Assembly: GCF_030548295.1 (NCBI RefSeq)
Contig: NZ_JAUOSB010000004.1
Location: forward strand, 62,001 to 126,000
From: Wenyingzhuangia sp. 2_MG-2023
Lineage (GTDB): Bacteria > Bacteroidota > Bacteroidia > Flavobacteriales > Flavobacteriaceae
Direction: 5' to 3'
DNA length: 64,000 bases
The notes beneath the pieces were generated by a model, which saw nothing but the letters and a program-made list of their open reading frames with translations, did no database searches and was not told where the DNA came from. How positions within the stretch are numbered: position 1 is the stretch's first letter; every line of letters starts with the position of its first letter. The position numbers and the translations under genes were made by a program. This document shows positions 1 to 64,000 of this stretch, one piece after another.

Positions 1-1336
1 CAAAGGGACTAAAATCTGCTGGTGCTTCTTGATGATCTTTGATTACTGTCCATTCCTCTAGATTAAATTCTGAATTTGGTTTTGTAATACTAACATTTCT
101 ATACACTCTCCCATCAGTATATTCCCAGTCTTGTCCCGATCCATCTACAGCAACCTCTCCAAATATATCTACTACCACTTCGTTTTCATTGATCAAGGCA
201 TAAGCATCGTTCCCATTTCCATCCAACTGAGAATTTGTCAAACTTGGTTCTCTTCCAAAAGCGTCTTTAAAATTTAAATTGGCACTAGTGCTTTCTTTAT
301 TGTTTGCAATGATTAAAAATCCTTTTGCTTGTACAACCAATCCGGATAAAGAAATTTTAGACTCCGATGTTCCGTTGTTGTACCTAATTAGCGACCAACC
401 TTTCAAATCTACCGCTACATTTTCATGGTTGTACAATTCCACAAATCTAGAAAAAGAAGCATTTTCAGGATCTGCAATTTCCGTCATCAAAACATCTGGA
501 ATTTCAGTATTGCAATCCACATAACGACCTCTCTCTAACAAATCTTGAAATTGATTCAACACCAAAATAGGCTCATCATCAAAGTTGATGCTATAAATTG
601 CTTTTACATCCATCTGATAGTTTGGAATTTCTTCAGAAGCAAAATCAGAAAAATTACTCGTTTCTAACAAAATTGTGTCACGTCTAAAAGTCTCACAATA
701 CACCAACGTTCTTTTGCCATCAAAATCATCCGTAGGCAAACCTGCCAACACCATTCCAACTTGAGAACTTTTAAAATGTACATTTTCTATACTCACCAAC
801 GTGTTCAAATCTTTTGTAGTCAATTTAGCTATTGTCGTTTCTTTAGGAATTAAAGTTGCTATTTCTTCAAATTTTAAGATGTGTGTATCCAAATCAAATT
901 CAGAAATATCTTTGATGTACGTATTGCTAGGTTTCCCAATAGTCAGCAAATCATCACTTACGGTTCTTTTCAAACCCTCTAGATTGATAGCTATTTTTCT
1001 TCCTTTTGCGTATTTGGTACTTGTTGTAGACAAACCTACACGCACTCGCAATCCCATCCTAGGGTTGTCACTTCCTAAATCTGTTGCATTCTGAGTATTC
1101 TGAATATAAATTTCTTTGTAAAAATTACCCTGTTGATCGGTAGAAACCACGTACCCCGTGACCAATGTATCTCTTCCGATTTCATTGCTATGCAAATCAA
1201 ACAACTGCTGAAACGTAATCTCTGTCTTTTCAGAAATATCAGGATTGATTGTGGTCGTATTTATATTTTTATGATCAAAATCCTCTACACAAGAGAGCAG
1301 AAATATCAAAACAAAACCTATTGTATATTTTTTCAT
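1..1336 (-). CDS. DUF5689 and lamin-tail domain lipoprotein (partial)
   Basis: The reading frame opens with MKKYTIGFVLIFLLSC, a lipoprotein signal with the lipobox Cys at residue 16, and runs off the left edge after about 445 residues. Residues ~35-260 resemble DUF5689, a domain of surface lipoproteins in Bacteroidota. From about residue 281 there is a lamin-tail-like (LTD) domain, seen in the pattern TEIADPENASFSRFVELYN followed by VDLKGWSLI. LTD domains are common in secreted nucleases and phosphatases of this phylum. The start lies 12 bp after the stop of the TonB-dependent receptor, so the two form an operon. It is probably a surface lipoprotein that partners the receptor. Ligand unknown; the C-terminus is outside the window. 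Confidence 0.85.
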   Translation of the reverse strand, partial: MKKYTIGFVLIFLLSCVEDFDHKNINTTTINPDISEKTEITFQQLFDLHSNEIGRDTLVTGYVVSTDQQGNFYKEIYIQNTQNATDLGSDNPRMGLRVRVGLSTTSTKYAKGRKIAINLEGLKRTVSDDLLTIGKPSNTYIKDISEFDLDTHILKFEEIATLIPKETTIAKLTTKDLNTLVSIENVHFKSSQVGMVLAGLPTDDFDGKRTLVYCETFRRDTILLETSNFSDFASEEIPNYQMDVKAIYSINFDDEPILVLNQFQDLLERGRYVDCNTEIPDVLMTEIADPENASFSRFVELYNHENVAVDLKGWSLIRYNNGTSESKISLSGLVVQAKGFLIIANNKESTSANLNFKDAFGREPSLTNSQLDGNGNDAYALINENEVVVDIFGEVAVDGSGQDWEYTDGRVYRNVSITKPNSEFNLEEWTVIKDHQEAPADFSPF

Positions 1337-1348
1337 CGTTCTATTTTT

Positions 1349-3910
1349 TTAAAATGAGTAATACAATCCTGTAAAAAACGTTCTTCCATTCCCTACAAAA
1401 TACCGACTTCCAAACAGTGGCTGTTCTCTATTGTAATCATTCAATTGTTCGCTATAATTGGCAGCTCTACCACTGGCAAATCCACCTGTTCTGTAATTGA
1501 TTTCTAATAAATTTTGTACCGTCCAAAAAATACTCAAATACCCATGATCTCCCAATCTCCAAGATTTCCCTCCAGACAAATTGATCAAGGTAAAATTTTT
1601 CAACTTTTCCTGTTCTCTAAATTTGCTCACCAAGTTAGTGTCTAAATTCTCTATAAGATTTCCATTGATTTCATGTGTAAAATTACTGGTATAACGCAAA
1701 GGGGCAATATCTACATAATTGTTTCTAAAATGATTCACACTCAGTTTGATTCGCCAATAATTAGGATCGGTATAGGCCAAAAGAAATGAAAAAGCCTGTT
1801 GAGGACCTGCTGCTATTTTTTTATCTTTTACCATTGCCTTTCCAAAATCTTTTTCGCCGTTTACAAAACCCAAACGTTGTGCAGTGTCATCATCTTCTGT
1901 AAACAAACGTAAATTTGGATTGTTGTTATAAGTATATGTTCCCAAACCAATTACTCCTGTCAATTTTATAGAAGCATTCAAATCATAAGAAGCCCCAACT
2001 TCTGCACCTTTATATTTTTTCTCAATATTGTTCAAAACCTCTTGCACAAACAAGCTATTCTCATCCAACAAGTCTTCACTTTCTGGATTGTCTGTATTCT
2101 GAGTTCCAAACCCCTCAGCAAAATAAAAACCTGTTTCTGTAGCGTTGCTCTGCAAATTGTAATAACCCGTTAGTTTTACATTGTAGTTCAATCCTCTACG
2201 TATAAAACTCAATGAATTGGTCCACAAATTCTCTGTTTTTATATTGTCTAAAATTTTATTACTCACTCTAGCATTTGGAAACACCAATTTTACACTGGGT
2301 GATTTTTGCAAATATGCTGTTTTAAAATCCACCAAATTTCTTCCTGAAAATTTATACAATACACTAGCTTTGGCTTGCATTGCCAACAAATTAACTCTCT
2401 CACTTTTGCCTTCCGCATCTGCATAATTTTCATAATTGTACTTTCCATCTCTTTCATGGTTGGAATATGAAATACCAATAGCTTCTGAAACCTCTATTTT
2501 TTTCTCTTTCCAAACGGCTTGTAAAAACCCATGAACGTTGGAACTATTTATATTGTAATGGTATTTGAATCTATCTCCCTCTTGCACCACTCTATCAGGA
2601 TGATTCAAATCACTCTGTGCTAACGTAAAACTAGCCACATCTAAATAGCCGTTCCCTCCAAGTAAATCTATCACTTCTGCATAATTTTCAGAAGTCGTTT
2701 TTCGATAATCTACACTCGCATTTAATTGCCAACTCTCATTGATTTTTTTAGTCAAATTAGAATTGAACTGAAATCTTGTTTCGTCTCGTTTGTCGCTGTA
2801 CAATACATAAGCTGCTGGTTGATCTAAAGCTGCCATTTCTGCATTTGCTTCGTATAAAAAACTCCACTCTAACTGACCATTCCGAATAAATTGCTGCTCA
2901 TAATTGTAAACATTCTCGTAATCAACTGTATTTCTTGACAACCAATAACTCGGCAATTTTTGATAATACGCAGGATCGGGATTGGAACCCCCATTGTAAT
3001 CCAACCTAGAATAACCAATACTACCTGTTTGGTATAAGACTGTATTTTCCCATCGAGTTCTGTCTTCATCCTCATAAGTATGTGTCAACAAAAACAAAGG
3101 CTCTTCTACCTCTTTTACCCGAGCATTTCTTTTTTTGTCGTTTTGATATCCCCAATTCCCATTGTAACTATTGGATTTTAATCCAAACACTTCATTGGTG
3201 TAAGACCCTGCAACTCCCCTTCTATTGGGTGTATATAAGAAACTTGCTGTCAGACTATGTTTTGTATTTAAATATTTTTCTACACTCAACATCAAAGAAT
3301 TCGCATCGTAAAAAGTTCCCTCTCTATATCCTTGATTCCCCCATCTTCTACTTGCAGAAACCACATAAAACCAACTATTCGGCAAACTTCCTACATGACT
3401 TACAGAAGCTTTATTTTCATAAGACCTGTTGGAACGAGCATAAGAAACTCGTGTTCCCATTCTATATTTAGAAGCTCTAGTAGTCAATGAGTTCACTCCC
3501 AAAGCTCTTCCCATCGTTTTTTCTGAAACTCCCAGAGGCTCCGAAACATCTTGTGTCCTATAAATACCGTCTACACCTCCCCAATTGTTCCAAGCAGGTA
3601 CATCATCATACAATCTATTTTGATTGACACCATTCAATAAAAAAGTAACTTGATCGGAGCCCAAACCTCTAGCTCTGTAATAGACTCCTTGAAATTCAAA
3701 CCCAATTGTATTCAAATAAATATCATCCGAAGCGGAGAAAATTCCAGCAATATTGGCTACCTCACCACTTTCATCGTCTAAATCATCATCTGTTAAATTG
3801 ACCAAACTGAAAATATCTTTGCTTGCTTCTGCAGATTTTGGAATTGTATCTTGAGCATGTACCATTGCACAGAACATTCCTGCGCAAAAAAACTTACGAA
3901 CGAATACCAT
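1349..3910 (-). CDS. TonB-dependent outer-membrane receptor
   Basis: This 853-residue protein has an N-terminal signal peptide ending near MVHAQ, an acidic stretch, then a plug domain (about residues 40-170, with YRARGLGSDQVTFLLNGVNQ) and a long beta-barrel ending in YYSF, an aromatic-terminal strand typical of outer-membrane proteins. It lacks the N-terminal carboxypeptidase-regulatory-like domain of SusC proteins and no SusD follows, so it is not a typical glycan transporter. TonB-dependent receptors import large or scarce ligands using ExbB/ExbD/TonB energy. It is followed by the DUF5689/LTD lipoprotein and is divergent from a secreted EEP-family phosphodiesterase 54 bp away. Substrate is unknown; nucleic-acid fragments or phosphate esters are an inference from context only. 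Confidence 0.9.
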   Translation of the reverse strand: MVFVRKFFCAGMFCAMVHAQDTIPKSAEASKDIFSLVNLTDDDLDDESGEVANIAGIFSASDDIYLNTIGFEFQGVYYRARGLGSDQVTFLLNGVNQNRLYDDVPAWNNWGGVDGIYRTQDVSEPLGVSEKTMGRALGVNSLTTRASKYRMGTRVSYARSNRSYENKASVSHVGSLPNSWFYVVSASRRWGNQGYREGTFYDANSLMLSVEKYLNTKHSLTASFLYTPNRRGVAGSYTNEVFGLKSNSYNGNWGYQNDKKRNARVKEVEEPLFLLTHTYEDEDRTRWENTVLYQTGSIGYSRLDYNGGSNPDPAYYQKLPSYWLSRNTVDYENVYNYEQQFIRNGQLEWSFLYEANAEMAALDQPAAYVLYSDKRDETRFQFNSNLTKKINESWQLNASVDYRKTTSENYAEVIDLLGGNGYLDVASFTLAQSDLNHPDRVVQEGDRFKYHYNINSSNVHGFLQAVWKEKKIEVSEAIGISYSNHERDGKYNYENYADAEGKSERVNLLAMQAKASVLYKFSGRNLVDFKTAYLQKSPSVKLVFPNARVSNKILDNIKTENLWTNSLSFIRRGLNYNVKLTGYYNLQSNATETGFYFAEGFGTQNTDNPESEDLLDENSLFVQEVLNNIEKKYKGAEVGASYDLNASIKLTGVIGLGTYTYNNNPNLRLFTEDDDTAQRLGFVNGEKDFGKAMVKDKKIAAGPQQAFSFLLAYTDPNYWRIKLSVNHFRNNYVDIAPLRYTSNFTHEINGNLIENLDTNLVSKFREQEKLKNFTLINLSGGKSWRLGDHGYLSIFWTVQNLLEINYRTGGFASGRAANYSEQLNDYNREQPLFGSRYFVGNGRTFFTGLYYSF

Positions 3911-3964
3911 AAAAAATTATTGAAAAGTTAGAAAATAGCTATTTTTTTTATTAATTTATGAATT

Positions 3965-5023
3965 ATGTTACACAAAAACAACTTATTAGCCATCTTATAC
4001 ATTTCTTTTTGTTTGAACACCAGTATGTTTGGGCAAAAATCCTATGCCATTCATACGGTGGCTTTTTACAATCTTGAAAATCTTTTTGACACCATTAACG
4101 ATGTTACCAAAAAAGATGAATTGAGTCCTATGATGGAAATAAAATCCAATCGGAAATTTATCTATCAAGACAAACTTTCAAAGTTAGCCTCTGTTTTAAC
4201 CAAAATTGGTAGTGAGCAAAATTTCTTGCCTCCTGCGGTTATTGGAGTGGCAGAAGTAGAAAACAGAAAAGTTTTGGAAGATTTGATTGCCACTGCTCCT
4301 CTAAACAAATATCCTTATGATATTATTCATTACGACTCACCAGACCAACGAGGAATTGATGTGGCTCTTTTGTACAACAAAGATATTTTTAGACCTACAC
4401 ATAGCGAATCTATTGATGTTCGACTCTATAAAGACGGTTATAAAGTAGACACCCGAGATATTTTACAAATAAGTGGCTACCTGACCAACGAAAAAGTTCA
4501 TTTGATTGTAAACCATTGGCCCTCTAGACGTGGTGGGGCTAAAAAAAGTAGTATTCTAAGAGAGAATGTGGCTCGAAAAGATTTGTACATTTTAGAAAAA
4601 ATTAGAAAGCAAGAACCAGAAGCTAAAGTTATTTTTATGGGAGATTTTAACGACAATCCTACCGACAAAAGTTTTAAAAAGGTTTTAAAAACTGAAAAAT
4701 CAAAGAAGAAAGTTAAAAAAGGGGAGCTTTACAATCCTTTTGAAAATATGTTTCGAAAAGGCTACAACACACTTACTTATAGAGGTGAGATGTTTTTGTT
4801 TGATCAACTTTTTTTCACTGATAATTTTATAAAAAACACTAACAAGCCATCAACTTTTAAATTTTACAAGGCAGGTATTTACAACCCTAGTTACATGACC
4901 TTACAAAAAGGAAAATACAAAGGAAGCCCCAAAAGAAGTTTTTCTGGAGGTAGCTATCTCGGTGGTTATAGCGACCATTATCCCGTATACATCTATTTGT
5001 TGCAAGAAATCTCCCCAAATTAA
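3965..5023 (+). CDS. Secreted endonuclease/exonuclease/phosphatase family protein
   Basis: The 352-residue protein starts with a signal peptide (cleavage near MFGQ) followed by the EEP fold. Motifs visible in order are FYNLENLFD near the start, GVAEVENR (metal-binding Glu), the NHWPSRRGG segment, FMGDFNDNP (catalytic Asp/Asn) and the terminal YSDHYPV with the catalytic His. The family cleaves phosphodiester or phosphomonoester bonds in nucleic acids, inositol phosphates or phospholipids using Mg2+. Export and a neighbouring receptor/LTD lipoprotein suggest extracellular nucleic-acid or phosphate-ester breakdown, but the true substrate cannot be read from the sequence. It lies divergent from the receptor with a 54-bp gap. 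Confidence 0.87.
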   Translation: MLHKNNLLAILYISFCLNTSMFGQKSYAIHTVAFYNLENLFDTINDVTKKDELSPMMEIKSNRKFIYQDKLSKLASVLTKIGSEQNFLPPAVIGVAEVENRKVLEDLIATAPLNKYPYDIIHYDSPDQRGIDVALLYNKDIFRPTHSESIDVRLYKDGYKVDTRDILQISGYLTNEKVHLIVNHWPSRRGGAKKSSILRENVARKDLYILEKIRKQEPEAKVIFMGDFNDNPTDKSFKKVLKTEKSKKKVKKGELYNPFENMFRKGYNTLTYRGEMFLFDQLFFTDNFIKNTNKPSTFKFYKAGIYNPSYMTLQKGKYKGSPKRSFSGGSYLGGYSDHYPVYIYLLQEISPN

Positions 5024-5047
5024 GACAAGATATTTAGCATTCTAAAG

Positions 5048-5055
5048 TATCTTTG
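5048..5055 (+). promoter_or_regulatory. TAnnTTTG -7 element of tsaB
   Basis: TATCTTTG matches the Bacteroidota consensus TAnnTTTG exactly and lies 18 bp upstream of the tsaB ATG, implying a very short 5' leader. No convincing -33 element was recognised. Confidence 0.5.
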
Positions 5056-5072
5056 TTAAAAATTTATGGAAC

Positions 5073-5747
5073 ATGGCTCTGATTCTTAACATAGAAACTT
5101 CAACTAAAAACTGCTCTGTTAGCATTGCGAAAGAGGGAACGTGTATTGCGCTCAAAGAAGAGAACAATGGTAATTACTCACATGCAGAAAAACTACATGT
5201 TTTTATAGAAGACATCTTAAAAGAACAACAATTAAAAATTTCTGATTTGGATGCCATTGCCGTTGGAAAAGGGCCTGGATCTTATACAGGACTTAGAATT
5301 GGTGTTTCTACAGCTAAAGGACTTGCTTATGCTGCAGACATTCCTTTGATTGCTATTGATACCTTAAAAGCACTGGCAAAAAGCATCACTATTGAAAAAG
5401 GATTGATTGTTCCAATGATTGATGCCAGAAGACTAGAAGTTTACAGTATTATTTTTGATGCAAATTTTGATTTGGTTAGAGATGTAGAAGCTCAAATTAT
5501 TGACGAAACTTCTTTTAAAACTTACTTTGATGCAAACCAAACACTTTATTTTTTAGGTGATGGGGCTGCAAAATGCAAATCGATATTGACAGATTCTAAT
5601 GCTGTGTTTATTGATGACCACTTTCCTTCTACCCAAGAAATGTGTGCTCTGGCTGAGCTAAAGTTTAAAGACAAAGCCTTTGAAGACACCGCTTATTTTG
5701 AGCCTTTTTACCTCAAAGATTTTATGGTAACACCTTCTAAAAAATAA
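5073..5747 (+). CDS. tsaB: tRNA threonylcarbamoyladenosine biosynthesis protein TsaB
   Basis: This 224-residue protein is the size usual for TsaB. It opens with LILNIETSTKNCSVSIAKEG, the ASKHA-fold first motif, and has the family signature AVGKGPGSYTGLRIGVSTAKGL near residue 65. TsaB is the non-catalytic scaffold that binds TsaD and TsaE in making t6A at position 37 of ANN-decoding tRNAs in the cytoplasm. It has its own -7 element and ends at a bidirectional hairpin shared with the convergent MscS gene. Metal-binding His residues of TsaD are absent, which supports TsaB rather than TsaD. Confidence 0.95.
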   Translation: MALILNIETSTKNCSVSIAKEGTCIALKEENNGNYSHAEKLHVFIEDILKEQQLKISDLDAIAVGKGPGSYTGLRIGVSTAKGLAYAADIPLIAIDTLKALAKSITIEKGLIVPMIDARRLEVYSIIFDANFDLVRDVEAQIIDETSFKTYFDANQTLYFLGDGAAKCKSILTDSNAVFIDDHFPSTQEMCALAELKFKDKAFEDTAYFEPFYLKDFMVTPSKK

Positions 5748-5748
5748 A

Positions 5749-5776
5749 AAAAGCATTGTTTGAAACAATGCTTTTT
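5749..5776. terminator. Bidirectional terminator between tsaB and mscS-like gene
   Basis: A 12-bp stem (AAAGCATTGTTT with its complement) with a 3-nt loop is flanked by A-runs on the left and T-runs on the right, so it can end transcription in both directions between two convergent genes. Confidence 0.85.
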
Positions 5777-5796
5777 ACTGTGTTTTATAAAATTTC

Positions 5797-6621
5797 TTAA
5801 TTCTGATTGGTCACATATACCTCTCTTTGTGGAAAAGGAATTTTGATACCTGCATTGTCCAATGCAATCTTGCAATTTTCCAAAGTACCAAAATACACAT
5901 CCCAATAATTTTCTGGAGTTGCAAAAGGTCTTACGGCCAAATCTACACTGCTTTCTCCCAAAGAAGAAACATTCACAGAAGGAGCAGGAATTTTTAACAC
6001 TTTAGGATCCGCTAACATTACTTCTTCTAGAATCTTTTTAGCCAATTTTATATCAGCATCGTACGCAATCCCAATGGTCAAATCTACTCTTAGCTGACCT
6101 TCTTCCGTATAATTTTTAATATTTCCATTAGACAACGGTCCGTTTGGAATGATGACTAATTTGTTTTGAGGTGTGACAATTTTGGTTACAAAAATCTGAA
6201 TCTCTTTCACCACTCCTAACTCACCCTGAGCCTCTATCAAATCATCCACTTTAAAAGGTTTGAACAACATGATTAGTGCTCCACCTGCAAAATTCCCCAA
6301 AGCCCCTTGCAAAGCCAAACCTACAGCCAAACCAGCAGCACCTAAAATTGCAATAAAAGAAGTAGTTGCAATTCCCAACTGTCCTAAAATGGTGATTCCC
6401 AACAACACCTTTAAAACCCAATTCAACAGATTTCCTAAAAATTTCTGAAGAGACAATTCAATTTTAGACTTGTGAAATATCCCCATGATCACTTTGTCAA
6501 TCTTTTTTATCAACCATAATCCTATGATTAACAACAGAACGGCTGTGGTAATTTTTACTGCGTATTCTGTAACAATTGGTAAATACTCTGTTACCAATCC
6601 TTTAAAATCTATTTCTTCCAT
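5797..6621 (-). CDS. MscS-family mechanosensitive channel
   Basis: The 274-residue protein has three hydrophobic segments (about residues 20-40, 65-85 and 90-115). The third carries the Gly/Ala-rich pore helix ILGAAGLAVGLALQGALGNFAGGALIM that marks MscS channels. A beta-domain (FKPFKVDDLIEAQGELGVVKEI) and an alpha/beta C-terminal domain follow. This small MscS type opens in the inner membrane when membrane tension rises after hypo-osmotic shock and releases solutes. It stands alone, convergent with tsaB and divergent from the phosphate transporter. Its size matches MscS itself (about 286 residues). Confidence 0.93.
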   Translation of the reverse strand: MEEIDFKGLVTEYLPIVTEYAVKITTAVLLLIIGLWLIKKIDKVIMGIFHKSKIELSLQKFLGNLLNWVLKVLLGITILGQLGIATTSFIAILGAAGLAVGLALQGALGNFAGGALIMLFKPFKVDDLIEAQGELGVVKEIQIFVTKIVTPQNKLVIIPNGPLSNGNIKNYTEEGQLRVDLTIGIAYDADIKLAKKILEEVMLADPKVLKIPAPSVNVSSLGESSVDLAVRPFATPENYWDVYFGTLENCKIALDNAGIKIPFPQREVYVTNQN

Positions 6622-6753
6622 AATTAAATATTTATTTAGTTGCTACTAAAATTAACAATTCCCTGCCCATCACAATGTTAAAACTCATTTTTTTAAGGTG
6701 AAATCTAATGAAAATAGTAATGTTAACTTAACAATAACAATGTTGAACTTAAA

Positions 6754-6761
6754 TACTTTTG
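6754..6761 (+). promoter_or_regulatory. TAnnTTTG -7 element of phosphate transporter gene
   Basis: TACTTTTG matches TAnnTTTG exactly and sits 27 bp upstream of the ATG at 6788. No PHO-box-like repeat was recognised around it. Confidence 0.5.
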
Positions 6762-6787
6762 TAACGTTTTAAACTTAAACATATATA

Positions 6788-9064
6788 ATGGACGATATAT
6801 ACATTTTAATGGTTGTCGCACTTGCATTACTAGCCGTTATTGACTTGGTAGTTGGAGTAAGCAATGACGCTGTAAACTTTTTGAATTCAGCAATTGGTTC
6901 AAAAGCGATTCCAATTAAAAAGATAATGATGATTGCCAGTCTAGGGGTTTTAGCCGGTGCGCTTTCTTCTAGTGGTATGATGGAAGTTGCACGTAAAGGG
7001 ATTTTTGTTCCAAGCCAATTTCAATTTCACGAAATCATGTACATTTTTATGGCCGTGATGATTACCGATATTATTTTATTGGACGTCTTTAACACCTTGG
7101 GAATGCCAACATCTACAACAGTATCTATTGTATTTGAATTGCTTGGATCTGCTGTTACCATTTCTATCATCAAAATTTTAGGAAACGATGCACAAACCAT
7201 GCAAGACATATGGTCCTATATCAACCATCAGACGGCAGTAACTATTATACTAGGAATTTTACTCTCTGTTGTGGTTGCGTTTAGTGTGGGAGCTATTGTA
7301 CAATTTGCTTCTAGATTGGTTTATTCTTTTAATATTGATGAAAGGCCTAACTACATAAGTGCTATTTTTGGTGGTCTTTCTATCACATCTATCACCTATT
7401 TCATCATTATCAAAGGGATGAAAGGAACAAGTTTTTACAATGAAATCAAACACATTATCAACGATAATACTTTAGAAATTTTAGGAATTGCCTTCATTAT
7501 TTGGTCACTGATTTCTTTCTTTATCATTTCTGTTTTCAAAGTCAATATTTTAAAAATAATCATTGCGATAGGAACTTTCTCTTTAGCCATGGCCTTTGCA
7601 GGAAATGATTTGGTAAACTTTATTGGTGTGCCTATTGCTGCTTGGAACTCTTACGAAATCTGGTCTGTTTCTGGAATTCCAGCAGAGAACTTCTCTATGG
7701 GAATTTTAGCAGAAAAAGTACCTTCTAACAATTACCTACTTATTTTAGCGGGAATCATTATGGTTGTTACTTTGTGGTTTTCTAAGAAAGCGAGATTGGT
7801 TATTGAAACAGGTGTCAATTTATCGAGACAAGGAGATGGTCATGAAAAATTCAAACCAAACTCTGCTTCTCGTGCCATTGTAAGAACTGGAATTACTATC
7901 AACAATCTGTACACCAAAGTAGTTCCTCAAAAGACTTTGGATTATGTAGATACTAAATTTAGCAAACCAAAATTAGAATTTACAAGAACTGAAATCAAAG
8001 ACATTCCAGCTTTTGATATGGTTAGAGCTGCTGTAAACTTGGTAGTAGCAGGAATCTTAATTTCTATAGGAACGTCTTTAAAACTGCCTTTATCTACTAC
8101 TTATGTAACTTTTATGGTTGCTATGGGTACTTCTTTGGCTGATAGAGCTTGGGGTAGAGAAAGCGCTGTATATAGAATTGCGGGAGTATTGAGCGTTATT
8201 GGTGGTTGGTTTTTAACCGCTATTGTTGCTTTTTCTGCTGCAGCTGTAATTGCTTATCTAATTTATTTAGGAAGCATCGTGACCGTCGGAATTTTATTGA
8301 CCTTAATTTTAGTTCTCTTAGGTAAAAGCTACCTATTCAAAAAAGGTTCTAACAAAGAAGAAGAAGTTGCCCTACAAATTGCCAAAGAAAAAGAAACTAT
8401 TGACACTATTAGCGGCGTGATCAAAGATAGCTCTGACAAGATACATGAAGTAACCAGGAGAGTTATGAAACTATACAGTAATGTAATTGATAGTTTGATC
8501 AATGAAAACCTAGACAACCTTCGTAAAAACGACAAGTCCGTTAGAAAATTAAACGAAGACATGGAGTCTTTGAGATCTAATGTTTTCTATTTTATCAAAT
8601 CGTTGAATGACAATTCCGTATTGGCAAGTAAATTTTACATTGTCTCGTTAGAATACATTCAAGATGTTGCTCAATCTGTAGAATACATTTCTAAAATTAG
8701 TTTTCAACACGTTCACAACAATCACAAAAAACTAAAGAAAGAACAAATCAAAGACTTAAAGGCTACCGAAGAACAAATGAAAATTGTTTTTAGTCAAATG
8801 TTGGTTTTCTTTGAAACGGTTGATTTTGACAAATTACCAAGTATCATTAACAATCAACAAAACTTGTTGAACAAAGTTTCTAAATCCGTAGAAGAACAGA
8901 TTCAACGAATTAGAACTACAGAAACTTCAGCTAAAAATAGTACGCTATATTTTGGTATTATTTTAGAAACAAAAGATTTGGTTTCTGCATTGATCAATTT
9001 ATCATTGCAATACCAAAGTCATTATACCGACACCAAAACCATTGAAGATAAAATTACTTTCTAA
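6788..9064 (+). CDS. Inorganic phosphate transporter (Pit) with C-terminal PhoU-like domain
   Basis: The 758-residue protein has an N-terminal Pit/PHO-4 transporter part (to about residue 520) with many membrane helices and both signature repeats: GVSNDAVNFLNSAIGSKAI near the start and, in the second half, LKLPLSTTYVTFMVAMGTSLADRAWG. The C-terminal ~230 residues (from about 525) are soluble, helical and charged, like the DUF47/PhoU-related proteins that are usually encoded separately beside pit. The protein likely imports phosphate using a cation gradient, with the fused tail acting as regulator. It is a single-gene unit with its own -7 element and a strong terminator at 9087-9124. Confidence 0.92.
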   Translation: MDDIYILMVVALALLAVIDLVVGVSNDAVNFLNSAIGSKAIPIKKIMMIASLGVLAGALSSSGMMEVARKGIFVPSQFQFHEIMYIFMAVMITDIILLDVFNTLGMPTSTTVSIVFELLGSAVTISIIKILGNDAQTMQDIWSYINHQTAVTIILGILLSVVVAFSVGAIVQFASRLVYSFNIDERPNYISAIFGGLSITSITYFIIIKGMKGTSFYNEIKHIINDNTLEILGIAFIIWSLISFFIISVFKVNILKIIIAIGTFSLAMAFAGNDLVNFIGVPIAAWNSYEIWSVSGIPAENFSMGILAEKVPSNNYLLILAGIIMVVTLWFSKKARLVIETGVNLSRQGDGHEKFKPNSASRAIVRTGITINNLYTKVVPQKTLDYVDTKFSKPKLEFTRTEIKDIPAFDMVRAAVNLVVAGILISIGTSLKLPLSTTYVTFMVAMGTSLADRAWGRESAVYRIAGVLSVIGGWFLTAIVAFSAAAVIAYLIYLGSIVTVGILLTLILVLLGKSYLFKKGSNKEEEVALQIAKEKETIDTISGVIKDSSDKIHEVTRRVMKLYSNVIDSLINENLDNLRKNDKSVRKLNEDMESLRSNVFYFIKSLNDNSVLASKFYIVSLEYIQDVAQSVEYISKISFQHVHNNHKKLKKEQIKDLKATEEQMKIVFSQMLVFFETVDFDKLPSIINNQQNLLNKVSKSVEEQIQRIRTTETSAKNSTLYFGIILETKDLVSALINLSLQYQSHYTDTKTIEDKITF

Positions 9065-9086
9065 ACATAGAAAAGAATTTTGCAGC

Positions 9087-9124
9087 AAAAAAACTCCATC
9101 ATAATTATATGATGGAGTTTTTTT
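9087..9124 (+). terminator. Terminator of the phosphate transporter gene
   Basis: A 13-bp stem (AAACTCCATCATA and its complement) with a 4-nt loop is followed by a run of about nine T on the plus strand, 23 bp after the stop codon. Confidence 0.9.
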
Positions 9125-9166
9125 TTAAGCTTGTTGTTAGCTTACATCTATTAAAAACTTATTACA

Positions 9167-9203
9167 TAAAAAAGTCCATCTTGTAAAACACAAGATGGAC
9201 TTT
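9167..9203 (-). terminator. Terminator of the aminotransferase/desaturase operon
   Basis: A 14-bp stem (AAAGTCCATCTTGT and its complement, 5-nt loop) is followed on the minus strand by a T-run encoded by the A-run at 9167-9173. It lies just past the stop of the minus-strand aminotransferase gene. Confidence 0.88.
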
Positions 9204-9226
9204 TGTTAATGACGCTAGTATAATAA

Positions 9227-10414
9227 TTAAGACAATACTTCTTTAATTCTTTTCACCGCTTCTTTTAATTGAGCTTCTGATGCTGCATATGAAATACGAA
9301 TGCATGTAGGTGCTCCAAAAGACTCACCAGATACTGTTGCAACATTTGCCTCTTCTAACAACAACATAGAAAAATCTGCTGCTGTTTCAATTGCTTTTCC
9401 TTTAAATGTTTTACCAAAGAAAGCAGATACGTCTGGAAAAATATAAAAAGCTCCTTTAGGAACATTCAATTTAAATCCTTCAATTTCTCCTAACAACTCC
9501 AACATCATGTTTCTTCTTTTTTCAAACTCATCTACCATGTATTGAATTCTAGAAACTGGCTCTGTCAAAGCTGTAATAGCTGCTCTCTGAGCAATACAGT
9601 TGGTTCCTGATGTAACTTGCCCTTGCATTTTAGTACAAGCCTTTGCAATCCATTCAGGAGCTCCAATATACCCAATTCTCCAACCTGTCATCGCAAATGC
9701 TTTTGCCAATCCGTTTACAGTAATGGTTCTATCATACATAGATGGAATACAAGCAATACTAAAATTAGGAGTTCCGTAGTTGATGTGTTCGTAGATTTCA
9801 TCAGAAATGATAAAAATATCTGGATATTTTTCTAATACAGCCGCCAATCCTTTGTAATCTTCTTCTGTATAAACAGTTCCACTTGGATTGTTTGGAGAGT
9901 TGAAAAACACCAATTTTGTTTTTGGAGTAATCGCTGCTTCCAATTGCTCAGGAGTGATTTTAAAATCCGTTTCAATAGTAGAAGGAATTTCTTTGTAAGT
10001 AGCTCCTCCTAAAATACCTAACGCAGAATAAGATACCCAATAAGGTGCTGGTAACAATACCTCATCACCTGGATTTAGCAATACTTGAGTGATGTTGGCC
10101 AACGATTGTTTTGCTCCTGTAGAAACCACAATCTGACTTGGTTTGTATTCTAAATTGTTATCTCTCTTAAATTTTAAACAAATTGCTTCTTTCAAGTCTA
10201 CATATCCATCTACTGGACTGTAAGAATTGTAATTATCATTGATTGCTTGAATAGCGGCATCTTTTATATATTCTGGAGTGTTAAAATCTGGTTCTCCCAA
10301 ACTTAAACTAATAATATCTTTCCCTTCTGCTTTTAATTCTCTTGCTTTGGCAGCCATAGCTAACGTAGCAGATGCAGGCAAACTAGTAATTCTCTCTGAT
10401 AATAATTGTTTCAT
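9227..10414 (-). CDS. Class I/II pyridoxal-phosphate aminotransferase (aspartate aminotransferase type)
   Basis: The 395-residue protein has the full fold-type I aminotransferase pattern: SLGEPDFNTPEYIKDAA near residue 40, NSPNNPSGTVY near 170 (PLP-contacting Asn), ISDEIYEHI near 203 (Asp/Tyr), VNGLAKAFAMTGWRIGY near 235 with the Schiff-base Lys, and RISYAAS near 375 with the carboxylate-binding Arg. This fits the I-gamma subgroup that moves an amino group between aspartate or related donors and 2-oxoglutarate. It follows the desaturase gene by 18 bp on the same strand and ends at a strong hairpin. Exact amino-acid specificity cannot be set by eye. Confidence 0.92.
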   Translation of the reverse strand: MKQLLSERITSLPASATLAMAAKARELKAEGKDIISLSLGEPDFNTPEYIKDAAIQAINDNYNSYSPVDGYVDLKEAICLKFKRDNNLEYKPSQIVVSTGAKQSLANITQVLLNPGDEVLLPAPYWVSYSALGILGGATYKEIPSTIETDFKITPEQLEAAITPKTKLVFFNSPNNPSGTVYTEEDYKGLAAVLEKYPDIFIISDEIYEHINYGTPNFSIACIPSMYDRTITVNGLAKAFAMTGWRIGYIGAPEWIAKACTKMQGQVTSGTNCIAQRAAITALTEPVSRIQYMVDEFEKRRNMMLELLGEIEGFKLNVPKGAFYIFPDVSAFFGKTFKGKAIETAADFSMLLLEEANVATVSGESFGAPTCIRISYAASEAQLKEAVKRIKEVLS

Positions 10415-10432
10415 TTTAAACGTTGTATATAA

Positions 10433-11524
10433 TTATCCCAATTGGGGTTGTTTTCCTAAAATAATCAATTGATTCAAATGTGCTTTGAATGCCAATGCAA
10501 TGGTTTCGTACTCATAATATGGCAACTGAAACTCGCTTGCAGTTTTTTTAACAATTTTTGCCAAATCTTTATAATGCACATGAGATATGGTTGGAAAAAT
10601 ATGATGTTCTATTTGAAAATTCAACCCTCCTAAAAAGAAAGAGATGAATTTATTTTTGGTGGCAAAATTAGCAGTTTCTAGCAATTGATGTGCTGCCCAG
10701 CTTCTTTTTTCTTTTTCTAAATCTTCAGGAGATATCACTTCTACCACATCTGTAATGTGAGCCAATTGAAAAACCACACTTAAAATAAGTCCAGCTATGT
10801 AGTGCATCACAAAAAAACCAATCAACCATTGGTACCATGCTATTGGTAAAACCAACATTGGCAAAGCTAGCCAGAAAAGATAATAAACAATTTTGGTCAT
10901 GATCAATAACGCCCATTCTTTTCTAGGGTTTAACTCTCCTTCTGCACTCAACCCTTTTTTAATGTATCTTGGTGTTTGTCTAAAATCTACCACCAAAGCC
11001 CATTGAATGGTTAACAATCCATATAGTAAAAAAGCATAAATCTTTTGGTATTTGTGCATTGGTTTCCAACGCTCGTGTTTGGACAATCTAATAATCCCCT
11101 GAATGTCAATATCTTCATCTACACCTTCTACATTGGTATATGTGTGGTGTAATAAGTTGTGTTGTACTTTCCAATTGTAAACGTTACCCGCTAACAAATA
11201 AATACTATTTCCCAACAATTGATTTACCCACCATTTGCTAGAAAACGATCCATGATTGCTATCGTGCATTACATTCATTCCTACTCCAGCCATTCCCAAG
11301 CCCATTAACACACACATCAATAGACGAAATGCGTTGTGCATTGGAAAAAATAATAAAGCTAGGTAAGGAACAAATAACAAAGAAAGCATTAGGGCTGCCT
11401 TTGAATACAAAACCCAGTTTCCTGTGCGTTTGATATTATTCTCTTTAAAATATTTATTAACTCTTTGATTAAGAGTTTTGAAGAAAAGATTGTTTGAATC
11501 TCTTGAAAAACTTACTTGTTGCAT
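10433..11524 (-). CDS. Membrane fatty acid desaturase (acyl-lipid/acyl-CoA type)
   Basis: The 363-residue membrane protein has the three His boxes of the desaturase superfamily: HDSNH at 87-91, HNLLHH at 122-127 and QIEHH at 304-308. The QxxHH third box is typical of front-end or linoleoyl-type desaturases. About four hydrophobic helices flank them. The protein probably introduces a cis double bond into acyl chains using O2 and an electron donor, helping membrane fluidity in the cold. No fused cytochrome b5 domain is present. It is first in a two-gene unit with the aminotransferase, with a -7 element just upstream. Confidence 0.92.
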   Translation of the reverse strand: MQQVSFSRDSNNLFFKTLNQRVNKYFKENNIKRTGNWVLYSKAALMLSLLFVPYLALLFFPMHNAFRLLMCVLMGLGMAGVGMNVMHDSNHGSFSSKWWVNQLLGNSIYLLAGNVYNWKVQHNLLHHTYTNVEGVDEDIDIQGIIRLSKHERWKPMHKYQKIYAFLLYGLLTIQWALVVDFRQTPRYIKKGLSAEGELNPRKEWALLIMTKIVYYLFWLALPMLVLPIAWYQWLIGFFVMHYIAGLILSVVFQLAHITDVVEVISPEDLEKEKRSWAAHQLLETANFATKNKFISFFLGGLNFQIEHHIFPTISHVHYKDLAKIVKKTASEFQLPYYEYETIALAFKAHLNQLIILGKQPQLG

Positions 11525-11544
11525 CTAAAATGTACTATGGTTTG

Positions 11545-11552
11545 CAAAAATA
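11545..11552 (-). promoter_or_regulatory. TAnnTTTG -7 element of the desaturase operon
   Basis: The minus strand reads TATTTTTG, an exact match to TAnnTTTG, ending 21 bp upstream of the desaturase ATG. Confidence 0.5.
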
Positions 11553-11679
11553 ACTAATTTTTAGTCAGTTTATTTTATACTAAAGATAAGAAATTTAAGT
11601 TTTAAACACTTTTACATACATTTATAAATATCCTTTGTTCAAATACATAGATTCTTATTTAGTTTCATTGAAAATCATT

Positions 11680-11687
11680 TACTTTTG
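11680..11687 (+). promoter_or_regulatory. TAnnTTTG -7 element abutting rsmG
   Basis: TACTTTTG matches TAnnTTTG exactly and ends 6 bp before the rsmG ATG at 11694. Transcription usually begins about 6-8 nt after this element, so the mRNA may start at or next to the ATG. Confidence 0.55.
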
Positions 11688-11693
11688 CAATCT

Positions 11694-12332
11694 ATGATTA
11701 CAATTGCTATAATTTTAAAATATTTTCCGGATTTAACGGAAACTCAGATTCAACAATTCACACAATTAGAAGAATTGTACAAGGAATGGAATGCTCAAAT
11801 TAATGTAATATCTAGAAAAGATATTGATGAGTTGTATATTAGACACATCCTACATTCTTTGGGAATTGCCAAAGTACAACCTTTCAAACCTGGTTCTAGA
11901 ATTTTAGATGTGGGAACCGGTGGTGGTTTTCCTGGAATTCCGTTGGCTATCTTGTTTCCTGAAACTGAATTTTTACTGGTTGATTCTATCGGTAAAAAAA
12001 TAAAAGTGGTAAATGGAGTTGCAGAAGGTATTGGACTGACCAACCTAACTGCCAAACATATGAGAGCTGAAGAAGTAAAAGGTGAATTTGATTTTATTGT
12101 CAGCAGAGCGGTAACGGCTATGCCAGATTTTGTCAAATGGGTTAAAAACAAATGTTTGAAAAAACAACGTCACGAACTTAAAAACGGGATTTTGTATTTG
12201 AAAGGTGGTGATTTGGCAGAAGAATTAAAAGACTTGCCTAAATGTACTTTGTACGATTTGACCAGCTACTTTGAAGAAGCTTTTTTTGAAACTAAAAAAG
12301 TGGTACACCTGCCATTAAAATTCAAACCTTAA
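11694..12332 (+). CDS. rsmG: 16S rRNA (guanine-527-N7)-methyltransferase RsmG
   Basis: The protein (about 212 residues) has the RsmG signature: WNAQINVISRKD near residue 30, RHILHSL, then the SAM-binding motif ILDVGTGGGFPGIPLAI and the VSRAVTAMPDFVKW segment. RsmG methylates N7 of G527 in 16S rRNA; its loss gives low-level streptomycin resistance in other bacteria. I chose the ATG at 11694 rather than the in-frame TTG at 11685, because the TTG lies inside the -7 promoter element and ATG gives the usual N-terminus. The gene is followed after 6 bp by a beta-barrel protein gene on the same strand. Confidence 0.95.
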   Translation: MITIAIILKYFPDLTETQIQQFTQLEELYKEWNAQINVISRKDIDELYIRHILHSLGIAKVQPFKPGSRILDVGTGGGFPGIPLAILFPETEFLLVDSIGKKIKVVNGVAEGIGLTNLTAKHMRAEEVKGEFDFIVSRAVTAMPDFVKWVKNKCLKKQRHELKNGILYLKGGDLAEELKDLPKCTLYDLTSYFEEAFFETKKVVHLPLKFKP

Positions 12333-12338
12333 TCTTGC

Positions 12339-13031
12339 ATGAAACGTATTTTCTTTATTTTTTGTCTGTCTTTTTCTTTTTGGGGATTTGCCCAAGAGGA
12401 GGAAGATTTTGATGACGACTCTGTTTTTATAGACGAAAAATATTTTGAAGATCAATTTTATATCGGAATTCAATACAGCAGTCTTATTAGCAATTATGGA
12501 GTTAGCAACAATGGAATTCCCTATGGTTTTGAAGTTGGATTTATCAAAGACATTCCAATCAACAAACAAAGAAACTTAGGTTTTGGATTGGGAGTAGGCT
12601 ATTCTTATGATGTAATTAGACCCAACATCACCATTACTCAAAACGGAGATGCATTGGATTATAATGTTAGTAATGATTTTAGCAGTTACAAATACACTTC
12701 TAACAATTTAGAATTTCCTTTAGAATTTAGATGGAGAACTTCTACTGCTAGAAAAATAAGCTTTTGGAGAATTTATACAGGAGGTTCCCTTGTATACAAT
12801 TTAAACAACAAAGCAGAGTTTGATACTGGCACTGAAGACACATCGTACACTAATTTAGATTCTTGGAATACCATCAACTATACTCTTTACGCATCTATTG
12901 GTTATGGAACGTGGAACTTCCACATCAAATATTATTTAAACTCTCCTTTTAAGGATGATGTTCTATCCACAAGTGGCGGAAAACTTAACTTTCATCCGTT
13001 AAAAGTAGGATTTATGTTTTACATTTTATAA
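12339..13031 (+). CDS. PorT-like outer-membrane beta-barrel protein
   Basis: The 230-residue protein has a signal peptide ending at WGFAQ, an acidic linker (EEEDFDDDS), then alternating amphipathic strands typical of a small 8- to 10-stranded barrel and a final strand ending in VGFMFYIL. It resembles the PorT/OMP_b-brl_2 group of Bacteroidota outer-membrane proteins; PorT in Porphyromonas is needed for type IX secretion, but many relatives have no known role. It begins 6 bp after rsmG, so the two are cotranscribed. Its stop overlaps the stop of the convergent membrane-protein gene within the shared hexamer TTATAA. Confidence 0.75.
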   Translation: MKRIFFIFCLSFSFWGFAQEEEDFDDDSVFIDEKYFEDQFYIGIQYSSLISNYGVSNNGIPYGFEVGFIKDIPINKQRNLGFGLGVGYSYDVIRPNITITQNGDALDYNVSNDFSSYKYTSNNLEFPLEFRWRTSTARKISFWRIYTGGSLVYNLNNKAEFDTGTEDTSYTNLDSWNTINYTLYASIGYGTWNFHIKYYLNSPFKDDVLSTSGGKLNFHPLKVGFMFYIL

Positions 13032-13625
13032 CACAAAGCTCAACACAATCGGTAACATCAAACCTAGAGAAGCTCCAATCCATATTTCTTTAGAGTTGTG
13101 TGCTTTTAAAGACAACCTAGCTGTGGCTAAGGCTCCTGTAAGCATGACCAAGAAGGCCACCAATATATTTGAATAGCCGTAAGAAGCTCCATAAACCAAC
13201 ACAAAACCCAACAAGCCTGTCATTCCTAACATGTGAAGACTCACTTTTATTTTTGCATAGAACAAAATTCCAACAGCAAAAAGACCGATGGCTGTTGCGT
13301 AAGCTAAAATGGTCAACTCTCTCATTTGCCATATGCTTTGCAAAACTTGTCCTAAAAACAAATAGTTAAAAATCATTAGAAAAACAGGAAATTTTCTTTC
13401 TTCTATGGTTTTGGCATCATTGGTTTTTACATACCCCATCATTCTTAAAATAAGCAACGTACACAAGGGCACCAAAAAAGTACCTCCTATTACAATGAAA
13501 AAAATCATGTATTTTTGCATAGAAGATAACGGCATTGGCAATACATTTAAGTACACCAAAGCAGCAATTGTAGGCAAAAGCACGGGATGTAAAAGAATTG
13601 AGAGGACTTGGTATGTTTTTTTCAT
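13026..13625 (-). CDS. Conserved integral membrane protein, PAP2-like C-terminus
   Basis: The 199-residue protein has about six hydrophobic helices. Its C-terminal segment ARLSLKAHNSKEIWIGASLG resembles the last motif of PAP2 phosphatases (Arg, then His before a G-rich helix). The upstream PAP2 motifs (KxxxxxxRP and PSGH) are missing, so catalysis is doubtful. Such proteins are widespread in Flavobacteriia. It lies 3 bp after the rpoN stop on the same strand, so it is probably the second gene of an rpoN operon. Function unknown. Confidence 0.7.
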   Translation of the reverse strand: MKKTYQVLSILLHPVLLPTIAALVYLNVLPMPLSSMQKYMIFFIVIGGTFLVPLCTLLILRMMGYVKTNDAKTIEERKFPVFLMIFNYLFLGQVLQSIWQMRELTILAYATAIGLFAVGILFYAKIKVSLHMLGMTGLLGFVLVYGASYGYSNILVAFLVMLTGALATARLSLKAHNSKEIWIGASLGLMLPIVLSFVL

Positions 13626-13628
13626 TCG

Positions 13629-15089
13629 TTACATTTCTTTTCGTAATCTAGCAACCGGAATATCCAATTGTTCTCTATATTTGGCAATGGTTCTTCTGGC
13701 AATCAAATATCCTTTTTCTTTTAACAAGACTGATAATTTATCATCTGTCAAAGGTTTTCTTTTATCCTCTGCTTCTATTACCTGTTTTAATATGCTCTTA
13801 ATTTCTCTAGTAGAAACATCTTCTCCTTGGTCATTTTTCATAGACTCTGAGAAAAATTCTTTGACCAATTTGGTTCCGTAAGGAGTTGCACAATATTTAC
13901 TATTGGCAACCCTAGACACTGTAGAAATATCCATGTCTATTTTCTCTGCAACATCTTTTAAAATCATGGGTTTCAATTTGCTTTCATCTCCAGTAAGCAA
14001 ATATTCTTTTTGCATTTCTACAATGGTATTCATGGTAATAGACAACGTTTGCTGACGTTGTTTGATCGCATCGATAAACCACTTGGCTGAATCTAATTTT
14101 TGTTTGATGAACTGAACTGCATCTTTTTGAGATTTGGTTTTTTTTCTAGATTCTTGATACCCTTTTAACATGTTGTGGTATTCACGAGAAACATGCAATT
14201 CTGGAGCATTTCTAGAATTTAACAACAATTCCAATTCTCCATCGTTGATACGAATTGTAAAATCGGGTACTACTTGTTCTGCAATTTTGGAATTTCCGAC
14301 AATAGAACTCCCTGGTTTGGGATTTAACTTCTCAATCTCCTTGATGGCTTTCTTTAATTCCTCTTCTGAAATCTCAAATTTATTCAACAATTTTGAATAA
14401 TGTTTTTTTACAAAAGGATCAAAAGATTGGTCTAAAATCTGAATGGCTAGTTCTACATATCTGGTCGGATTTTTATTTTCCAACTGAATTATGAGACATT
14501 CACGCAAATCCCTAGCTCCCACCCCAACAGGATCCAATTTTTGAACCACATCGTAAAGAATGTCGTCTACTTTGGTTTCGTCTGTAAAAATATTTTGTGT
14601 AAAGGCCAAATCATCTACAATGTCTAATGTATCTCTTCTTAAATAACCATTGTCATTAATGCTCCCTACCAAAAATTCAGCAATAGAATATTCTTCATCA
14701 TTCAAAGAAAAAGTATTCAATTGATTGATCAACGATTGATGAAACGTGGTTCCTCCTTCATAAGGCATCTCTCTTTCCTCATCATCTGCAGAATAATTAT
14801 TGGTTTGCAAATTGTAACTAGGAATGTCATCATCGCTCAAATACTCATCAATATTAATGTCTTCGGTTCCAATAGACTCTGTTCCCTCTTGATCGTATTC
14901 ACTGTAATCTTCCTCGTAATCTTCATGCTCCTCATGCTCTTTACCAGCTTCCAAAGCAGGATTCTCTTCAATTTCTTGTTTCAATCGCTGTTCAAATGCT
15001 TGAGTAGGCAATTGAATCATCTTCATCAACTGGATTTGTTGTGGAGATAATTTTTGAGATAGTTTTAAGTTTAAGCTTTGTTTTAGCAT
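13629..15089 (-). CDS. rpoN: RNA polymerase sigma-54 factor
   Basis: The 486-residue protein has all three sigma-54 regions: the Gln/Leu-rich region I (LKLSQKLSPQQIQLMKMIQL), a very acidic region II (about residues 50-110, rich in Glu/Asp), the core-binding and helix-turn-helix part, and near the C-terminus the RpoN box ARRTIAKYRE. Sigma-54 directs RNA polymerase to -24/-12 promoters that need AAA+ activators. No such activator is encoded in this window. The next gene downstream (13026-13625) is 3 bp away. Confidence 0.97.
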   Translation of the reverse strand: MLKQSLNLKLSQKLSPQQIQLMKMIQLPTQAFEQRLKQEIEENPALEAGKEHEEHEDYEEDYSEYDQEGTESIGTEDINIDEYLSDDDIPSYNLQTNNYSADDEEREMPYEGGTTFHQSLINQLNTFSLNDEEYSIAEFLVGSINDNGYLRRDTLDIVDDLAFTQNIFTDETKVDDILYDVVQKLDPVGVGARDLRECLIIQLENKNPTRYVELAIQILDQSFDPFVKKHYSKLLNKFEISEEELKKAIKEIEKLNPKPGSSIVGNSKIAEQVVPDFTIRINDGELELLLNSRNAPELHVSREYHNMLKGYQESRKKTKSQKDAVQFIKQKLDSAKWFIDAIKQRQQTLSITMNTIVEMQKEYLLTGDESKLKPMILKDVAEKIDMDISTVSRVANSKYCATPYGTKLVKEFFSESMKNDQGEDVSTREIKSILKQVIEAEDKRKPLTDDKLSVLLKEKGYLIARRTIAKYREQLDIPVARLRKEM

Positions 15090-15307
15090 AGTTCGTTCTG
15101 TTCCATTTGGCTTTTAATCTAATGTAAGCAAAGTATTACTTACAAACAAGGAACGCCCTATCAAATTTAATGCCGAAAAAAAATAATATGTTTAATTTTA
15201 CTACACACCCACAAAAGAGTATCAAGGTTTCAAATAATTAATTACATTTAATAGTAGCTACAAATGTATCATTCTGGAGCTACAATGACCCTAAAAACAG
15301 AACAAAT

Positions 15308-16840
15308 ATGAATATCAACGAAATTGAAAATATTGAATTAAAATACTTGGACATAAACGATTATCAAGAGTTAAAAGAAGCGATGATTGAAGTGTACCAC
15401 GATTTAGAAAACTCTTATTGGGATGAACATCACATCAAAACATTGATCAGTAAATTTAAAGAAGGACAAGTAGTTATTAAAGTAAACGGTCACATTGCAG
15501 GCTGTGCTTTGTCTATTATTGTAGACTATGAATCTTTTTCTGACGATCATACGTATAGCGAAATTACCGAAGACTACACTTTTAATTCCCATAAAGATAA
15601 AGGAGATATGCTTTACGGAATTGAGGTATTTATTAGACCAGAATACAGAGGATTAAGATTAGGAAGAAGGTTATATGATTACCGCAAAGAATTGTGCGAA
15701 AACCTAAACCTTAAAGGAATTGCCTTTGGAGGTAGGATTCCCAACTTTCACAAGTACGCTGATAAATTAACCCCCAAACAATATATAGACAAGGTTAAAA
15801 TGAAAGAAATACACGATCCTGTATTGAACTTTCAAATGTCTAACGATTTTCATCCTGCTAAAATTATCAATGGTTATTTAGAAGGAGATGCTGGTTCTAA
15901 CGACTTTGCTGTGTTGTTAGAATGGGATAATATTTACTACCAAAAACCTAAAAAAATTGCTACTCAGAATAAAGAAGTCGTTCGTTTAGGATTGGTGCAA
16001 TGGCAAATGAGACCTTATGATAGCTTGGATGACATGATGAAACAAGCAGAATATTTTATTGATGCGGTTTCTGGTTACAGATCTGATTTTGCTTTGTTTC
16101 CTGAGTTTTTTAATGCTCCTTTAATGGCAGGTAACAATCACTTACCCGTGGCACAAGCTATTAGAGAACTGGCCATGCATACCGATGAGATTGTCAGAAA
16201 ATTTTCAGAATTATCTATTTCATACAACATCAATATTATTACAGGTAGTATGCCCGAAATAAAAGATGGAAAGCTGTACAATGTTGGCTATTTATGTAGA
16301 CGAGATGGAACGACTGAACGTTACGAAAAAATACACGTAACCCCAGACGAAGAAAAAGTATGGGGAATGCAAGGAGGTAACAAACTAGAAACTTTTGATA
16401 CAGACTGTGGTAAAATTGGAATTTTAATTTGTTACGATTCTGAGTTTCCTGAATTAAGTAGGTTACTTGCAGATGACGGAATGGATCTTTTGTTTGTTCC
16501 TTTTTTAACAGACACTCAAAACGGATATTCTAGAGTGAGACATTGTGCACAAGCCAGAGCTATAGAAAACGAATGTTACGTTGCTATTGCTGGTAGTGTA
16601 GGTAACTTACCTAATGTAGAAAATATGGACATTCAGTATGCACAATCTATGGTATTTACACCTTGTGACTTTGCTTTTCCTAGCAACGGAATTAAAGCAG
16701 AAGCGACTCCAAACACTGAAATGATATTAATTGCGGATGTAGATTTAAGTTTGCTAAAAGAACTAAATCAACACGGTAGCGTACGAAATTTAAAAGACAG
16801 AAGAAAAGACGTTTACCAATTGAAAAAAATCAACTCGTAA
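15308..16840 (+). CDS. Bifunctional GNAT acetyltransferase / carbon-nitrogen hydrolase
   Basis: The 510-residue protein fuses two domains. Residues ~10-210 form a GNAT acetyltransferase with the acetyl-CoA loop region RPEYRGLRLGRRLYDYR near 110-126. Residues ~225-500 form a nitrilase-superfamily hydrolase with its Glu-Lys-Cys triad visible: E266 in FPEFFNAP, K341 in YEKIHVTP and C375 in LICYDSEFPE. The family hydrolyses or condenses amide/nitrile bonds. Fused forms are known in Bacteroidota and plants' relatives, but their substrate is not established here. It stands alone between rpoN and a bidirectional terminator. Confidence 0.9.
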   Translation: MNINEIENIELKYLDINDYQELKEAMIEVYHDLENSYWDEHHIKTLISKFKEGQVVIKVNGHIAGCALSIIVDYESFSDDHTYSEITEDYTFNSHKDKGDMLYGIEVFIRPEYRGLRLGRRLYDYRKELCENLNLKGIAFGGRIPNFHKYADKLTPKQYIDKVKMKEIHDPVLNFQMSNDFHPAKIINGYLEGDAGSNDFAVLLEWDNIYYQKPKKIATQNKEVVRLGLVQWQMRPYDSLDDMMKQAEYFIDAVSGYRSDFALFPEFFNAPLMAGNNHLPVAQAIRELAMHTDEIVRKFSELSISYNINIITGSMPEIKDGKLYNVGYLCRRDGTTERYEKIHVTPDEEKVWGMQGGNKLETFDTDCGKIGILICYDSEFPELSRLLADDGMDLLFVPFLTDTQNGYSRVRHCAQARAIENECYVAIAGSVGNLPNVENMDIQYAQSMVFTPCDFAFPSNGIKAEATPNTEMILIADVDLSLLKELNQHGSVRNLKDRRKDVYQLKKINS

Positions 16841-16872
16841 CCTAAATACACTTTATCAAACAGTATTTATAC

Positions 16873-16907
16873 AAAAAGGGAAACAACTTAAATTGTTTCC
16901 CTTTTTT
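16873..16907. terminator. Bidirectional terminator after the GNAT/nitrilase gene
   Basis: A 14-bp stem (AAAAAGGGAAACAA and its complement, 6-nt loop) has A-runs on the left and T-runs on the right. It serves both the plus-strand hydrolase gene and the convergent minus-strand cupredoxin-like gene. Confidence 0.9.
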
Positions 16908-16931
16908 GATGTTGTTTGGTTGTATAAATAA

Positions 16932-17300
16932 TTATTCTACCGTTAAAGTGTATTGTGGAGTTGGGTTTAAAGGACAGAAATAAACATATTCTCCTTTGGC
17001 AAGTGTTACTTCGTTAGAATGACCAGTAGTATTGTTTTCTACTTGTTTGGTTACATAAGCATTTTTAATGTGGTGAGCTTGATCAGTTTTCCCTTTTGGA
17101 GCCAATACAAAACCTACATTATGACCTACATTTTCATTTGCTACTTCAAAAATATAAGTCCCTTCTGATAAGGTAATCGCTTTTTGGGTAAACTCTCCTT
17201 TTGTTTGTTCTAACGTTACTGTTTTCACCTCCTTTTTTTGTGCATTTGCACTAAATACGGTTGCTACTGCTAATAAAACACCTGCTACTAAATTTTTCAT
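16932..17300 (-). CDS. Secreted cupredoxin-like protein
   Basis: I start at the ATG giving MKNLVAGVLLAVATVFSANA, a clean signal peptide cut near residue 20; an upstream in-frame start would add 28 residues that spoil the signal. The 122-residue product shows a cupredoxin beta-sandwich: LSEGTYIFEVANENVGHNVGF (candidate ligand H60) and YVYFCPLNPTPQYTLTVE (candidate C109). After this Cys the second His and the Met of a type 1 copper site are absent (PLNPTPQY), so copper binding is uncertain. A near-consensus -7 element (CATCTTTG on the minus strand, 17347-17354) lies upstream. Its role is probably periplasmic electron transfer or metal handling. Confidence 0.75.
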   Translation of the reverse strand: MKNLVAGVLLAVATVFSANAQKKEVKTVTLEQTKGEFTQKAITLSEGTYIFEVANENVGHNVGFVLAPKGKTDQAHHIKNAYVTKQVENNTTGHSNEVTLAKGEYVYFCPLNPTPQYTLTVE

Positions 17301-17450
17301 CTTGTTTGTTTTTTTAATGATTGTTTTCTTATTTGTTTTGATACTACAAAGATGCAACCTATAGAAGCCTTTAAAAATGGACAAAGGTTCCTAATACTTG
17401 GAGACCTTTTTTGAGAAGTGAATTCAAAACCAAAACAAACTAAAAAGCAC

Positions 17451-17483
17451 AAAAAAAGCCTGTTGCAAAATAGCAACAGGCTT
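17451..17483 (-). terminator. Terminator of the nqr operon
   Basis: An 11-bp stem (AAGCCTGTTGC and its complement, 6-nt loop) is followed on the minus strand by seven T. It lies 22 bp past the nqrF stop. Confidence 0.9.
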
Positions 17484-17505
17484 GTTCTTTATAGAAAAGG
17501 ATTGA

Positions 17506-18801
17506 TTATCCTCCAAAGTCATCAAAACGTACGTTTTCTTTTGGCACTCCAAAATCATCACACATTTTAACTACTGCTTGGTTCATCATTGGTGGTCCAC
17601 AGAAGTAGAATTCTACGTCTTCTGGAGTATCGTGTGTAGACAAGTAGTTGTCAATCAAAGATTGGTGTACAAACCCTACAAAACCGTCTCCTTCTTTATC
17701 GTGGATATCTTTTTTGATTTTCCAATTATCTTCTGGCAATGGTTCAGACAACACTAAGTACAATTGGAAATTTGGGAATTTCTTCATCAAATCTTCAAAG
17801 TAGTGAATGTAGAACAACTCACGCTTAGAACGTCCTCCGTACCAATAAGATACTTTACGACCTGTTTTCATGGTATGGAACAATTCGTACAAGTGAGAAC
17901 GCATCGGTGCCATTCCAGCTCCACCTCCAATATAAATCATTTCTGAATCTGACTCTTGGTTTATAAAGAATTCACCATAAGGTCCTGAAATGGTTACTTT
18001 GTCTCCTGGTTTCTGATTGAACACATAAGAAGAAGCAATTCCTGGGTTTACATCCATCCATCCACCTTTCACTCTGTCAAAAGGAGGACAAGCTACACGA
18101 ACATTCAACATGATTTCTCTTCCTTCTGCAGGGTAAGAAGCCATAGAATAAGCACGCTCAATTGTTTCTGTATTTTTCATTACCAATGGCCACAATCCAA
18201 ATTTTTCCCATTCTTGTTGAAACTTATCAGGTTCTCCTGGGTGATCTGTTGGGTGTGCAGTAATGTCCATATCTGTAAACTTTACTTCACAAGGTGGAAT
18301 TTCAATTTGAATATACCCTCCTGCTTTGTAGTCCATGTCTTCTGGAATTTCTACTACAAATTCTTTGATAAATGATGCTACGTTGTAGTTACGTACTACG
18401 GTAGCTTCCCATTTCTTAATTCCAAAAATTTCTTCTGGAATAGAAACTTCCATGTCATTTTTAACTTTTACCTGACACCCTAAACGAGCACCCGCAGCCA
18501 ACTCTTTACGTGTAAAGTGTGGTGTTTCTGTTGGCAAAGCTTCACCTCCTCCAGAGTGAACGTGACATTCACACTGCAAACAAGTTCCCCCTCCACCACA
18601 GGCAGATGGTAAAAATATTTTTTCTGCACTTAAAGTTGCTAACAAAGAACTTCCTGTATCTACTTCAATTGTTTTTTCTCCGTTGATCGTAATCTTAACT
18701 TTTCCTGATGGTAATAATTTTGCCTTAGCACCTAATAAGATACTTACTAAGATCAATACTATAATCAAGAAAACTACGATACTTATTGCAATTACATTCA
18801 T
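17506..18801 (-). CDS. nqrF: Na+-translocating NADH:quinone reductase subunit F
   Basis: The 431-residue protein has one N-terminal membrane helix, a [2Fe-2S] domain with C68, C74, C77 and C109 (in SACGGGGTCLQCECH and LGCQ), and an FAD/NADH-binding reductase part with RAYSMASYP, GGGAGMAPMRSHL and a C-terminal FCGPPMMNQAV. NqrF takes electrons from NADH and passes them through FAD and the iron-sulfur centre into the complex. It is the last gene of nqrABCDEF, transcribed from 23355 downward, and is followed by a terminator. Confidence 0.97.
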   Translation of the reverse strand: MNVIAISIVVFLIIVLILVSILLGAKAKLLPSGKVKITINGEKTIEVDTGSSLLATLSAEKIFLPSACGGGGTCLQCECHVHSGGGEALPTETPHFTRKELAAGARLGCQVKVKNDMEVSIPEEIFGIKKWEATVVRNYNVASFIKEFVVEIPEDMDYKAGGYIQIEIPPCEVKFTDMDITAHPTDHPGEPDKFQQEWEKFGLWPLVMKNTETIERAYSMASYPAEGREIMLNVRVACPPFDRVKGGWMDVNPGIASSYVFNQKPGDKVTISGPYGEFFINQESDSEMIYIGGGAGMAPMRSHLYELFHTMKTGRKVSYWYGGRSKRELFYIHYFEDLMKKFPNFQLYLVLSEPLPEDNWKIKKDIHDKEGDGFVGFVHQSLIDNYLSTHDTPEDVEFYFCGPPMMNQAVVKMCDDFGVPKENVRFDDFGG

Positions 18802-18822
18802 AATGATATCTGTTCTTTATTA

Positions 18823-19437
18823 TTATAATTTAATACCTGAGAAACTCATAAACCCAATCGCCATTAACCCTGTAATGATGAAAGTGATTCCCAAACCTTT
18901 CAACGGTCCAGGGATATGAGAATAGGCAATTTTTTCTCTAATAGCTGCAATGGCAACAATTGCTAACAACCATCCAATTCCTGATCCTAATCCGTACACA
19001 GCAGATTCACCAACATTGGCAAAATCTTTTTGTTGCATGAATAAAGATCCTCCTAAAATAGCACAGTTTACAGCAATCAAGGGTAAGAAAATACCCAATG
19101 CACCGTACAATGCTGGAGCAAAACGCTCTACAATCATTTCTACCAACTGTACCATAGATGCGATTACCGCAATAAACATGATGAATGATAAAAATGACAA
19201 ATCAATGCTTGCATATTCTTCTCCTAACCAAGATAACGCTCCAGGTCTCAATAAATAAGTATCAATTAAGAAGTTTACTGGCACTGTAATCGACAATACA
19301 AAAACCACTGCTGCTCCTAAACCTACTGCTGTATTTACTGTTTTTGATACCGCTAGATACGAACACATTCCTAAGAAATATGCGAATATCATGTTATCGA
19401 TAAAAATACTTTTTACAAATATGTTAATATATTCCAT
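18823..19437 (-). CDS. nqrE: Na+-translocating NADH:quinone reductase subunit E
   Basis: This 204-residue integral membrane protein has six hydrophobic helices and the NqrE motifs [15 protein letters not shown] and [16 protein letters not shown]. The Cys residues in these two half-membrane helices (near C26 and the NCAI Cys) correspond to those that hold the intramembrane iron centre with NqrD. The gene lies between nqrD (12 bp) and nqrF (21 bp). Confidence 0.96.
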
Positions 19438-19449
19438 TGTTCTTAATTT

Positions 19450-20124
19450 TTAGTGTTGTTCAATTAATTTTCTGTTCTTAGAACGTTGTACCCAAATGAT
19501 GATTCCCACGGTAATCAATGCCATTGGAGACAACAACATAAATCCGTTGTTCTCGTATCCTAAAGCATACAATCCTGTAGAATCTGCAATGGTTTTTGCT
19601 TTGTGTCCTAAAATCTCAATTCCGAATAATTTTCCAGAACCTAACAATTCTCTAAACACCGCTACCAATACCAAAATCAATGCGTACCCAGCACCGTTAC
19701 CTACTCCATCTAAGAAAGATTTCCAAGGCCCGTTTGCCAATGCAAATGCTTCCAAACGTCCCATTACAATACAGTTGGTAATAATCAACCCTACAAACAC
19801 AGACAATTCTTTACTTACATCATATGCGTAAGCCTTTAACACTTGGTCAACTAAAATTACCAAAGAGGCAACAATTAATAATTGAACAATGATACGTATA
19901 CGTCCTGGAATTAAATTACGAATCAACGATACAACAACGTTGGATGCGATGACCACAAACAATACTGCCAATGACATTACTACCGCAGGTTTTAACTGTA
20001 CGGTAATTGCCAATGCTGAACATATTCCTAATACCTGAACTGAAATCGGGTTGTTATCGTTTAATGGATCTGATAACAACGCTTTATTTTGCTTTGAAAA
20101 TAATGCTTCTTTTCCTTCTGCCAT
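19450..20124 (-). CDS. nqrD: Na+-translocating NADH:quinone reductase subunit D
   Basis: The 224-residue membrane protein has NqrD features: [23 protein letters not shown] in the first helix and [17 protein letters not shown] in the middle, each with a Cys that pairs with NqrE Cys to bind the iron centre. It is homologous to NqrE and to Rnf subunits; its place between nqrC and nqrE settles the assignment. Spacing to nqrC is 2 bp. Confidence 0.96.
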
Positions 20125-20126
20125 GA

Positions 20127-20825
20127 CTAGTTATTTTTAAAATAAGGTAAATAATGTGACAAACGTTCCTCTATCATATTGGATACACCGTTAGAAGTAA
20201 TAGTACCTCCTGAAATTGCATCTACTCCATGATCGTCTCCTGCTTTTGCACCCCCTTTTACAGCAGTTACAGAAACAAAATTGTTTGACTCATCTAAAAT
20301 CTTTTTTCCTGTGAATTGTGCTTGAAACCAATCTGTAGTAATTTCTGCTCCCAAACCAGGAGTTTCTCCTTTGTGGTCAAAATTAGCACCTACAATTGTG
20401 TTCTGATCAGAAGCTAAAGCAATGTATCCCCAAATAGCATCCCAAAGACCTGCTCCGTATAAAGGAACAATGTAAAAAGTTTCACCTTCTTTTTCTGCTA
20501 CGTACAAAGGATAACGTTGTTCGTCTTCAGATTTTTTAATTTCGTTTTTCAATCCAATTTTAAAAGCATCTGTTTTTGCATCTACTGTTCCTTGATTGGT
20601 CAAAGCCAATCGTTTTGTGATGTATTTGTCAAACTCAGCTTGTGCGTCTTCTCTAGAAATACCTGTTACACCGATAGTTCCTAAAATGTTCTGCATTTTT
20701 TCTGCTTTTACGTTTGTATCCTGTAAAGGTTTCAAACTTGTAGCAGTAAATGCTAACAATCCTGCAATAATCGTTACAATAATGATTGCAAAAATAAATG
20801 TATATGCGTTACTATTTCTGTTCAT
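20127..20825 (-). CDS. nqrC: Na+-translocating NADH:quinone reductase subunit C
   Basis: The 232-residue protein has one N-terminal membrane helix and a periplasmic FMN domain. The flavinylation motif is visible as [11 protein letters not shown] with the FMN-accepting Thr at residue 208; the common form is SGAT, here SGGT. Covalent FMN attachment needs an ApbE flavin transferase, which is not encoded in this operon or window. Gaps to nqrB and nqrD are 2 bp each. Confidence 0.96.
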
Positions 20826-20827
20826 AA

Positions 20828-22003
20828 TTATGCAGTTTTTAAACGGTTTTTACGCTTCTTAATGTTTCCAGCAATCACATAGTGATCAATGGTCGGAGCA
20901 AAAACGTTCATTAATAAAATAGCCATCATCATTCCTTCTGGATACGCTCCGTTAAAAACACGAATCATAATTGCGAAGAAACCGATTAAGATTCCGTAAA
21001 TCCATTTTCCTTTTTCTGTTTGAGAACCTGATACTGGGTCTGTTGCCATAAACACAGCTCCAAACAAAAACCCTCCTACTAATAAGTGTTGCCACCAAGG
21101 AAAGTTCATCAATTCATTCAATCCCAAAGCATTAAAAATCAATCCCATTGCAGCACCTCCAAGAACGGTACCAGTCATGATTTTCCAAGAACCAACTCCT
21201 GTTGCTATTAAAATCAATGCTCCTAATATAATTGCCAATACAGATGTTTCTCCAATAGAACCAGGAATAAATCCTAAGAACATGTCCATTACAGACCAGC
21301 TAGCATTGCTAGCACCAGTTACCAAAGCTCTTGCAGGTTCACCATCTGCTGCCAATTGACCTAAGATTGTTTCTCCAGAAACTGCATCAATAGCACTAGC
21401 ATCTACTACCCATACTTTGTCTCCAGACATTTTCGGAGCGTATGAGAAAAATGCAAAAGCACGAGCAATCAAAGCAGGATTGAAAATATTCATTCCTGTT
21501 CCTCCAAAAGCTTCTTTACCAATAAATACAGCAAAAACTACAGAAACAGCCAACATCCATAAAGGAAAATCAACCGGCATGATTAAAGGAATCAACATCC
21601 CCGAAACCAAATATCCTTCGTTTACTTCGTGTTTGTTATAAATTGCAAAAGCAATTTCTATGGTCAAACCTACACCATAAGAAACCAATAACATTGGTAA
21701 AAACTTAGTAGCTCCTAACAACATACAGTTTAACAAATCTGTACTTTCTCCTAATTGGGAATAGTGTTGGTAACCTATATTGTACATTCCGAAGAACATG
21801 GCTGGTAACAATGCAAAAATTACAGTTACCATTACTCTTTTTAAATCTACACCATCTCTAATATGCGCTCCTTTGATTGTATTGTGTTTTGGCACAAATA
21901 ACAAAGTATCGATAGAATTGATTGCCGGAGCAAATTTTTCGAATTTACCTCCCTTATTGAAAGGCTTTCTTATTTCGTCTAATTTCTTTCTTAAAAAATC
22001 CAT
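20828..22003 (-). CDS. nqrB: Na+-translocating NADH:quinone reductase subunit B
   Basis: The 391-residue polytopic protein has GTGMNIFNPALIARAFAFF near residue 168-186 and ATDPVSGSQTEKGKWIYG in the C-terminal half, both typical of NqrB. A likely FMN attachment site is IDAVSGETIL with Thr 212. NqrB forms the Na+ channel core and carries covalent FMN and riboflavin. Its ATG overlaps the nqrA stop by one base (TAATG), which implies coupled translation. Confidence 0.96.
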   Translation of the reverse strand: MDFLRKKLDEIRKPFNKGGKFEKFAPAINSIDTLLFVPKHNTIKGAHIRDGVDLKRVMVTVIFALLPAMFFGMYNIGYQHYSQLGESTDLLNCMLLGATKFLPMLLVSYGVGLTIEIAFAIYNKHEVNEGYLVSGMLIPLIMPVDFPLWMLAVSVVFAVFIGKEAFGGTGMNIFNPALIARAFAFFSYAPKMSGDKVWVVDASAIDAVSGETILGQLAADGEPARALVTGASNASWSVMDMFLGFIPGSIGETSVLAIILGALILIATGVGSWKIMTGTVLGGAAMGLIFNALGLNELMNFPWWQHLLVGGFLFGAVFMATDPVSGSQTEKGKWIYGILIGFFAIMIRVFNGAYPEGMMMAILLMNVFAPTIDHYVIAGNIKKRKNRLKTA

Positions 22004-23355
22004 TAACCTACTTCTTTAATCATTAAATCTAATCCTTGTCTGATGATTTCTTGAGCTTCTAATTTAGAAGTGTTGGTGTAATCAACCAATGCAAAATCTT
22101 CTGGAGCTACTTCGTAAATTCCTAAATTTTCCATTTTCTCAATATCATTTGCAATACAAGCTTTCAACAATTGCATCGGAAAAACATCTAAGGCAACAAC
22201 CTTTTCCATTTCACCTGTTACAACCAATGCTCTTTCTTCACCATTTAAACTTGTGTTCAAATCGTACTCTTTGTTCGGATTTAACCAAGACCAAGAAGTT
22301 TTAGAAGCACTGTGAATAGAACTGCTACCTACAAAAGGCAACCATCCAAAGAAACGGCTTTCGTTACCTTCTGGAATTACAGTAATGCTACTATCATAAA
22401 AACCTAAATAATCTTCAGCTTCTATTTTAGTACCTGTCAATACGTTTCCAGAAATGATACGAGCACCCTCTGCATTCACATTGTCTGCAATTAATTTTTG
22501 TAGATTCTGACCAGGCTTCAATTCAAAGTAACCTGAATTGTTTACTCTAGATCCTGCTAAGGCTACTAATTTTGTTGGGTTGTATTTACCTGTTAAAAAC
22601 AACTCCCCAATAATTGCAACACCTAGTGGACTTACTGTCCAAACACGATCTCCTTGATTGATAGGGCTCACCTCAGCTATCTGAGTTCCTACATTACCTG
22701 CAGGGTGTTTTCCATATACATTCAAAATATTCGCATTTTCAATTTTGTCAAAAAAAGTAGCTTCGGTGCTGTTTACAGCCAAATTCACCACTCCTTCTGT
22801 TAATTTTGTCAACGCGTTGATTCCCGCCTGAAATGCTTTTTCTTTTCCTTTCAATGCATACGCATAGTCTGGAGCCAAAGGAGCTGTATCAAATGAAGAA
22901 ACAAAAATTGCTTTAGGAGTATCTGAAGGATTTGCAATAACATCGTAAGGACGTTGTTTTACATAAGCAAAAGTTCCACTTTCCAAAATTTTGTCTAACA
23001 CAGCCTCTCTATCTAAATCCAATGGATTTGCTGCACCAAAATCTTTAGCTTCATCTTCTGATTTTGCTTCAATTACAATCGCTAAAACTTTACGCTTAGC
23101 TCCCCTTTTTATCTCCTTGATGATTCCACTTACAGGCGAAGTAAACTTGATCCTGTCGTCTCCTTTAGAGAAGAACACCACATCACCAACAGCTACCTCA
23201 TCACCCGCCTTAACAGCAAGCTTTGGTGTAATACCGTAAAAATCTGTGGGTTTGATAGCGTAGAAATCAGAACGATAAGACGCAGCTGTAGTCAAGGCCG
23301 CTTGTCCTTTCAGCTTAATATTTAAGCCTTTTTTTACCCTAATGTCTTGTGACAT
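22003..23355 (-). CDS. nqrA: Na+-translocating NADH:quinone reductase subunit A
   Basis: The 450-residue cytoplasmic subunit begins with the typical IRVKKGLNIKLKG and has FTSPVSGIIKEIKRGAKRKVL, a lipoyl-like hammerhead domain also found in RnfC. NqrA binds near the quinone site. It is the first gene of the six-gene operon, with a -7 element 41-49 bp upstream. NQR replaces or complements proton-pumping complex I and produces a sodium gradient, which fits a marine bacterium. Confidence 0.96.
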   Translation of the reverse strand: MSQDIRVKKGLNIKLKGQAALTTAASYRSDFYAIKPTDFYGITPKLAVKAGDEVAVGDVVFFSKGDDRIKFTSPVSGIIKEIKRGAKRKVLAIVIEAKSEDEAKDFGAANPLDLDREAVLDKILESGTFAYVKQRPYDVIANPSDTPKAIFVSSFDTAPLAPDYAYALKGKEKAFQAGINALTKLTEGVVNLAVNSTEATFFDKIENANILNVYGKHPAGNVGTQIAEVSPINQGDRVWTVSPLGVAIIGELFLTGKYNPTKLVALAGSRVNNSGYFELKPGQNLQKLIADNVNAEGARIISGNVLTGTKIEAEDYLGFYDSSITVIPEGNESRFFGWLPFVGSSSIHSASKTSWSWLNPNKEYDLNTSLNGEERALVVTGEMEKVVALDVFPMQLLKACIANDIEKMENLGIYEVAPEDFALVDYTNTSKLEAQEIIRQGLDLMIKEVG

Positions 23356-23396
23356 ATTTATAATTTTAATTTATTTTGTACGTATAAAATATGCAA

Positions 23397-23404
23397 CAAA
23401 TTTA
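23397..23404 (-). promoter_or_regulatory. TAnnTTTG -7 element of the nqr operon
   Basis: The minus strand reads TAAATTTG, an exact match to TAnnTTTG, about 42 bp upstream of the nqrA ATG. A TTTG at 23430-23433 (minus) may be the -33 element, with slightly long spacing. Confidence 0.5.
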
Positions 23405-23575
23405 AATAAATTGAATCTTGGAAGAGACACAAAACAGTGTTTAATTTAGCTCCTTTATTTTATTTATAATTATTCTAAGTAATTTAATTCCGATTCCATC
23501 GTTTTAACACTAGAATATTTCATTTACGCAACAATTAACTATAAAACAGTATCTTAACAATTTTAAAAAACACAC

Positions 23576-24811
23576 ATGGTTTACCAATTATTTATCATAC
23601 TCTTTTTGTCTTTTTCTGTAATACAAGCTCAAAACACAGATGTTCCTCATCTCAAAAGCTTTACCATGATGAGTGACAATGATCAATTTTCTCAAACCAT
23701 ACACCCATTAAACAATACGATTGATTTTTCTTTTGACGACGTTAAGGGAACCCAAGACACCTATTACTATAAAATTGTACATTGTCAAATAGATTGGAAA
23801 CCCTCCGATTTGCCAAGTTCTTACTACATACAAGGTTTTGACAATTTTCAAATCAACCAATTTGAAAACTCTTTTGGAACCTTACAAAATTACACCCACT
23901 ACACATTTACCATTCCCAACGAAAATACTGTCATTACGAAGTCTGGGAATTATTTGATTCAAATTTTAAACGATGATGATGATATTGTTTGTCAAAGAAA
24001 ATTAATCTTACACGAACAAAAAAGCACTGCAACAATACGTATTTCTGAAAGCAGAGACTTATCTGATTTCAACAACAAACAAGCTACATCTCTGATCATA
24101 AATGCTGAAAATTTGGCTATCAATTATCCTGACGAAGAATTGAAAACGTTTGTTTTTCAAAATGGTGATTTGCAAATTAGAACTCCTTTTTTAAAACCCA
24201 CTTTTATTCAAGGAAAAACATATACATACAGGCCCACCAATAAAACTGAATTTTTTGCAGGAAATGAATTTTATTATTTTGACAACAATGAAATTTTAAG
24301 AAACTCTAGATACGTTGCCAAAAGTTATCGTCAAGATCAAGAATTTCACTCTGTTTTGTTCCCTAAAAAAAGTAGAGAAGGTTCTATTTACACCTACAAT
24401 CCTGACATCAACGGAAATTTTCTCATCAGAAACCATCAATCTACTAATACCGGCACCGAAGCAGAATACAGTATGGTTCATTTTGCTTTGAAAAACGAAA
24501 CACATCTAAACAACAAAAATCTTTATGTTTATGGTGCATTTAACAATTTTCAATTTTCTGAAGAAAATAAATTAAAACTAGACGAGACTCAAACCTATTT
24601 AACCGCAGCTATTTTCCTAAAACAAGGATTTTACAATTATGATTTTGTAAGTTACGAAAACGGTGTGATAGACAAAACGGTTGTTAGCGGATCTCATTTT
24701 GAAACAGAGAACAACTACGAAGTTTTGGTCTATTTTCAACCTATAAATTCTATCTATTACGACGTAGTTGGATATGGTGTTGCCAACAGCAAAGAACAAA
24801 GAGAAAATTAG
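23576..24811 (+). CDS. Type IX secretion system plug protein (DUF5103)
   Basis: The 411-residue protein has a signal peptide ending at SVIQAQ and then two beta-rich domains. The N-terminal region (residues ~20-130, with YYKIVHCQIDWKPSDL and YIQGFDNFQINQFENSFGT) matches the former DUF5103, now named the T9SS plug domain. In Flavobacterium johnsoniae the plug protein closes the periplasmic side of the SprA pore when no cargo or PorV is bound. It is followed after 49 bp by apaG on the same strand and lies divergent from nqrA. Confidence 0.85.
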   Translation: MVYQLFIILFLSFSVIQAQNTDVPHLKSFTMMSDNDQFSQTIHPLNNTIDFSFDDVKGTQDTYYYKIVHCQIDWKPSDLPSSYYIQGFDNFQINQFENSFGTLQNYTHYTFTIPNENTVITKSGNYLIQILNDDDDIVCQRKLILHEQKSTATIRISESRDLSDFNNKQATSLIINAENLAINYPDEELKTFVFQNGDLQIRTPFLKPTFIQGKTYTYRPTNKTEFFAGNEFYYFDNNEILRNSRYVAKSYRQDQEFHSVLFPKKSREGSIYTYNPDINGNFLIRNHQSTNTGTEAEYSMVHFALKNETHLNNKNLYVYGAFNNFQFSEENKLKLDETQTYLTAAIFLKQGFYNYDFVSYENGVIDKTVVSGSHFETENNYEVLVYFQPINSIYYDVVGYGVANSKEQREN

Positions 24812-24860
24812 TTGCTTAGTTGCAATTTCTTAAGTATATTTATTAAAATGAAATAACACA

Positions 24861-25247
24861 ATGACCGAGGCTACCACTCAAGGAATCAAAATATCAGTAA
24901 ATTCTGTTTTTTGTGGTGTACAAGTAAGAAACCAACAGAAACATTTTTTATTTGATTACTACATCACCATAGAAAATTTATCCCCCTACACCGTACAATT
25001 GTTCTCCAGACATTGGGAAATTTACGATTCTTTGAACCCTACTGAAATTGTAGAAGGAGATGGCGTTGTTGGCCTACAGCCTATTTTAAAAAGTGGCGAG
25101 AAACACGCATACAAATCACATTGTATTTTGTTGTCCAATTGCGGAAGCATGAAAGGTTACTACAATATGGTCAACCTAGACCAAGAAACTACTTTTAAAG
25201 TTGCTGTACCTTCTTTTCAATTGCTAACAGAAGCTATTTTAAACTAA
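24861..25247 (+). CDS. apaG: ApaG family protein
   Basis: The 128-residue protein matches ApaG in length and motifs: YYITIENLSPYTVQLFSRHWEIYDS, GEGVVGLQP-like (EGDGVVGLQPILKSG) and MKGYYNMV. ApaG is a single fibronectin-III-like beta domain, linked to Co2+/Mg2+ resistance and diadenosine tetraphosphate levels in enterics; its biochemical role is unclear. Its stop codon directly abuts that of the convergent DUF6695-like gene with no terminator between them. Confidence 0.94.
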   Translation: MTEATTQGIKISVNSVFCGVQVRNQQKHFLFDYYITIENLSPYTVQLFSRHWEIYDSLNPTEIVEGDGVVGLQPILKSGEKHAYKSHCILLSNCGSMKGYYNMVNLDQETTFKVAVPSFQLLTEAILN

Positions 25248-26234
25248 TTATTCAATTCTAGCAAACAAAAAAGTTTTGTTTTCCTGAACAACAAAGGCCT
25301 CTTTACAGTTGGTTGGATGCACAAATTGATAGGTTTTACAGAATGCAAAAGAATTGTCATTCACTTTAAAATCTCCCTTAAATTCTAGAGTTCCATCATG
25401 AGCATATCTCGCGATTTGAAACCGTTCTGATATTTTATTTTCAATCCTAAACCAAGCCCCGCTTCCAATACCGCCCAACCAAGTTCCATTTTCCAAATCG
25501 AACAGTGTTTTGTTAGGCAATTCTGTTCCTAAAAGATTCAGTTCACGATCAAATTTGTTTAAAAAACAAGCAAAATATTCTTTCAATACAGATCTGTTTT
25601 CATACACTCTTATCTTTTGCTGAAACACTTCATAAATCTTATCCTGAGTTGTTCCTTTAATAACATTTCCTATAGGACTTGGTGTAAACAAATTAGAGGT
25701 TTTTAACTTTGCTTTTACAGATCTACTCACACAAGAGTTGACAAGTGTATCGGTTACAAAACGCGCACAATTGCTTCCTTTTTTCACAAAGGCTCCGTAA
25801 GCTATTTCTTTTGCCTCCAACAAAGACCCTATATAGTCTTTCGCTTTTTGATAATCTACCATAGCATTTACCCCAGCAACTAATCGACCTTCTCCATGTG
25901 TTTTTTCTGGGTGAGCCTCCAACCAAAGCAACAATGCTTCCAAATTAGAAACCTCATCATTAGCAACCTTTGCCTTTATCGGTACTTCCAGTTCAACATC
26001 CGTATCCTTAGAGCGAACCCTACCGTATCCCGTAGAAGTAATATATCTCCCAAAATCAAAATACTCAACCTTACCCGATTTTTTTTCAATCAACAACAAA
26101 GCCGCGTGCCCTGCCTGAACAGCATGCTTGGTTCCTACACCAAACAAAGGCCAAACTTTGCTAGAAAACTCAGAATATGCAGGTCGTACAACCGTATCTG
26201 GATAAGATAATATCACCACAAAACCATCTGTCAT
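25248..26234 (-). CDS. DUF6695-like protein with permuted papain-type residues
   Basis: The 328-residue protein resembles a Flavobacteriia family I recall as DUF6695. It has no signal peptide. A possible catalytic pair appears in the order His then Cys: H43 in QAGHAALLLIEKKSGKVEYFDFGRY and C156 in KKGSNCARFVTDTL. That order is what circularly permuted NlpC/P60 and LRAT/YiiX-like papain folds show, so a thiol hydrolase or acyltransferase is plausible. The last ~120 residues look like a separate beta domain. It lies 4 bp after an NRDE-family gene on the same strand. The function is unknown; the fold idea is inference. Confidence 0.7.
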   Translation of the reverse strand: MTDGFVVILSYPDTVVRPAYSEFSSKVWPLFGVGTKHAVQAGHAALLLIEKKSGKVEYFDFGRYITSTGYGRVRSKDTDVELEVPIKAKVANDEVSNLEALLLWLEAHPEKTHGEGRLVAGVNAMVDYQKAKDYIGSLLEAKEIAYGAFVKKGSNCARFVTDTLVNSCVSRSVKAKLKTSNLFTPSPIGNVIKGTTQDKIYEVFQQKIRVYENRSVLKEYFACFLNKFDRELNLLGTELPNKTLFDLENGTWLGGIGSGAWFRIENKISERFQIARYAHDGTLEFKGDFKVNDNSFAFCKTYQFVHPTNCKEAFVVQENKTFLFARIE

Positions 26235-26238
26235 TTTT

Positions 26239-26964
26239 CTAAATTTTTACACTTCCAAAAATATTTTCGCAATCAAAATATAGATCATTAACGTAATCAA
26301 AATATTTCTTAGACAATGTTACTCCCTCTTTAACTACCAAAGTAGTACTTACGGTTTCTACCAAATTTCGTTTCATTTTAGGAGCAGTTCCCATATTTCC
26401 TAAATTTTCATTCTGATGAAATGCCAGAATTCGACCTTGCACAAAACCTGATTTAGACAACACCTCTTTATCAAACCAATCTTTGCGTTCACATTTCATT
26501 TCCTCGGTATACAACGTAGAAGAGGACCATATATAAGAATGATCTGACTTTAACTCTTTAAGATATTTTGTGCTTTTACACCAAACCATTTCGTAGACTT
26601 TGTTATCCTTCTTCCAATCTACCACGACCAATGTAAAAGGAGCAAACCCTGTTAAATCAACTTCTGTTAATGTTGTTATTAAATCTTGAGCAACCAAAAT
26701 TTCTTTGACCACTTGCCCTCTACTTTTTGGAAATTTAATTGTCGGATCGTGATAAACATGTCCACCGTTTAGTAAACAAACCAACCTATTGTGCTCTGAA
26801 AGTCCAATCCATGTTCCTCCAGCAACTTCATCTTTGGGATAAAACAACTGCACTCCCAATTCCTGATAATAATCAGGCGGACTTGTTTTTCTCTGTGCTT
26901 GCTCATCTCTATTAGATGCAAACACAAAACCATTCTCTACGGGCGTAAAAGTTACTGTACACAT
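26239..26964 (-). CDS. NRDE/TANGO2 family protein
   Basis: The 241-residue protein starts MCTVTF, with Cys2 as the potential N-terminal nucleophile, and carries the eponymous motif ASNRDEQAQRKTSPP followed by GGTWIGLSEHNRLVCLLNGG. This is the TANGO2/NRDE family, structurally related to Ntn hydrolases; in eukaryotes TANGO2 is linked to lipid and heme handling, but the bacterial substrate is not known. It is the first gene of a two-gene unit with the DUF6695-like gene. Confidence 0.88.
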   Translation of the reverse strand: MCTVTFTPVENGFVFASNRDEQAQRKTSPPDYYQELGVQLFYPKDEVAGGTWIGLSEHNRLVCLLNGGHVYHDPTIKFPKSRGQVVKEILVAQDLITTLTEVDLTGFAPFTLVVVDWKKDNKVYEMVWCKSTKYLKELKSDHSYIWSSSTLYTEEMKCERKDWFDKEVLSKSGFVQGRILAFHQNENLGNMGTAPKMKRNLVETVSTTLVVKEGVTLSKKYFDYVNDLYFDCENIFGSVKI

Positions 26965-27059
26965 ATTTCTCTGCTATCAAATTCAAACATCATTTGTCTG
27001 TAAATCTATTAAAAATTACACTTCTTACACATTCACAACGCTTTGTTTCTCAAGATTGT

Positions 27060-27067
27060 TAAATTTG
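27060..27067 (+). promoter_or_regulatory. TAnnTTTG -7 element of the chorismate-binding gene
   Basis: TAAATTTG matches TAnnTTTG exactly and ends 18 bp before the ATG at 27086. Confidence 0.5.
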
Positions 27068-27085
27068 CACACCCAATAGACACAA

Positions 27086-28369
27086 ATGCAACGCATTCAA
27101 AAACATTTTTTAGTTGACAACCTCTCACAAACAAAAGAACAACTTTTGGCCTGGGGAAATCAACACACTACCGTTGCTTGGCTTGATTCTAACAGTCATT
27201 TAAAATCTACCACAGAAGCTATTTTAGCAGTAGATATCATAAGTAGTTTATGTACTGATTACAAAAACGCTTTTGCACAGTTAAAGAGCTATATTACTCC
27301 CCTTCAAGATTATGTGTTTGGGTTTTTAGGATACGATTTGAAAAATGATGTTGAAAATTTAACTTCAACAAACACTTACGAAGTCGATTTTCCAGACATG
27401 TATTTTTTTCAACCTAAAAAAATTATTGAAATTACTGCTAAAGAAGTTATTTTCAAATATCCTTTGGCTTTTAAAAACGAGATTGATAAAGATTGGAAAA
27501 ACATAAACACTTTTGTCAATACAAAAACCGTAAAGAATTCCATTCAAATCAAACACAGAATTGACAAGGAAAATTACATCCAGCAGGTAAAAAAAGCATT
27601 GACTGAAATTCACCTGGGAAATGTATACGAACTTAATTTTTGTCAAGAATTTTATGCAGAAAACGCACTAATAGACCCTTTGCAAACGTATTTGGATTTG
27701 AACACGATATCTGCAACTCCTTTTGCTAGTTATTTAAAAATGGAACATCTGTTTTTACTTTCTGCTTCGCCAGAGCGTTTTCTAAAAAAAACAGGAGAGA
27801 CACTTATTTCAGAACCTATCAAAGGAACAGCGAAAAGAAGATCTGATGTTCAGAAAGACCAAGAACAAATTCACCTACTAAAAAACAACACCAAAGAAAT
27901 TGCAGAAAACATAATGATTGTAGACTTGGTTAGAAACGACTTGTCTCATATTGCTCAAAAAGGAAGTGTAAAAGTGGATGAACTTTGTGGTATCTACAGT
28001 TTCAAACAAGTGCATCAAATGATTTCAACAATAAGCTGTCAGATTCAACCCAATATTCACCCTGTAGATGCTATCAAAGCCTGCTATCCAATGGGAAGTA
28101 TGACTGGAGCCCCAAAAATTGCAGCAATGAATTTGATAGAAGAACTGGAAGCTAGCAAAAGAGGAATTTACTCTGGAGCCGTGGGTTATTTTACACCTGA
28201 ACTAGATTTTGATTTTAACGTAGTCATCCGAAGCATTGTTTACAACGCTCAAAAAAAATACGTTTCTTTTTCTGTAGGAAGTGCCATTACCGCAATGGCA
28301 AACCCTGAAAAAGAATACGAAGAATGTTTGTTAAAAGCCAAGGCAATGAGAGCTGTTCTCTCTAATTAA
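27086..28369 (+). CDS. pabB: Chorismate-binding enzyme, aminodeoxychorismate synthase component I
   Basis: The 427-residue protein has the chorismate-binding fold in its C-terminal ~260 residues: GNVYELNFCQEFYAE, SASPERFLKK, PIKGTAKRRSD, IMIVDLVRNDLS and the GSMTGAPKIAAMNLIEELE segment. The spread PIKGT motif fits PabB rather than TrpE, and no trp genes surround it. PabB with a PabA amidotransferase makes 4-amino-4-deoxychorismate for folate. No PabA is in the window. tilS follows 26 bp later on the same strand. An isochorismate or anthranilate synthase cannot be fully excluded. Confidence 0.85.
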   Translation: MQRIQKHFLVDNLSQTKEQLLAWGNQHTTVAWLDSNSHLKSTTEAILAVDIISSLCTDYKNAFAQLKSYITPLQDYVFGFLGYDLKNDVENLTSTNTYEVDFPDMYFFQPKKIIEITAKEVIFKYPLAFKNEIDKDWKNINTFVNTKTVKNSIQIKHRIDKENYIQQVKKALTEIHLGNVYELNFCQEFYAENALIDPLQTYLDLNTISATPFASYLKMEHLFLLSASPERFLKKTGETLISEPIKGTAKRRSDVQKDQEQIHLLKNNTKEIAENIMIVDLVRNDLSHIAQKGSVKVDELCGIYSFKQVHQMISTISCQIQPNIHPVDAIKACYPMGSMTGAPKIAAMNLIEELEASKRGIYSGAVGYFTPELDFDFNVVIRSIVYNAQKKYVSFSVGSAITAMANPEKEYEECLLKAKAMRAVLSN

Positions 28370-28395
28370 GAATTCTTATTTTTAAAAAAAATATT

Positions 28396-29691
28396 GTGTT
28401 TCAAAAATTAAAACAACATCTAGAGCAAAATTTTCCTTTTTTAAAGGATCAAAAACTACTTCTTACGGTTTCGGGTGGAATAGATAGCCTTGTAATGACC
28501 TACTTGTTTCATGCGTTAGATTATTCAATTGGAATTGCGCATTGTAATTTTCAACTGAGAGGTCACGAAAGTGATTTGGACGAACTTTTCGTAAAGAATA
28601 TTGCTACTAACATGAACTGTTCGTTCCACAGTATCCGTTTTGATACCAAAAATTATTGCCAACAACACAAAGTTTCTACTCAGATTGCCGCAAGAGAACT
28701 AAGGTATTCTTGGTTTGATAAATTATGCAAAACAGAACATTATGATACCATTCTGACTGCCCATCATTTGAACGATGTGATAGAAACATTTTTCATCAAC
28801 CTTTCTAGAGGAACAGGAATTGACGGATTGACTGGAATTCCCGCCATCAACGGAAACATTGTCAGACCTTTGCTCATTTTTTCTAGAAATGAAATTGATG
28901 CTTATGCCACTAGCCACCACATCAAATGGAGAGAAGACAAAAGCAATGCCAAAACTGATTATTTACGCAATAAAATTAGACATCTTGTAATTCCTGAATT
29001 ACACAATTTAAATCCGAATTTTAAAGAAAACTTTACACAAACAATTGTACACCTCAAACAGAGTAGAGATTTTATAGATCAGAAAATAAACAACTTAAAA
29101 CAAGACCTTTTTACCGAACAAAAAGGCATTCTTAGCATTTCTAAAACCGCATTGTTACAACTGAGCGACTTTGAACTTTACGAAGTATTTAAACCTTATG
29201 GATTTACTTCTGTAGCAGAACTGCGAAAACTAGCAAAAACTCAAACGGGAAAAGAAATACATTCAGACACCTACCATCTTTTGAACAATAGAGAAGTATT
29301 GATGCTATACAGCTCCGAAAATAAACAACAAGAATTTTTCTATATCCAAGACCTAAACGACACCTCACACCTTCCTATTTCTTTACATTTTTCAACAAAA
29401 ACCAAAGAACTAAACAGAGACACGATTGCTTTGGATCCAGAAAAAACACAATTCCCTCTAATTCTTAGAAAAAGAGAAGATGGTGATTTTTTTCATCCTA
29501 CAGGTATGCAAGGAAAGAAAAAAGTAAGTAAATATTTTAAGGATGAAAAATTATCTAAAATAGAAAAAGAAAACACATGGCTTTTATGCAATTCTAAAAA
29601 CCAAATTTTATGGATTGTCAACTACAGGTCAGACAGATACTTAACCGAAGTAATCCCTAAAGAGAACACAATATTTGTTAGCAAACAATGA
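28396..29691 (+). CDS. tilS: tRNA(Ile)-lysidine synthase TilS
   Basis: The 431-residue protein has the N-type ATP pyrophosphatase P-loop SGGIDS at residues 26-31, followed by HCNFQLRGHESDLDELFV and RELRYSWF, then TAHHLNDVIETFFINLSRGTGIDGL, all typical of TilS. It adds lysine to C34 of the CAU-anticodon tRNA-Ile so that it reads AUA. A GTG start at 28396 is used; no in-frame ATG gives the usual N-terminus. The C-terminal domain ends after the KREDGDFFHPTGMQGKKKVSKYF segment expected for the family. Confidence 0.95.
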   Translation: MFQKLKQHLEQNFPFLKDQKLLLTVSGGIDSLVMTYLFHALDYSIGIAHCNFQLRGHESDLDELFVKNIATNMNCSFHSIRFDTKNYCQQHKVSTQIAARELRYSWFDKLCKTEHYDTILTAHHLNDVIETFFINLSRGTGIDGLTGIPAINGNIVRPLLIFSRNEIDAYATSHHIKWREDKSNAKTDYLRNKIRHLVIPELHNLNPNFKENFTQTIVHLKQSRDFIDQKINNLKQDLFTEQKGILSISKTALLQLSDFELYEVFKPYGFTSVAELRKLAKTQTGKEIHSDTYHLLNNREVLMLYSSENKQQEFFYIQDLNDTSHLPISLHFSTKTKELNRDTIALDPEKTQFPLILRKREDGDFFHPTGMQGKKKVSKYFKDEKLSKIEKENTWLLCNSKNQILWIVNYRSDRYLTEVIPKENTIFVSKQ

Positions 29692-29816
29692 TAATTCTCA
29701 GTTGAAATATCAGTTGTTAACCCTCTAACTTTTTTATTATTTCCTGTATTTTTTTAAAAAAATTTTCTATAAGACTTTCCCATGTTGTATCTTGGTCTAA
29801 ATTAATCTAATAAAAC

Positions 29817-32408
29817 ATGTCTAAACAAACCAAATTAACAAGATTCAACGACAACGTTCTTGCTAAATATCAGGTTTACAATAGTGTTTTTGCTACGCTT
29901 CCTTTTGATAGTGTTAGTAAAACAGGAACATTGTTACCTCTATTTAACGAGACTTGTATTGAGGGGTTTAAAAGTGGCAAAACTCCCACAGAAATTGTAG
30001 ATGAATTTTTTAACAAATACAAACCTGATGCTTCAGAAGAAGACAGAATTAGCTTTTTGTTTAAAATCATTCAATATATTGAACGTCAAGTAGTATTATT
30101 TGATGCTATAGAAGATGCTGCTTTCCCGATCATCAACAACATGGGAGGTGTCGGAACCATCAGAAACATCAAAGAGGAGGCTAGTTCTAAGCGTGTTAGA
30201 AGAGAATTAACACAATACTTATCTGACTTTAAAGTAAGATTGGTATTAACAGCTCACCCTACACAATTCTATCCTGGTACTGTTTTGACCATTTTGACTG
30301 ACCTACAAGAGGCTATTAAAAATGATGATTTAAGCTTGATTAAAAAATTATTGGCTCAATTAGGAAGAACAACGTTTTTTGCTGATAAAAAACCAACTCC
30401 TTACGACGAAGCGATTAGTTTGATCTGGTACTTAGAAAATGTATTCTACCACTCAATCAGTAAAATATACGATTACATACACTATCACTTATTCGAAGGA
30501 GAGGATGTAGACAATGAAATCATCAACTTAGGATTTTGGCCTTGTGGAGATAGAGATGGTAACCCATTTGTAACTACAGAAACTACCTTAAAAGTAGCAA
30601 GAAAACTAAGACAAACTATCTTAAAAAATTACTACAGAGACATTCGTAAGCTGAAACGAAGATTGACTTTTCCAGGTATTTTTGAATTGATGAACGAAAT
30701 AGAATCTAGCTTATACGACAGTTGTATTACTGAAAATTCTCCTATTAGAATTTCTGTAGAATCTTTGTTAAGCAAAATGACTTCTATCCGAAAAACATTG
30801 AAAGAAGAGCACAGCAACTTATTTGTAGATGAAGTTGATAGTTTTACAAACAAAGTTAAAATATTTGGTTTCCATTTTGCAACTATGGACATCCGTCAAG
30901 ACAGCCGTGTACACCACGATGTTTTTACAGGGATTGTAAAAGAATTGCAAGAAAAAGGAGATACCACTTTCCCTGCAAACTACTTAGAAATGTCTCCTGA
31001 TGAGCAAATTAAAGTATTGGCAAAAGTAAAGGGAAACATCAATCCAGAGAAATTCTCTGAAGAAATGGTAGTTAGAACTTTAGGTTCTATGAGAGCTATT
31101 GAAACTATTCAAAAAGAGAATGGAGAAAGAGGTGCCAACCGTTACATTATTAGTAACAACCAAACGGCATTGAATGTAATGGAAACTTTTGCAATGTTGA
31201 ACCTTTCTGGTTTTGACGATGGTTTGAACGTAGATGTTGCTCCATTGTTTGAAACTGTTGACGATTTGGCTATTGCTCCAGAAGTAATGAGGCAATTGTA
31301 TTCTATTCCAGAATACCGTCAGCATGTAGCAAAGAGAAAAAACAAACAAAACATTATGTTAGGTTTTTCTGACGGTACCAAAGATGGTGGTTATTTAATG
31401 GCCAACTGGGGTATTTACAAAGCAAAAGAAGAATTGACCAAAGTATCTAGAGAGTTTGGAATTAAAGTAATATTCTTTGACGGACGTGGTGGACCACCAG
31501 CTCGTGGAGGTGGAAAAACATCTAAATTTTATGCTTCTTTAGGTGATAATATTGAAAACAAAGAAATTCAGTTGACCATACAAGGGCAAACAATTAGTTC
31601 TAATTTTGGAAACTTAGATTCTTCTCAGTTCAACATAGAACAATTGTTAGGTGCTGGTATTACCAACAAGATTTTTAACGACCCTATGAATGCTTCATTA
31701 ACCGATGCACAAAAAGAATTGTTAGAAGACTTGGCTGAATCTAGTTTTAAAGCTTATTCTGACTTTAAAAACCATGAAATGTTTGTGCCTTACTTAGAGC
31801 GCATGAGTACCTTAAAATTCTATGGTAAAGCAAACATTGGTTCTAGACCTTCTAAACGTTCAAAATCTGACAAATTGAATTTTTCTGACTTAAGAGCCAT
31901 TCCTTTTGTAGGATCTTGGTCACAACTGAAACAAAACGTCCCTGGATTCTTTGGAGTTGGTACTGCCTTTAAAAAATACGAAGATGCAGGAGAGTTTGAT
32001 AAAGTTCAAGACTTGTACAACAACTCTAACTTCTTTAAAACTTTGTTAGAAAACAGTGTGATGTCTATGGCTAAATCTTTCTTTGATTTGACAAGCTACA
32101 TGGCTAAAGATGCTGAATTTGGAGCTTTCTGGAACATTATTCATGATGAGTTTGAATTGACAAAGAGATTGTTACTAAAACTAACAGGTCACACAGAATT
32201 GATGCAAAACTATCCTGATGGTAAAGCTTCTATTGCTGTACGTGATTCTATTGTATTGCCACTGTTGACCATTCAACAATACGCATTGAAAGAAGTTCAA
32301 AATATGAGTAAGTTAGAAAACCCAGACAACAAACGTTTAGAGACTTTTGAAAAAATAGTAACTAGATCGTTATTTGGAAACACCAACGCAAGTAGAAACT
32401 CCGCTTAA
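29817..32408 (+). CDS. ppc: Phosphoenolpyruvate carboxylase
   Basis: The 863-residue protein has PEPC active-site motifs: LTAHPTQFYPGT with His147, a GFSDGTKDGGYLMANW segment and FFDGRGGPPARGGGKT. The motifs differ from the enterobacterial forms (for example VFTAHPTE and GYSDSGKDAG), as expected for the Bacteroidota clade. PEPC fixes bicarbonate onto PEP to give oxaloacetate, an anaplerotic reaction in the cytoplasm. It is a single-gene unit with a good terminator. The C-terminus is shifted from the usual QNTG ending, so allosteric details may differ. Confidence 0.93.
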   Translation: MSKQTKLTRFNDNVLAKYQVYNSVFATLPFDSVSKTGTLLPLFNETCIEGFKSGKTPTEIVDEFFNKYKPDASEEDRISFLFKIIQYIERQVVLFDAIEDAAFPIINNMGGVGTIRNIKEEASSKRVRRELTQYLSDFKVRLVLTAHPTQFYPGTVLTILTDLQEAIKNDDLSLIKKLLAQLGRTTFFADKKPTPYDEAISLIWYLENVFYHSISKIYDYIHYHLFEGEDVDNEIINLGFWPCGDRDGNPFVTTETTLKVARKLRQTILKNYYRDIRKLKRRLTFPGIFELMNEIESSLYDSCITENSPIRISVESLLSKMTSIRKTLKEEHSNLFVDEVDSFTNKVKIFGFHFATMDIRQDSRVHHDVFTGIVKELQEKGDTTFPANYLEMSPDEQIKVLAKVKGNINPEKFSEEMVVRTLGSMRAIETIQKENGERGANRYIISNNQTALNVMETFAMLNLSGFDDGLNVDVAPLFETVDDLAIAPEVMRQLYSIPEYRQHVAKRKNKQNIMLGFSDGTKDGGYLMANWGIYKAKEELTKVSREFGIKVIFFDGRGGPPARGGGKTSKFYASLGDNIENKEIQLTIQGQTISSNFGNLDSSQFNIEQLLGAGITNKIFNDPMNASLTDAQKELLEDLAESSFKAYSDFKNHEMFVPYLERMSTLKFYGKANIGSRPSKRSKSDKLNFSDLRAIPFVGSWSQLKQNVPGFFGVGTAFKKYEDAGEFDKVQDLYNNSNFFKTLLENSVMSMAKSFFDLTSYMAKDAEFGAFWNIIHDEFELTKRLLLKLTGHTELMQNYPDGKASIAVRDSIVLPLLTIQQYALKEVQNMSKLENPDNKRLETFEKIVTRSLFGNTNASRNSA

Positions 32409-32432
32409 ACATAAGCTGGATTGCAACAATAA

Positions 32433-32470
32433 AAAGAGCCTTATCAAAATATTGATAAGGCTCTTTCTTT
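32433..32470 (+). terminator. Terminator of ppc
   Basis: A 15-bp stem (AAAGAGCCTTATCAA and its complement, 4-nt loop) is followed by a T-rich stretch, 24 bp after the stop. Confidence 0.88.
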
Positions 32471-32485
32471 GTTTTCAGGAAAACT

Positions 32486-32518
32486 AAAAAAGGGAAGCAT
32501 TATTTAATGCTTCCCTTT
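32486..32518 (-). terminator. Terminator of the 32558-33118 gene
   Basis: A stem of about 13 bp (AAGGGAAGCATTA and complement) with a small loop has an A-run at 32486-32491, giving a T-run on the minus strand, downstream of the minus-strand secreted-protein gene. Confidence 0.82.
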
Positions 32519-32557
32519 ACCTGTTAAATTTAAACCCTTTGCTTTCTTCTCTTCAAT

Positions 32558-33118
32558 TTACAAAGAAACTTGGTGGTAATACGTTTTAGAGTTGTTTTTT
32601 ACAACTTCTAAGAAATAATTTTGTTCCTCTTTAGCTCTAGGAACAATTAAACCTCTGTATTTTTTACTAAAATCAGCCTCAACCTCATCACCTTTTAAGT
32701 TGACCAATTTGATGCTAGAATATTTACCGTTGTAACGAACCAACACCTCTGTTTTGGCTTTTCTAATTACAATGTTACTTCTAGACTTTTCATTTTTCTT
32801 TTTAAGATCTTCGGCCAAAAGCTGTTCTTTTGTTTTTGCTTTTTTCACAAATTCTTCATCACGATTCATCTTTTTAACCATCGAGAATGAATTGTAATTG
32901 TACAATCCAACAGGATACATATAGTTTTGTTCGTTTTGATTTGCAATAATTGGCTTAACAACTTTTACCTCTTCAAGAATCTCATCAACAACATTCTTCT
33001 CATAAGCGTTTAAGGTAGATAAAGATTCATAACTATACAACCCAACTGGATAGGTGTAATTTTGTCCGTAGGTAACTCCTACCAACAATAGCACTGCGAT
33101 TAAGATAAATTTTCTCAT
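32558..33118 (-). CDS. Secreted protein with duplicated YPVGLY motif
   Basis: The 186-residue protein has a signal peptide ending near GVTYG. The mature part contains two copies of a short block, QNYTYPVGLYSYESLS at residues 19-34 and QNYMYPVGLYNYNSFS at 64-79, then a charged coil-like middle (Lys/Glu-rich, ~85-125) and a C-terminal basic beta region. I do not recognise the family. A candidate -7 element lies at 33142-33149 and an 18-bp palindrome at 33176-33193. It ends at its own terminator. Role unknown; location periplasm or outer surface. Confidence 0.7.
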   Translation of the reverse strand: MRKFILIAVLLLVGVTYGQNYTYPVGLYSYESLSTLNAYEKNVVDEILEEVKVVKPIIANQNEQNYMYPVGLYNYNSFSMVKKMNRDEEFVKKAKTKEQLLAEDLKKKNEKSRSNIVIRKAKTEVLVRYNGKYSSIKLVNLKGDEVEADFSKKYRGLIVPRAKEEQNYFLEVVKNNSKTYYHQVSL

Positions 33119-33141
33119 AGTATTATAGTTTTGATTTACTA

Positions 33142-33149
33142 CAAAGTTA
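33142..33149 (-). promoter_or_regulatory. TAnnTTTG -7 element of the 32558-33118 gene
   Basis: The minus strand reads TAACTTTG, an exact match to TAnnTTTG, 24-31 bp upstream of the ATG. Confidence 0.5.
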
Positions 33150-33175
33150 AAGCTGAAATACCTAACCGAGTTTAA

Positions 33176-33193
33176 TTTAATGTCAACATTAAA
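33176..33193. promoter_or_regulatory. Palindromic operator candidate
   Basis: TTTAATGT-CA-ACATTAAA is a perfect inverted repeat with 8-bp arms and a 2-nt spacer. It lies about 30 bp upstream of the candidate -7 element of the secreted-protein gene. A related half-site occurs at 33366-33381. The rest of the gene-free stretch 33119-33601 holds only these and the 33520-33556 terminator. Confidence 0.45.
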
Positions 33194-33519
33194 GACCTGA
33201 TTCCAAAAGGCTTATTTTCACGAAGTCCCTAAAATTATGCTAGATAATAAATTTATAAAAAAGTAAAAATATTTTAAGCTTGTACAATATTCAATTTCAA
33301 AGCTCCTTTTTTAAGAAATTCATAAGCTATCAAAACACAGGTATGCCATTCTCACCTTCTCTATGTTAATTTAATGTTAACGAATTGGGTTTTGAATTCT
33401 TTTTTGCGCTGTGACAGTTATTTTTTTTCTTGCTATTGATTTTATGACATAAAAAAAGCTATCAAGAGAAAAACGATGAACAAATACACTTTCTAACATT
33501 AACATGTTATTTAAACAAA

Positions 33520-33556
33520 AAAATCCCAAACAAGCATACTGCTTGTTTGGGATTTT
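33520..33556 (-). terminator. Terminator of the outer-membrane protein/lipoprotein operon
   Basis: A perfect 17-bp stem (ATCCCAAACAAGCA core, 3-nt loop) ends in an A-run on the left (33517-33523), giving a T-run on the minus strand, 45 bp past the lipoprotein stop at 33602. Confidence 0.92.
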
Positions 33557-33601
33557 AAATACTATCCAGATCTAATCTAAGTCTGTATAATAATGATTTA
33601 T

Positions 33602-34783
33602 TTAACCATTTATAATTTTATTCACTTCTGTACACAAACCATCTTGATTTAAGTTTATACCTGAATCTTTTACATCAGAACCTTTGATTGCATTCTCTCC
33701 TGAATCTGGTGTAATTCTAAACTTACCATCGTATTTAATTCTAAATTGATAGATTGTATCATCCTCTAAAGCAGGCCCTGTTCCTTTGATCCATCCATTT
33801 TTTATTGTTTGGAAGTATTTAAAGTTGGTCTCTCCAGCTGCTCTGTAGTAAACATCGTAACCGTTTAAAATAATATTTGCATCACAATCAATTGTTAAAT
33901 CAAGATTGTAATCTGTTATAGCTTCATCAGAAGTAACATCACTCTCTACTGGTGTTCCAGTTTCAATAATTTCACATACAGAAATAGTTTGTTTGTCTAT
34001 TAGTGTTTCAAAAGTAAATGTAGTATAATCAAATCTTCCTAATGAAAACTGATACTCTCCGTTTAAAAGAATTTTTAGAGCACCATAAAAATCGTTATTT
34101 TTTAATATAGCTCCAGTAATAGTAAATGTACCAACAGGAGCAGGAAACGCCCCCCCATTTAAATAATTTCCAGCATCATCATAAATTGCATATTTCATAT
34201 CAGCGTATAAAGAATTGTTGGTAAAACTAAACACAACTGCATCATCAGGAACTTCACAAGCTTCTGCCAATGTTTCAAAAGTATTGTTTACTTTTCCTGC
34301 TTTAGTTACAAATGAGACCCCAGATGTTGGAAACAATGCAACTGGATACGATTGTGCTTCTTCTGCACCATCAAAAACAACTTCAATTACTTTATCATTA
34401 AATCCTGTAGCAGAAATGGTCATGGTTACAGCTATAGGATTGTCTGCACTAGCATTTGCTTTTCTTTCTACTCCAAAAGAAAAAATACCATCCTCTGCAT
34501 TAAATTCATGTGATTCATATATATATTTTCCATATTCATCTTTTTCATATGATTGTGATCGACCAGCTTCATTGTATACATACTGAGCATTATCACCTGT
34601 AAAAGTGATTCTAGCATCATCCACAGATAAAAAAGTGTTAAAATCTAATAACCGCACGTTTATTTTATTTACAACTGCATCTGGCGTTACAGATATTTTA
34701 AACTCATCTTCAAATTTTGTATCGATACATCCTACTTGTAACCCAAGTAAAAATGCTATCATTATATATTTTATTGTTTTCAT
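33602..34783 (-). CDS. Lipoprotein of unknown function, beta-rich
   Basis: The 393-residue protein has a lipoprotein signal (IAFLLGLQVGC, Cys at 19). The mature chain looks like several beta-sandwich domains; the last ~100 residues (YNLDLTIDCDANIILNGYDVYYRAAGETNFKYF) resemble a fibronectin III-like repeat. I do not recognise the family. The gene follows the beta-barrel gene by 31 bp on the same strand and ends in a strong terminator, so the two form an operon. It is divergent from a two-component system whose intergenic region holds shared palindromes. It may be a surface partner of the barrel protein. Confidence 0.8.
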   Translation of the reverse strand: MKTIKYIMIAFLLGLQVGCIDTKFEDEFKISVTPDAVVNKINVRLLDFNTFLSVDDARITFTGDNAQYVYNEAGRSQSYEKDEYGKYIYESHEFNAEDGIFSFGVERKANASADNPIAVTMTISATGFNDKVIEVVFDGAEEAQSYPVALFPTSGVSFVTKAGKVNNTFETLAEACEVPDDAVVFSFTNNSLYADMKYAIYDDAGNYLNGGAFPAPVGTFTITGAILKNNDFYGALKILLNGEYQFSLGRFDYTTFTFETLIDKQTISVCEIIETGTPVESDVTSDEAITDYNLDLTIDCDANIILNGYDVYYRAAGETNFKYFQTIKNGWIKGTGPALEDDTIYQFRIKYDGKFRITPDSGENAIKGSDVKDSGINLNQDGLCTEVNKIING

Positions 34784-34814
34784 TTTTTTATGTTTTAGTA
34801 GTTATTTCTTTAGA

Positions 34815-35474
34815 CTAAAAAGAGAAAGCAAGCCTTAAGGAAACATAAGGCAAAAATTTATTTTCTTTAAAACTTTCTTGTAGCAATGCTTCTTGGTTTT
34901 TGGTTTCCTCTATTATACCTGTAGCATCTAGTGACATTTTTGGTCCGTCTGCATCGTAATAAGTTCCTAATTCTAATCCAAAACCAAATCCTGTTTTAGG
35001 TACAGGTTTTCCAAAAGCAATACCAAAGTAAGGCAATAAATTATCCCATTCTGCATTGATAAAGATCTCTCCTGTTTCGTCTGGAGTAAAAACTACATCT
35101 CCTATTTTTGTCTCCTCGGTAAAAGTCATGTCAACATCTACTTGGCTACTTGTAAAATAACCAGCACCCAATACAAATCTAAATCCTTTTCCAAACGGAG
35201 CAATACTTACTAATGCATCTACATGTCCAAAGTCAAATTCACCATCTATGGACATGTTCTCGCCATCTATTTCATACTCATAATCCTCATGTTTGTATTT
35301 TAGAACTCCATACCTAGCGGTTGCATAAAAATGATCATTCAATTTGTAAGAATAATCTACACCAAAACCTGTACCAGCACTAAGACCTATGGCATGGTGT
35401 CTTTCTTTAGTTTCTTGTGCATTTGCTACTCCTAGAGTAAACAGGGCACAAATCGTTAATAATAATTTTCTCAT
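34815..35474 (-). CDS. Outer-membrane beta-barrel protein
   Basis: The 219-residue protein has a signal peptide ending at GVANAQ and alternating strands ending in SLRLAFSF, the C-terminal aromatic strand of outer-membrane barrels. It resembles OmpA-like or OMP_b-brl proteins of 8 strands with no extra domain. It is the first gene of an operon with the lipoprotein gene downstream. Its leader region contains a long hairpin at 35513-35553. Substrate or role unknown. Confidence 0.82.
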   Translation of the reverse strand: MRKLLLTICALFTLGVANAQETKERHHAIGLSAGTGFGVDYSYKLNDHFYATARYGVLKYKHEDYEYEIDGENMSIDGEFDFGHVDALVSIAPFGKGFRFVLGAGYFTSSQVDVDMTFTEETKIGDVVFTPDETGEIFINAEWDNLLPYFGIAFGKPVPKTGFGFGLELGTYYDADGPKMSLDATGIIEETKNQEALLQESFKENKFLPYVSLRLAFSF

Positions 35475-35512
35475 ATGTTTAGTTTATAGTTAATTCTCAT
35501 CTTAAAATAGGT

Positions 35513-35553
35513 TATAGTAACTCCCTCCTCTCTCACCAGGAGGGATAACTATA
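35513..35553. repeat. Long hairpin in the leader of the beta-barrel gene
   Basis: An 8-bp inner stem (TCCCTCCT with AGGAGGGA, 8-nt loop) is extended by a 6-bp outer stem (TATAGT with ACTATA) across a small internal loop. It lies 39 bp upstream of the ATG at 35474. It has no T-run, so it is not a plain terminator; an RNA leader structure is possible. Confidence 0.55.
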
Positions 35554-35616
35554 CTCAAAACATAAAAAGATTAAATATCACTTTTATATTTTAATCCAAA
35601 GTAAGTTACATTCCCT

Positions 35617-35645
35617 CAACAAATGTTAATACTAAAGTATGATTT
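35617..35645 (+). promoter_or_regulatory. Direct repeat 1 with palindrome TACTAAAGTA
   Basis: This 29-bp block is repeated at 35934-35962 with a single mismatch, which falls in the palindrome core. The core here is TACTAAAGTA (35630-35639). It sits about 155 bp upstream of the barrel/lipoprotein operon and in the same intergenic region as the response regulator. Confidence 0.65.
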
Positions 35646-35746
35646 TAACAATCATAAAAAAATAATCCCTTGATGTTTTTTATAAAAATAACTTTTTCAC
35701 GGGTGTAAACGCTCTTTTTCATAAGTAGAACCTAAAACTTATCTAT

Positions 35747-35785
35747 AAAAAAAGAGGATTTCTATGGTATGTAGAAATCCTCTTT
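35747..35785 (-). terminator. Hairpin with minus-strand T-run in divergent intergenic region
   Basis: A perfect 14-bp stem (AAAGAGGATTTCTA and complement, 7-nt loop) has an A-run on the left, so it would terminate minus-strand transcription. No minus-strand gene lies directly upstream of it, since the next gene to the right is on the plus strand. It could end a short leader transcript or an sRNA. Confidence 0.6.
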
Positions 35786-35933
35786 ACATAAAACTCACTA
35801 ACTCTCTCTCTTTCAATCATATATTTTTACAGCTATTCTTAGACAGCTAATCAATTTTCTTTAACTAAATTTTAGCACTACTAACCTCACTTCTTTAGAA
35901 AAGCAATTCCATACAAAGAAAATGACATTTAGC

Positions 35934-35962
35934 CAACAAATGTTAATACTATAGTATGATTT
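35934..35962 (+). promoter_or_regulatory. Direct repeat 2 with perfect palindrome TACTATAGTA
   Basis: This block matches 35617-35645 at 28 of 29 positions. Its core TACTATAGTA (35947-35956) is a perfect 10-bp palindrome. It lies about 100 bp upstream of the response regulator start. Confidence 0.65.
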
Positions 35963-36007
35963 CGAAAAAAACATAACAAAAAACATTTTTTCATTTCCTA
36001 TAAATAG

Positions 36008-36017
36008 TACTTTAGTA
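36008..36017 (+). promoter_or_regulatory. Third palindrome copy TACTTTAGTA
   Basis: TACTTTAGTA is the exact reverse complement of the core of repeat 1. It lies 39-48 bp upstream of the regulator ATG and about 25 bp before a near-consensus -7 element TAATATTG (36043-36050), a spacing suited to an activator or autorepressor. Confidence 0.55.
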
Positions 36018-36055
36018 TGGTACACAACATTATATCCGTTAGTAATATTGTAATT

Positions 36056-36664
36056 ATGGAAAAAAAATATAAAATTATTATTGCTGACGATAATAAATTC
36101 TTTTTAGATGCACTTGACAACTATCTAAGTTCTTTTAAAGATTTTAAAGTAATGGCAACATGTAATTCTATAAAAGAAACTATTGTACAAACTAACAACA
36201 CCAATTTTGATCTTTTGATTCTGGATCTTAGTTTTAATGGTGAAAAATCTTTAGACTACCTTCAACAAATAAGACCTAAAGGATTGTCTTTTAAAATTAT
36301 CTGTTTAACAAGTTACAACAATGGAATTATAAAAGAAGAAGCCATCACCAATGGTATTGATTTGTTTATAGGAAAAGACAACGATTTAAAAAATTTTCCT
36401 ATCGCCATAAGAGAATTGTTAAACAACGCCCGTCAGAATTCTAAAAATGCTGAACTTTATTTAAAACCTGATTTGACCACTAGACAAATTGACATTATAA
36501 AAGCTTGCTTTGAATTTAGTACAGAAAAAGACATTGCAAATCATTTAGGAATCAGTATCAACACCCTAAAAACACACAAACAACATATATTTGCCAAAAC
36601 TTGCGCAAAAAACAACTTAGAACTGATTAAATATGGTATAAAGGAGGGAATTATTATTATATAA
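36056..36664 (+). CDS. NarL/FixJ-family response regulator
   Basis: I start at MEKKYKIIIADDN (36056); an in-frame upstream start would add 13 residues that do not belong to the receiver domain. The ~202-residue protein has an N-terminal receiver (acidic pair DD at 11-12, phospho-acceptor D57 in LLILDLSF) and a C-terminal LuxR-type helix-turn-helix (LTTRQIDIIKACFEFSTEKDIANHLGISINTLKTHKQHIF). The receiver Lys is present in GKDND. It controls transcription after phosphorylation by the kinase encoded 18 bp downstream. Palindromes upstream may be its own binding sites. Confidence 0.92.
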   Translation: MEKKYKIIIADDNKFFLDALDNYLSSFKDFKVMATCNSIKETIVQTNNTNFDLLILDLSFNGEKSLDYLQQIRPKGLSFKIICLTSYNNGIIKEEAITNGIDLFIGKDNDLKNFPIAIRELLNNARQNSKNAELYLKPDLTTRQIDIIKACFEFSTEKDIANHLGISINTLKTHKQHIFAKTCAKNNLELIKYGIKEGIIII

Positions 36665-36682
36665 TAAACCTACCTTTAATCC

Positions 36683-38464
36683 ATGAAATATGTTTACTTA
36701 ATCGTTGCCTTTCTTACAAGCATTTCTTTAGCCGCGCAAAGTAAAAACATCTACAAACAATGTTTTTTTTTAGCAGATTCTATTGAATGCAATTCTGTAA
36801 CCGAAGCGGTTGTTCATTTCAAAAATGGAGATTTTACCAAACCCTTTGGAAACAATGTTTACCATATTATTCCCTCTAACAAAACGGTTTGGTTTCATTT
36901 TAAAATACCGCCTCATAAAAACCACAGTTACTTTACCATTGCTAATTCCTATTTGCACCATGGAAAAGTATATACTTATAATGACACGCAACAAATAGAT
37001 AGTTTGGCAACTATAAACTACTATGAGAAATTTGGATTTAAGAATGTATTTTACAGACATCCCACATGGGAATTAAAAGCAACGAACAAAACCACTGATT
37101 GTTTTATACAAATTAGAGATGACGAACCCAAAGCAAGATTAGAATTGATTTTTAGCAATACTAACGAATTCTTAAAAAGGAATCAAATAGAGTATTTTTT
37201 ACTAGGTACAACCCTCACATTTTTGTCCTCTTTAATTCTTATTATTCTTTGTCTCTTTGTTACTCAGAAACAATTTAGTTTGCTGTGGTATGGTGGTTTT
37301 ATATTGTTTTTAATTACTGCAATTCTTGCTAACAAAGGTGTGGGAGCCCAATATATTTGGAATAATTATGATTTCTTAATACAATCCGCTAAAAGTTTTT
37401 CACACACATTGGCCACCATGTGTGCTGCGTTTTTTTATGCCAATTTTTATCCTCTAAAAAACAAATATCGTTACTTTAAAAAAATATTCTTAGGTATTGG
37501 ATATATTTGTTTGGCACTTGCTCTTGTTTACGTCTATAAAATGTGCTTTGGGGGACTGCCTTACTGGTATTTATTTGTTTGGACTATCTTAAAGATTTGC
37601 TTGGTCTCAACGGGATTGATACACGCATTTCTTCTCATCAAAAAAATAATCCCTGCTTATTTGGCTATTGGTTTTATCGTTTCAATTATTGGAACATTTA
37701 CATATCAATTTTACAATCCTATTCAAAATTCATCTTTGCTAAAAAGTTATTTTTTTACAGATATTTTTTACTTAACTGTAATTTTAGAATTGGTCTTGAT
37801 TATGTTCTATATTATTTCTGAAATTGTAAAAGGAAAACTACTTTCTATTACTTTGGAAAAAGAAAACTTAAAACTTAGAACTTCTTTATTGGGAATAGAA
37901 GATCAGCAAAAACATAAATTTTCTAGCAATGTGCACGATACTTTTGGTAGTTATATAGAAGCTTTAAACCTACAAGTATTAACCAACCCAAACACAGAAA
38001 AGCTTACAGAAATTATCAGTGCATTTAGAAATGAATATCAATTGTTGTTGACAAACATGTTTATCCCCAATGTATACGACAAAAATTTTAGAGAATCTAT
38101 TGAGAATTATTGTGATAAAATGAAGAGTTTGACTTCTCTAGACATTCACTTTTCATACACAAACACAACTCAATTACCTATTCCCAAAATTCATGCACAG
38201 GAAATCTATAAAATTATTACTGAACTTAGCGCTAACGTCATCAAACATTCTAAAGCAGAGAAACTTGTCATCAATTTTGTCTACTTTTCAAGTTACTTGT
38301 CTCTAGAAGTAAAAGACAACGGTACTGGTTTTTCAATCGTTAAAAACACAAAAGGAGTTGGTTTGCAAAGCGTAAAAAATAGAGTACAACTTTTAAAAGG
38401 TACTTTTTATTTAGATTCAATTCCAAATACAGGAACCACCATTAAAATAAATCTTCCTATCTAA
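36683..38464 (+). CDS. 7TMR-DISM sensor histidine kinase
   Basis: The 593-residue protein has a signal peptide, an extracytoplasmic beta domain (residues ~20-165) like the 7TMR-DISM extracellular domain 2, seven predicted membrane helices (~170-385), a short coiled coil, then a HisKA_3-type dimerisation helix with phospho-acceptor H418 (SSNVHDTFGSYIEAL) and an HATPase domain with N-box ELSANVIKHSKA, G1 VKDNGTGF and G2 GVGLQSVKNRVQLL. DISM domains often bind carbohydrates or similar ligands, so it may sense an external sugar. It pairs with the response regulator. The neighbouring glycan locus (38604 onward) is convergent and could be its target, but this is not shown by the sequence. Confidence 0.92.
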   Translation: MKYVYLIVAFLTSISLAAQSKNIYKQCFFLADSIECNSVTEAVVHFKNGDFTKPFGNNVYHIIPSNKTVWFHFKIPPHKNHSYFTIANSYLHHGKVYTYNDTQQIDSLATINYYEKFGFKNVFYRHPTWELKATNKTTDCFIQIRDDEPKARLELIFSNTNEFLKRNQIEYFLLGTTLTFLSSLILIILCLFVTQKQFSLLWYGGFILFLITAILANKGVGAQYIWNNYDFLIQSAKSFSHTLATMCAAFFYANFYPLKNKYRYFKKIFLGIGYICLALALVYVYKMCFGGLPYWYLFVWTILKICLVSTGLIHAFLLIKKIIPAYLAIGFIVSIIGTFTYQFYNPIQNSSLLKSYFFTDIFYLTVILELVLIMFYIISEIVKGKLLSITLEKENLKLRTSLLGIEDQQKHKFSSNVHDTFGSYIEALNLQVLTNPNTEKLTEIISAFRNEYQLLLTNMFIPNVYDKNFRESIENYCDKMKSLTSLDIHFSYTNTTQLPIPKIHAQEIYKIITELSANVIKHSKAEKLVINFVYFSSYLSLEVKDNGTGFSIVKNTKGVGLQSVKNRVQLLKGTFYLDSIPNTGTTIKINLPI

Positions 38465-38528
38465 AACACCACCTAAATTCAACCCCTCTAATTCCTTTAA
38501 AAAATTAAATATATTGACTATTTCAGAG

Positions 38529-38582
38529 CTGTTGTTTCTAACAAAAACATTGTCTTTATTCTATTCTTGTTAGAAACCACAG
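38529..38582. repeat. Inverted repeat between convergent kinase and GH117 genes
   Basis: CTGTTGTTTCTAACAA (38529-38544) pairs with its complement at 38567-38582 with one mismatch, leaving a 22-nt loop. It lies in the 139-bp convergent gap and probably limits read-through in both directions, although T-runs are weak. Confidence 0.6.
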
Positions 38583-38603
38583 TCTTAAAAAATAATTTAA
38601 CCT

Positions 38604-39635
38604 TTACTCCATCTCAAAACGTACCAAATACGCTTCTCCTTTTTTAACCTTCATGGCAATTCCCCAACCAGGAATATTATCTCCTTTATTTCCATCTTCT
38701 AAATCTGGGCGATACAAGCCTGGTGCTTTAGGGATATTGGTTAGATTTTCTGCCATCGTAGAAAAATGAATTCCATCCTTAGCATAATTAACGGTTTTAC
38801 TGATCGATGCTAATGAAGCCACTCCTCCTTCTTTTTTCCAAACCAATACCTCATGACTTTTATCTAAAAGTGCACCTTTATGTTTTACAAAAGGTCCTTC
38901 CGGTTGGTCTGCATAGGCAACACTCATTTGCGTTAACTTTGGTCCTTTAGCTCCATGAACAATAGACCTTCCTTTGTAATACAACAAAATCTTATTATTA
39001 CTTACCATTAAACTAGCATCATCTATTCTATAACTATCAAAATCTTCTGGTGTTTTACCAATCTCTAAAATAGGATTGTTTTCTACTCTTTTAAAAGGAC
39101 CATTAGGATTGTCTGCTACTGCTAAACCAAATGCAGTAAAATCTGTAGTATGATTTCCTTCAAACTCTCCTTTAGGATTCCCTGGGGTAGGCTTTACTCC
39201 TGTGTAATACAAATAATATTTTCCGTGGTAAGCCAAAATATTTGGAGTAAAAACTGAATGACTATCAAAAGCTCCTTTTTCTCCTAAACCTAATGCTTGT
39301 CCTTGCTCTTGCCAAGAATACCCTCCATCTTTAGAAGTTGCATACCATATAGTTGCCCAATAGCCCGAAGTTATAGGACTATCCATTCTAGAATACCAAA
39401 CATAATAAGTATCACCTACTTTAATCACATCACTGTTATCTCTTCGGTTGTAAAGACTATCTTTTCCTATACCCGTAATATTTTGATAGGTGAATTTTAA
39501 AGAAGATGTTTTTACAGAACTTACTAACTCTTGCTCTGTTTTTTCTTTGTTTTTATTTACACCACAACTTATTAGAGTGATTAAAGCAATAGAAGAACAA
39601 ATTTTTGTTACAATTTTATTTTTTTGATGTTTCAT
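38604..39635 (-). CDS. GH117-like exo-glycosidase lipoprotein
   Basis: The 343-residue protein has a lipoprotein signal (ITLISC, Cys 24) and a five-bladed beta-propeller matching GH117: RRDNSDVIKVGDTYYVWYSR (candidate Asp 66/69), GAFDSHSVFTPNIL, YRIDDASLMV (D205/D206) and KSHEVLVW, where the adjacent H261-E262 pair matches the His-Glu pair known in GH117 enzymes. Characterised members release 3,6-anhydro-L-galactose from agar oligosaccharides, though the family has other clades. It is the last gene of the long minus-strand locus. Substrate is inferred, not seen. Confidence 0.87.
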   Translation of the reverse strand: MKHQKNKIVTKICSSIALITLISCGVNKNKEKTEQELVSSVKTSSLKFTYQNITGIGKDSLYNRRDNSDVIKVGDTYYVWYSRMDSPITSGYWATIWYATSKDGGYSWQEQGQALGLGEKGAFDSHSVFTPNILAYHGKYYLYYTGVKPTPGNPKGEFEGNHTTDFTAFGLAVADNPNGPFKRVENNPILEIGKTPEDFDSYRIDDASLMVSNNKILLYYKGRSIVHGAKGPKLTQMSVAYADQPEGPFVKHKGALLDKSHEVLVWKKEGGVASLASISKTVNYAKDGIHFSTMAENLTNIPKAPGLYRPDLEDGNKGDNIPGWGIAMKVKKGEAYLVRFEME

Positions 39636-39636
39636 T

Positions 39637-40569
39637 TTATTTCTTTTTTATTTCATTCAGACTTTTTTCATCTATAGCATAGATAATTGTTTCTATGGTG
39701 CCATCTTCTCTAAATTTCATCTTATCAAAGCAGGTAGATCTCTTATGAAAAGATCCCTCATTTACATCTCCTCTGTGGTAAAAAAAGTACCATTCCTTTT
39801 TAAATTCTATTACTGATGCATGATTAGGAGCATTAGGAGCATCTGGAGCTAATTTACCCTTAGGCATAGCATATTGAGGTAGAGGAGAGTCTGCCATCCA
39901 ATAATTGGTATTTTTACCAACTCTTGCATGAAAATAATACGTTTTTTTGCGTTTGAATACATGTACTGCTTCATTCACCTTTTCTTTACTTAACTGCACC
40001 CAAGCCCCATCTAATTCAATCATATTATCTTTTAACTTAGCCCCCATAATATGTGATCCCGGCTCTCCTATATCCACTTTATGATCGTTTCCATATATAT
40101 AAGCCTGACCATCATCATCTACTATCACACAAGGATCAAAAATGCTGGTAATTTTATCAGTAACAGCTTCTTCCCAAGGACCTATAGGACTACGACTTTT
40201 TGCAACACCTATGTTTGTTTTATCATAAGGAAAATAAAAATAATACCATCCGTTTTTATAAGCCACGTCTGGTGCATTCATCTGACCATATGCCCAATCA
40301 TAAGATCTTGGCTTAAGCACCACTCCATGGTTCGTCCATGTTTTCATATCGGGAGAAGATAATACCGCATAGTCTTGCATTGTTTTATAAGACACCGCAT
40401 TGGGCACGTCTCTAGAGCTGTAAACATAGACTGTATCCTTAAAAACCTCTGCTGCAGGATCGGCAGCATAAATAAAATTTTTAGCTGTCTTTTTTAAAAT
40501 AGGATTTTGAATTCCCCGGCAGCTACCTAACATTATTACTAAAACTAGTATACTTAATTTATTGATCAT
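39637..40569 (-). CDS. GH43-family glycosidase lipoprotein
   Basis: I start at MINKLSILVLVIMLGSC (40569): this gives a clean lipoprotein signal, whereas an upstream in-frame start overlaps the sulfatase gene and adds 25 charged residues. The 310-residue mature fold is a beta-propeller with the GH43 triad in view: D37 in AADPA (base), D145 in IFDPCVIVDDDG and E200 in VNEAVHVF (acid). GH43 enzymes remove beta-D-xylose, alpha-L-arabinose or galactose units, depending on subfamily. It lies 17 bp downstream of a sulfatase and 1 bp before GH117, so the pair is cotranscribed. The exact sugar cannot be called. Confidence 0.87.
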   Translation of the reverse strand: MINKLSILVLVIMLGSCRGIQNPILKKTAKNFIYAADPAAEVFKDTVYVYSSRDVPNAVSYKTMQDYAVLSSPDMKTWTNHGVVLKPRSYDWAYGQMNAPDVAYKNGWYYFYFPYDKTNIGVAKSRSPIGPWEEAVTDKITSIFDPCVIVDDDGQAYIYGNDHKVDIGEPGSHIMGAKLKDNMIELDGAWVQLSKEKVNEAVHVFKRKKTYYFHARVGKNTNYWMADSPLPQYAMPKGKLAPDAPNAPNHASVIEFKKEWYFFYHRGDVNEGSFHKRSTCFDKMKFREDGTIETIIYAIDEKSLNEIKKK

Positions 40570-40586
40570 ATTGCATATTTTATATT

Positions 40587-42098
40587 CTAAGTAGATTTTA
40601 AGACGGATACTGGGGGTAACGGAACATGGTTCTCTTTTCTCCAATTAACTAATTCCTCCAACAACTGCATCGTTTTTTTTGGATTTTGGTCTACAAGATT
40701 TTCTGTTTCTTTTAAATCTTCTTTTAAATTGTAAAGCTCTACTTTTCCATCATTTACAAACTGAATCAACTTCCAGTTTCCTTTTCTAATAATTGAACAT
40801 GGTGGATTTTTATAAGTACTAGCGATATGCCAAAAAAGAGAGCGTTCGGTAAAACTTATATCTTGTAAGAGCGGAACAATACTTTTACCATCTAAAATAC
40901 CTTTGTAATCTTTAATTTTAGCCAACTCTAAAAACGTAGGAAAATAATCCATTCCACAAATAGGCATATCAGAGTTTCCTGGTTTTATACTTCCTTTCCA
41001 ATTTACAAAAGCAGGTACTCTAATTCCTCCTTCATAAACAGTTCCCTTAGCTCCACGCAATGTATTCGTGTTACTTTGTAAACCGTTGAACCCATTGTCT
41101 GAAGTAAAGATTACTATAGTATTCTCTCTTAATCCCTCTTGATCTAAATAATCAAAAATGCGTTTTACATTTTCATCAATAGAAGCAATCATAGTTGCAT
41201 AACCCGCAATTTCTTCTAATCGTTCTTCTCCTTGTCCCGTTATAGTATCTGGAAGTTTATTTAAAAACTTTTGATATTGCTTTGAATTTCTTGGTACTGT
41301 TGGACGATGTGGAGCATAGTAATGAAGATTGACAAAAAATGGTGCTGTTTTATTTTCTTTTATAAAATGAATCGCTTCATCTGTTAACCTATCTGTCAGC
41401 CATTCATCATCATTTCTATCCTCTATAAAAGGATTTTTAAAGGGGGCTTTGTAACCTCCACTTTCAGATTTGTATCCTTTGGCATAACCTCTTGCAGGAT
41501 CTCCCCACCAAGAACCTCCAACATTTTTATCAAATCCTTTTCCTACAGGATAATATTGTTGAATTTCTGCTGATTTATGATCAGACAACCAGTCTAAATT
41601 TCCATTGGCGGGTTGTTTTAATGGTTTAACAAATGGATCATTAGTTTCTTCCTCTGGATTGGGTCCCACCACATGCCATTTACCCAAATGAATAGACTTG
41701 TAACCTGCATCTTTTAAAGGTGCTGCATACATGGTATGTTTTAAATCAACTGTCCAACGTGAGAAAATATTATGTTGTGCATCCCCTTTTTCTAACACAG
41801 GCACATTGTAAACTCCAGTTCTAAAAGATTGTTTACCCGTTAACAAAGCTGCTCTTGAGGGTGAGCATGTTGGATACATATATGCATTACTAAACACCAA
41901 ACTCTCTTTAGCAAATCTGTCTAAATTTGGAGTCTCAAACCATTTGCTCCCCATAAAACCAACATCTTGCCAACCTAAATCATCAGCCATAATAAAAATA
42001 ATATTAGGCTTTTTTACTTGTTTGTTTTGACTAATACCCACAAATGCTATAAAAAGGAAACCACAAACCAGGTTTATCGTTTTAAAGATTTTCATCAT
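40587..42098 (-). CDS. Secreted sulfatase (S1 family) 1
   Basis: The 503-residue protein has a signal peptide (cut near GISQ) and the S1 sulfatase pattern: IMADDLGWQD (metal Asp pair), CSPSR with C78 to be turned into formylglycine, GKWHV and TSDNG near residue 335. Formylglycine needs a maturase (FGE or anSME), not found in the window. It would remove sulfate esters from a glycan in the periplasm or outside. It is one of eight sulfatases in the locus and lies between the GH43 gene and the DUF6786-like gene (1-bp gap). Confidence 0.93.
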   Translation of the reverse strand: MMKIFKTINLVCGFLFIAFVGISQNKQVKKPNIIFIMADDLGWQDVGFMGSKWFETPNLDRFAKESLVFSNAYMYPTCSPSRAALLTGKQSFRTGVYNVPVLEKGDAQHNIFSRWTVDLKHTMYAAPLKDAGYKSIHLGKWHVVGPNPEEETNDPFVKPLKQPANGNLDWLSDHKSAEIQQYYPVGKGFDKNVGGSWWGDPARGYAKGYKSESGGYKAPFKNPFIEDRNDDEWLTDRLTDEAIHFIKENKTAPFFVNLHYYAPHRPTVPRNSKQYQKFLNKLPDTITGQGEERLEEIAGYATMIASIDENVKRIFDYLDQEGLRENTIVIFTSDNGFNGLQSNTNTLRGAKGTVYEGGIRVPAFVNWKGSIKPGNSDMPICGMDYFPTFLELAKIKDYKGILDGKSIVPLLQDISFTERSLFWHIASTYKNPPCSIIRKGNWKLIQFVNDGKVELYNLKEDLKETENLVDQNPKKTMQLLEELVNWRKENHVPLPPVSVLKST

Positions 42099-42099
42099 T

Positions 42100-43395
42100 T
42101 TAGTTAAAAATTGTTTTTACATCCTCTACAGATGTTCCAAAAAGTTGTTTTATTATTGGATTTAACCTTGCTACATCCCCTTCTATATGACAAGTTAATT
42201 GTACATGCGTTCCACTTTCTCCAGGCTCTAAAGCCAATGCTGGCGATGATGTTTCTAACTCATAAAAAGGCCCTAAAGGCTTTGCTCCTAGTTCTGGCTC
42301 TCCATCATTGTAGGCATTGACAACATCTCCCTCAAAAGGTTCGTCCTGAATTTCCCACATAGAGTTTACATAATCTATTGCATTTTTAGGCTTGTTGTAT
42401 TTTACCAGTGTTAAAATTCTGTTTTTAGAATCGTAAGAACCCGCTATGTTTTTAGCTCTTTTAGGAGACAGCCCTATTTTACTTCTATACGCTCCATCTC
42501 CTTTAAAATAAATAACACCTTCTTTCACTACCAAACGATCTGAGGGTACTCTTCCAAAATAAGTATCATTTACTACCTTTCCCAATTCAGCATCATCACC
42601 TTGAACATAAGGAACCATAATTATAGTATTTGGCGAATGATTGAACATACCTAACAACCAAATAGAAAGCAATCCGGTTTCTTTTTTCCAATTGGTTTTC
42701 CCTAAGTTTGTAAGTGTATTGGTCGTTTTATATGCAACCGTTTTTAATTCATCTGAAAAGGTATTTAACCCTAATTCTTTTTGAATTTCAGTTCTTGATA
42801 AAACAGCAATCTCACGTTCAATACCTAAATCAAATTGAAATCCAGAATAATTTTTTAAAGAGGCCTTTTTAGTAAAAATCGCTTTGTTTGAGGTTACGCT
42901 TTTTACATCAAAATGATCTAAGTCTATTAGCTTTGGAGTATACCAATTATCTAATGTAAATTCTGCTCCATTTTTAAAGAAAATAGAATATTGCCCTCCT
43001 TCTGGCCCTAACCAAAAACGTTCCTCTCCTCCAAACACATTAATATGTTCTAAGGTATCTTTGGATTTGAACAAATCTCTGTTAATCCAACCGTAGCTTC
43101 TTCCCTCATTTCCAAAAGCACTACTGGTCATTACTCTACCTTGTAATGCAGCAGAAATAGCTACTTTTGATTGCTTTGATTCATCTGTAAGTTCAATGAT
43201 CTTTATGTAATCTTGCATAAAAGCAACATCATCACCATAGGTAGCTCCTTCTATTTGTTCACTTTGATCTTGCTGAATATTTAAAGAATTGTCTTTACTT
43301 TCAGATTTTTTTTTGGTTTCACAAGAAATCATTAAAATTATTGACAAGACCAAAAACCCTGTTGTTTGATTTTTTTTCATTTGTGTATTTTTCAT
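42100..43395 (-). CDS. DUF6786-like lipoprotein of unknown activity
   Basis: The 431-residue protein has a lipoprotein signal ending in LILMISC (Cys 25); ATG codons at residues 1 and 6 are both possible starts. The rest is beta-rich with no motif of a known glycosidase, lyase or sulfatase; GWINRDLF, ERFWLGPEGGQYSIFF and the C-terminal HVQLTCHIEGD are notable conserved-looking blocks, and the arrangement resembles galactose-mutarotase-like supersandwich folds (a guess). I recall similar proteins under DUF6786. It sits within the sulfatase/glycosidase operon between two sulfatases, 1 bp and 6 bp away, so a role in glycan breakdown is likely. Catalysis is unproven. Confidence 0.75.
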   Translation of the reverse strand: MKNTQMKKNQTTGFLVLSIILMISCETKKKSESKDNSLNIQQDQSEQIEGATYGDDVAFMQDYIKIIELTDESKQSKVAISAALQGRVMTSSAFGNEGRSYGWINRDLFKSKDTLEHINVFGGEERFWLGPEGGQYSIFFKNGAEFTLDNWYTPKLIDLDHFDVKSVTSNKAIFTKKASLKNYSGFQFDLGIEREIAVLSRTEIQKELGLNTFSDELKTVAYKTTNTLTNLGKTNWKKETGLLSIWLLGMFNHSPNTIIMVPYVQGDDAELGKVVNDTYFGRVPSDRLVVKEGVIYFKGDGAYRSKIGLSPKRAKNIAGSYDSKNRILTLVKYNKPKNAIDYVNSMWEIQDEPFEGDVVNAYNDGEPELGAKPLGPFYELETSSPALALEPGESGTHVQLTCHIEGDVARLNPIIKQLFGTSVEDVKTIFN

Positions 43396-43401
43396 AAAAA
43401 T

Positions 43402-44982
43402 CTAATTCGTTTTTGGTCTATACGTTTCTAAAACAGCTTCCATTTCTTTAACCTTTTCAGGGTATTGTTTGTATACATTGGTGGTTTGATATTTATCTTT
43501 TGACAAATTGTACAATTGTGCTACTGGAGCTTCTTTTTTAATTTTACCATCCTTTATATCACTGTTCACACTTCCTACAAATTCTATTGCAGGAGCACCT
43601 CCCCATGCATGATGATTTGGTTTAGATCCTGAAAAACCTCCACTACCTTGCGCAGGTATATACATCCATTTTCCTTTTCTAAGAGATAAATGACCTTCTT
43701 TTCTTGGAGCTAATATCAATTCTTTTCTAATATTCTCCTTTGGATTGTCTATCAAAGCAGCCAATATATTTACACTATCTGTATTCTCTAACTCATTACC
43801 TTCTTGTTTTGTAATCGCCATAAATGTAGCCAACATATCTACATTACATATTAGTTGATTAGACACTGTTCCTGCTTGGATCTTACCAGGCCATTTGGCA
43901 ATAAACGGTATGCGATGACCACCTTCCCAAACTCCAAATTTAAATCCTAGCAAATCTCCATTAATTTTATGCCCAGCTTTTATGGCATTACGACCTCCTA
44001 AATTTAACATTGCACCGTTATCACTGGTAAATATTACCAATGTATTATTACTAACTCCTTGTTTTTCTAGTGTAGCCAAAACTTCACCAACCATCCAATC
44101 TAATTCTTGAATAAAATCACCATAAAGAGTTGCATCACTTTTTCCTTGGAAGTTTTTTCCTGGTGTAAAAGGGTGGTGAATATGTGTAGTAGCCATGTAT
44201 AAAAAGAATGGATTTTCTTTTTCTTTGGTTGTTTTATCTGTAATCCAATTCACTGCTTTTTCTGTTAACACTTGTCCAACTGTATAATCATTGTACAATT
44301 TGTGAGCAACTTTAGCTCCTTTAAACATATTAACCGTTCGTTGAGATGCTTCTTTTGGAATGGGTGTAATTGGAGTCACTTCATTGGGTTTTCCTTTACC
44401 TATATACACCAAAGGATCTTTTGAATCTCCTCCAACTACCTGTGTGTTTTCTACATACACATAAGGTGGTGCACTATTTACAATAGGAACTCCGTAGTAA
44501 TAATCAAAACCAACATCGTTAGGACCTGGACTTAACGGTTCTTGCCAATTATTTTCTCCAATCTTAAAACCTAAATGCCATTTTCCCAAAGCAGCAGTTG
44601 CATAACCGCTATTTTTAAACACATCGGCTATGGTGGTTTGGTTCGGTTTAATTAATAATTCTGAAGTGATGGGAGCTGGCCCCCAGATTCCTTTTCCGTT
44701 ATTTGCTCTTACAGGATATTGCCCTGTTAGTAATGCATAACGAGATGGTGTACAAACTGCAGAAGCAGAATGAGCATCTGTAAATATTTTCCCTTCACTT
44801 GCTAATTGATCAATATTCGGTGTTTTCACTTTCGTAGCACCATAGCACCCTAAATCTCCATAGCCCAAATCATCAGCATTGATTAAAACAACATTTGGTA
44901 ATTTTTGATTGGCTTGTGCAAAGCTAAATTGACTCAATATTAAGACGATACAAAAGGTTAAAAAGTTTTTTTTATGATACAT
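43402..44982 (-). CDS. Secreted sulfatase (S1 family) 2
   Basis: The 526-residue protein has a signal peptide (cut near FAQA) and S1 motifs: INADDLGYGDLGCYG, CTPSR with C77, GKWHLGF and FTSDNGAML. It is arylsulfatase A-like and shares VYVEN and a similar layout with the sulfatase at 57449-58999. A 124-bp gap upstream of its start (44983-45106), the widest in this half of the locus, could hold a promoter, although I saw no exact TAnnTTTG there. Confidence 0.93.
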   Translation of the reverse strand: MYHKKNFLTFCIVLILSQFSFAQANQKLPNVVLINADDLGYGDLGCYGATKVKTPNIDQLASEGKIFTDAHSASAVCTPSRYALLTGQYPVRANNGKGIWGPAPITSELLIKPNQTTIADVFKNSGYATAALGKWHLGFKIGENNWQEPLSPGPNDVGFDYYYGVPIVNSAPPYVYVENTQVVGGDSKDPLVYIGKGKPNEVTPITPIPKEASQRTVNMFKGAKVAHKLYNDYTVGQVLTEKAVNWITDKTTKEKENPFFLYMATTHIHHPFTPGKNFQGKSDATLYGDFIQELDWMVGEVLATLEKQGVSNNTLVIFTSDNGAMLNLGGRNAIKAGHKINGDLLGFKFGVWEGGHRIPFIAKWPGKIQAGTVSNQLICNVDMLATFMAITKQEGNELENTDSVNILAALIDNPKENIRKELILAPRKEGHLSLRKGKWMYIPAQGSGGFSGSKPNHHAWGGAPAIEFVGSVNSDIKDGKIKKEAPVAQLYNLSKDKYQTTNVYKQYPEKVKEMEAVLETYRPKTN

Positions 44983-45106
44983 AGTTTTATAATTTATTGG
45001 GTTTATAGAGTAGAGTTCACTTACGTTAATCGTGATTTTTAATTTCCTGAGTATAAATATTTATGGAATTAATAAGACCTCTCTAAAATTTTACTTTGAT
45101 AATGAT

Positions 45107-46558
45107 TTAATTTTTTTCTTGAATATTCTTAAATGGAGGTATTCGTTGATCAGTTCCTACTATATCAACATCTCCTAACTCTTTTCTAATTCTTTCTGCT
45201 TCTACCAGTAACTCTTTTACTATTTCGGGATGTTTATGAGAAATGTCTGTCAATTCTCCCATATCCTTCTCTAAATTAAATAAAAGTGGTCGTGTTAATA
45301 CTTCTAAACCTTTACATGAAATATTTTTAAGGTTTTTACCTTTAAAAGATTTTCCTATCATTTTTTTAGACCAAAAAGGCTGATCTTCTAAGGTTCTAGG
45401 AAGATGTAATTTCCATTTATCTTTTCTTACTGCTTGTAAGTTTGCTCCATTGTAATAGTATACATATTCATGAGGAGATGTTCCTTTCCCTTCTTTTAAA
45501 ATAGCGCTGATATCTTTTCCATCAATTACTCTATCATTAGGTATTTTTGCTCCTGTTAAACTTGCTATGGTTGGTAATAAATCCATAGAAGACAAAAAAG
45601 TATCATTTACTCCTGCAGCAAATTCCCCTTTCCATTTGACAATGGCTGGAATACGAAAACCACCTTCCATTGTTGTGTATTTCCCTCCGTTTAAAGGACC
45701 TGCTGAACCTCCAAAATGACAAAGAGCCGGACCGTTATCAGATAAGAAAATTACAATAGTGTTTTCGTCTAATTTATTATCAGAAAGAGCACTTGTTAAT
45801 TCCCCAACGAAATAATCTAATTCTTGAACATAATCTCCATACAAACTTCCTTTAGAAGTACCAATAAATTCTTTATTAACTATAATTGGTGAGTGCACTG
45901 AGTTATAAGCTAAATAAAGAAAAAATGGATTTTCCTTATTCGTTTCTATAAAATCTATCGCCTGTCTTGTATAGTTTTTTATCAATGCTTCATAAGGTAC
46001 ATTTTCTTGTACAACTTCTCTATTCTTATACAGTTGCATTAATTTAGGATCACCATCGTGCCAATTAGATTGTAAACCATAAAAATCTTGAAAACCATGA
46101 TCTACAGGTTGCATTCCTTTTTCAAAACCTAAATGCCATTTTCCAATAGCCATGGTAGCATACTTTTGTTCTAAAAGGATATCTGCAATGGTAATTTCAT
46201 CTTGATGTAAACCGTAATTCTTGTGTTTTTCACCCAAATGTTGCGCTACAGGAAATCCATTTCGCATAGGATAACGACCTGTTAACAATGCTGCTCTTGA
46301 GGGACTGCAAACAGATGAAGCCACTTGAAAGTCTGTAAACCTCAACCCTTCACTAGCCAACGCATCAATATTAGGTGTTTGTACATCTTGTGCACCATAA
46401 CAACTTAAATCTCCGTACCCTAAATCATCTGCAAAAAGAATAATGACATTGGGTTTTTCTTGGGCCAATAACTTAGGCATTTGAATACCAAACAAACTCA
46501 GAAAAACCAGACTCCATTTGAATATTATTTTCGGATTAAATTTCATTTTTAAATGCAT
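45107..46558 (-). CDS. Secreted sulfatase (S1 family) 3
   Basis: The 483-residue protein has a signal peptide (a longer n-region; cut near KLLAQ), FADDLGYGDLSCYG, CSPSR with C84, GKWHLGF, FLSDNGPAL and a short C-terminal region ending in VDIVGTDQRIPP. It is a clear tandem paralogue of the next upstream gene (46567-47967), with matching PMRNGFPV, GLHxDE and DQPFWxK blocks throughout. The pair suggests duplication followed by change in sulfate position specificity. Confidence 0.93.
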   Translation of the reverse strand: MHLKMKFNPKIIFKWSLVFLSLFGIQMPKLLAQEKPNVIILFADDLGYGDLSCYGAQDVQTPNIDALASEGLRFTDFQVASSVCSPSRAALLTGRYPMRNGFPVAQHLGEKHKNYGLHQDEITIADILLEQKYATMAIGKWHLGFEKGMQPVDHGFQDFYGLQSNWHDGDPKLMQLYKNREVVQENVPYEALIKNYTRQAIDFIETNKENPFFLYLAYNSVHSPIIVNKEFIGTSKGSLYGDYVQELDYFVGELTSALSDNKLDENTIVIFLSDNGPALCHFGGSAGPLNGGKYTTMEGGFRIPAIVKWKGEFAAGVNDTFLSSMDLLPTIASLTGAKIPNDRVIDGKDISAILKEGKGTSPHEYVYYYNGANLQAVRKDKWKLHLPRTLEDQPFWSKKMIGKSFKGKNLKNISCKGLEVLTRPLLFNLEKDMGELTDISHKHPEIVKELLVEAERIRKELGDVDIVGTDQRIPPFKNIQEKN

Positions 46559-46566
46559 ACTTGTTG

Positions 46567-47967
46567 TTATTTTTCTTGCGGGTTATCAAAAGGCACTACG
46601 CGCTGATCTCTTCCAACTACATGAACATCACCAAGCTCTTTTCTTATTTTTTCTGCTTCTAATTTTAGTTCTTCTACCAGCTTTGGATATTGGAGAGAAA
46701 GATTTTTTGTCTCACTAACATCCTCTTTTAAATTGTACAGTTTGTATTCTGAAAGATTTACAAATCCTTTTCTTTTATCGCCTACTTTACACCAAAACGG
46801 TTGATCATTTACAGTTCTAGGAATGTGTAACTTCCAGTTTCCTTTACGCACTGCTTGCAAATTGGTTCCATTATAATAATACAGGAGTTTATGGGGATTC
46901 ACATGGCTTTCTCCTTTTAACAAAGGCAATATATTTTCACCATCGTAGATTCTATCCTTAGGTAATGGTTTTTCTACCATAGCAGCAATAGTTGGCAATA
47001 AATCCATGGATGAAATAGTCAGATTTGATACCTGTCCTTTTTTAATTTTCCCCTTCCAAGACATCATCCCTGGTACACGATGCCCCCCCTCCATAGTTCC
47101 ATACTTACCTCCTGACAACCCTCCTGTAGATGCTACTTTTACAGCAGCACGAGCAGGCCCGTTATCCGAGGTGAAAATCACCAATGTATTTTCTTCTACT
47201 CCTGCTTCTTTTAAAGCTTTCATTACCTTTCCTGTACTATCATCTAGCTCATGTATAAAATCTCCATAGGTTCCTATTTTAGAAGTGCCTTTAAATTTTT
47301 CACTTGGTAAAATGGGAAGATGTACTGCATGATGAGCTAGGTATAAGAAAAATGGTTTTTCTTTATTTTTATGGATAAAATCAATGGCTTTGTTGGTGTA
47401 TAATTCCATTAACTCTTCAAAAGCAACCGCTTTTATAGAATCTCTTTGATGAAACACCACCTGCTCGTTTCTATTCGCATGGTTAAACCCCTCAATTCTA
47501 CCATAATATTCATCAAATCCTTTATCTAATGGATGAGAACCTTTGGTTTTATACCCTAAATGCCATTTACCAATACAAATGGAATTGTAGTTTGCTTCTT
47601 TTAGAAACATAGGAATCGTCAACTCATCAGGATGCAATCCATAATTAGCCTGTTTTTTACGCTTGTAATTGATGGGAACTGGAAAACCATTTCTCATAGG
47701 GTAACGTCCTGTAAGCAAAGAAGCTCTTGAGGGACTACACACATTGGATGGAATAAAGAAATCCATAAATTTAATTCCATCTTCTCCTATTTTATCAATA
47801 TTTGGAGTAGCAACTCCCTTTGCTCCATAAGAACTTATATCTCCATAACCCAAATCATCTGCAAAAATTAGAATAATGTTTGGCTCCTCTTTATTCTTTT
47901 GTGCTATTGAATAATTACTGATAAACATTACCAAGACAAGTATTATTATTTTCATTAATCTTCTCAT
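46567..47967 (-). CDS. Secreted sulfatase (S1 family) 4
   Basis: The 466-residue protein has a signal peptide (cut near SIAQ), FADDLGYGDISSYG, CSPSR with C77, GKWHLGY, FTSDNGPAR and a C-terminus VHVVGRDQRVVPF nearly the same as in the tandem neighbour at 45107-46558. It is likely a duplicate with diverged specificity. The gaps of 6-8 bp on both sides show it is within one operon. Confidence 0.93.
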   Translation of the reverse strand: MRRLMKIIILVLVMFISNYSIAQKNKEEPNIILIFADDLGYGDISSYGAKGVATPNIDKIGEDGIKFMDFFIPSNVCSPSRASLLTGRYPMRNGFPVPINYKRKKQANYGLHPDELTIPMFLKEANYNSICIGKWHLGYKTKGSHPLDKGFDEYYGRIEGFNHANRNEQVVFHQRDSIKAVAFEELMELYTNKAIDFIHKNKEKPFFLYLAHHAVHLPILPSEKFKGTSKIGTYGDFIHELDDSTGKVMKALKEAGVEENTLVIFTSDNGPARAAVKVASTGGLSGGKYGTMEGGHRVPGMMSWKGKIKKGQVSNLTISSMDLLPTIAAMVEKPLPKDRIYDGENILPLLKGESHVNPHKLLYYYNGTNLQAVRKGNWKLHIPRTVNDQPFWCKVGDKRKGFVNLSEYKLYNLKEDVSETKNLSLQYPKLVEELKLEAEKIRKELGDVHVVGRDQRVVPFDNPQEK

Positions 47968-47973
47968 CTTTTT

Positions 47974-49389
47974 TTACTTTATAGGAATCATGTTATTTGG
48001 TGTAAAATAAGGTTCGTTACCTAGTGGACGAGCATTTTTTCCTCGTTTTTCAAAATCACCAATATCTTCTTTTGCCCAATCTAAAAGCTTTGTCAATTCT
48101 GCAACTATTTCTGGATGCTTTTCCGCAACATCAGTCGTTTCCGCAATATCTTCGTCTAGATTATACAACATCGGTTTTGTAAATAAAATTCGATCTTTCG
48201 GTGCTACATGGTTCGGCCATTTTTTATAAACGATAGATTTAGGATTAGGATGATGTGCTAAGTGTAATTTCCATTTTCCTTGGCGAACAGCTCTCAACTC
48301 TTGATGCTGATAGTAGAAAAAAGGTCTAATAAAATATTTTGATTTTCCATGAATGATATCGGAAATATCTAAACCATCTATTACTCTATCTGTAGGAACT
48401 TTTGCTCCTGCTAAATTAGCAATGGTTGGTAATAAGTCTATGGTTGCAGTTACAAGATCTGATGAAGTGTCTGCAGGTACTTTTCCTGGTGCTCTAATAA
48501 TAAATGGAACACGTGAACCACCTTCCCAAGCAGATGTTTTGGCTCCTCTAAGCGGTTCTGCATGCCCTGCATATTTACCTTTAATCCACCAGGGACCGTT
48601 GTCACTCGTAAAAATCACATATGTATTTTTATCTAATCCACTATCCTTTAATTGCCCTAAAAGTCGTCCAACATTAAAATCTATTTCTTCAATAACATCT
48701 CCATACAAACCTCCTTCTGACTTTCCTCTAAACTCATCAGAAACCGCTAATTTTGTATGTGGCATGGTATGCGCTAAATAAAGAAAAAACGGTTCTTCTT
48801 TGTTTTTCTTGATAAAATCAATAGCTTCATCCGTATATTTTTTAGTCAAGGTTGACATATCTGCATTTAATTCAGCCACTTTTTTATTTCGAATTAAATG
48901 AACACGAACATCATTACTGGTTGGTGTAAAAAAAGACTCATCAAAACCTTGATGTATCGGTAATAAGTCGGGATTGAATTTTTCAGGATTATGCCCTGCC
49001 AAATCCCATTTACCAATCATTCCAGTTCTATAGCCTACAGATTTTAACACCTCGGCAATGGTCACCTCACTTAAAGATAACTTAGGATGAGGAACTTCTC
49101 CATTATCATTTCTAGCATTTCGCATTGGGTAACAACCAGTCATTAAAGCAGCTCTTGAAGGACCACAAACGGTTTGCGCATAAAAGCTTGTAAACCTCAT
49201 TCCTTCAGAGGCCATTTTATCTATGTTGGGTGTTTTGATGTTTGGAGAACCAAAACAACCCAAATCTTGATACCCTTGATCATCTGTAAAAATGACAACT
49301 ATATTGGGTTTCTTGTTTTGCTTTTTTTGACCAAAAGAATAAACACTAAATAGATTTATAACGATTAGAAAACATAAATTTATTCTCAT
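47974..49389 (-). CDS. Secreted sulfatase (S1 family) 5
   Basis: The 471-residue protein has a signal peptide (cut near YSFG), FTDDQGYQDLGCFG, CGPSR with C75 (Gly at the second position, unlike its neighbours), GKWDLAGH where most have GKWHLG, and FTSDNGPWW. The Asp in GKWD is noteworthy, since the Lys-x-His of this motif usually helps bind sulfate. It lies 10 bp downstream of the GH116 gene. Predicted role: sulfate ester removal, position unknown. Confidence 0.92.
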   Translation of the reverse strand: MRINLCFLIVINLFSVYSFGQKKQNKKPNIVVIFTDDQGYQDLGCFGSPNIKTPNIDKMASEGMRFTSFYAQTVCGPSRAALMTGCYPMRNARNDNGEVPHPKLSLSEVTIAEVLKSVGYRTGMIGKWDLAGHNPEKFNPDLLPIHQGFDESFFTPTSNDVRVHLIRNKKVAELNADMSTLTKKYTDEAIDFIKKNKEEPFFLYLAHTMPHTKLAVSDEFRGKSEGGLYGDVIEEIDFNVGRLLGQLKDSGLDKNTYVIFTSDNGPWWIKGKYAGHAEPLRGAKTSAWEGGSRVPFIIRAPGKVPADTSSDLVTATIDLLPTIANLAGAKVPTDRVIDGLDISDIIHGKSKYFIRPFFYYQHQELRAVRQGKWKLHLAHHPNPKSIVYKKWPNHVAPKDRILFTKPMLYNLDEDIAETTDVAEKHPEIVAELTKLLDWAKEDIGDFEKRGKNARPLGNEPYFTPNNMIPIK

Positions 49390-49399
49390 TCTGTTTCTT

Positions 49400-51952
49400 T
49401 TATAATTTAATTTTCAATGTGTTAGAACTATTCATTATTTTATTCTTCATTTTTTTGGTACCTACACCTTCCAACGAAAAACTAGTTAATTCTAATTGTC
49501 CTGAAAGCACCGTTAATACTGCTGCTTTATTTTCTACTTTACAAGTTCCCCAGCTATACCCATTACTCCAAAAATAAGTTCCTGATTTAGACGTAAAAGT
49601 CATTGATTTTTCTACCCCTGAATAATGAAAACCTGAGTTAGCTAAAACTCCAGCCCAAGCCATCATACTACGAGCATAATGATGTCCATATTCAGCCTCA
49701 TTAAAAGGATTTCTTTTTTTACCATCGTAACGATTACGAATGTCTTGAATGGTTTTTAAAGCTTCTTTTTCCTGTCCTTCATACAACATACTTACTGCTG
49801 CTGTATGCTCAAAACCAGTCATTACTTCCGTATAATAAGGGAATGGTTGTTTAGGTCTTTTTCCAGGGTAAGCAGCCATTAATAATGCTGATTCATGACC
49901 ATAAGCATAAGAACGCATAAAGTTAGGGTGCTTCATTAAGTCCTCACGATAATTGTATTTTAAAACAGATTCGTTTGTTTTTTTGATGTTGTTTTTATCT
50001 GCTAAATATCCTAAATCAAGAATATGAGCCATGACTTGTCCTACCAACTGATCTACAAGCACTCCTTCTCCCAATTGATATTGAGGATCATCAGCGATCA
50101 AACGTTTTTTTACACGTATCAATCCTTTGGCAATGCTATCCAAATGCATTGGAGGCACTATTTCTTGTACATAATATTCTCCATTAAAAAGGTTCTTATC
50201 CATCCATTTAGATCCATTATTGTATAAAGATTCACAGGTTTTAGCTAATTTTTTATCCCCTAAATAATTGGCCATTTCTTCGGTTGCACGCAAAGCACCC
50301 AAATACCAAAAGCCCATTTGTGGATTAGGTCCATAATACTCTACATCCATGGTATTGTGTTGACTTCCTTCCATGACACCGTCTTTATCAGGATCCCATC
50401 CATTAGGTATCCAACAAAATTCCAAGGCTTTTTTTACATTGCCCCAGTTTTCTTTTAAAAACTCATCATCACCAGACAATTGCCATTCACGGTAATATTT
50501 CATAATACTTCCCATTTGTCCATCGGCTGCAGCCAAACCAAAATTTGTTCCTTTCGTTTTTAATGGCAAATGAATACGGTAAGACATCAATCCTTGTTCA
50601 TTCGTAGCATACTTAAATTCTACTTCTCGCATATTTTTTGCCACCTCTCCAAACAAAAAAGGAATGGTTTGCTCGTAATTCCAAACATGCGTACAAGTAC
50701 CATCTCCACTACCTTCATTGTCTTTTATTCCTTCCCATCCTAAATAATATCCCGAGTTGGTTTTAAATGCCAACTGAGTCCTAAAATGTGCTAAGTTGAA
50801 CAAAGCTGCTTCTTTTATAATTTCAGGAGTATCACTATTGATAAATGCATTTACAAAAGTTTTTGTTTTTTGTTCTAGTTCAGGAATTCTCGCAACGTGT
50901 TTCTGTGCTACCTCCCATGAATCTTTAAATTGTGTTGCATAAAAATTTCCTACATTTTCTTTATCGTTTCTCCACGCAGATCGATTTGGAAAATTCCAGG
51001 TGATGAAAAAACGAATGTCTTTTTCTTCATTGGGAGCTAATGTAGTTTTTACAGCTAAAGACCCCATATTATTTTTTTGATCTGATGTTCTTTCTTCCAA
51101 AAGTCCGTCATCTGTATAATCATCCCAAAACTCTAAAGTACTATTTCCCCATTCTCCAGGTTTCCAGGCGGTACGATAAGAAATTTCTTCTTTGCTATTG
51201 GTCATCATACTAAAAGTTCCCCATTGCATACTTTCTTTATCAATTTCTTCACTAGCGGTGTAATGAATTCCTTTTAATCCATTTTCTTCTTTATAAGTAT
51301 TGATATTTTGATAAGCTTTTCCTTCTTTCCCATCAAATCCAATAAAATTAGGAATGTTTCCCGCTAAAGAAATAGTGATGGGCTTGCTACTTGTATTTTT
51401 TACTTTGTAGCTCAACACTGCCATCGGTAAACTACTATCTTCTATATTTCCTGGTATTAATGGATTGAATGCCCCCACAGTTACCTCTACCGGTAAATCT
51501 TGATCACTTAACAATACTTGTCCAAAAGGATAAGCGGTTTGAAAAATAGCTTCTTTAAAACGTGGCAATCCATGATTTGGAGCTGTAGAACCATAATACC
51601 CTTCGTCAAACCTAATAGGTACTGGCCCCTCTAAAAGTAGTGCTTGTGCTTCTTTATTTTCTTCTTTTAAATAAATAGAAAAAAATGGTGCACGATTGAT
51701 AACTTCTACTCCAGCATATATCGGATTGTAACCTTTGGCTGGACGACTCATCACTTCCCAATCAATTAAAGCTCCGTAACCACTCATAGATACAGTTCCT
51801 GTTCCTATACCACCTATAGGCATGGCAATTCTATCCAAATGATTTTGATCGTAAGACTTTAGAACTGGCCATGTATTTTGCTTTTGAGCATTAGAAGTAC
51901 CAATTGCTCCTGAAAACAAGATTAGAAAATAAAGTAAAGTTGATTTTTTCAT
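49400..51952 (-). CDS. GH116 family glycosidase, copy 1
   Basis: The 850-residue protein has a signal peptide, the N-terminal GBA2-type beta domain (MPIGGIGTGTVSMSG at 44-58) and an (alpha/alpha)6 catalytic barrel. Likely catalytic residues are E528 in DGVMEGSQHNTMD and D634 in VLVDQLVGQ, by memory alignment to GH116 glucosylceramidase-like enzymes. Family members are retaining beta-glucosidases, beta-xylosidases or N-acetylglucosaminidases. It is followed 4 bp later (transcription order reversed) by a paralogue at 51957-54539 with the same layout. Exact substrate unknown; in this locus a beta-linked galactose, xylose or uronic acid is possible. Confidence 0.87.
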   Translation of the reverse strand: MKKSTLLYFLILFSGAIGTSNAQKQNTWPVLKSYDQNHLDRIAMPIGGIGTGTVSMSGYGALIDWEVMSRPAKGYNPIYAGVEVINRAPFFSIYLKEENKEAQALLLEGPVPIRFDEGYYGSTAPNHGLPRFKEAIFQTAYPFGQVLLSDQDLPVEVTVGAFNPLIPGNIEDSSLPMAVLSYKVKNTSSKPITISLAGNIPNFIGFDGKEGKAYQNINTYKEENGLKGIHYTASEEIDKESMQWGTFSMMTNSKEEISYRTAWKPGEWGNSTLEFWDDYTDDGLLEERTSDQKNNMGSLAVKTTLAPNEEKDIRFFITWNFPNRSAWRNDKENVGNFYATQFKDSWEVAQKHVARIPELEQKTKTFVNAFINSDTPEIIKEAALFNLAHFRTQLAFKTNSGYYLGWEGIKDNEGSGDGTCTHVWNYEQTIPFLFGEVAKNMREVEFKYATNEQGLMSYRIHLPLKTKGTNFGLAAADGQMGSIMKYYREWQLSGDDEFLKENWGNVKKALEFCWIPNGWDPDKDGVMEGSQHNTMDVEYYGPNPQMGFWYLGALRATEEMANYLGDKKLAKTCESLYNNGSKWMDKNLFNGEYYVQEIVPPMHLDSIAKGLIRVKKRLIADDPQYQLGEGVLVDQLVGQVMAHILDLGYLADKNNIKKTNESVLKYNYREDLMKHPNFMRSYAYGHESALLMAAYPGKRPKQPFPYYTEVMTGFEHTAAVSMLYEGQEKEALKTIQDIRNRYDGKKRNPFNEAEYGHHYARSMMAWAGVLANSGFHYSGVEKSMTFTSKSGTYFWSNGYSWGTCKVENKAAVLTVLSGQLELTSFSLEGVGTKKMKNKIMNSSNTLKIKL

Positions 51953-51956
51953 TTTT

Positions 51957-54539
51957 TTAAATTTTAATAAGTACTGTTTCTCCAGAATTTAGAATCTTCC
52001 CTTTCATTTTTTTCGTTCTCTCACCTTCTAAAGAGAAATAATCTAACTCCAATTTTCCAGAAAGTACAGTTAAACTAACTTCGTTATTTTTTACCTCACA
52101 GGTTCCATAACTGTAACCATTACTCCAAAAATAAGTTCCTGGTTTAGAGGTAAAAGTCATTGATTTTTCTACTGCTGAATAATGAAAACCTGTAGCCGCT
52201 AAAATTCCAGCCCAAGCCACCATACTTCTTGCATAATGATGTCCTGCTTCAGCTTCGTCAAACGGACTTCTTTTTTTTCCATCATAACGATCTCTAATAT
52301 TACGAATACATAACAGACCATCTTTCGTTAAACCTTCTTGTAACATTCCTATAGCCGCTGTGTATTCAAAACCTGTCATCACCTCCGTGTAATAAGGAAA
52401 TGGTTTTTCCGGTCTTCCATTAGGATACGCAGCCATTAACAAAGCAGATTCATTTCCTAAAGCATAAGATCTATGAAAGTTAGCATGAGAAGTCATATTT
52501 TCAACATAATTGTATTTCATAATAGACTCCGTTGTTTTTTTGATATTCTCTTCTTTCCCCAAATACCCTAAGCCTACAATATGTGAAAAAACTTGCCCTA
52601 CCAATTGATCTACCAACACTCCGTTTCCCAATTGAAAATCTGGAGAAGTAAGGTCTATAGAGTTTTTACCAGACGTTGCTCCAATTAACGAAGGAGCTAC
52701 CTTATCTGTTGACATAGGTGGTTGAATGTGCTGCTCGTAGTATTCTCCATTGAATAAATTTTCATCCATCCATGTAGCTCCTTGTTTGTATAATTTTTTA
52801 CACGTTTTAGCAAATTTCTTATCGCCCAAATAAGAAGCCATTTCTTCTGATGCTCTCAAAGCTCCTAAATACCAAAATCCCATTTGAGGATTTGGACCAA
52901 AATACTCCACGTCCATGGTATTGTGTTGTGAACCTTCCATCACTCCATTTTTATCGGCATCCCAACCTCCTGGAATCCAACAAAACTCTAACGTTTTTTT
53001 TACTTTTGGCCAGTGTTCTTTTAGAAAAGCATCGTCTCCAGACAATTGCCATTCACGATAAAATTTCATAATACTTCCCATTTGCCCATCGGCAGCAGCT
53101 TTTCCCCATTCTTGACCTTTTTCCAATGGTAAATACACTCTAAAACTCATCAAACCTGTATCATCTGTAGCGTATTTATACTCTACTTCTCGCATAGTTT
53201 TAGCCAAATCTCCAAATAAGAAAGCCGTAGTTTGCTCGTAATTCCAAACGTGTGTACATGAACCAAAACAAGAACCATAGGTATCAAAAAGACCTTCCCA
53301 TCCTAACAAATGTCCGCTTTTGATACGAAAGGCTAATTGAGTTCTTAAATGTGCCAAATTAAACAATGCTGATTCTTTAATCTCTTCAGCTATATCACTT
53401 TTAATAAGTGCATCTACAAAAGTTTTAGTATTATTTTCTAATTCATTTAAACGTGGAATTGTTTTAGAAATCACCTCCCAAGAATCTTTATATTTTGTGG
53501 TGTAATAATTTCCAACGGTTGCTTTAATCAGCTTTTGAAACCCTGGTTTGTCCCAAGTTTGTCTGTTTGGAAAATGCCAACTGATTAAAAAAGTAAAGTT
53601 CTTTTCTTCTCCAGCCTTTAAAGTAGTTTTTACGGCCAAAGATCCCATGGGAGCATTGGATTCTTTATTTTCTCTTTTTTCTAACAAGCCATCTTCACTA
53701 AAATCATCCCAAAAATCAAGTCTTTTTTTATCCCAACGACTTGTCTTAGGCTGCCATGCTGTTCTATAGGTTGTTTCTCCTTCACTTAAAGAAACAAAAC
53801 TCATCGTTCCCCATTGTTCGCTTTTAGGATCTACTCCATTGGTAGAATAATGAATTCCCTTTACTCCATTTTGTTCTCTAATAGAATTTATATTTTTAAT
53901 CGCTTTTCCTCTATTCCCATCAAAACCAATAAAGTTTTGAATAGTTCCTGAAAGAGATACATTTATATCTTTATGACTCGTATTTTTTACTTTGTAAGAA
54001 AGAATAGCTATAGGAATACTACTATCATCTATGTTTCCAGGAATCAAAGGATTGTATGCTCCTACAACCACCTCCACAGGAAGTTTTTCATCGCTTAAAT
54101 GTACTTGTCCAAAAGGATAAGCGGCTTTAAAAGATGCCTTGTTAAAACGAGGCAATCCATGATGATTAGATGTTGCTCCCAAAGCTCCTTCGTAATAGGA
54201 TTCATCTGGGGCTCCTTCTAACAAACGAGTCTGTTTATTTCCTTCTTTATCTTCTATAAAAATGGCAAAGAAAGGTCCTTTTTCTTTCACGGGTCCCCAA
54301 TTTTCTAAAGTAGGATTGAACCCTTTTGCAGGTCTATTCATGATTTCCCAATCTTCCAAAGAACCTCTTCCTGTTAATGAAACGGTTCCTGTTCCAATAC
54401 CTCCTACAGGCATTTTTATTTTCTGAATATGCTCTTGGTCATACGTTTTTAATACAGGCCAATCACTACTAATAGTTTGTGCAAATAACGATACAACACT
54501 AAATAATTGAAAGAATACAATTAACTTAAAACTTTTCAT
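51957..54539 (-). CDS. GH116 family glycosidase, copy 2
   Basis: The 860-residue protein aligns end to end with copy 1, with MPVGGIGTGTVSLTG at 43-57, E535 in NGVMEGSQHNTMD and D644 in VLVDQLVGQ. Differences cluster in two places: a short insertion near residue 333-340 and the stretch before THVWNYEQ, which reads FGSCFGS here and GSGDGTC in copy 1. These loops face the probable active site and may separate specificity. The signal peptide is cut near SLFAQ. It is an operon member 11 bp downstream of the GH95 gene. Confidence 0.87.
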   Translation of the reverse strand: MKSFKLIVFFQLFSVVSLFAQTISSDWPVLKTYDQEHIQKIKMPVGGIGTGTVSLTGRGSLEDWEIMNRPAKGFNPTLENWGPVKEKGPFFAIFIEDKEGNKQTRLLEGAPDESYYEGALGATSNHHGLPRFNKASFKAAYPFGQVHLSDEKLPVEVVVGAYNPLIPGNIDDSSIPIAILSYKVKNTSHKDINVSLSGTIQNFIGFDGNRGKAIKNINSIREQNGVKGIHYSTNGVDPKSEQWGTMSFVSLSEGETTYRTAWQPKTSRWDKKRLDFWDDFSEDGLLEKRENKESNAPMGSLAVKTTLKAGEEKNFTFLISWHFPNRQTWDKPGFQKLIKATVGNYYTTKYKDSWEVISKTIPRLNELENNTKTFVDALIKSDIAEEIKESALFNLAHLRTQLAFRIKSGHLLGWEGLFDTYGSCFGSCTHVWNYEQTTAFLFGDLAKTMREVEYKYATDDTGLMSFRVYLPLEKGQEWGKAAADGQMGSIMKFYREWQLSGDDAFLKEHWPKVKKTLEFCWIPGGWDADKNGVMEGSQHNTMDVEYFGPNPQMGFWYLGALRASEEMASYLGDKKFAKTCKKLYKQGATWMDENLFNGEYYEQHIQPPMSTDKVAPSLIGATSGKNSIDLTSPDFQLGNGVLVDQLVGQVFSHIVGLGYLGKEENIKKTTESIMKYNYVENMTSHANFHRSYALGNESALLMAAYPNGRPEKPFPYYTEVMTGFEYTAAIGMLQEGLTKDGLLCIRNIRDRYDGKKRSPFDEAEAGHHYARSMVAWAGILAATGFHYSAVEKSMTFTSKPGTYFWSNGYSYGTCEVKNNEVSLTVLSGKLELDYFSLEGERTKKMKGKILNSGETVLIKI

Positions 54540-54550
54540 AAATCTTTATA

Positions 54551-57016
54551 TTAATTTTTAAAAACTTTGGTTTCTCCTTTTTTCAAGGTGATCACTTCAC
54601 TTAATTTTCCTTGATAAAAAATTCTAAAAGCTCCATTTTTAGTTGCCTGAATCTTAGCTTTGACTAATCTTCCTTTTTCCCAAGAGATGTCTACTTCAAA
54701 ACCACCACGAGCTCTTAATCCTTTTATATTTCCTTTTGGCCATGCCGATGGTAAAGCAGGTAATAAGTCTAATATATAAGGTGAATTAGCTAAAGATTCA
54801 TTTGGAGAAACAGGTATAAAATGATTAGGATTTTCTGCACTTTTTTGATAGGCTACAAAAGCAGCTTTTTCAATGGTATTTGCTTTATTATTTACACTTC
54901 TTAAATGACTTTGTAACAACATTTCGCAAACACCTGCTGTTCCTCCATAGTTTCCATCAATTTGAAAAGGTGGATGAAAATCAAATAGATTTGGGTAAGC
55001 ACGTTTTGATGTTAAAAATTGATAGAATTGATGTGCTTTATCTCCATTATGAAGTCTTGCCCAAAAATTAGTTTTCCATGCTGTGCTCCATCCTGTTGAA
55101 ACATCACCTCTATGTTTCATGGTTACCAAAGCAGCCTCAGCAATTTCTTTTGTAGTAAGTGGTGAAAAATCACGACCAGGATGTAATGCGATTAAATGCG
55201 AAATATGACGATGCTGATCTTTTGGATCATCCCAATCTTCTGGCCATTCTTGTAATTGCCCATATTGTCCAATTTTTTGAGGACATAATTTTGGAATCAT
55301 TTTTTGAAGTGTTTCTCTAAGTTCCGCATCACATTCTAAAACATAAGAAGCTTCAATACAATCTGTAAATAAATTCAATACCAATTGTTGATCCCACGAG
55401 GCTCCATAAGTCTGTTTGTTTAATTTGCTAAACTGTTCTTTTAAGTATGTATTTTCTGGAGACCATGTTGGATACACCACTAAGGAACCATCTTTCCAAG
55501 AAGATAAAAATTCCACATAAAACTCAGCAGCTCCTTTTAAAATTGGATAAATTTCTTTTAGATATGTTTTGTCTTGATTAAAAGCATAATGTTCAAATAA
55601 ATTTTGAGACAACCAAGCTCCCGATTGTTGCATACGTCTACCATGTTCATTGGGAGCAGTAAACCCAAAAGCATTTCCGTTAAGGCCTGCACTCCATCCT
55701 TTTTGAATTCCAAAACCTTCTTTAGCAGTGTGTTTCCCTGACTCAGCAATCATTTTCAACCACTCCAAATAAGGCTCAAAAGAATCTGGAAGATTTGCTG
55801 TTTCTACCATCCAATAATTCATGGCTACATTGATATCGTTATGATAATCTGCATTCCAAGCAGGTTTTAAATGTCCGTTCCATAATCCTTGTAAGTTTGA
55901 AGGAACAGGAGCAGTTCTTGAAGAACTTAACTGTAAATAACGAGCGTAATTAAAATATAAATTTTCTAATTCTAAGCTTGCACCTTGTTTGATGAGTTGA
56001 TCTGTTGTCAATCCAGATGGTTGATAGTCTAAAGCTAATTGACAACGATCCATCAATGCAGAAACATCTTTTACATGTGCTTGTTTTAGATGATCATAGC
56101 CCATATCTAAGGCTATATCCATAACTTTCTTTGTATCTAATTGATAATCTCGACCTTTAAAACTAGGATAAACAGGTACATAATCTGAATAGGCAGTTAC
56201 ATATATCTTTACATCAGTAGCATTTTCTATTTGAATAGAACCATCAGCTTGAGGAATTACTTTAGCATCACTTGCATCAATATAAACCAATTGTTGAAAG
56301 TGAATGTTGTCTTGCACCATAGAAACTTCTCCTTCAAGAACAATTGTATTATCATGTGCTTTTAAATTATTGATTGTATGCAAGGTACTTACCTTAATAT
56401 GAAGGTTCATCTTCGCTTTATTGGCTGTATATCTTACAGCAACTACATCATTAGGATAACTACAAAAATATTCTCTATGGTATTTAGTTTTACCAATACT
56501 ATAACTTACTTGACCAATTCCTGAGTGAACATCTAAAGTACGTGTATAATTACTAACTGATTCATTATCATGATCTGTGGAAATATAGACATCTGTAAAA
56601 GGAGCATAATTTCCTAAAGGCTGTTTACTGCTTAAGTATTTAGTAGACATGCCTTCCATGCTATTTTCGGAAGCACCATAACGTCCTTGTTCGTAGGCTT
56701 CTTTTACTTTATTAAAATTTTTATAAGCTCCTATTCTTACTCCAGACTGAGCAACAGTATCTAAACCACGTTTGCTATTCATCCACAAAGTGATATCATT
56801 TAGCATGATATGTTCTTCATCGATTCCTCCAGAAAACATGGCTCCTAAACGACCATTTCCTAAAGGCAATGCCTCTTGCATATATCCTAATTTTCGATAA
56901 TCTTTTCTCTGTTCTTCTGTAAATTTACTAGCAGGTTTGTCATAACTCAACAAGAATTGAGCATGCGTTTGTGTGTAGGCGAGAAAAAAGAATAGGACAT
57001 ATAGAATCTTTTTCAT
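54551..57016 (-). CDS. GH95 family alpha-L-fucosidase/alpha-L-galactosidase
   Basis: The 821-residue protein has a signal peptide (cut near THAQ), an N-terminal beta domain (LPLGNGRLGAMFSGG at ~50-64), a linker and an (alpha/alpha)6 barrel. Catalytic blocks are NLQGLWNGHLKPAWNADYHN/DINVAMNYW, PTWSPEN (acid Glu) and FQIDGNYGGTAGV. In studied GH95 enzymes the activating residues are a pair of Asn (NIN); here the first is D394 and the second N396. GH95 inverts alpha-L-fucosides or alpha-L-galactosides. The altered residue may mark a subgroup. It is preceded by a 432-bp gap with a MITE-like element. Confidence 0.85.
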   Translation of the reverse strand: MKKILYVLFFFLAYTQTHAQFLLSYDKPASKFTEEQRKDYRKLGYMQEALPLGNGRLGAMFSGGIDEEHIMLNDITLWMNSKRGLDTVAQSGVRIGAYKNFNKVKEAYEQGRYGASENSMEGMSTKYLSSKQPLGNYAPFTDVYISTDHDNESVSNYTRTLDVHSGIGQVSYSIGKTKYHREYFCSYPNDVVAVRYTANKAKMNLHIKVSTLHTINNLKAHDNTIVLEGEVSMVQDNIHFQQLVYIDASDAKVIPQADGSIQIENATDVKIYVTAYSDYVPVYPSFKGRDYQLDTKKVMDIALDMGYDHLKQAHVKDVSALMDRCQLALDYQPSGLTTDQLIKQGASLELENLYFNYARYLQLSSSRTAPVPSNLQGLWNGHLKPAWNADYHNDINVAMNYWMVETANLPDSFEPYLEWLKMIAESGKHTAKEGFGIQKGWSAGLNGNAFGFTAPNEHGRRMQQSGAWLSQNLFEHYAFNQDKTYLKEIYPILKGAAEFYVEFLSSWKDGSLVVYPTWSPENTYLKEQFSKLNKQTYGASWDQQLVLNLFTDCIEASYVLECDAELRETLQKMIPKLCPQKIGQYGQLQEWPEDWDDPKDQHRHISHLIALHPGRDFSPLTTKEIAEAALVTMKHRGDVSTGWSTAWKTNFWARLHNGDKAHQFYQFLTSKRAYPNLFDFHPPFQIDGNYGGTAGVCEMLLQSHLRSVNNKANTIEKAAFVAYQKSAENPNHFIPVSPNESLANSPYILDLLPALPSAWPKGNIKGLRARGGFEVDISWEKGRLVKAKIQATKNGAFRIFYQGKLSEVITLKKGETKVFKN

Positions 57017-57059
57017 AGAAGATAATTTATATTGTATTTCTTAAAATATTATTAACTCA

Positions 57060-57231
57060 TTGTGCATTTGGGGATCTTAAAAATCCTAAATATCGGTTCG
57101 AGTGCTTTTGAGGTACGAAAAAGTGTATCGAGAACTATTTTTGACACTAAAATTCTCATTCTCGATACAATTTTTCTTCATTTCATTCCGAAAAACCACT
57201 CGAAAAGACAGAATTTCACCCAAATGCACAA
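57060..57231. mobile_element. MITE-like element with 13-bp perfect terminal inverted repeats
   Basis: TTGTGCATTTGGG at 57060-57072 is exactly inverted at 57219-57231. Inside are two more inverted pairs: TTCGAGTG (57097-57104) with CACTCGAA (57197-57204), and GTATCGAGAA (57125-57134) with TTCTCGATAC (57159-57168). The element has no plausible gene and could fold into one large hairpin. TTCGAGTG...CGAGAAC motifs recall repeats seen between genes in Flavobacteriaceae, from memory only. A target duplication was not evident. The rest of 57017-57448 holds nothing I recognise. Confidence 0.7.
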
Positions 57232-57448
57232 CGGGCATTATTAGTATTTGTACACTAAATCACTATTTGATTATCCTATCTACTCAGAGAACGACTCCCT
57301 TGTATAGGCTAAATCTTGTCATGAATAACATACTATTTAGACTACCTAAATATTCAAATTCAATAATTAATAGTATTGCTTACATCTCTTTTCATAATGC
57401 TTAAATTAATTTTCTCTATTCTAAACAACATGTTTTTTAAGATATCTT

Positions 57449-58999
57449 TTATTTTGTAATTGTTTCTATCTGTTTCCATCCATCCATTCCATCATTTTTC
57501 TGATTTTTTCCTTTCGTACTTCTTCCGTCTAAAATGATTTTTTTAAGTGCTAACTTTAACTCTGCTACTTTCTCTGGATGTTCAGCTATTAGATTCTTAG
57601 TTTCTCCAATGTCTTCTTTCAAATTGTACAATTGCATATATGGAAATTCCTTTTCATTCTTTTTCAAATCTTGATGTGTTGGGTAGCTCCATCCTCCAGA
57701 ACCTTGACATACATTTAATTTCCAATCTCCTTTTCTAATAGCAAAAGATCCATTTATAGAATGATGAACTGTATATTCTCGAATATCCATAGCTTCTTCT
57801 TCTGTGATTAAGGGTAACATACTATAACTATCTACTCCCTCTGCATCGTTTAATTTATACCCAGTTATCTGCGCACAAGTTGCTAAGAAATCTGTAGTAC
57901 AAATGGTTTTGTTTGAGGTGGCATTTTTTAATCCTTTTGCAGGCCATTCTACTATAAAAGGTACGCGATGTCCTCCTTCAAAAATATCTGCTTTGGTCCC
58001 TCTAAACGTATAGCTTGGATCGTGATTTACTTTAGCCAACTCTTCAAAATCTGCTTTTGGAGAACATCCATTATCACTAGTAAACACCACCAAAGTATTT
58101 TCTGAAATTCCTTGTTCTTTTAATACTTCTCTAATTTGACGAAGTACATCATCTACCTGCATGACAAAATCACCATACATATTGGTATTACTTTTTCCCA
58201 AAAATTTTGTAGTGGGTAAAATAGGAGTGTGCGGTGCTGGTAAAGGAAAATACAAAAAGAAAGGTTCTTTTTCTTTGGCCTGATTGCTAATATAATTTAC
58301 TGCTCTATCTGTTAAATCTTGCAATACATTGGTGTGATCAAAATCATCTGAAGTAAGTCCTTTTCTCCATACTCCTTTCTCATCAACTGAAACAGTTGTT
58401 TTGGTAGGCACCATAGTTGGCATGTCATTTTCTACATATACATATGGAGCCATGTCTAGCGAACCACAAAAACCAAAAGAATAATCAAACCCATGTGTAG
58501 AAGGACCATTTTTAATTGGCATCGTAAAATCTACTTCAGGTTTAGCATTTAAACTATTAATATTTTTTACATTTTTATTTTTAAAGCTCCAATCCCAACC
58601 TATATGCCATTTTCCAATATAAGCAGTACTATATCCTTGTGTTTTTAACAAATCTGCAACCGTTGTACGATCTTGTTTTATTAAGGATTTTGAATACCCT
58701 CCTAACACACCACTCTTCAACTTGGTTCTCCAATTGTAACGCCCTGTTAATATTCCGTAACGAGTTGGAGTACAAACAGAAGAAGAAGTATGAGCATCTG
58801 TAAACTTAACACCGTTTGCTGCCATTTTATCCATATTAGGTGTTGGAATTTTTCCGTTTGGATTGAATGCTTTTACATCTCCATAACCTAAATCATCTGC
58901 CAAAATATAAATAATGTTTGGAGCTTCATTTTTACTTTTTTTTGATTGACTTGTCATAAACAATGATGACAAGAAAACAACTACTACTAAATATTTCAT
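57449..58999 (-). CDS. Secreted sulfatase (S1 family) 6
   Basis: The 516-residue protein has a signal peptide, LADDLGYGDVKAF, the variant CTPTR with C76, GKWHIGW, and FTSDNGCSP. A region with MAPYVYVEND matches sulfatase 2 and puts both in an arylsulfatase A-like clade. It follows sulfatase 7 after 16 bp and precedes the MITE-bearing gap, so it may end one transcription unit. Confidence 0.93.
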   Translation of the reverse strand: MKYLVVVVFLSSLFMTSQSKKSKNEAPNIIYILADDLGYGDVKAFNPNGKIPTPNMDKMAANGVKFTDAHTSSSVCTPTRYGILTGRYNWRTKLKSGVLGGYSKSLIKQDRTTVADLLKTQGYSTAYIGKWHIGWDWSFKNKNVKNINSLNAKPEVDFTMPIKNGPSTHGFDYSFGFCGSLDMAPYVYVENDMPTMVPTKTTVSVDEKGVWRKGLTSDDFDHTNVLQDLTDRAVNYISNQAKEKEPFFLYFPLPAPHTPILPTTKFLGKSNTNMYGDFVMQVDDVLRQIREVLKEQGISENTLVVFTSDNGCSPKADFEELAKVNHDPSYTFRGTKADIFEGGHRVPFIVEWPAKGLKNATSNKTICTTDFLATCAQITGYKLNDAEGVDSYSMLPLITEEEAMDIREYTVHHSINGSFAIRKGDWKLNVCQGSGGWSYPTHQDLKKNEKEFPYMQLYNLKEDIGETKNLIAEHPEKVAELKLALKKIILDGRSTKGKNQKNDGMDGWKQIETITK

Positions 59000-59015
59000 T
59001 TTTTTCTTTTTAATT

Positions 59016-60611
59016 TTATTTTACTTTACTTCCCCACCAATTTTCATTAGGTTTCCAATTTGGGCTTAGCATTTTCTTTCTTTTGACTTCTAACTTTGGC
59101 ATCAACTTGTTTTTATTGTTCTCTAAACGTTGTTTCCATGCAGACTCATTCCATAAAGTGTCTTTTTCAGCATATTGAGTATTCATCGATTCTAACCAAG
59201 TCATTAATTCTTTTTTCATTTCCAAAGCCAGTTCTTTATTCAGCATAAACACATCATTTACTTCTCCTATATCCCTCTTCAAATCATACAACTCTAAATG
59301 ATCATCTTCCCAATAATGTATAATTTTCCAATTACCTTTTCTCATTATTGAAACCGGTTCTCCTCCTTGATTTCCGTAATGTGGATAATGCCAATACAAA
59401 GGACGTTCTTGAATTTCATCACCTCCAGCTAAAAGTGATTTTAGACTTAAGCCATCTATATGTTCTTTAGGTCTTAACGGAATTTCCGCTAAATCTAAAA
59501 GTGTAGGAAACAAGTCTGTAGCCGAAACAGGTGTTTCGATAATTTTTCCTTTTTGATGCATCCACGGCACGTAAATAAAATAAGGAACTCGAAGACCTCC
59601 TTCCCATTGATATCCTTTTCCTCCTCTAAGAGAAAGTTGGTTGGTAGAAAAATCATCACCCGATGTTACCCCTCCATTATCCGAAGTAAACACTATAATG
59701 GTATTTTTATCCAAACCATTCTTTTTAAGAGTTTGCATTACAGTTCCTATAGCTTCATCAACTTGTTCTATCAAACCTGCATAAACGGGATTGTCTTGGT
59801 GTTTTCTAGCTGGCAACACACGCTCCATTTCAAACCCATTTTTTGCAATTCCCATTTTTTCTGCTTTGTCTCTGTATTTTTCCCACTTTTCTTTTGTGGT
59901 TTGTATAGGTGCATGCACAGCATAAAAAGAAAGATAAGCTAGAAAATTATTGTCTTTGTTTTTCTGAATAAACGCAGATGTTTCCTTAGCCAATTTCATA
60001 GAAAGAGACATCCCCTTCTCATCTTCATAATCTACTATTGTAGGATTGTTAAAAGGTGAAAAATAACCACCACTATATGGACCACCTCTTTCATACCCTC
60101 CAACATTAATATCAAAACCATGATCGGTTGGTAGTGAGTGATCCTCTGCGCTTCCTAAATGCCATTTTCCTGCAAAAAAAGTTGTATACCCATTTTCTTT
60201 AAAAACCTCTGGCAGTGTAACATCACTAGTATCTAAATGATGTTTGTATTCTGGTGGTAATAACTTTGTGTGTTTGTTTAATTTTCGCCAAGCCTGACCA
60301 GATTTCGCTCCGTCAAACTGAGTAACACCATGTCTTGCTGTAAACTGACCATTTAACAAACTTGCTCTAGATGGACTGCAAACTCCGCAAGTAGCATATC
60401 CATTGGTAAAAATATCTCCAGACTTTGCCAATGCATCAATATTAGGTGTTTCATAATAGGCACTTCCCATCACACTCAAATCTGCATATCCCAAATCATC
60501 CACAACTATAAAAAGAACATTCGGTTTGGTTGCTTTAAAAGGTTGATTTTTGCTTTTACATGAAGCAAAAAACAGGCTTAGAATTGTAAAAAAAGTTGCT
60601 ATTTTTCTCAT
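59016..60611 (-). CDS. Sulfatase lipoprotein (S1 family) 7
   Basis: The 531-residue protein has a lipoprotein-type signal (LFFASC, Cys 18), so it is probably anchored to a membrane, unlike most of its neighbours. It has VVDDLGYADLSVMG, CSPSR with C78, GKWHLGS and FTSDNGGVT. A stretch near residues 100-125 (WRKLNKHTKLLPPEYKHHL) is an extra loop not seen in the other sulfatases here. It lies 12 bp after the GH97 gene. Confidence 0.93.
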   Translation of the reverse strand: MRKIATFFTILSLFFASCKSKNQPFKATKPNVLFIVVDDLGYADLSVMGSAYYETPNIDALAKSGDIFTNGYATCGVCSPSRASLLNGQFTARHGVTQFDGAKSGQAWRKLNKHTKLLPPEYKHHLDTSDVTLPEVFKENGYTTFFAGKWHLGSAEDHSLPTDHGFDINVGGYERGGPYSGGYFSPFNNPTIVDYEDEKGMSLSMKLAKETSAFIQKNKDNNFLAYLSFYAVHAPIQTTKEKWEKYRDKAEKMGIAKNGFEMERVLPARKHQDNPVYAGLIEQVDEAIGTVMQTLKKNGLDKNTIIVFTSDNGGVTSGDDFSTNQLSLRGGKGYQWEGGLRVPYFIYVPWMHQKGKIIETPVSATDLFPTLLDLAEIPLRPKEHIDGLSLKSLLAGGDEIQERPLYWHYPHYGNQGGEPVSIMRKGNWKIIHYWEDDHLELYDLKRDIGEVNDVFMLNKELALEMKKELMTWLESMNTQYAEKDTLWNESAWKQRLENNKNKLMPKLEVKRKKMLSPNWKPNENWWGSKVK

Positions 60612-60623
60612 TTTCTAAAAAAA

Positions 60624-62519
60624 TTATTCAGGTTTTATCCACATACAATGTCCACCACCAGCAACCATTGTAGCCTTTACCACATCTCCTTTTTTAACCA
60701 CTGCAGTTCGTATTTGATAAGCTTCTGGATTTGTTTTACTATCTGCATTCTCTGCATCTTCATAATAAGTGATGGTATATTTCTGATGTTCTTTTAAAAA
60801 ATCTAAAGAAATATCTAAAGTTCCTCCGTCATTGTGCACAGAACCTACAAACCACTCTTCTCCATGTCTTCTTGCTGTAGAGACATAAGCATCCATTTTA
60901 GCATGTAATACTTTACTCTCATCCCATTTACCCACAGGCATTTTTTTGATAAATTCAAATAAATCTTGTTTGGCTGCATAAGACTCTGGAGCATCTGGTA
61001 TACAAACCAAACCACTAAAAACAATTAGTGTACGTGCAACTTCTGCTGTAACTGTAGTCTGTAAAGAATTTAATTTTCGGGGACCTTTTTGTCTTTCTCC
61101 TGCATTTACGCTAGAGATATCAAAAATTCCATTATTCATATCCAAAGGACCTTGTATAGCATTGATTAATGCCATTCTTATAAATGTTTTAGGTGTAAAT
61201 GCTTTTCTTGAATCTTGTTGCGCATGGCAAAACTCTCTTGTAATAGCGTTTGGATATGTTCTAGATACTCCTGTAAAAGGAACAGGACTGTCATGAAAGT
61301 CTATCAACAAATTGCTTTCTGCACTCATACGAATGGCATCTCTTGTGAATGAAACTTTTTCTCCCATAAAACCGTATTTGATACCTTTCATTTCCAGAGA
61401 TTTGTAATATGGAAACAAAGCCTCATCTCCGTAATCACCTTGCCTTCTATCGTAATACAACAACAACGAAACTCCTTTTTCTTTAGCATATGTTGTTACT
61501 TTGTCTAAATCTAGTTTTTCAGACATTTGAATATAACCTGGCCTTACATCTGTGTACCAAGCATCATCTATCATAAAGTATTCAATATCATTTTCAGCCG
61601 CAAAATCTATAAAACGATAATAACTTTCGTTATTGATGCCATATGTAAACCCATCATCTGTAGTGTAACCATGCACTCTCCAATCCCACAGGGTTTTCCC
61701 TGGTTTTATCCACGACGTATTTTTAATTTTATTTGGTTCCGCTACATTTAAAGCTACCGTATTTGTTAACAAATCACCTATCTGATCTTCCAAAAGAATG
61801 ACACGCCAAGGAGTGATAAAGTTCTTTTCATCTGAATTAAAATCATTTTTAGAAATTAGCTTATTTCTCTGTTTGTCAAATTTAAAATCTATCAAATCAA
61901 ATCCTGGAGCACTTACCAAATCAGACTCTAAAAGTGATAAAAACTTCTGTTGATCGTGCTCAATAAGCAAAGGCATACTTAATTTGTCTTTCTTAGAATT
62001 GAATGTCAACGTTGCTAAATCTTTTATAGCTACGGGACCAATAGGAGGTTTTTCACCTGCAGGAGAATATAAAATACTTGAATCTGTCAACCCATATTCC
62101 ATAAGAAAGGAAGGTTTCACCTTTTTTGACACCTCTAAAACATGAAAACGAAAAGCAACACCTTTGTTATATGTTCTTATGTAAAGTTTAGCTAAAGTTC
62201 CTTCATAATCTAAGGAAAGTTCTAGTTCATTATAAGTATCTTCTATTTCACTAAATTGCCCCCATACAGGATTCCATTTTTTATTTACCTGTTCTATTTT
62301 TGTAGCTAAAACACGAACCTTTAAACTTTGTAGAATTGAAATTTCAGAGTCACTAACTAATTCTTTTTCATCATCGTAAAGATGGTATTTTAAAGAACCT
62401 TGATGATTCTCTAATACAACTTTAACCAACCCATCAGGAGATTTTATTTCTAACTCTTTGGATTTTGCGCAACTAAATAAAGTGAGTGTAAAAATAATTG
62501 CAAATAGTATTTTCTTCAT
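60624..62519 (-). CDS. GH97 family alpha-glycosidase lipoprotein
   Basis: The 631-residue protein has a lipoprotein signal (TLTLFSC, Cys 17), a GH97 N-terminal beta domain, a (beta/alpha)8 barrel with WDWRVHGY, IDDAWYTD and SRTYPNAITREF, and a C-terminal beta domain with KGDVVKATMVAGGGHCMW. In retaining GH97 enzymes the nucleophile is an Asp on strand 4 (IDFMD-like); here that place reads KYGFMG with Gly. The position of the inverting-type base Glu (NVHE) is occupied by D410 in IDFHD. Activity is likely on alpha-galactose or alpha-glucose; the mechanism is unclear. Confidence 0.85.
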   Translation of the reverse strand: MKKILFAIIFTLTLFSCAKSKELEIKSPDGLVKVVLENHQGSLKYHLYDDEKELVSDSEISILQSLKVRVLATKIEQVNKKWNPVWGQFSEIEDTYNELELSLDYEGTLAKLYIRTYNKGVAFRFHVLEVSKKVKPSFLMEYGLTDSSILYSPAGEKPPIGPVAIKDLATLTFNSKKDKLSMPLLIEHDQQKFLSLLESDLVSAPGFDLIDFKFDKQRNKLISKNDFNSDEKNFITPWRVILLEDQIGDLLTNTVALNVAEPNKIKNTSWIKPGKTLWDWRVHGYTTDDGFTYGINNESYYRFIDFAAENDIEYFMIDDAWYTDVRPGYIQMSEKLDLDKVTTYAKEKGVSLLLYYDRRQGDYGDEALFPYYKSLEMKGIKYGFMGEKVSFTRDAIRMSAESNLLIDFHDSPVPFTGVSRTYPNAITREFCHAQQDSRKAFTPKTFIRMALINAIQGPLDMNNGIFDISSVNAGERQKGPRKLNSLQTTVTAEVARTLIVFSGLVCIPDAPESYAAKQDLFEFIKKMPVGKWDESKVLHAKMDAYVSTARRHGEEWFVGSVHNDGGTLDISLDFLKEHQKYTITYYEDAENADSKTNPEAYQIRTAVVKKGDVVKATMVAGGGHCMWIKPE

Positions 62520-62540
62520 TATTTTGATGATTGTTTAATT

Positions 62541-62835
62541 TTATTTATTGACAACTGTTATTGCATTCCCTTTTTTATAACGGATTGTATTCGCTCCTTT
62601 TAACTCTAATTTTGAAAGTTTCAGCTTACTATGTAGCACTTTAACATCCGCTTTAAACTTATTCTCTTTTTTGACAATATTGATAATTCCATAAGCATAC
62701 CTATTAGACCTAAAATATTGACCTTCCAGAGCATTAAACTTCATGACACCCAAAGACACTGTCCCCGCTACCAATACCACATAAAGACATAACTACTTTA
62801 TGAACGTAATCTCCTTTATATGTTTTTAAGACAAG
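62541..62835 (-). pseudogene. Frameshifted gene remnant
   Basis: A frame at 62541-62780 codes for about 79 residues (FNALEGQYFRSNRYAYGIIN, then KADVKVLHSKLKLSKLELKG) but has no proper start. Just upstream another frame reads LVLKTYKGDYVHKVVMSLCG and then joins it if one base is shifted at about 62745-62754. The combined text looks like the C-terminal end of a larger secreted enzyme. I do not recognise the family. It lies between the GH97 gene and the partial sulfatase and is probably a decaying piece of the same locus. Confidence 0.45.
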
Positions 62836-62980
62836 CTAATTGTCAACTTTATTTTGAGCAGTGAACTCTATTAACAATATTTATTCTTTATAATATGTAA
62901 ATTGTTTTATACAAAATCTAAAATTAAATTACGAGATAAGAACATACTTCTCATCTTAGGGCTATAAATGTTGCAATGTC

Positions 62981-63020
62981 TTATGTAAAACGAACGTTTA
63001 ATACACTTCGTTTTACATAA
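62981..63020. repeat. Perfect 14-bp inverted repeat downstream of sulfatase 8
   Basis: TTATGTAAAACGAA (62981-62994) and TTCGTTTTACATAA (63007-63020) are perfect complements with a 12-nt loop. It lies 13 bp after the minus-strand sulfatase stop. It has no T-run on the minus strand, so it may be an mRNA 3' stabiliser or a regulator site. Confidence 0.6.
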
Positions 63021-63032
63021 AAACACTATTTA

Positions 63033-64000
63033 TTAATTTAACAATGTTTTTCTTTCTTCAGAAAACGTATTTGCTGGTGGTGCTTTTGGCAAAGTCTTTT
63101 GAAACACTTCAAGTTTCTCTGTTAAAGCTTTTACTTTATCTGGATAATCTGCAGACACATCATGTTGCTCTGCCCAATCTGTACTAATATCATACAATTC
63201 TGTGCGGTTCATTTTTTTGTTAGTTAACAATTTCCAGTTTTCATCTTGTACAGCTGCACTTGGCCAAAAATAAGGACGATTACTAGAGTAACGCCAATCC
63301 CAATAAATAGCTTTTTCTCGCTTATATTCTTGTCCTTTTATAGCTGCAACAATACTTTCTCCATCAGACTCGTACCCCTCAGGATATGCTGCTCCTGCCA
63401 ATTCCATAAATGTTGGCAATAAATCTACAGCTGACATTTGAGTTGTTTTATCTACTTTTCCTGCTGGTACTGTACCAGGCCAACGTACGATAAACGGAAT
63501 ACGTACCCCTCCAGCAAATAATGAGCGCTTACGTCCATGAAGCTCTTTGGTTTCTCCTACAGAATAAAACTCACCCATTCCTGGTCCTGTAGAATTGTCT
63601 TCCGTTCTCTTTTTAGTACCTGTTATTTCTGGACCGTTATCTGAAGAAAACAGCACTAAAGTATTGTCATCTATTCCCAATTCTTTTAACGTAGCAAATA
63701 GTTCACCTATACGAGCATCGTATTCGGAAACTACCGCTGCATAAACCTGTTGCTGCTCATCCAAATGCGCATATTTCTCCATGTATTCTGCTTTAGGATA
63801 ATGTGGTGTATGTGTAGCATGAATCCATGCATTGATAAAAAATGGTTTGTCTTTATTACGTTTTGCAAAATCTATTGTTTTGTACAATGTAGAGTCTACC
63901 TGCATTTGATGCAATCTACCCGCAATATTAAAGGCTCCATATTCATCATAACCATATTCCAACGGAGTAGGAGCATCTTTTACATGCGTATTTGTAAGAT
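63033..64000 (-). CDS. Sulfatase (S1 family) 8, partial at right edge
   Basis: The reading frame stays open to the edge of the window and reads THVKDAPTPLEYGYDEYGAFNIAGRLHQMQ there. About 322 residues are visible. They contain WIHATHTPHYP, SSDNGPEIT, RSLFAGGVRIPFIVRWPG and a C-terminal TELYDISTDWAEQHD segment, all typical of S1 sulfatases. The formylglycine motif and signal lie outside. It is upstream of the remnant and GH97 in transcription order, so the locus continues beyond 64000. Confidence 0.9.
   Translation of the reverse strand, partial: LTNTHVKDAPTPLEYGYDEYGAFNIAGRLHQMQVDSTLYKTIDFAKRNKDKPFFINAWIHATHTPHYPKAEYMEKYAHLDEQQQVYAAVVSEYDARIGELFATLKELGIDDNTLVLFSSDNGPEITGTKKRTEDNSTGPGMGEFYSVGETKELHGRKRSLFAGGVRIPFIVRWPGTVPAGKVDKTTQMSAVDLLPTFMELAGAAYPEGYESDGESIVAAIKGQEYKREKAIYWDWRYSSNRPYFWPSAAVQDENWKLLTNKKMNRTELYDISTDWAEQHDVSADYPDKVKALTEKLEVFQKTLPKAPPANTFSEERKTLLN

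Follow-up and report, generated by a model that had tools for sequence, protein, structure and literature searches.

A candidate two-component network of Wenyingzhuangia, with a predicted palindromic operator ahead of surface-protein genes and predicted RNAs

To our knowledge, few operators of two-component regulators have been defined in the Bacteroidota. Among described systems, those of the NarL/FixJ type with UhpB-, LiaS- or NarX-like kinases resemble the locus considered here in that a regulator with receiver and GerE domains is encoded beside a kinase and the operator is palindromic with TAC/GTA ends, but here the sensor part is of the 7TMR-DISM type, the putative operator is TAC-N4-GTA, and the candidate targets include a barrel/lipoprotein operon and a predicted RNA. 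NarL sites have a 7-2-7 arrangement. Kinases of the 7TMR-DISM type, namely RetS and LadS, belong to the Gac/Rsm system of Pseudomonas (RetS, LadS, GacA, RsmY/Z), which also shares a LuxR-type regulator, more than one kinase and a structured RNA target, whereas the RNA predicted here has no Rfam match, one and zero GGA motifs in its two sequences, and another operator. The small RNAs FopS and GibS of Bacteroides thetaiotaomicron are likewise Bacteroidota RNAs with sigma-ABfr-type promoters, but in the part of PMC11697453 considered here they are described as about 65-70 nt long and multicopy, whereas ours is about 170-220 nt, rod-like, found once per genome and has a candidate activator. In Flavobacterium psychrophilum, Rfp18 and other small RNAs likewise stand behind a promoter map of the TAnnTTTG class, but the consulted part of PMC9723704 names no two-component activator for them. 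A search for 7TMR-DISM together with LuxR in Bacteroidetes gave no literature match, and the present system was not reported among the matches listed (titles and starts of abstracts) for 7TMR-DISM response regulators, Flavobacterium small RNAs, LuxR regulons or Wenyingzhuangia.

The locus lies in a 64-kb stretch of DNA from Wenyingzhuangia sp. 2_MG-2023 (the window, to which coordinates refer), and its open reading frames agree with the layout given in a sequence-only reading, i.e. a barrel/lipoprotein operon divergent from a regulator and a kinase gene. On the plus strand, a 202-aa response regulator (36056..36664, with the ATG taken as 36056) contains a receiver (Response_reg, 54.4 bits; cut-off 30.2) and a GerE/LuxR HTH domain (GerE, 34 bits; cut-off 23.5), and its acidic pocket, phosphoacceptor Asp and Thr/Ser-Lys residues (ADD, LILD, L(T/S)S and Lys) are, by eye, conserved in five aligned regulators. 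The 593-aa sensor kinase HK1 (36683..38464, plus strand) combines a 7TMR-DISM membrane part (7TMR-DISM_7TM, 44.5 bits; cut-off 29) with HATPase_c (38.7 bits); 7TMR-DISMED2 scores 21.0 bits at a cut-off of 22, the C-terminal half matches the UhpB, LiaS, NarQ and NarX models, all under their naming cut-offs, and an (N/D)(V/I)HD phosphoacceptor-His motif is present in all seven kinases compared. On the minus strand, the first gene of the divergent operon (34815..35474, 219 aa) encodes a putative outer-membrane beta-barrel that is 65-71% identical in three related genomes (G001, G004 and G186). It was taken for a barrel on account of Pfam OMP_b-brl, which matches below threshold (21.9 bits; cut-off 28.7), and of a predicted fold that resembles CarO (Foldseek E 8.9e-12; VIA-align Z 17.2, rmsd 4.2, 187 aligned), but identity to the CarO-like barrel is about 20%, the gene here is paired with a lipoprotein gene, and no function was transferred. 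That second gene (33602..34783, minus strand, 393 aa) encodes a surface lipoprotein whose N-terminal 142 residues are 43% identical to the G186 protein that likewise follows the barrel; the lipoprotein had no Pfam match at E 0.001, and Foldseek with the whole model gave weak matches.

A pattern search of the window recovered the palindrome TACTnnAGTA, which the same reading had placed at 35630, 35947 and 36008, as exact matches at all three positions. The window holds five copies, whereas 100 dinucleotide shuffles averaged 1.18 and never gave as many as five. The three copies just listed fall within a span of 388 bp, and the remaining two (41112 and 63281) are inside ORFs that read by eye as sulfatases. 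Two of the clustered copies are embedded in 29-bp direct repeats (35617-35645 and 35934-35962) that, as had been noticed, are identical except for one base. Gapless extension of the repeat gives 72 nt at 75%, and BLASTN aligns the second copy with 35594-35643 at 82% over 50 nt, with identity concentrated from the operator to the -7 box. We designate the three copies site A (35630..35639, minus strand, 18.6 bits), the putative operator of the barrel-lipoprotein promoter; site A2 (35947..35956, minus strand, 19.2 bits), which appears to be a second copy of site A together with its promoter; and site B (36008..36017, plus strand, 17.4 bits), the putative operator of the regulator-kinase promoter. 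All three served as training sites for the profile described below. W. heitensis keeps two of the three palindromes at matching spacing, and the equivalent of site B is 48 bp ahead of the ATG in that species and 47 bp in G001.

Flavobacterium promoters, according to the part of PMC9723704 considered here, carry TAnnTTTG at -12 to -5. We called such a -7 box, which is AT-rich, at five or more of six matches. The barrel box TTACTTTG (35597..35604, minus strand) is 25 nt from site A, with a start predicted near 35592, and its W. heitensis counterpart TTACTTTA at the same offset has 4/6 matches, under the 5/6 criterion. The box TTTCTTTG (35914..35921, minus strand) stands 25 nt from site A2, with a predicted start near 35909. 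For the regulator, the box TAATATTG (36043..36050, plus strand), which W. heitensis shares at an identical offset, places the predicted start near 36055, and the mRNA would therefore be almost leaderless. A box exactly 25 nt from the operator was found in six of ten training sites and nine of 19 further sites (at least 12 bits), as opposed to 1/18 weaker sites and 1/27 sites of other genomes (Fisher P 0.0006 for 9/19 against 1/27); other offsets gave a mean of 0.45 and at most three. The other ten of the 19 lack a box at 25 nt, and the fixed spacing is a tendency of the group, with variation among individual sites. The counts include five further sites inside ORFs (G004 C1:876100, G001 C3:18333, G000 C175:19251, G001 C14:116759, and G004 C1:352694 within a 121-aa ORF), three of which are among the nine with a box. 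Given a 25-nt spacing from operator to box, the palindrome would be centred near -42.5, the usual place of activators.

The three palindromes had been taken as shared by the two operons. The 35947 copy, however, does not look common to both operons and appears instead to be a duplicated promoter peculiar to this species, with a terminator of its own in front of it. As far as can be judged from the sequence, its transcript would be about 165 nt long (35744..35909, minus strand), predicted from the -7 box and an intrinsic terminator between A2 and A (35751..35785, minus strand; a 14-pair stem followed by a T run) and special to this species. The region 35400-36200 contains two terminator-like sites against 0.1 in shuffles, the other being at 35701-35714 on the plus strand. 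The predicted transcript folds with a z of -1.89, which we count as weak evidence since 8 of 200 shuffles were at least as stable; it has no homologue in the loci compared and no convincing sequence in common with the rod-like RNA discussed below.

In all four related genomes carrying the regulator clade (G000, G001, G004 and G186) the palindrome precedes the regulator gene, despite differing gene neighbours. We built an operator profile from ten sites and scored the best 150 candidates per genome in eight genomes. The maximum in the four genomes without the clade was 12.6 bits, and at least 13 further sites in the four clade genomes exceeded this value. The motif, for which a genome-wide search had been proposed, thus follows the presence of the regulator clade, which is found in 4/4 genomes with strong sites and was not found, or is only 46% identical, in the four others; in the control G005, such a regulator (46% identity) neighbours a kinase but lacks the palindrome. 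The conserved spacing in W. heitensis, the tracking of the clade and the -7 distance suggest that the palindromes are operators, in line with their initial interpretation as sites of the LuxR-type regulator.

The view of the locus as a self-contained unit with its own output was not supported, because the same operator also precedes an unlinked locus of a LuxR-type gene and a second kinase (HK2), a predicted structured RNA and other genes. The HK2 palindromes of G000 and G186 are symmetrical, a change in one half being matched in the other; HK2 of G001 also has a symmetrical palindrome. G186 has only a half-site at the barrel, no site found at the HK1 gene and no -7 box at 25 nt from its HK2 site; a second regulator site there, AACTTTAGTA, has by eye the box TATATTTA at 25 nt and was left out of all counts. 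Two other G186 palindromes (C49:176889 and C14:15478) lie in A/T-flanked inverted repeats that by eye could be terminators, and were counted as sites and not used as targets. In G000, C1:686351, an exact match to an earlier pattern, was rejected as it is inside a coding sequence; C12:72359, which precedes the gene for a YHYH protein, lacks a -7 box at 25 nt and is regarded as uncertain; and C179:14757 reaches only 4/6 box matches at that distance.

In two genera (G000 and G186) the operator faces an ORF-free stretch that is predicted to encode a covarying, rod-like RNA of about 170-220 nt with a GGGG loop, one being found per genome. The two RNAs (C222 and C36) are homologous, and their pairing is kept through 13 two-sided changes between the two sequences. 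At the gathering threshold, Rfam had no match in five loci including both of these, nor did Rfam match anything between 32000 and 39000 in the window; by eye, the GGA motif (CsrA/RsmA) occurs once in C222 and is absent from C36. The predicted RNA gene lies upstream of proB and points away from it. Proline or osmotic control through proB, which has the best G186 site and one G000 site upstream, was considered but is no longer the simplest reading, given that in both genomes the -7 box is directed away from proB and that the 450 bp ahead of proB in the other six genomes hold no comparable site (at most 8.3 against 18.0 and 25.0, with a separate weight matrix). A further candidate small RNA, at G000 C1:602299, was rejected: the site faces a 66-aa ORF with CPHC/CASC motifs (Zn_ribbon_IS1595, 20.9 bits, under the cut-off of 25.4), so that a small protein is more likely.

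We consider it likely that HK1 and the LuxR/NarL-type regulator activate a regulon through the palindrome at -42.5. HK1 would phosphorylate the regulator, which would then bind, probably as a dimer, to (AAATCA)TAC-N4-GTA(TGATTT), and with this operator centred about 42.5 bp before the start it would activate, rather than repress, promoters with a TAnnTTTG-like -7 box. Site B would serve the regulator/kinase operon itself, site A the divergent barrel/lipoprotein operon and site A2, in this species, the short terminated transcript; elsewhere, the targets would be the LuxR/HK2 locus, the rod-like RNA upstream of proB and a few secreted or small proteins. The signal and the use of HK2 are presumed parts of this scheme; either kinase can probably feed the regulator, because HK1 was the only one of the two found in one relative, and HK2 the only one in another.

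The palindromes could instead be operators of another protein, such as the solo LuxR encoded beside the HK2 palindrome in both G000 and G001 (56% identical between them), of which the response regulator would be merely one target. Palindromes of this kind are common targets of LuxR-type HTH proteins, and the -7 box at the HK2 palindrome is oriented towards the solo LuxR gene, but it is the response regulator clade that accompanies the strong sites, and no solo LuxR was seen at the G004 and G186 loci examined, making this explanation quite improbable. We find it equally hard to credit that the regulator binds the sites but represses, or does both: some sites are near a start codon, e.g. in G001, where one lies about 20-25 bp ahead of the probable HK2 ATG and binding could block HK2 transcription, but the -7 box of that same site, at 25 nt, faces the opposite way, and the preferred centre near -42.5 is that of activators.

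It also seems rather unlikely that the distant sites, above all the A2 copy and the C222 site ahead of proB, have arisen by chance or are remnants and that only A, B and the HK2 site matter. The A2 transcript region, with its modest fold and lack of a homologue in the loci compared, would fit such a view, and the C222 site, between yidC/AraC and proB, could be left from a former locus, since G186 keeps HK2 and the barrel operon at that place. Against this, A and A2 are most alike in the stretch that runs from the operator to the -7 box, unlinked sites show the 25-nt spacing again, and the pairs of the rod-like RNA have survived two-sided changes.

One may go further, though only tentatively, and suppose a Bacteroidota network with Gac-like logic that arose independently. 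Two paralogous 7TMR-DISM kinases would feed one LuxR-type regulator, and this regulator, from a -42.5 operator, would activate a new family of rod-shaped regulatory RNAs with a GGGG apical loop as well as the barrel/lipoprotein operon of the cell surface; in this species it would also activate a second small RNA, created by copying the promoter module alone. A single protein and a handful of probes would suffice to test the operator, its -7 spacing and the candidate targets, which are spelled out explicitly for four genomes. Should the RNA target prove real, the Bacteroidota would have a small RNA for which a candidate activator can be named, and the 29-bp repeat would neatly illustrate how the copying of a promoter module creates a new regulated transcript.

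The three TACTnnAGTA palindromes that the sequence-only reading had placed between the barrel gene (34815-35474, minus strand) and the regulator gene (36056-36664, plus strand) are present as described, at 35630 (site A, minus strand), 35947 (site A2, minus strand) and 36008 (site B, plus strand), and so is its 29-bp repeat, whose two copies (35617-35645 and 35934-35962) have a single mismatch. The window holds five copies of the motif against 1.18 expected, a number that none of 100 shuffles attained; three of them fall in this one intergenic region, and the ORFs containing the remaining two look by eye like sulfatases. On the minus strand the genes encode the barrel and a lipoprotein (33602-34783), and on the plus strand a receiver-GerE regulator and a 7TMR-DISM kinase (36683-38464). 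A gene for a small secreted protein (186 aa), for which no Pfam match was found, is located close to the regulator in the window (32558-33118), in genome G186 (L069:345-905, where the left-pointing regulator site faces it) and in W. heitensis (L019:8085-8678).

In W. heitensis, whose kinase is 70% identical to that of the window, the lipoprotein-barrel pair opposite the regulator-kinase pair is preserved beside a large enzyme gene that both loci share (92% identical; by eye, PEP carboxylase). Its intergenic region, about 240 bp long, contains two palindromes at a distance of 60 bp, and the one nearer the regulator lies 48 bp ahead of the regulator ATG. The window counterpart of this pair is 35947/36008 (61 bp, then 48 bp), while 35630 is placed relative to the barrel gene much as the first W. 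heitensis site is, and therefore it is the 317 bp between 35630 and 35947 that are absent from W. heitensis. The W. heitensis lipoprotein (L019:2794-4440) has a predicted middle domain, at residues ~117-337, resembling adhesion-GPCR GAIN domains (CD97, Z 11.6, rmsd 3.3, 149 aligned) and also ankyrin ZU5 domains (Z 9.7), and the lipoprotein of genome G001 gave a below-threshold match to FAM171. The window protein, with 393 aa against 521-581 aa in its three counterparts, seems by eye to be without this middle part.

Sites also accompany these genes where the locus is rearranged. The regulator and barrel genes of G001 are not arranged divergently, yet TACTTTAGTA lies 47 bp ahead of the regulator ATG. 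Here the barrel operon comes after a LuxR gene, which is transcribed divergently from HK2, the second of two kinase groups, with a palindrome between them. At L056:6559-7941, beside HK2, this LuxR gene (230 aa) is accompanied by a partial relative of 131 aa (36% identity across 97 aa), which looks like a duplicated and truncated copy. In G186 the regulator, the first-group kinase HK1 and the HK2-barrel region are on three contigs. The regulator there has the palindrome TACTATAGCA and, 40 bp further, an imperfect AACTTTAGTA 50 bp ahead of the ATG, and the HK2 palindrome AAATCATATTTTGATATGATTT is symmetrical with both halves altered relative to AAATCATACATAAGTATGATTT at HK2 of G000. No site was found upstream of HK1 in G186, and only a half-site upstream of the barrel, which counts against our reading. 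Two further palindromes of the same core in G186, C14:15478 (L107) and C49:176889 (L104), sit within A/T-flanked inverted repeats between same-direction genes, where operator and terminator may have been mistaken for one another or may coincide.

The genome-wide motif search that had been proposed as a check separated the genomes. A sequence-only profile trained on ten sites picked by gene context (alignment A1) was run on eight genomes, scoring the best 150 first-look candidates in each. On these candidates the four genomes with the regulator clade (G000, G001, G004, G186) gave 13 places above 12.6 bits beyond the training sites, with a maximum of 20.4, whereas the four without it (G002, G003, G005, G006) reached 12.6 at most. 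PMC9723704 gives the Flavobacterium -7 box as TAnnTTTG at -12 to -5. We counted a box where at least 5 of 6 positions matched, in either direction, at a distance of exactly 25 nt from the last base of the palindrome, scripting this over all 64 non-training places that the profile had listed (in the regulator genomes, 19 scoring at least 12 bits and 18 below that; in the others, 27). Six of the ten training sites had such a box, as did nine of the 19 stronger non-training sites, against 1 of the 18 weaker ones and 1 of the 27 (9/19 vs 1/27, Fisher P 0.0006); for the 19, the count at the remaining offsets had a mean of 0.45 and a maximum of 3. Ten of the 19 thus have no box at 25 nt, and three of the nine boxed ones are inside ORFs. 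The training exceptions are the G001 regulator (perfect box at 24), W. heitensis site A and the first G186 regulator site (4/6 matches at 25), and G186 HK2 (no box). A box at 25 nt puts the palindrome centre near -42.5, which is where class II activators sit.

Within the window, site A is directed leftward, at the barrel gene (box TTACTTTG), with a predicted start near 35592 and a leader of ~118 nt, and site B points right (box TAATATTG), with a predicted start near 36055, one base ahead of the ATG. Site A2 also points left (box TTTCTTTG; predicted start near 35909), and downstream of its start is a minus-strand terminator (35785-35751, -18.8 kcal/mol). Since the 82% identity of A and A2 over 50 nt is densest between operator and -7 box, it seems to be a promoter, rather than a gene, that was duplicated; the copy would yield a short transcript, of unremarkable predicted fold (z -1.89), that is kept separate from the barrel. 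In the predicted barrel leader, a G+C-rich hairpin TCCCTCC/GGAGGGA (35522-35545), whose surroundings differ, is a possible regulatory or RNA-pairing element.

Elsewhere, boxes at 25 nt face a protein that combines Big_13 with Por_Secre_tail (G000 C110:448220), a 66-aa zinc-ribbon-like ORF (G000 C1:602299), a lipoprotein-LpxR operon (W. heitensis C1:24067) and a protein of 668 aa that begins with a signal-like sequence and has no match in Pfam (G004 C1:352694); two are within ORFs (G004 C1:876100, G001 C3:18333). At G186 C15:17101 (L108:4008-4240; 12.6 bits), a perfect TAnnTTTG faces ~185 nt without a long ORF and with a strong terminator at the end, a small-RNA candidate unless the terminator belongs to the convergent gene. 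Upstream of proB, the boxes TACTTTCG (G000 C222:64465) and TACATTTG (G186 C36:27816) are directed away from proB, into stretches without long ORFs and toward convergent genes. The two predicted transcripts are related by sequence (BLASTN, six sequences compared, E 3e-4), and each is predicted to fold into a long rod with the shared TTTAGGGGTAG at its tip (z -3.9 and -4.8; 0/200 shuffles each). On their alignment all 34 rod pairs form in both, 13 of them changed on both sides, against 52-62% paired and at most 4 two-sided changes in slid controls; the comparison is tilted toward the rod, as the structure was taken from the same two sequences, and two are few. The RNA matched no Rfam family, and no additional homologue was found among the loci compared.

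The chief rival explanation is that the palindromes are bound by the solo LuxR protein encoded beside HK2, and the boxes at HK2 in G000 and in G001 do point at the LuxR genes. Of the two kinase groups, which are 28-32% apart, HK2 was found in G000, G001 and G186, and HK1 in G000, G004 and G186; within these searches the regulator is therefore accompanied by HK1 alone, by HK2 alone or by the two together. At the thresholds used it occurs in 4 of 7 genus genomes, the G005 copy being just 46% identical and its kinase 28-30% from both groups, and in 3 of 299 family-sample genomes (G000, G005, G186). A close barrel (65-71% identical) is present in 3 of the 7 (G000, G001, G004) and in G186; of the five family genomes among 299 with barrel matches, three have distant ones (24-32%), and the stretches examined there do not contain this two-component system. 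In G106, L053:7924-12686 carries two tandem barrel-lipoprotein pairs, which are distant relatives (28-32% barrel identity), and this two-component system is likewise absent from the stretch examined.

We favour the regulator itself as the binder. Set against known systems, the components here are commonplace (NarL/FixJ regulator, UhpB/LiaS-like kinase end, small barrel), and the combination resembles the logic of Gac-type systems, although Gac/Rsm membership is not claimed because the C222/C36 RNA matches no Rfam family and has almost no GGA motifs. Activation as the direction of control, cross-talk from HK2, the signal and the existence of the predicted RNAs are what we infer. On the best reading the regulator would be an autoregulated activator that receives its input from one or two 7TMR-DISM kinases and whose small regulon would take in the surface operon and at least one predicted structured RNA.
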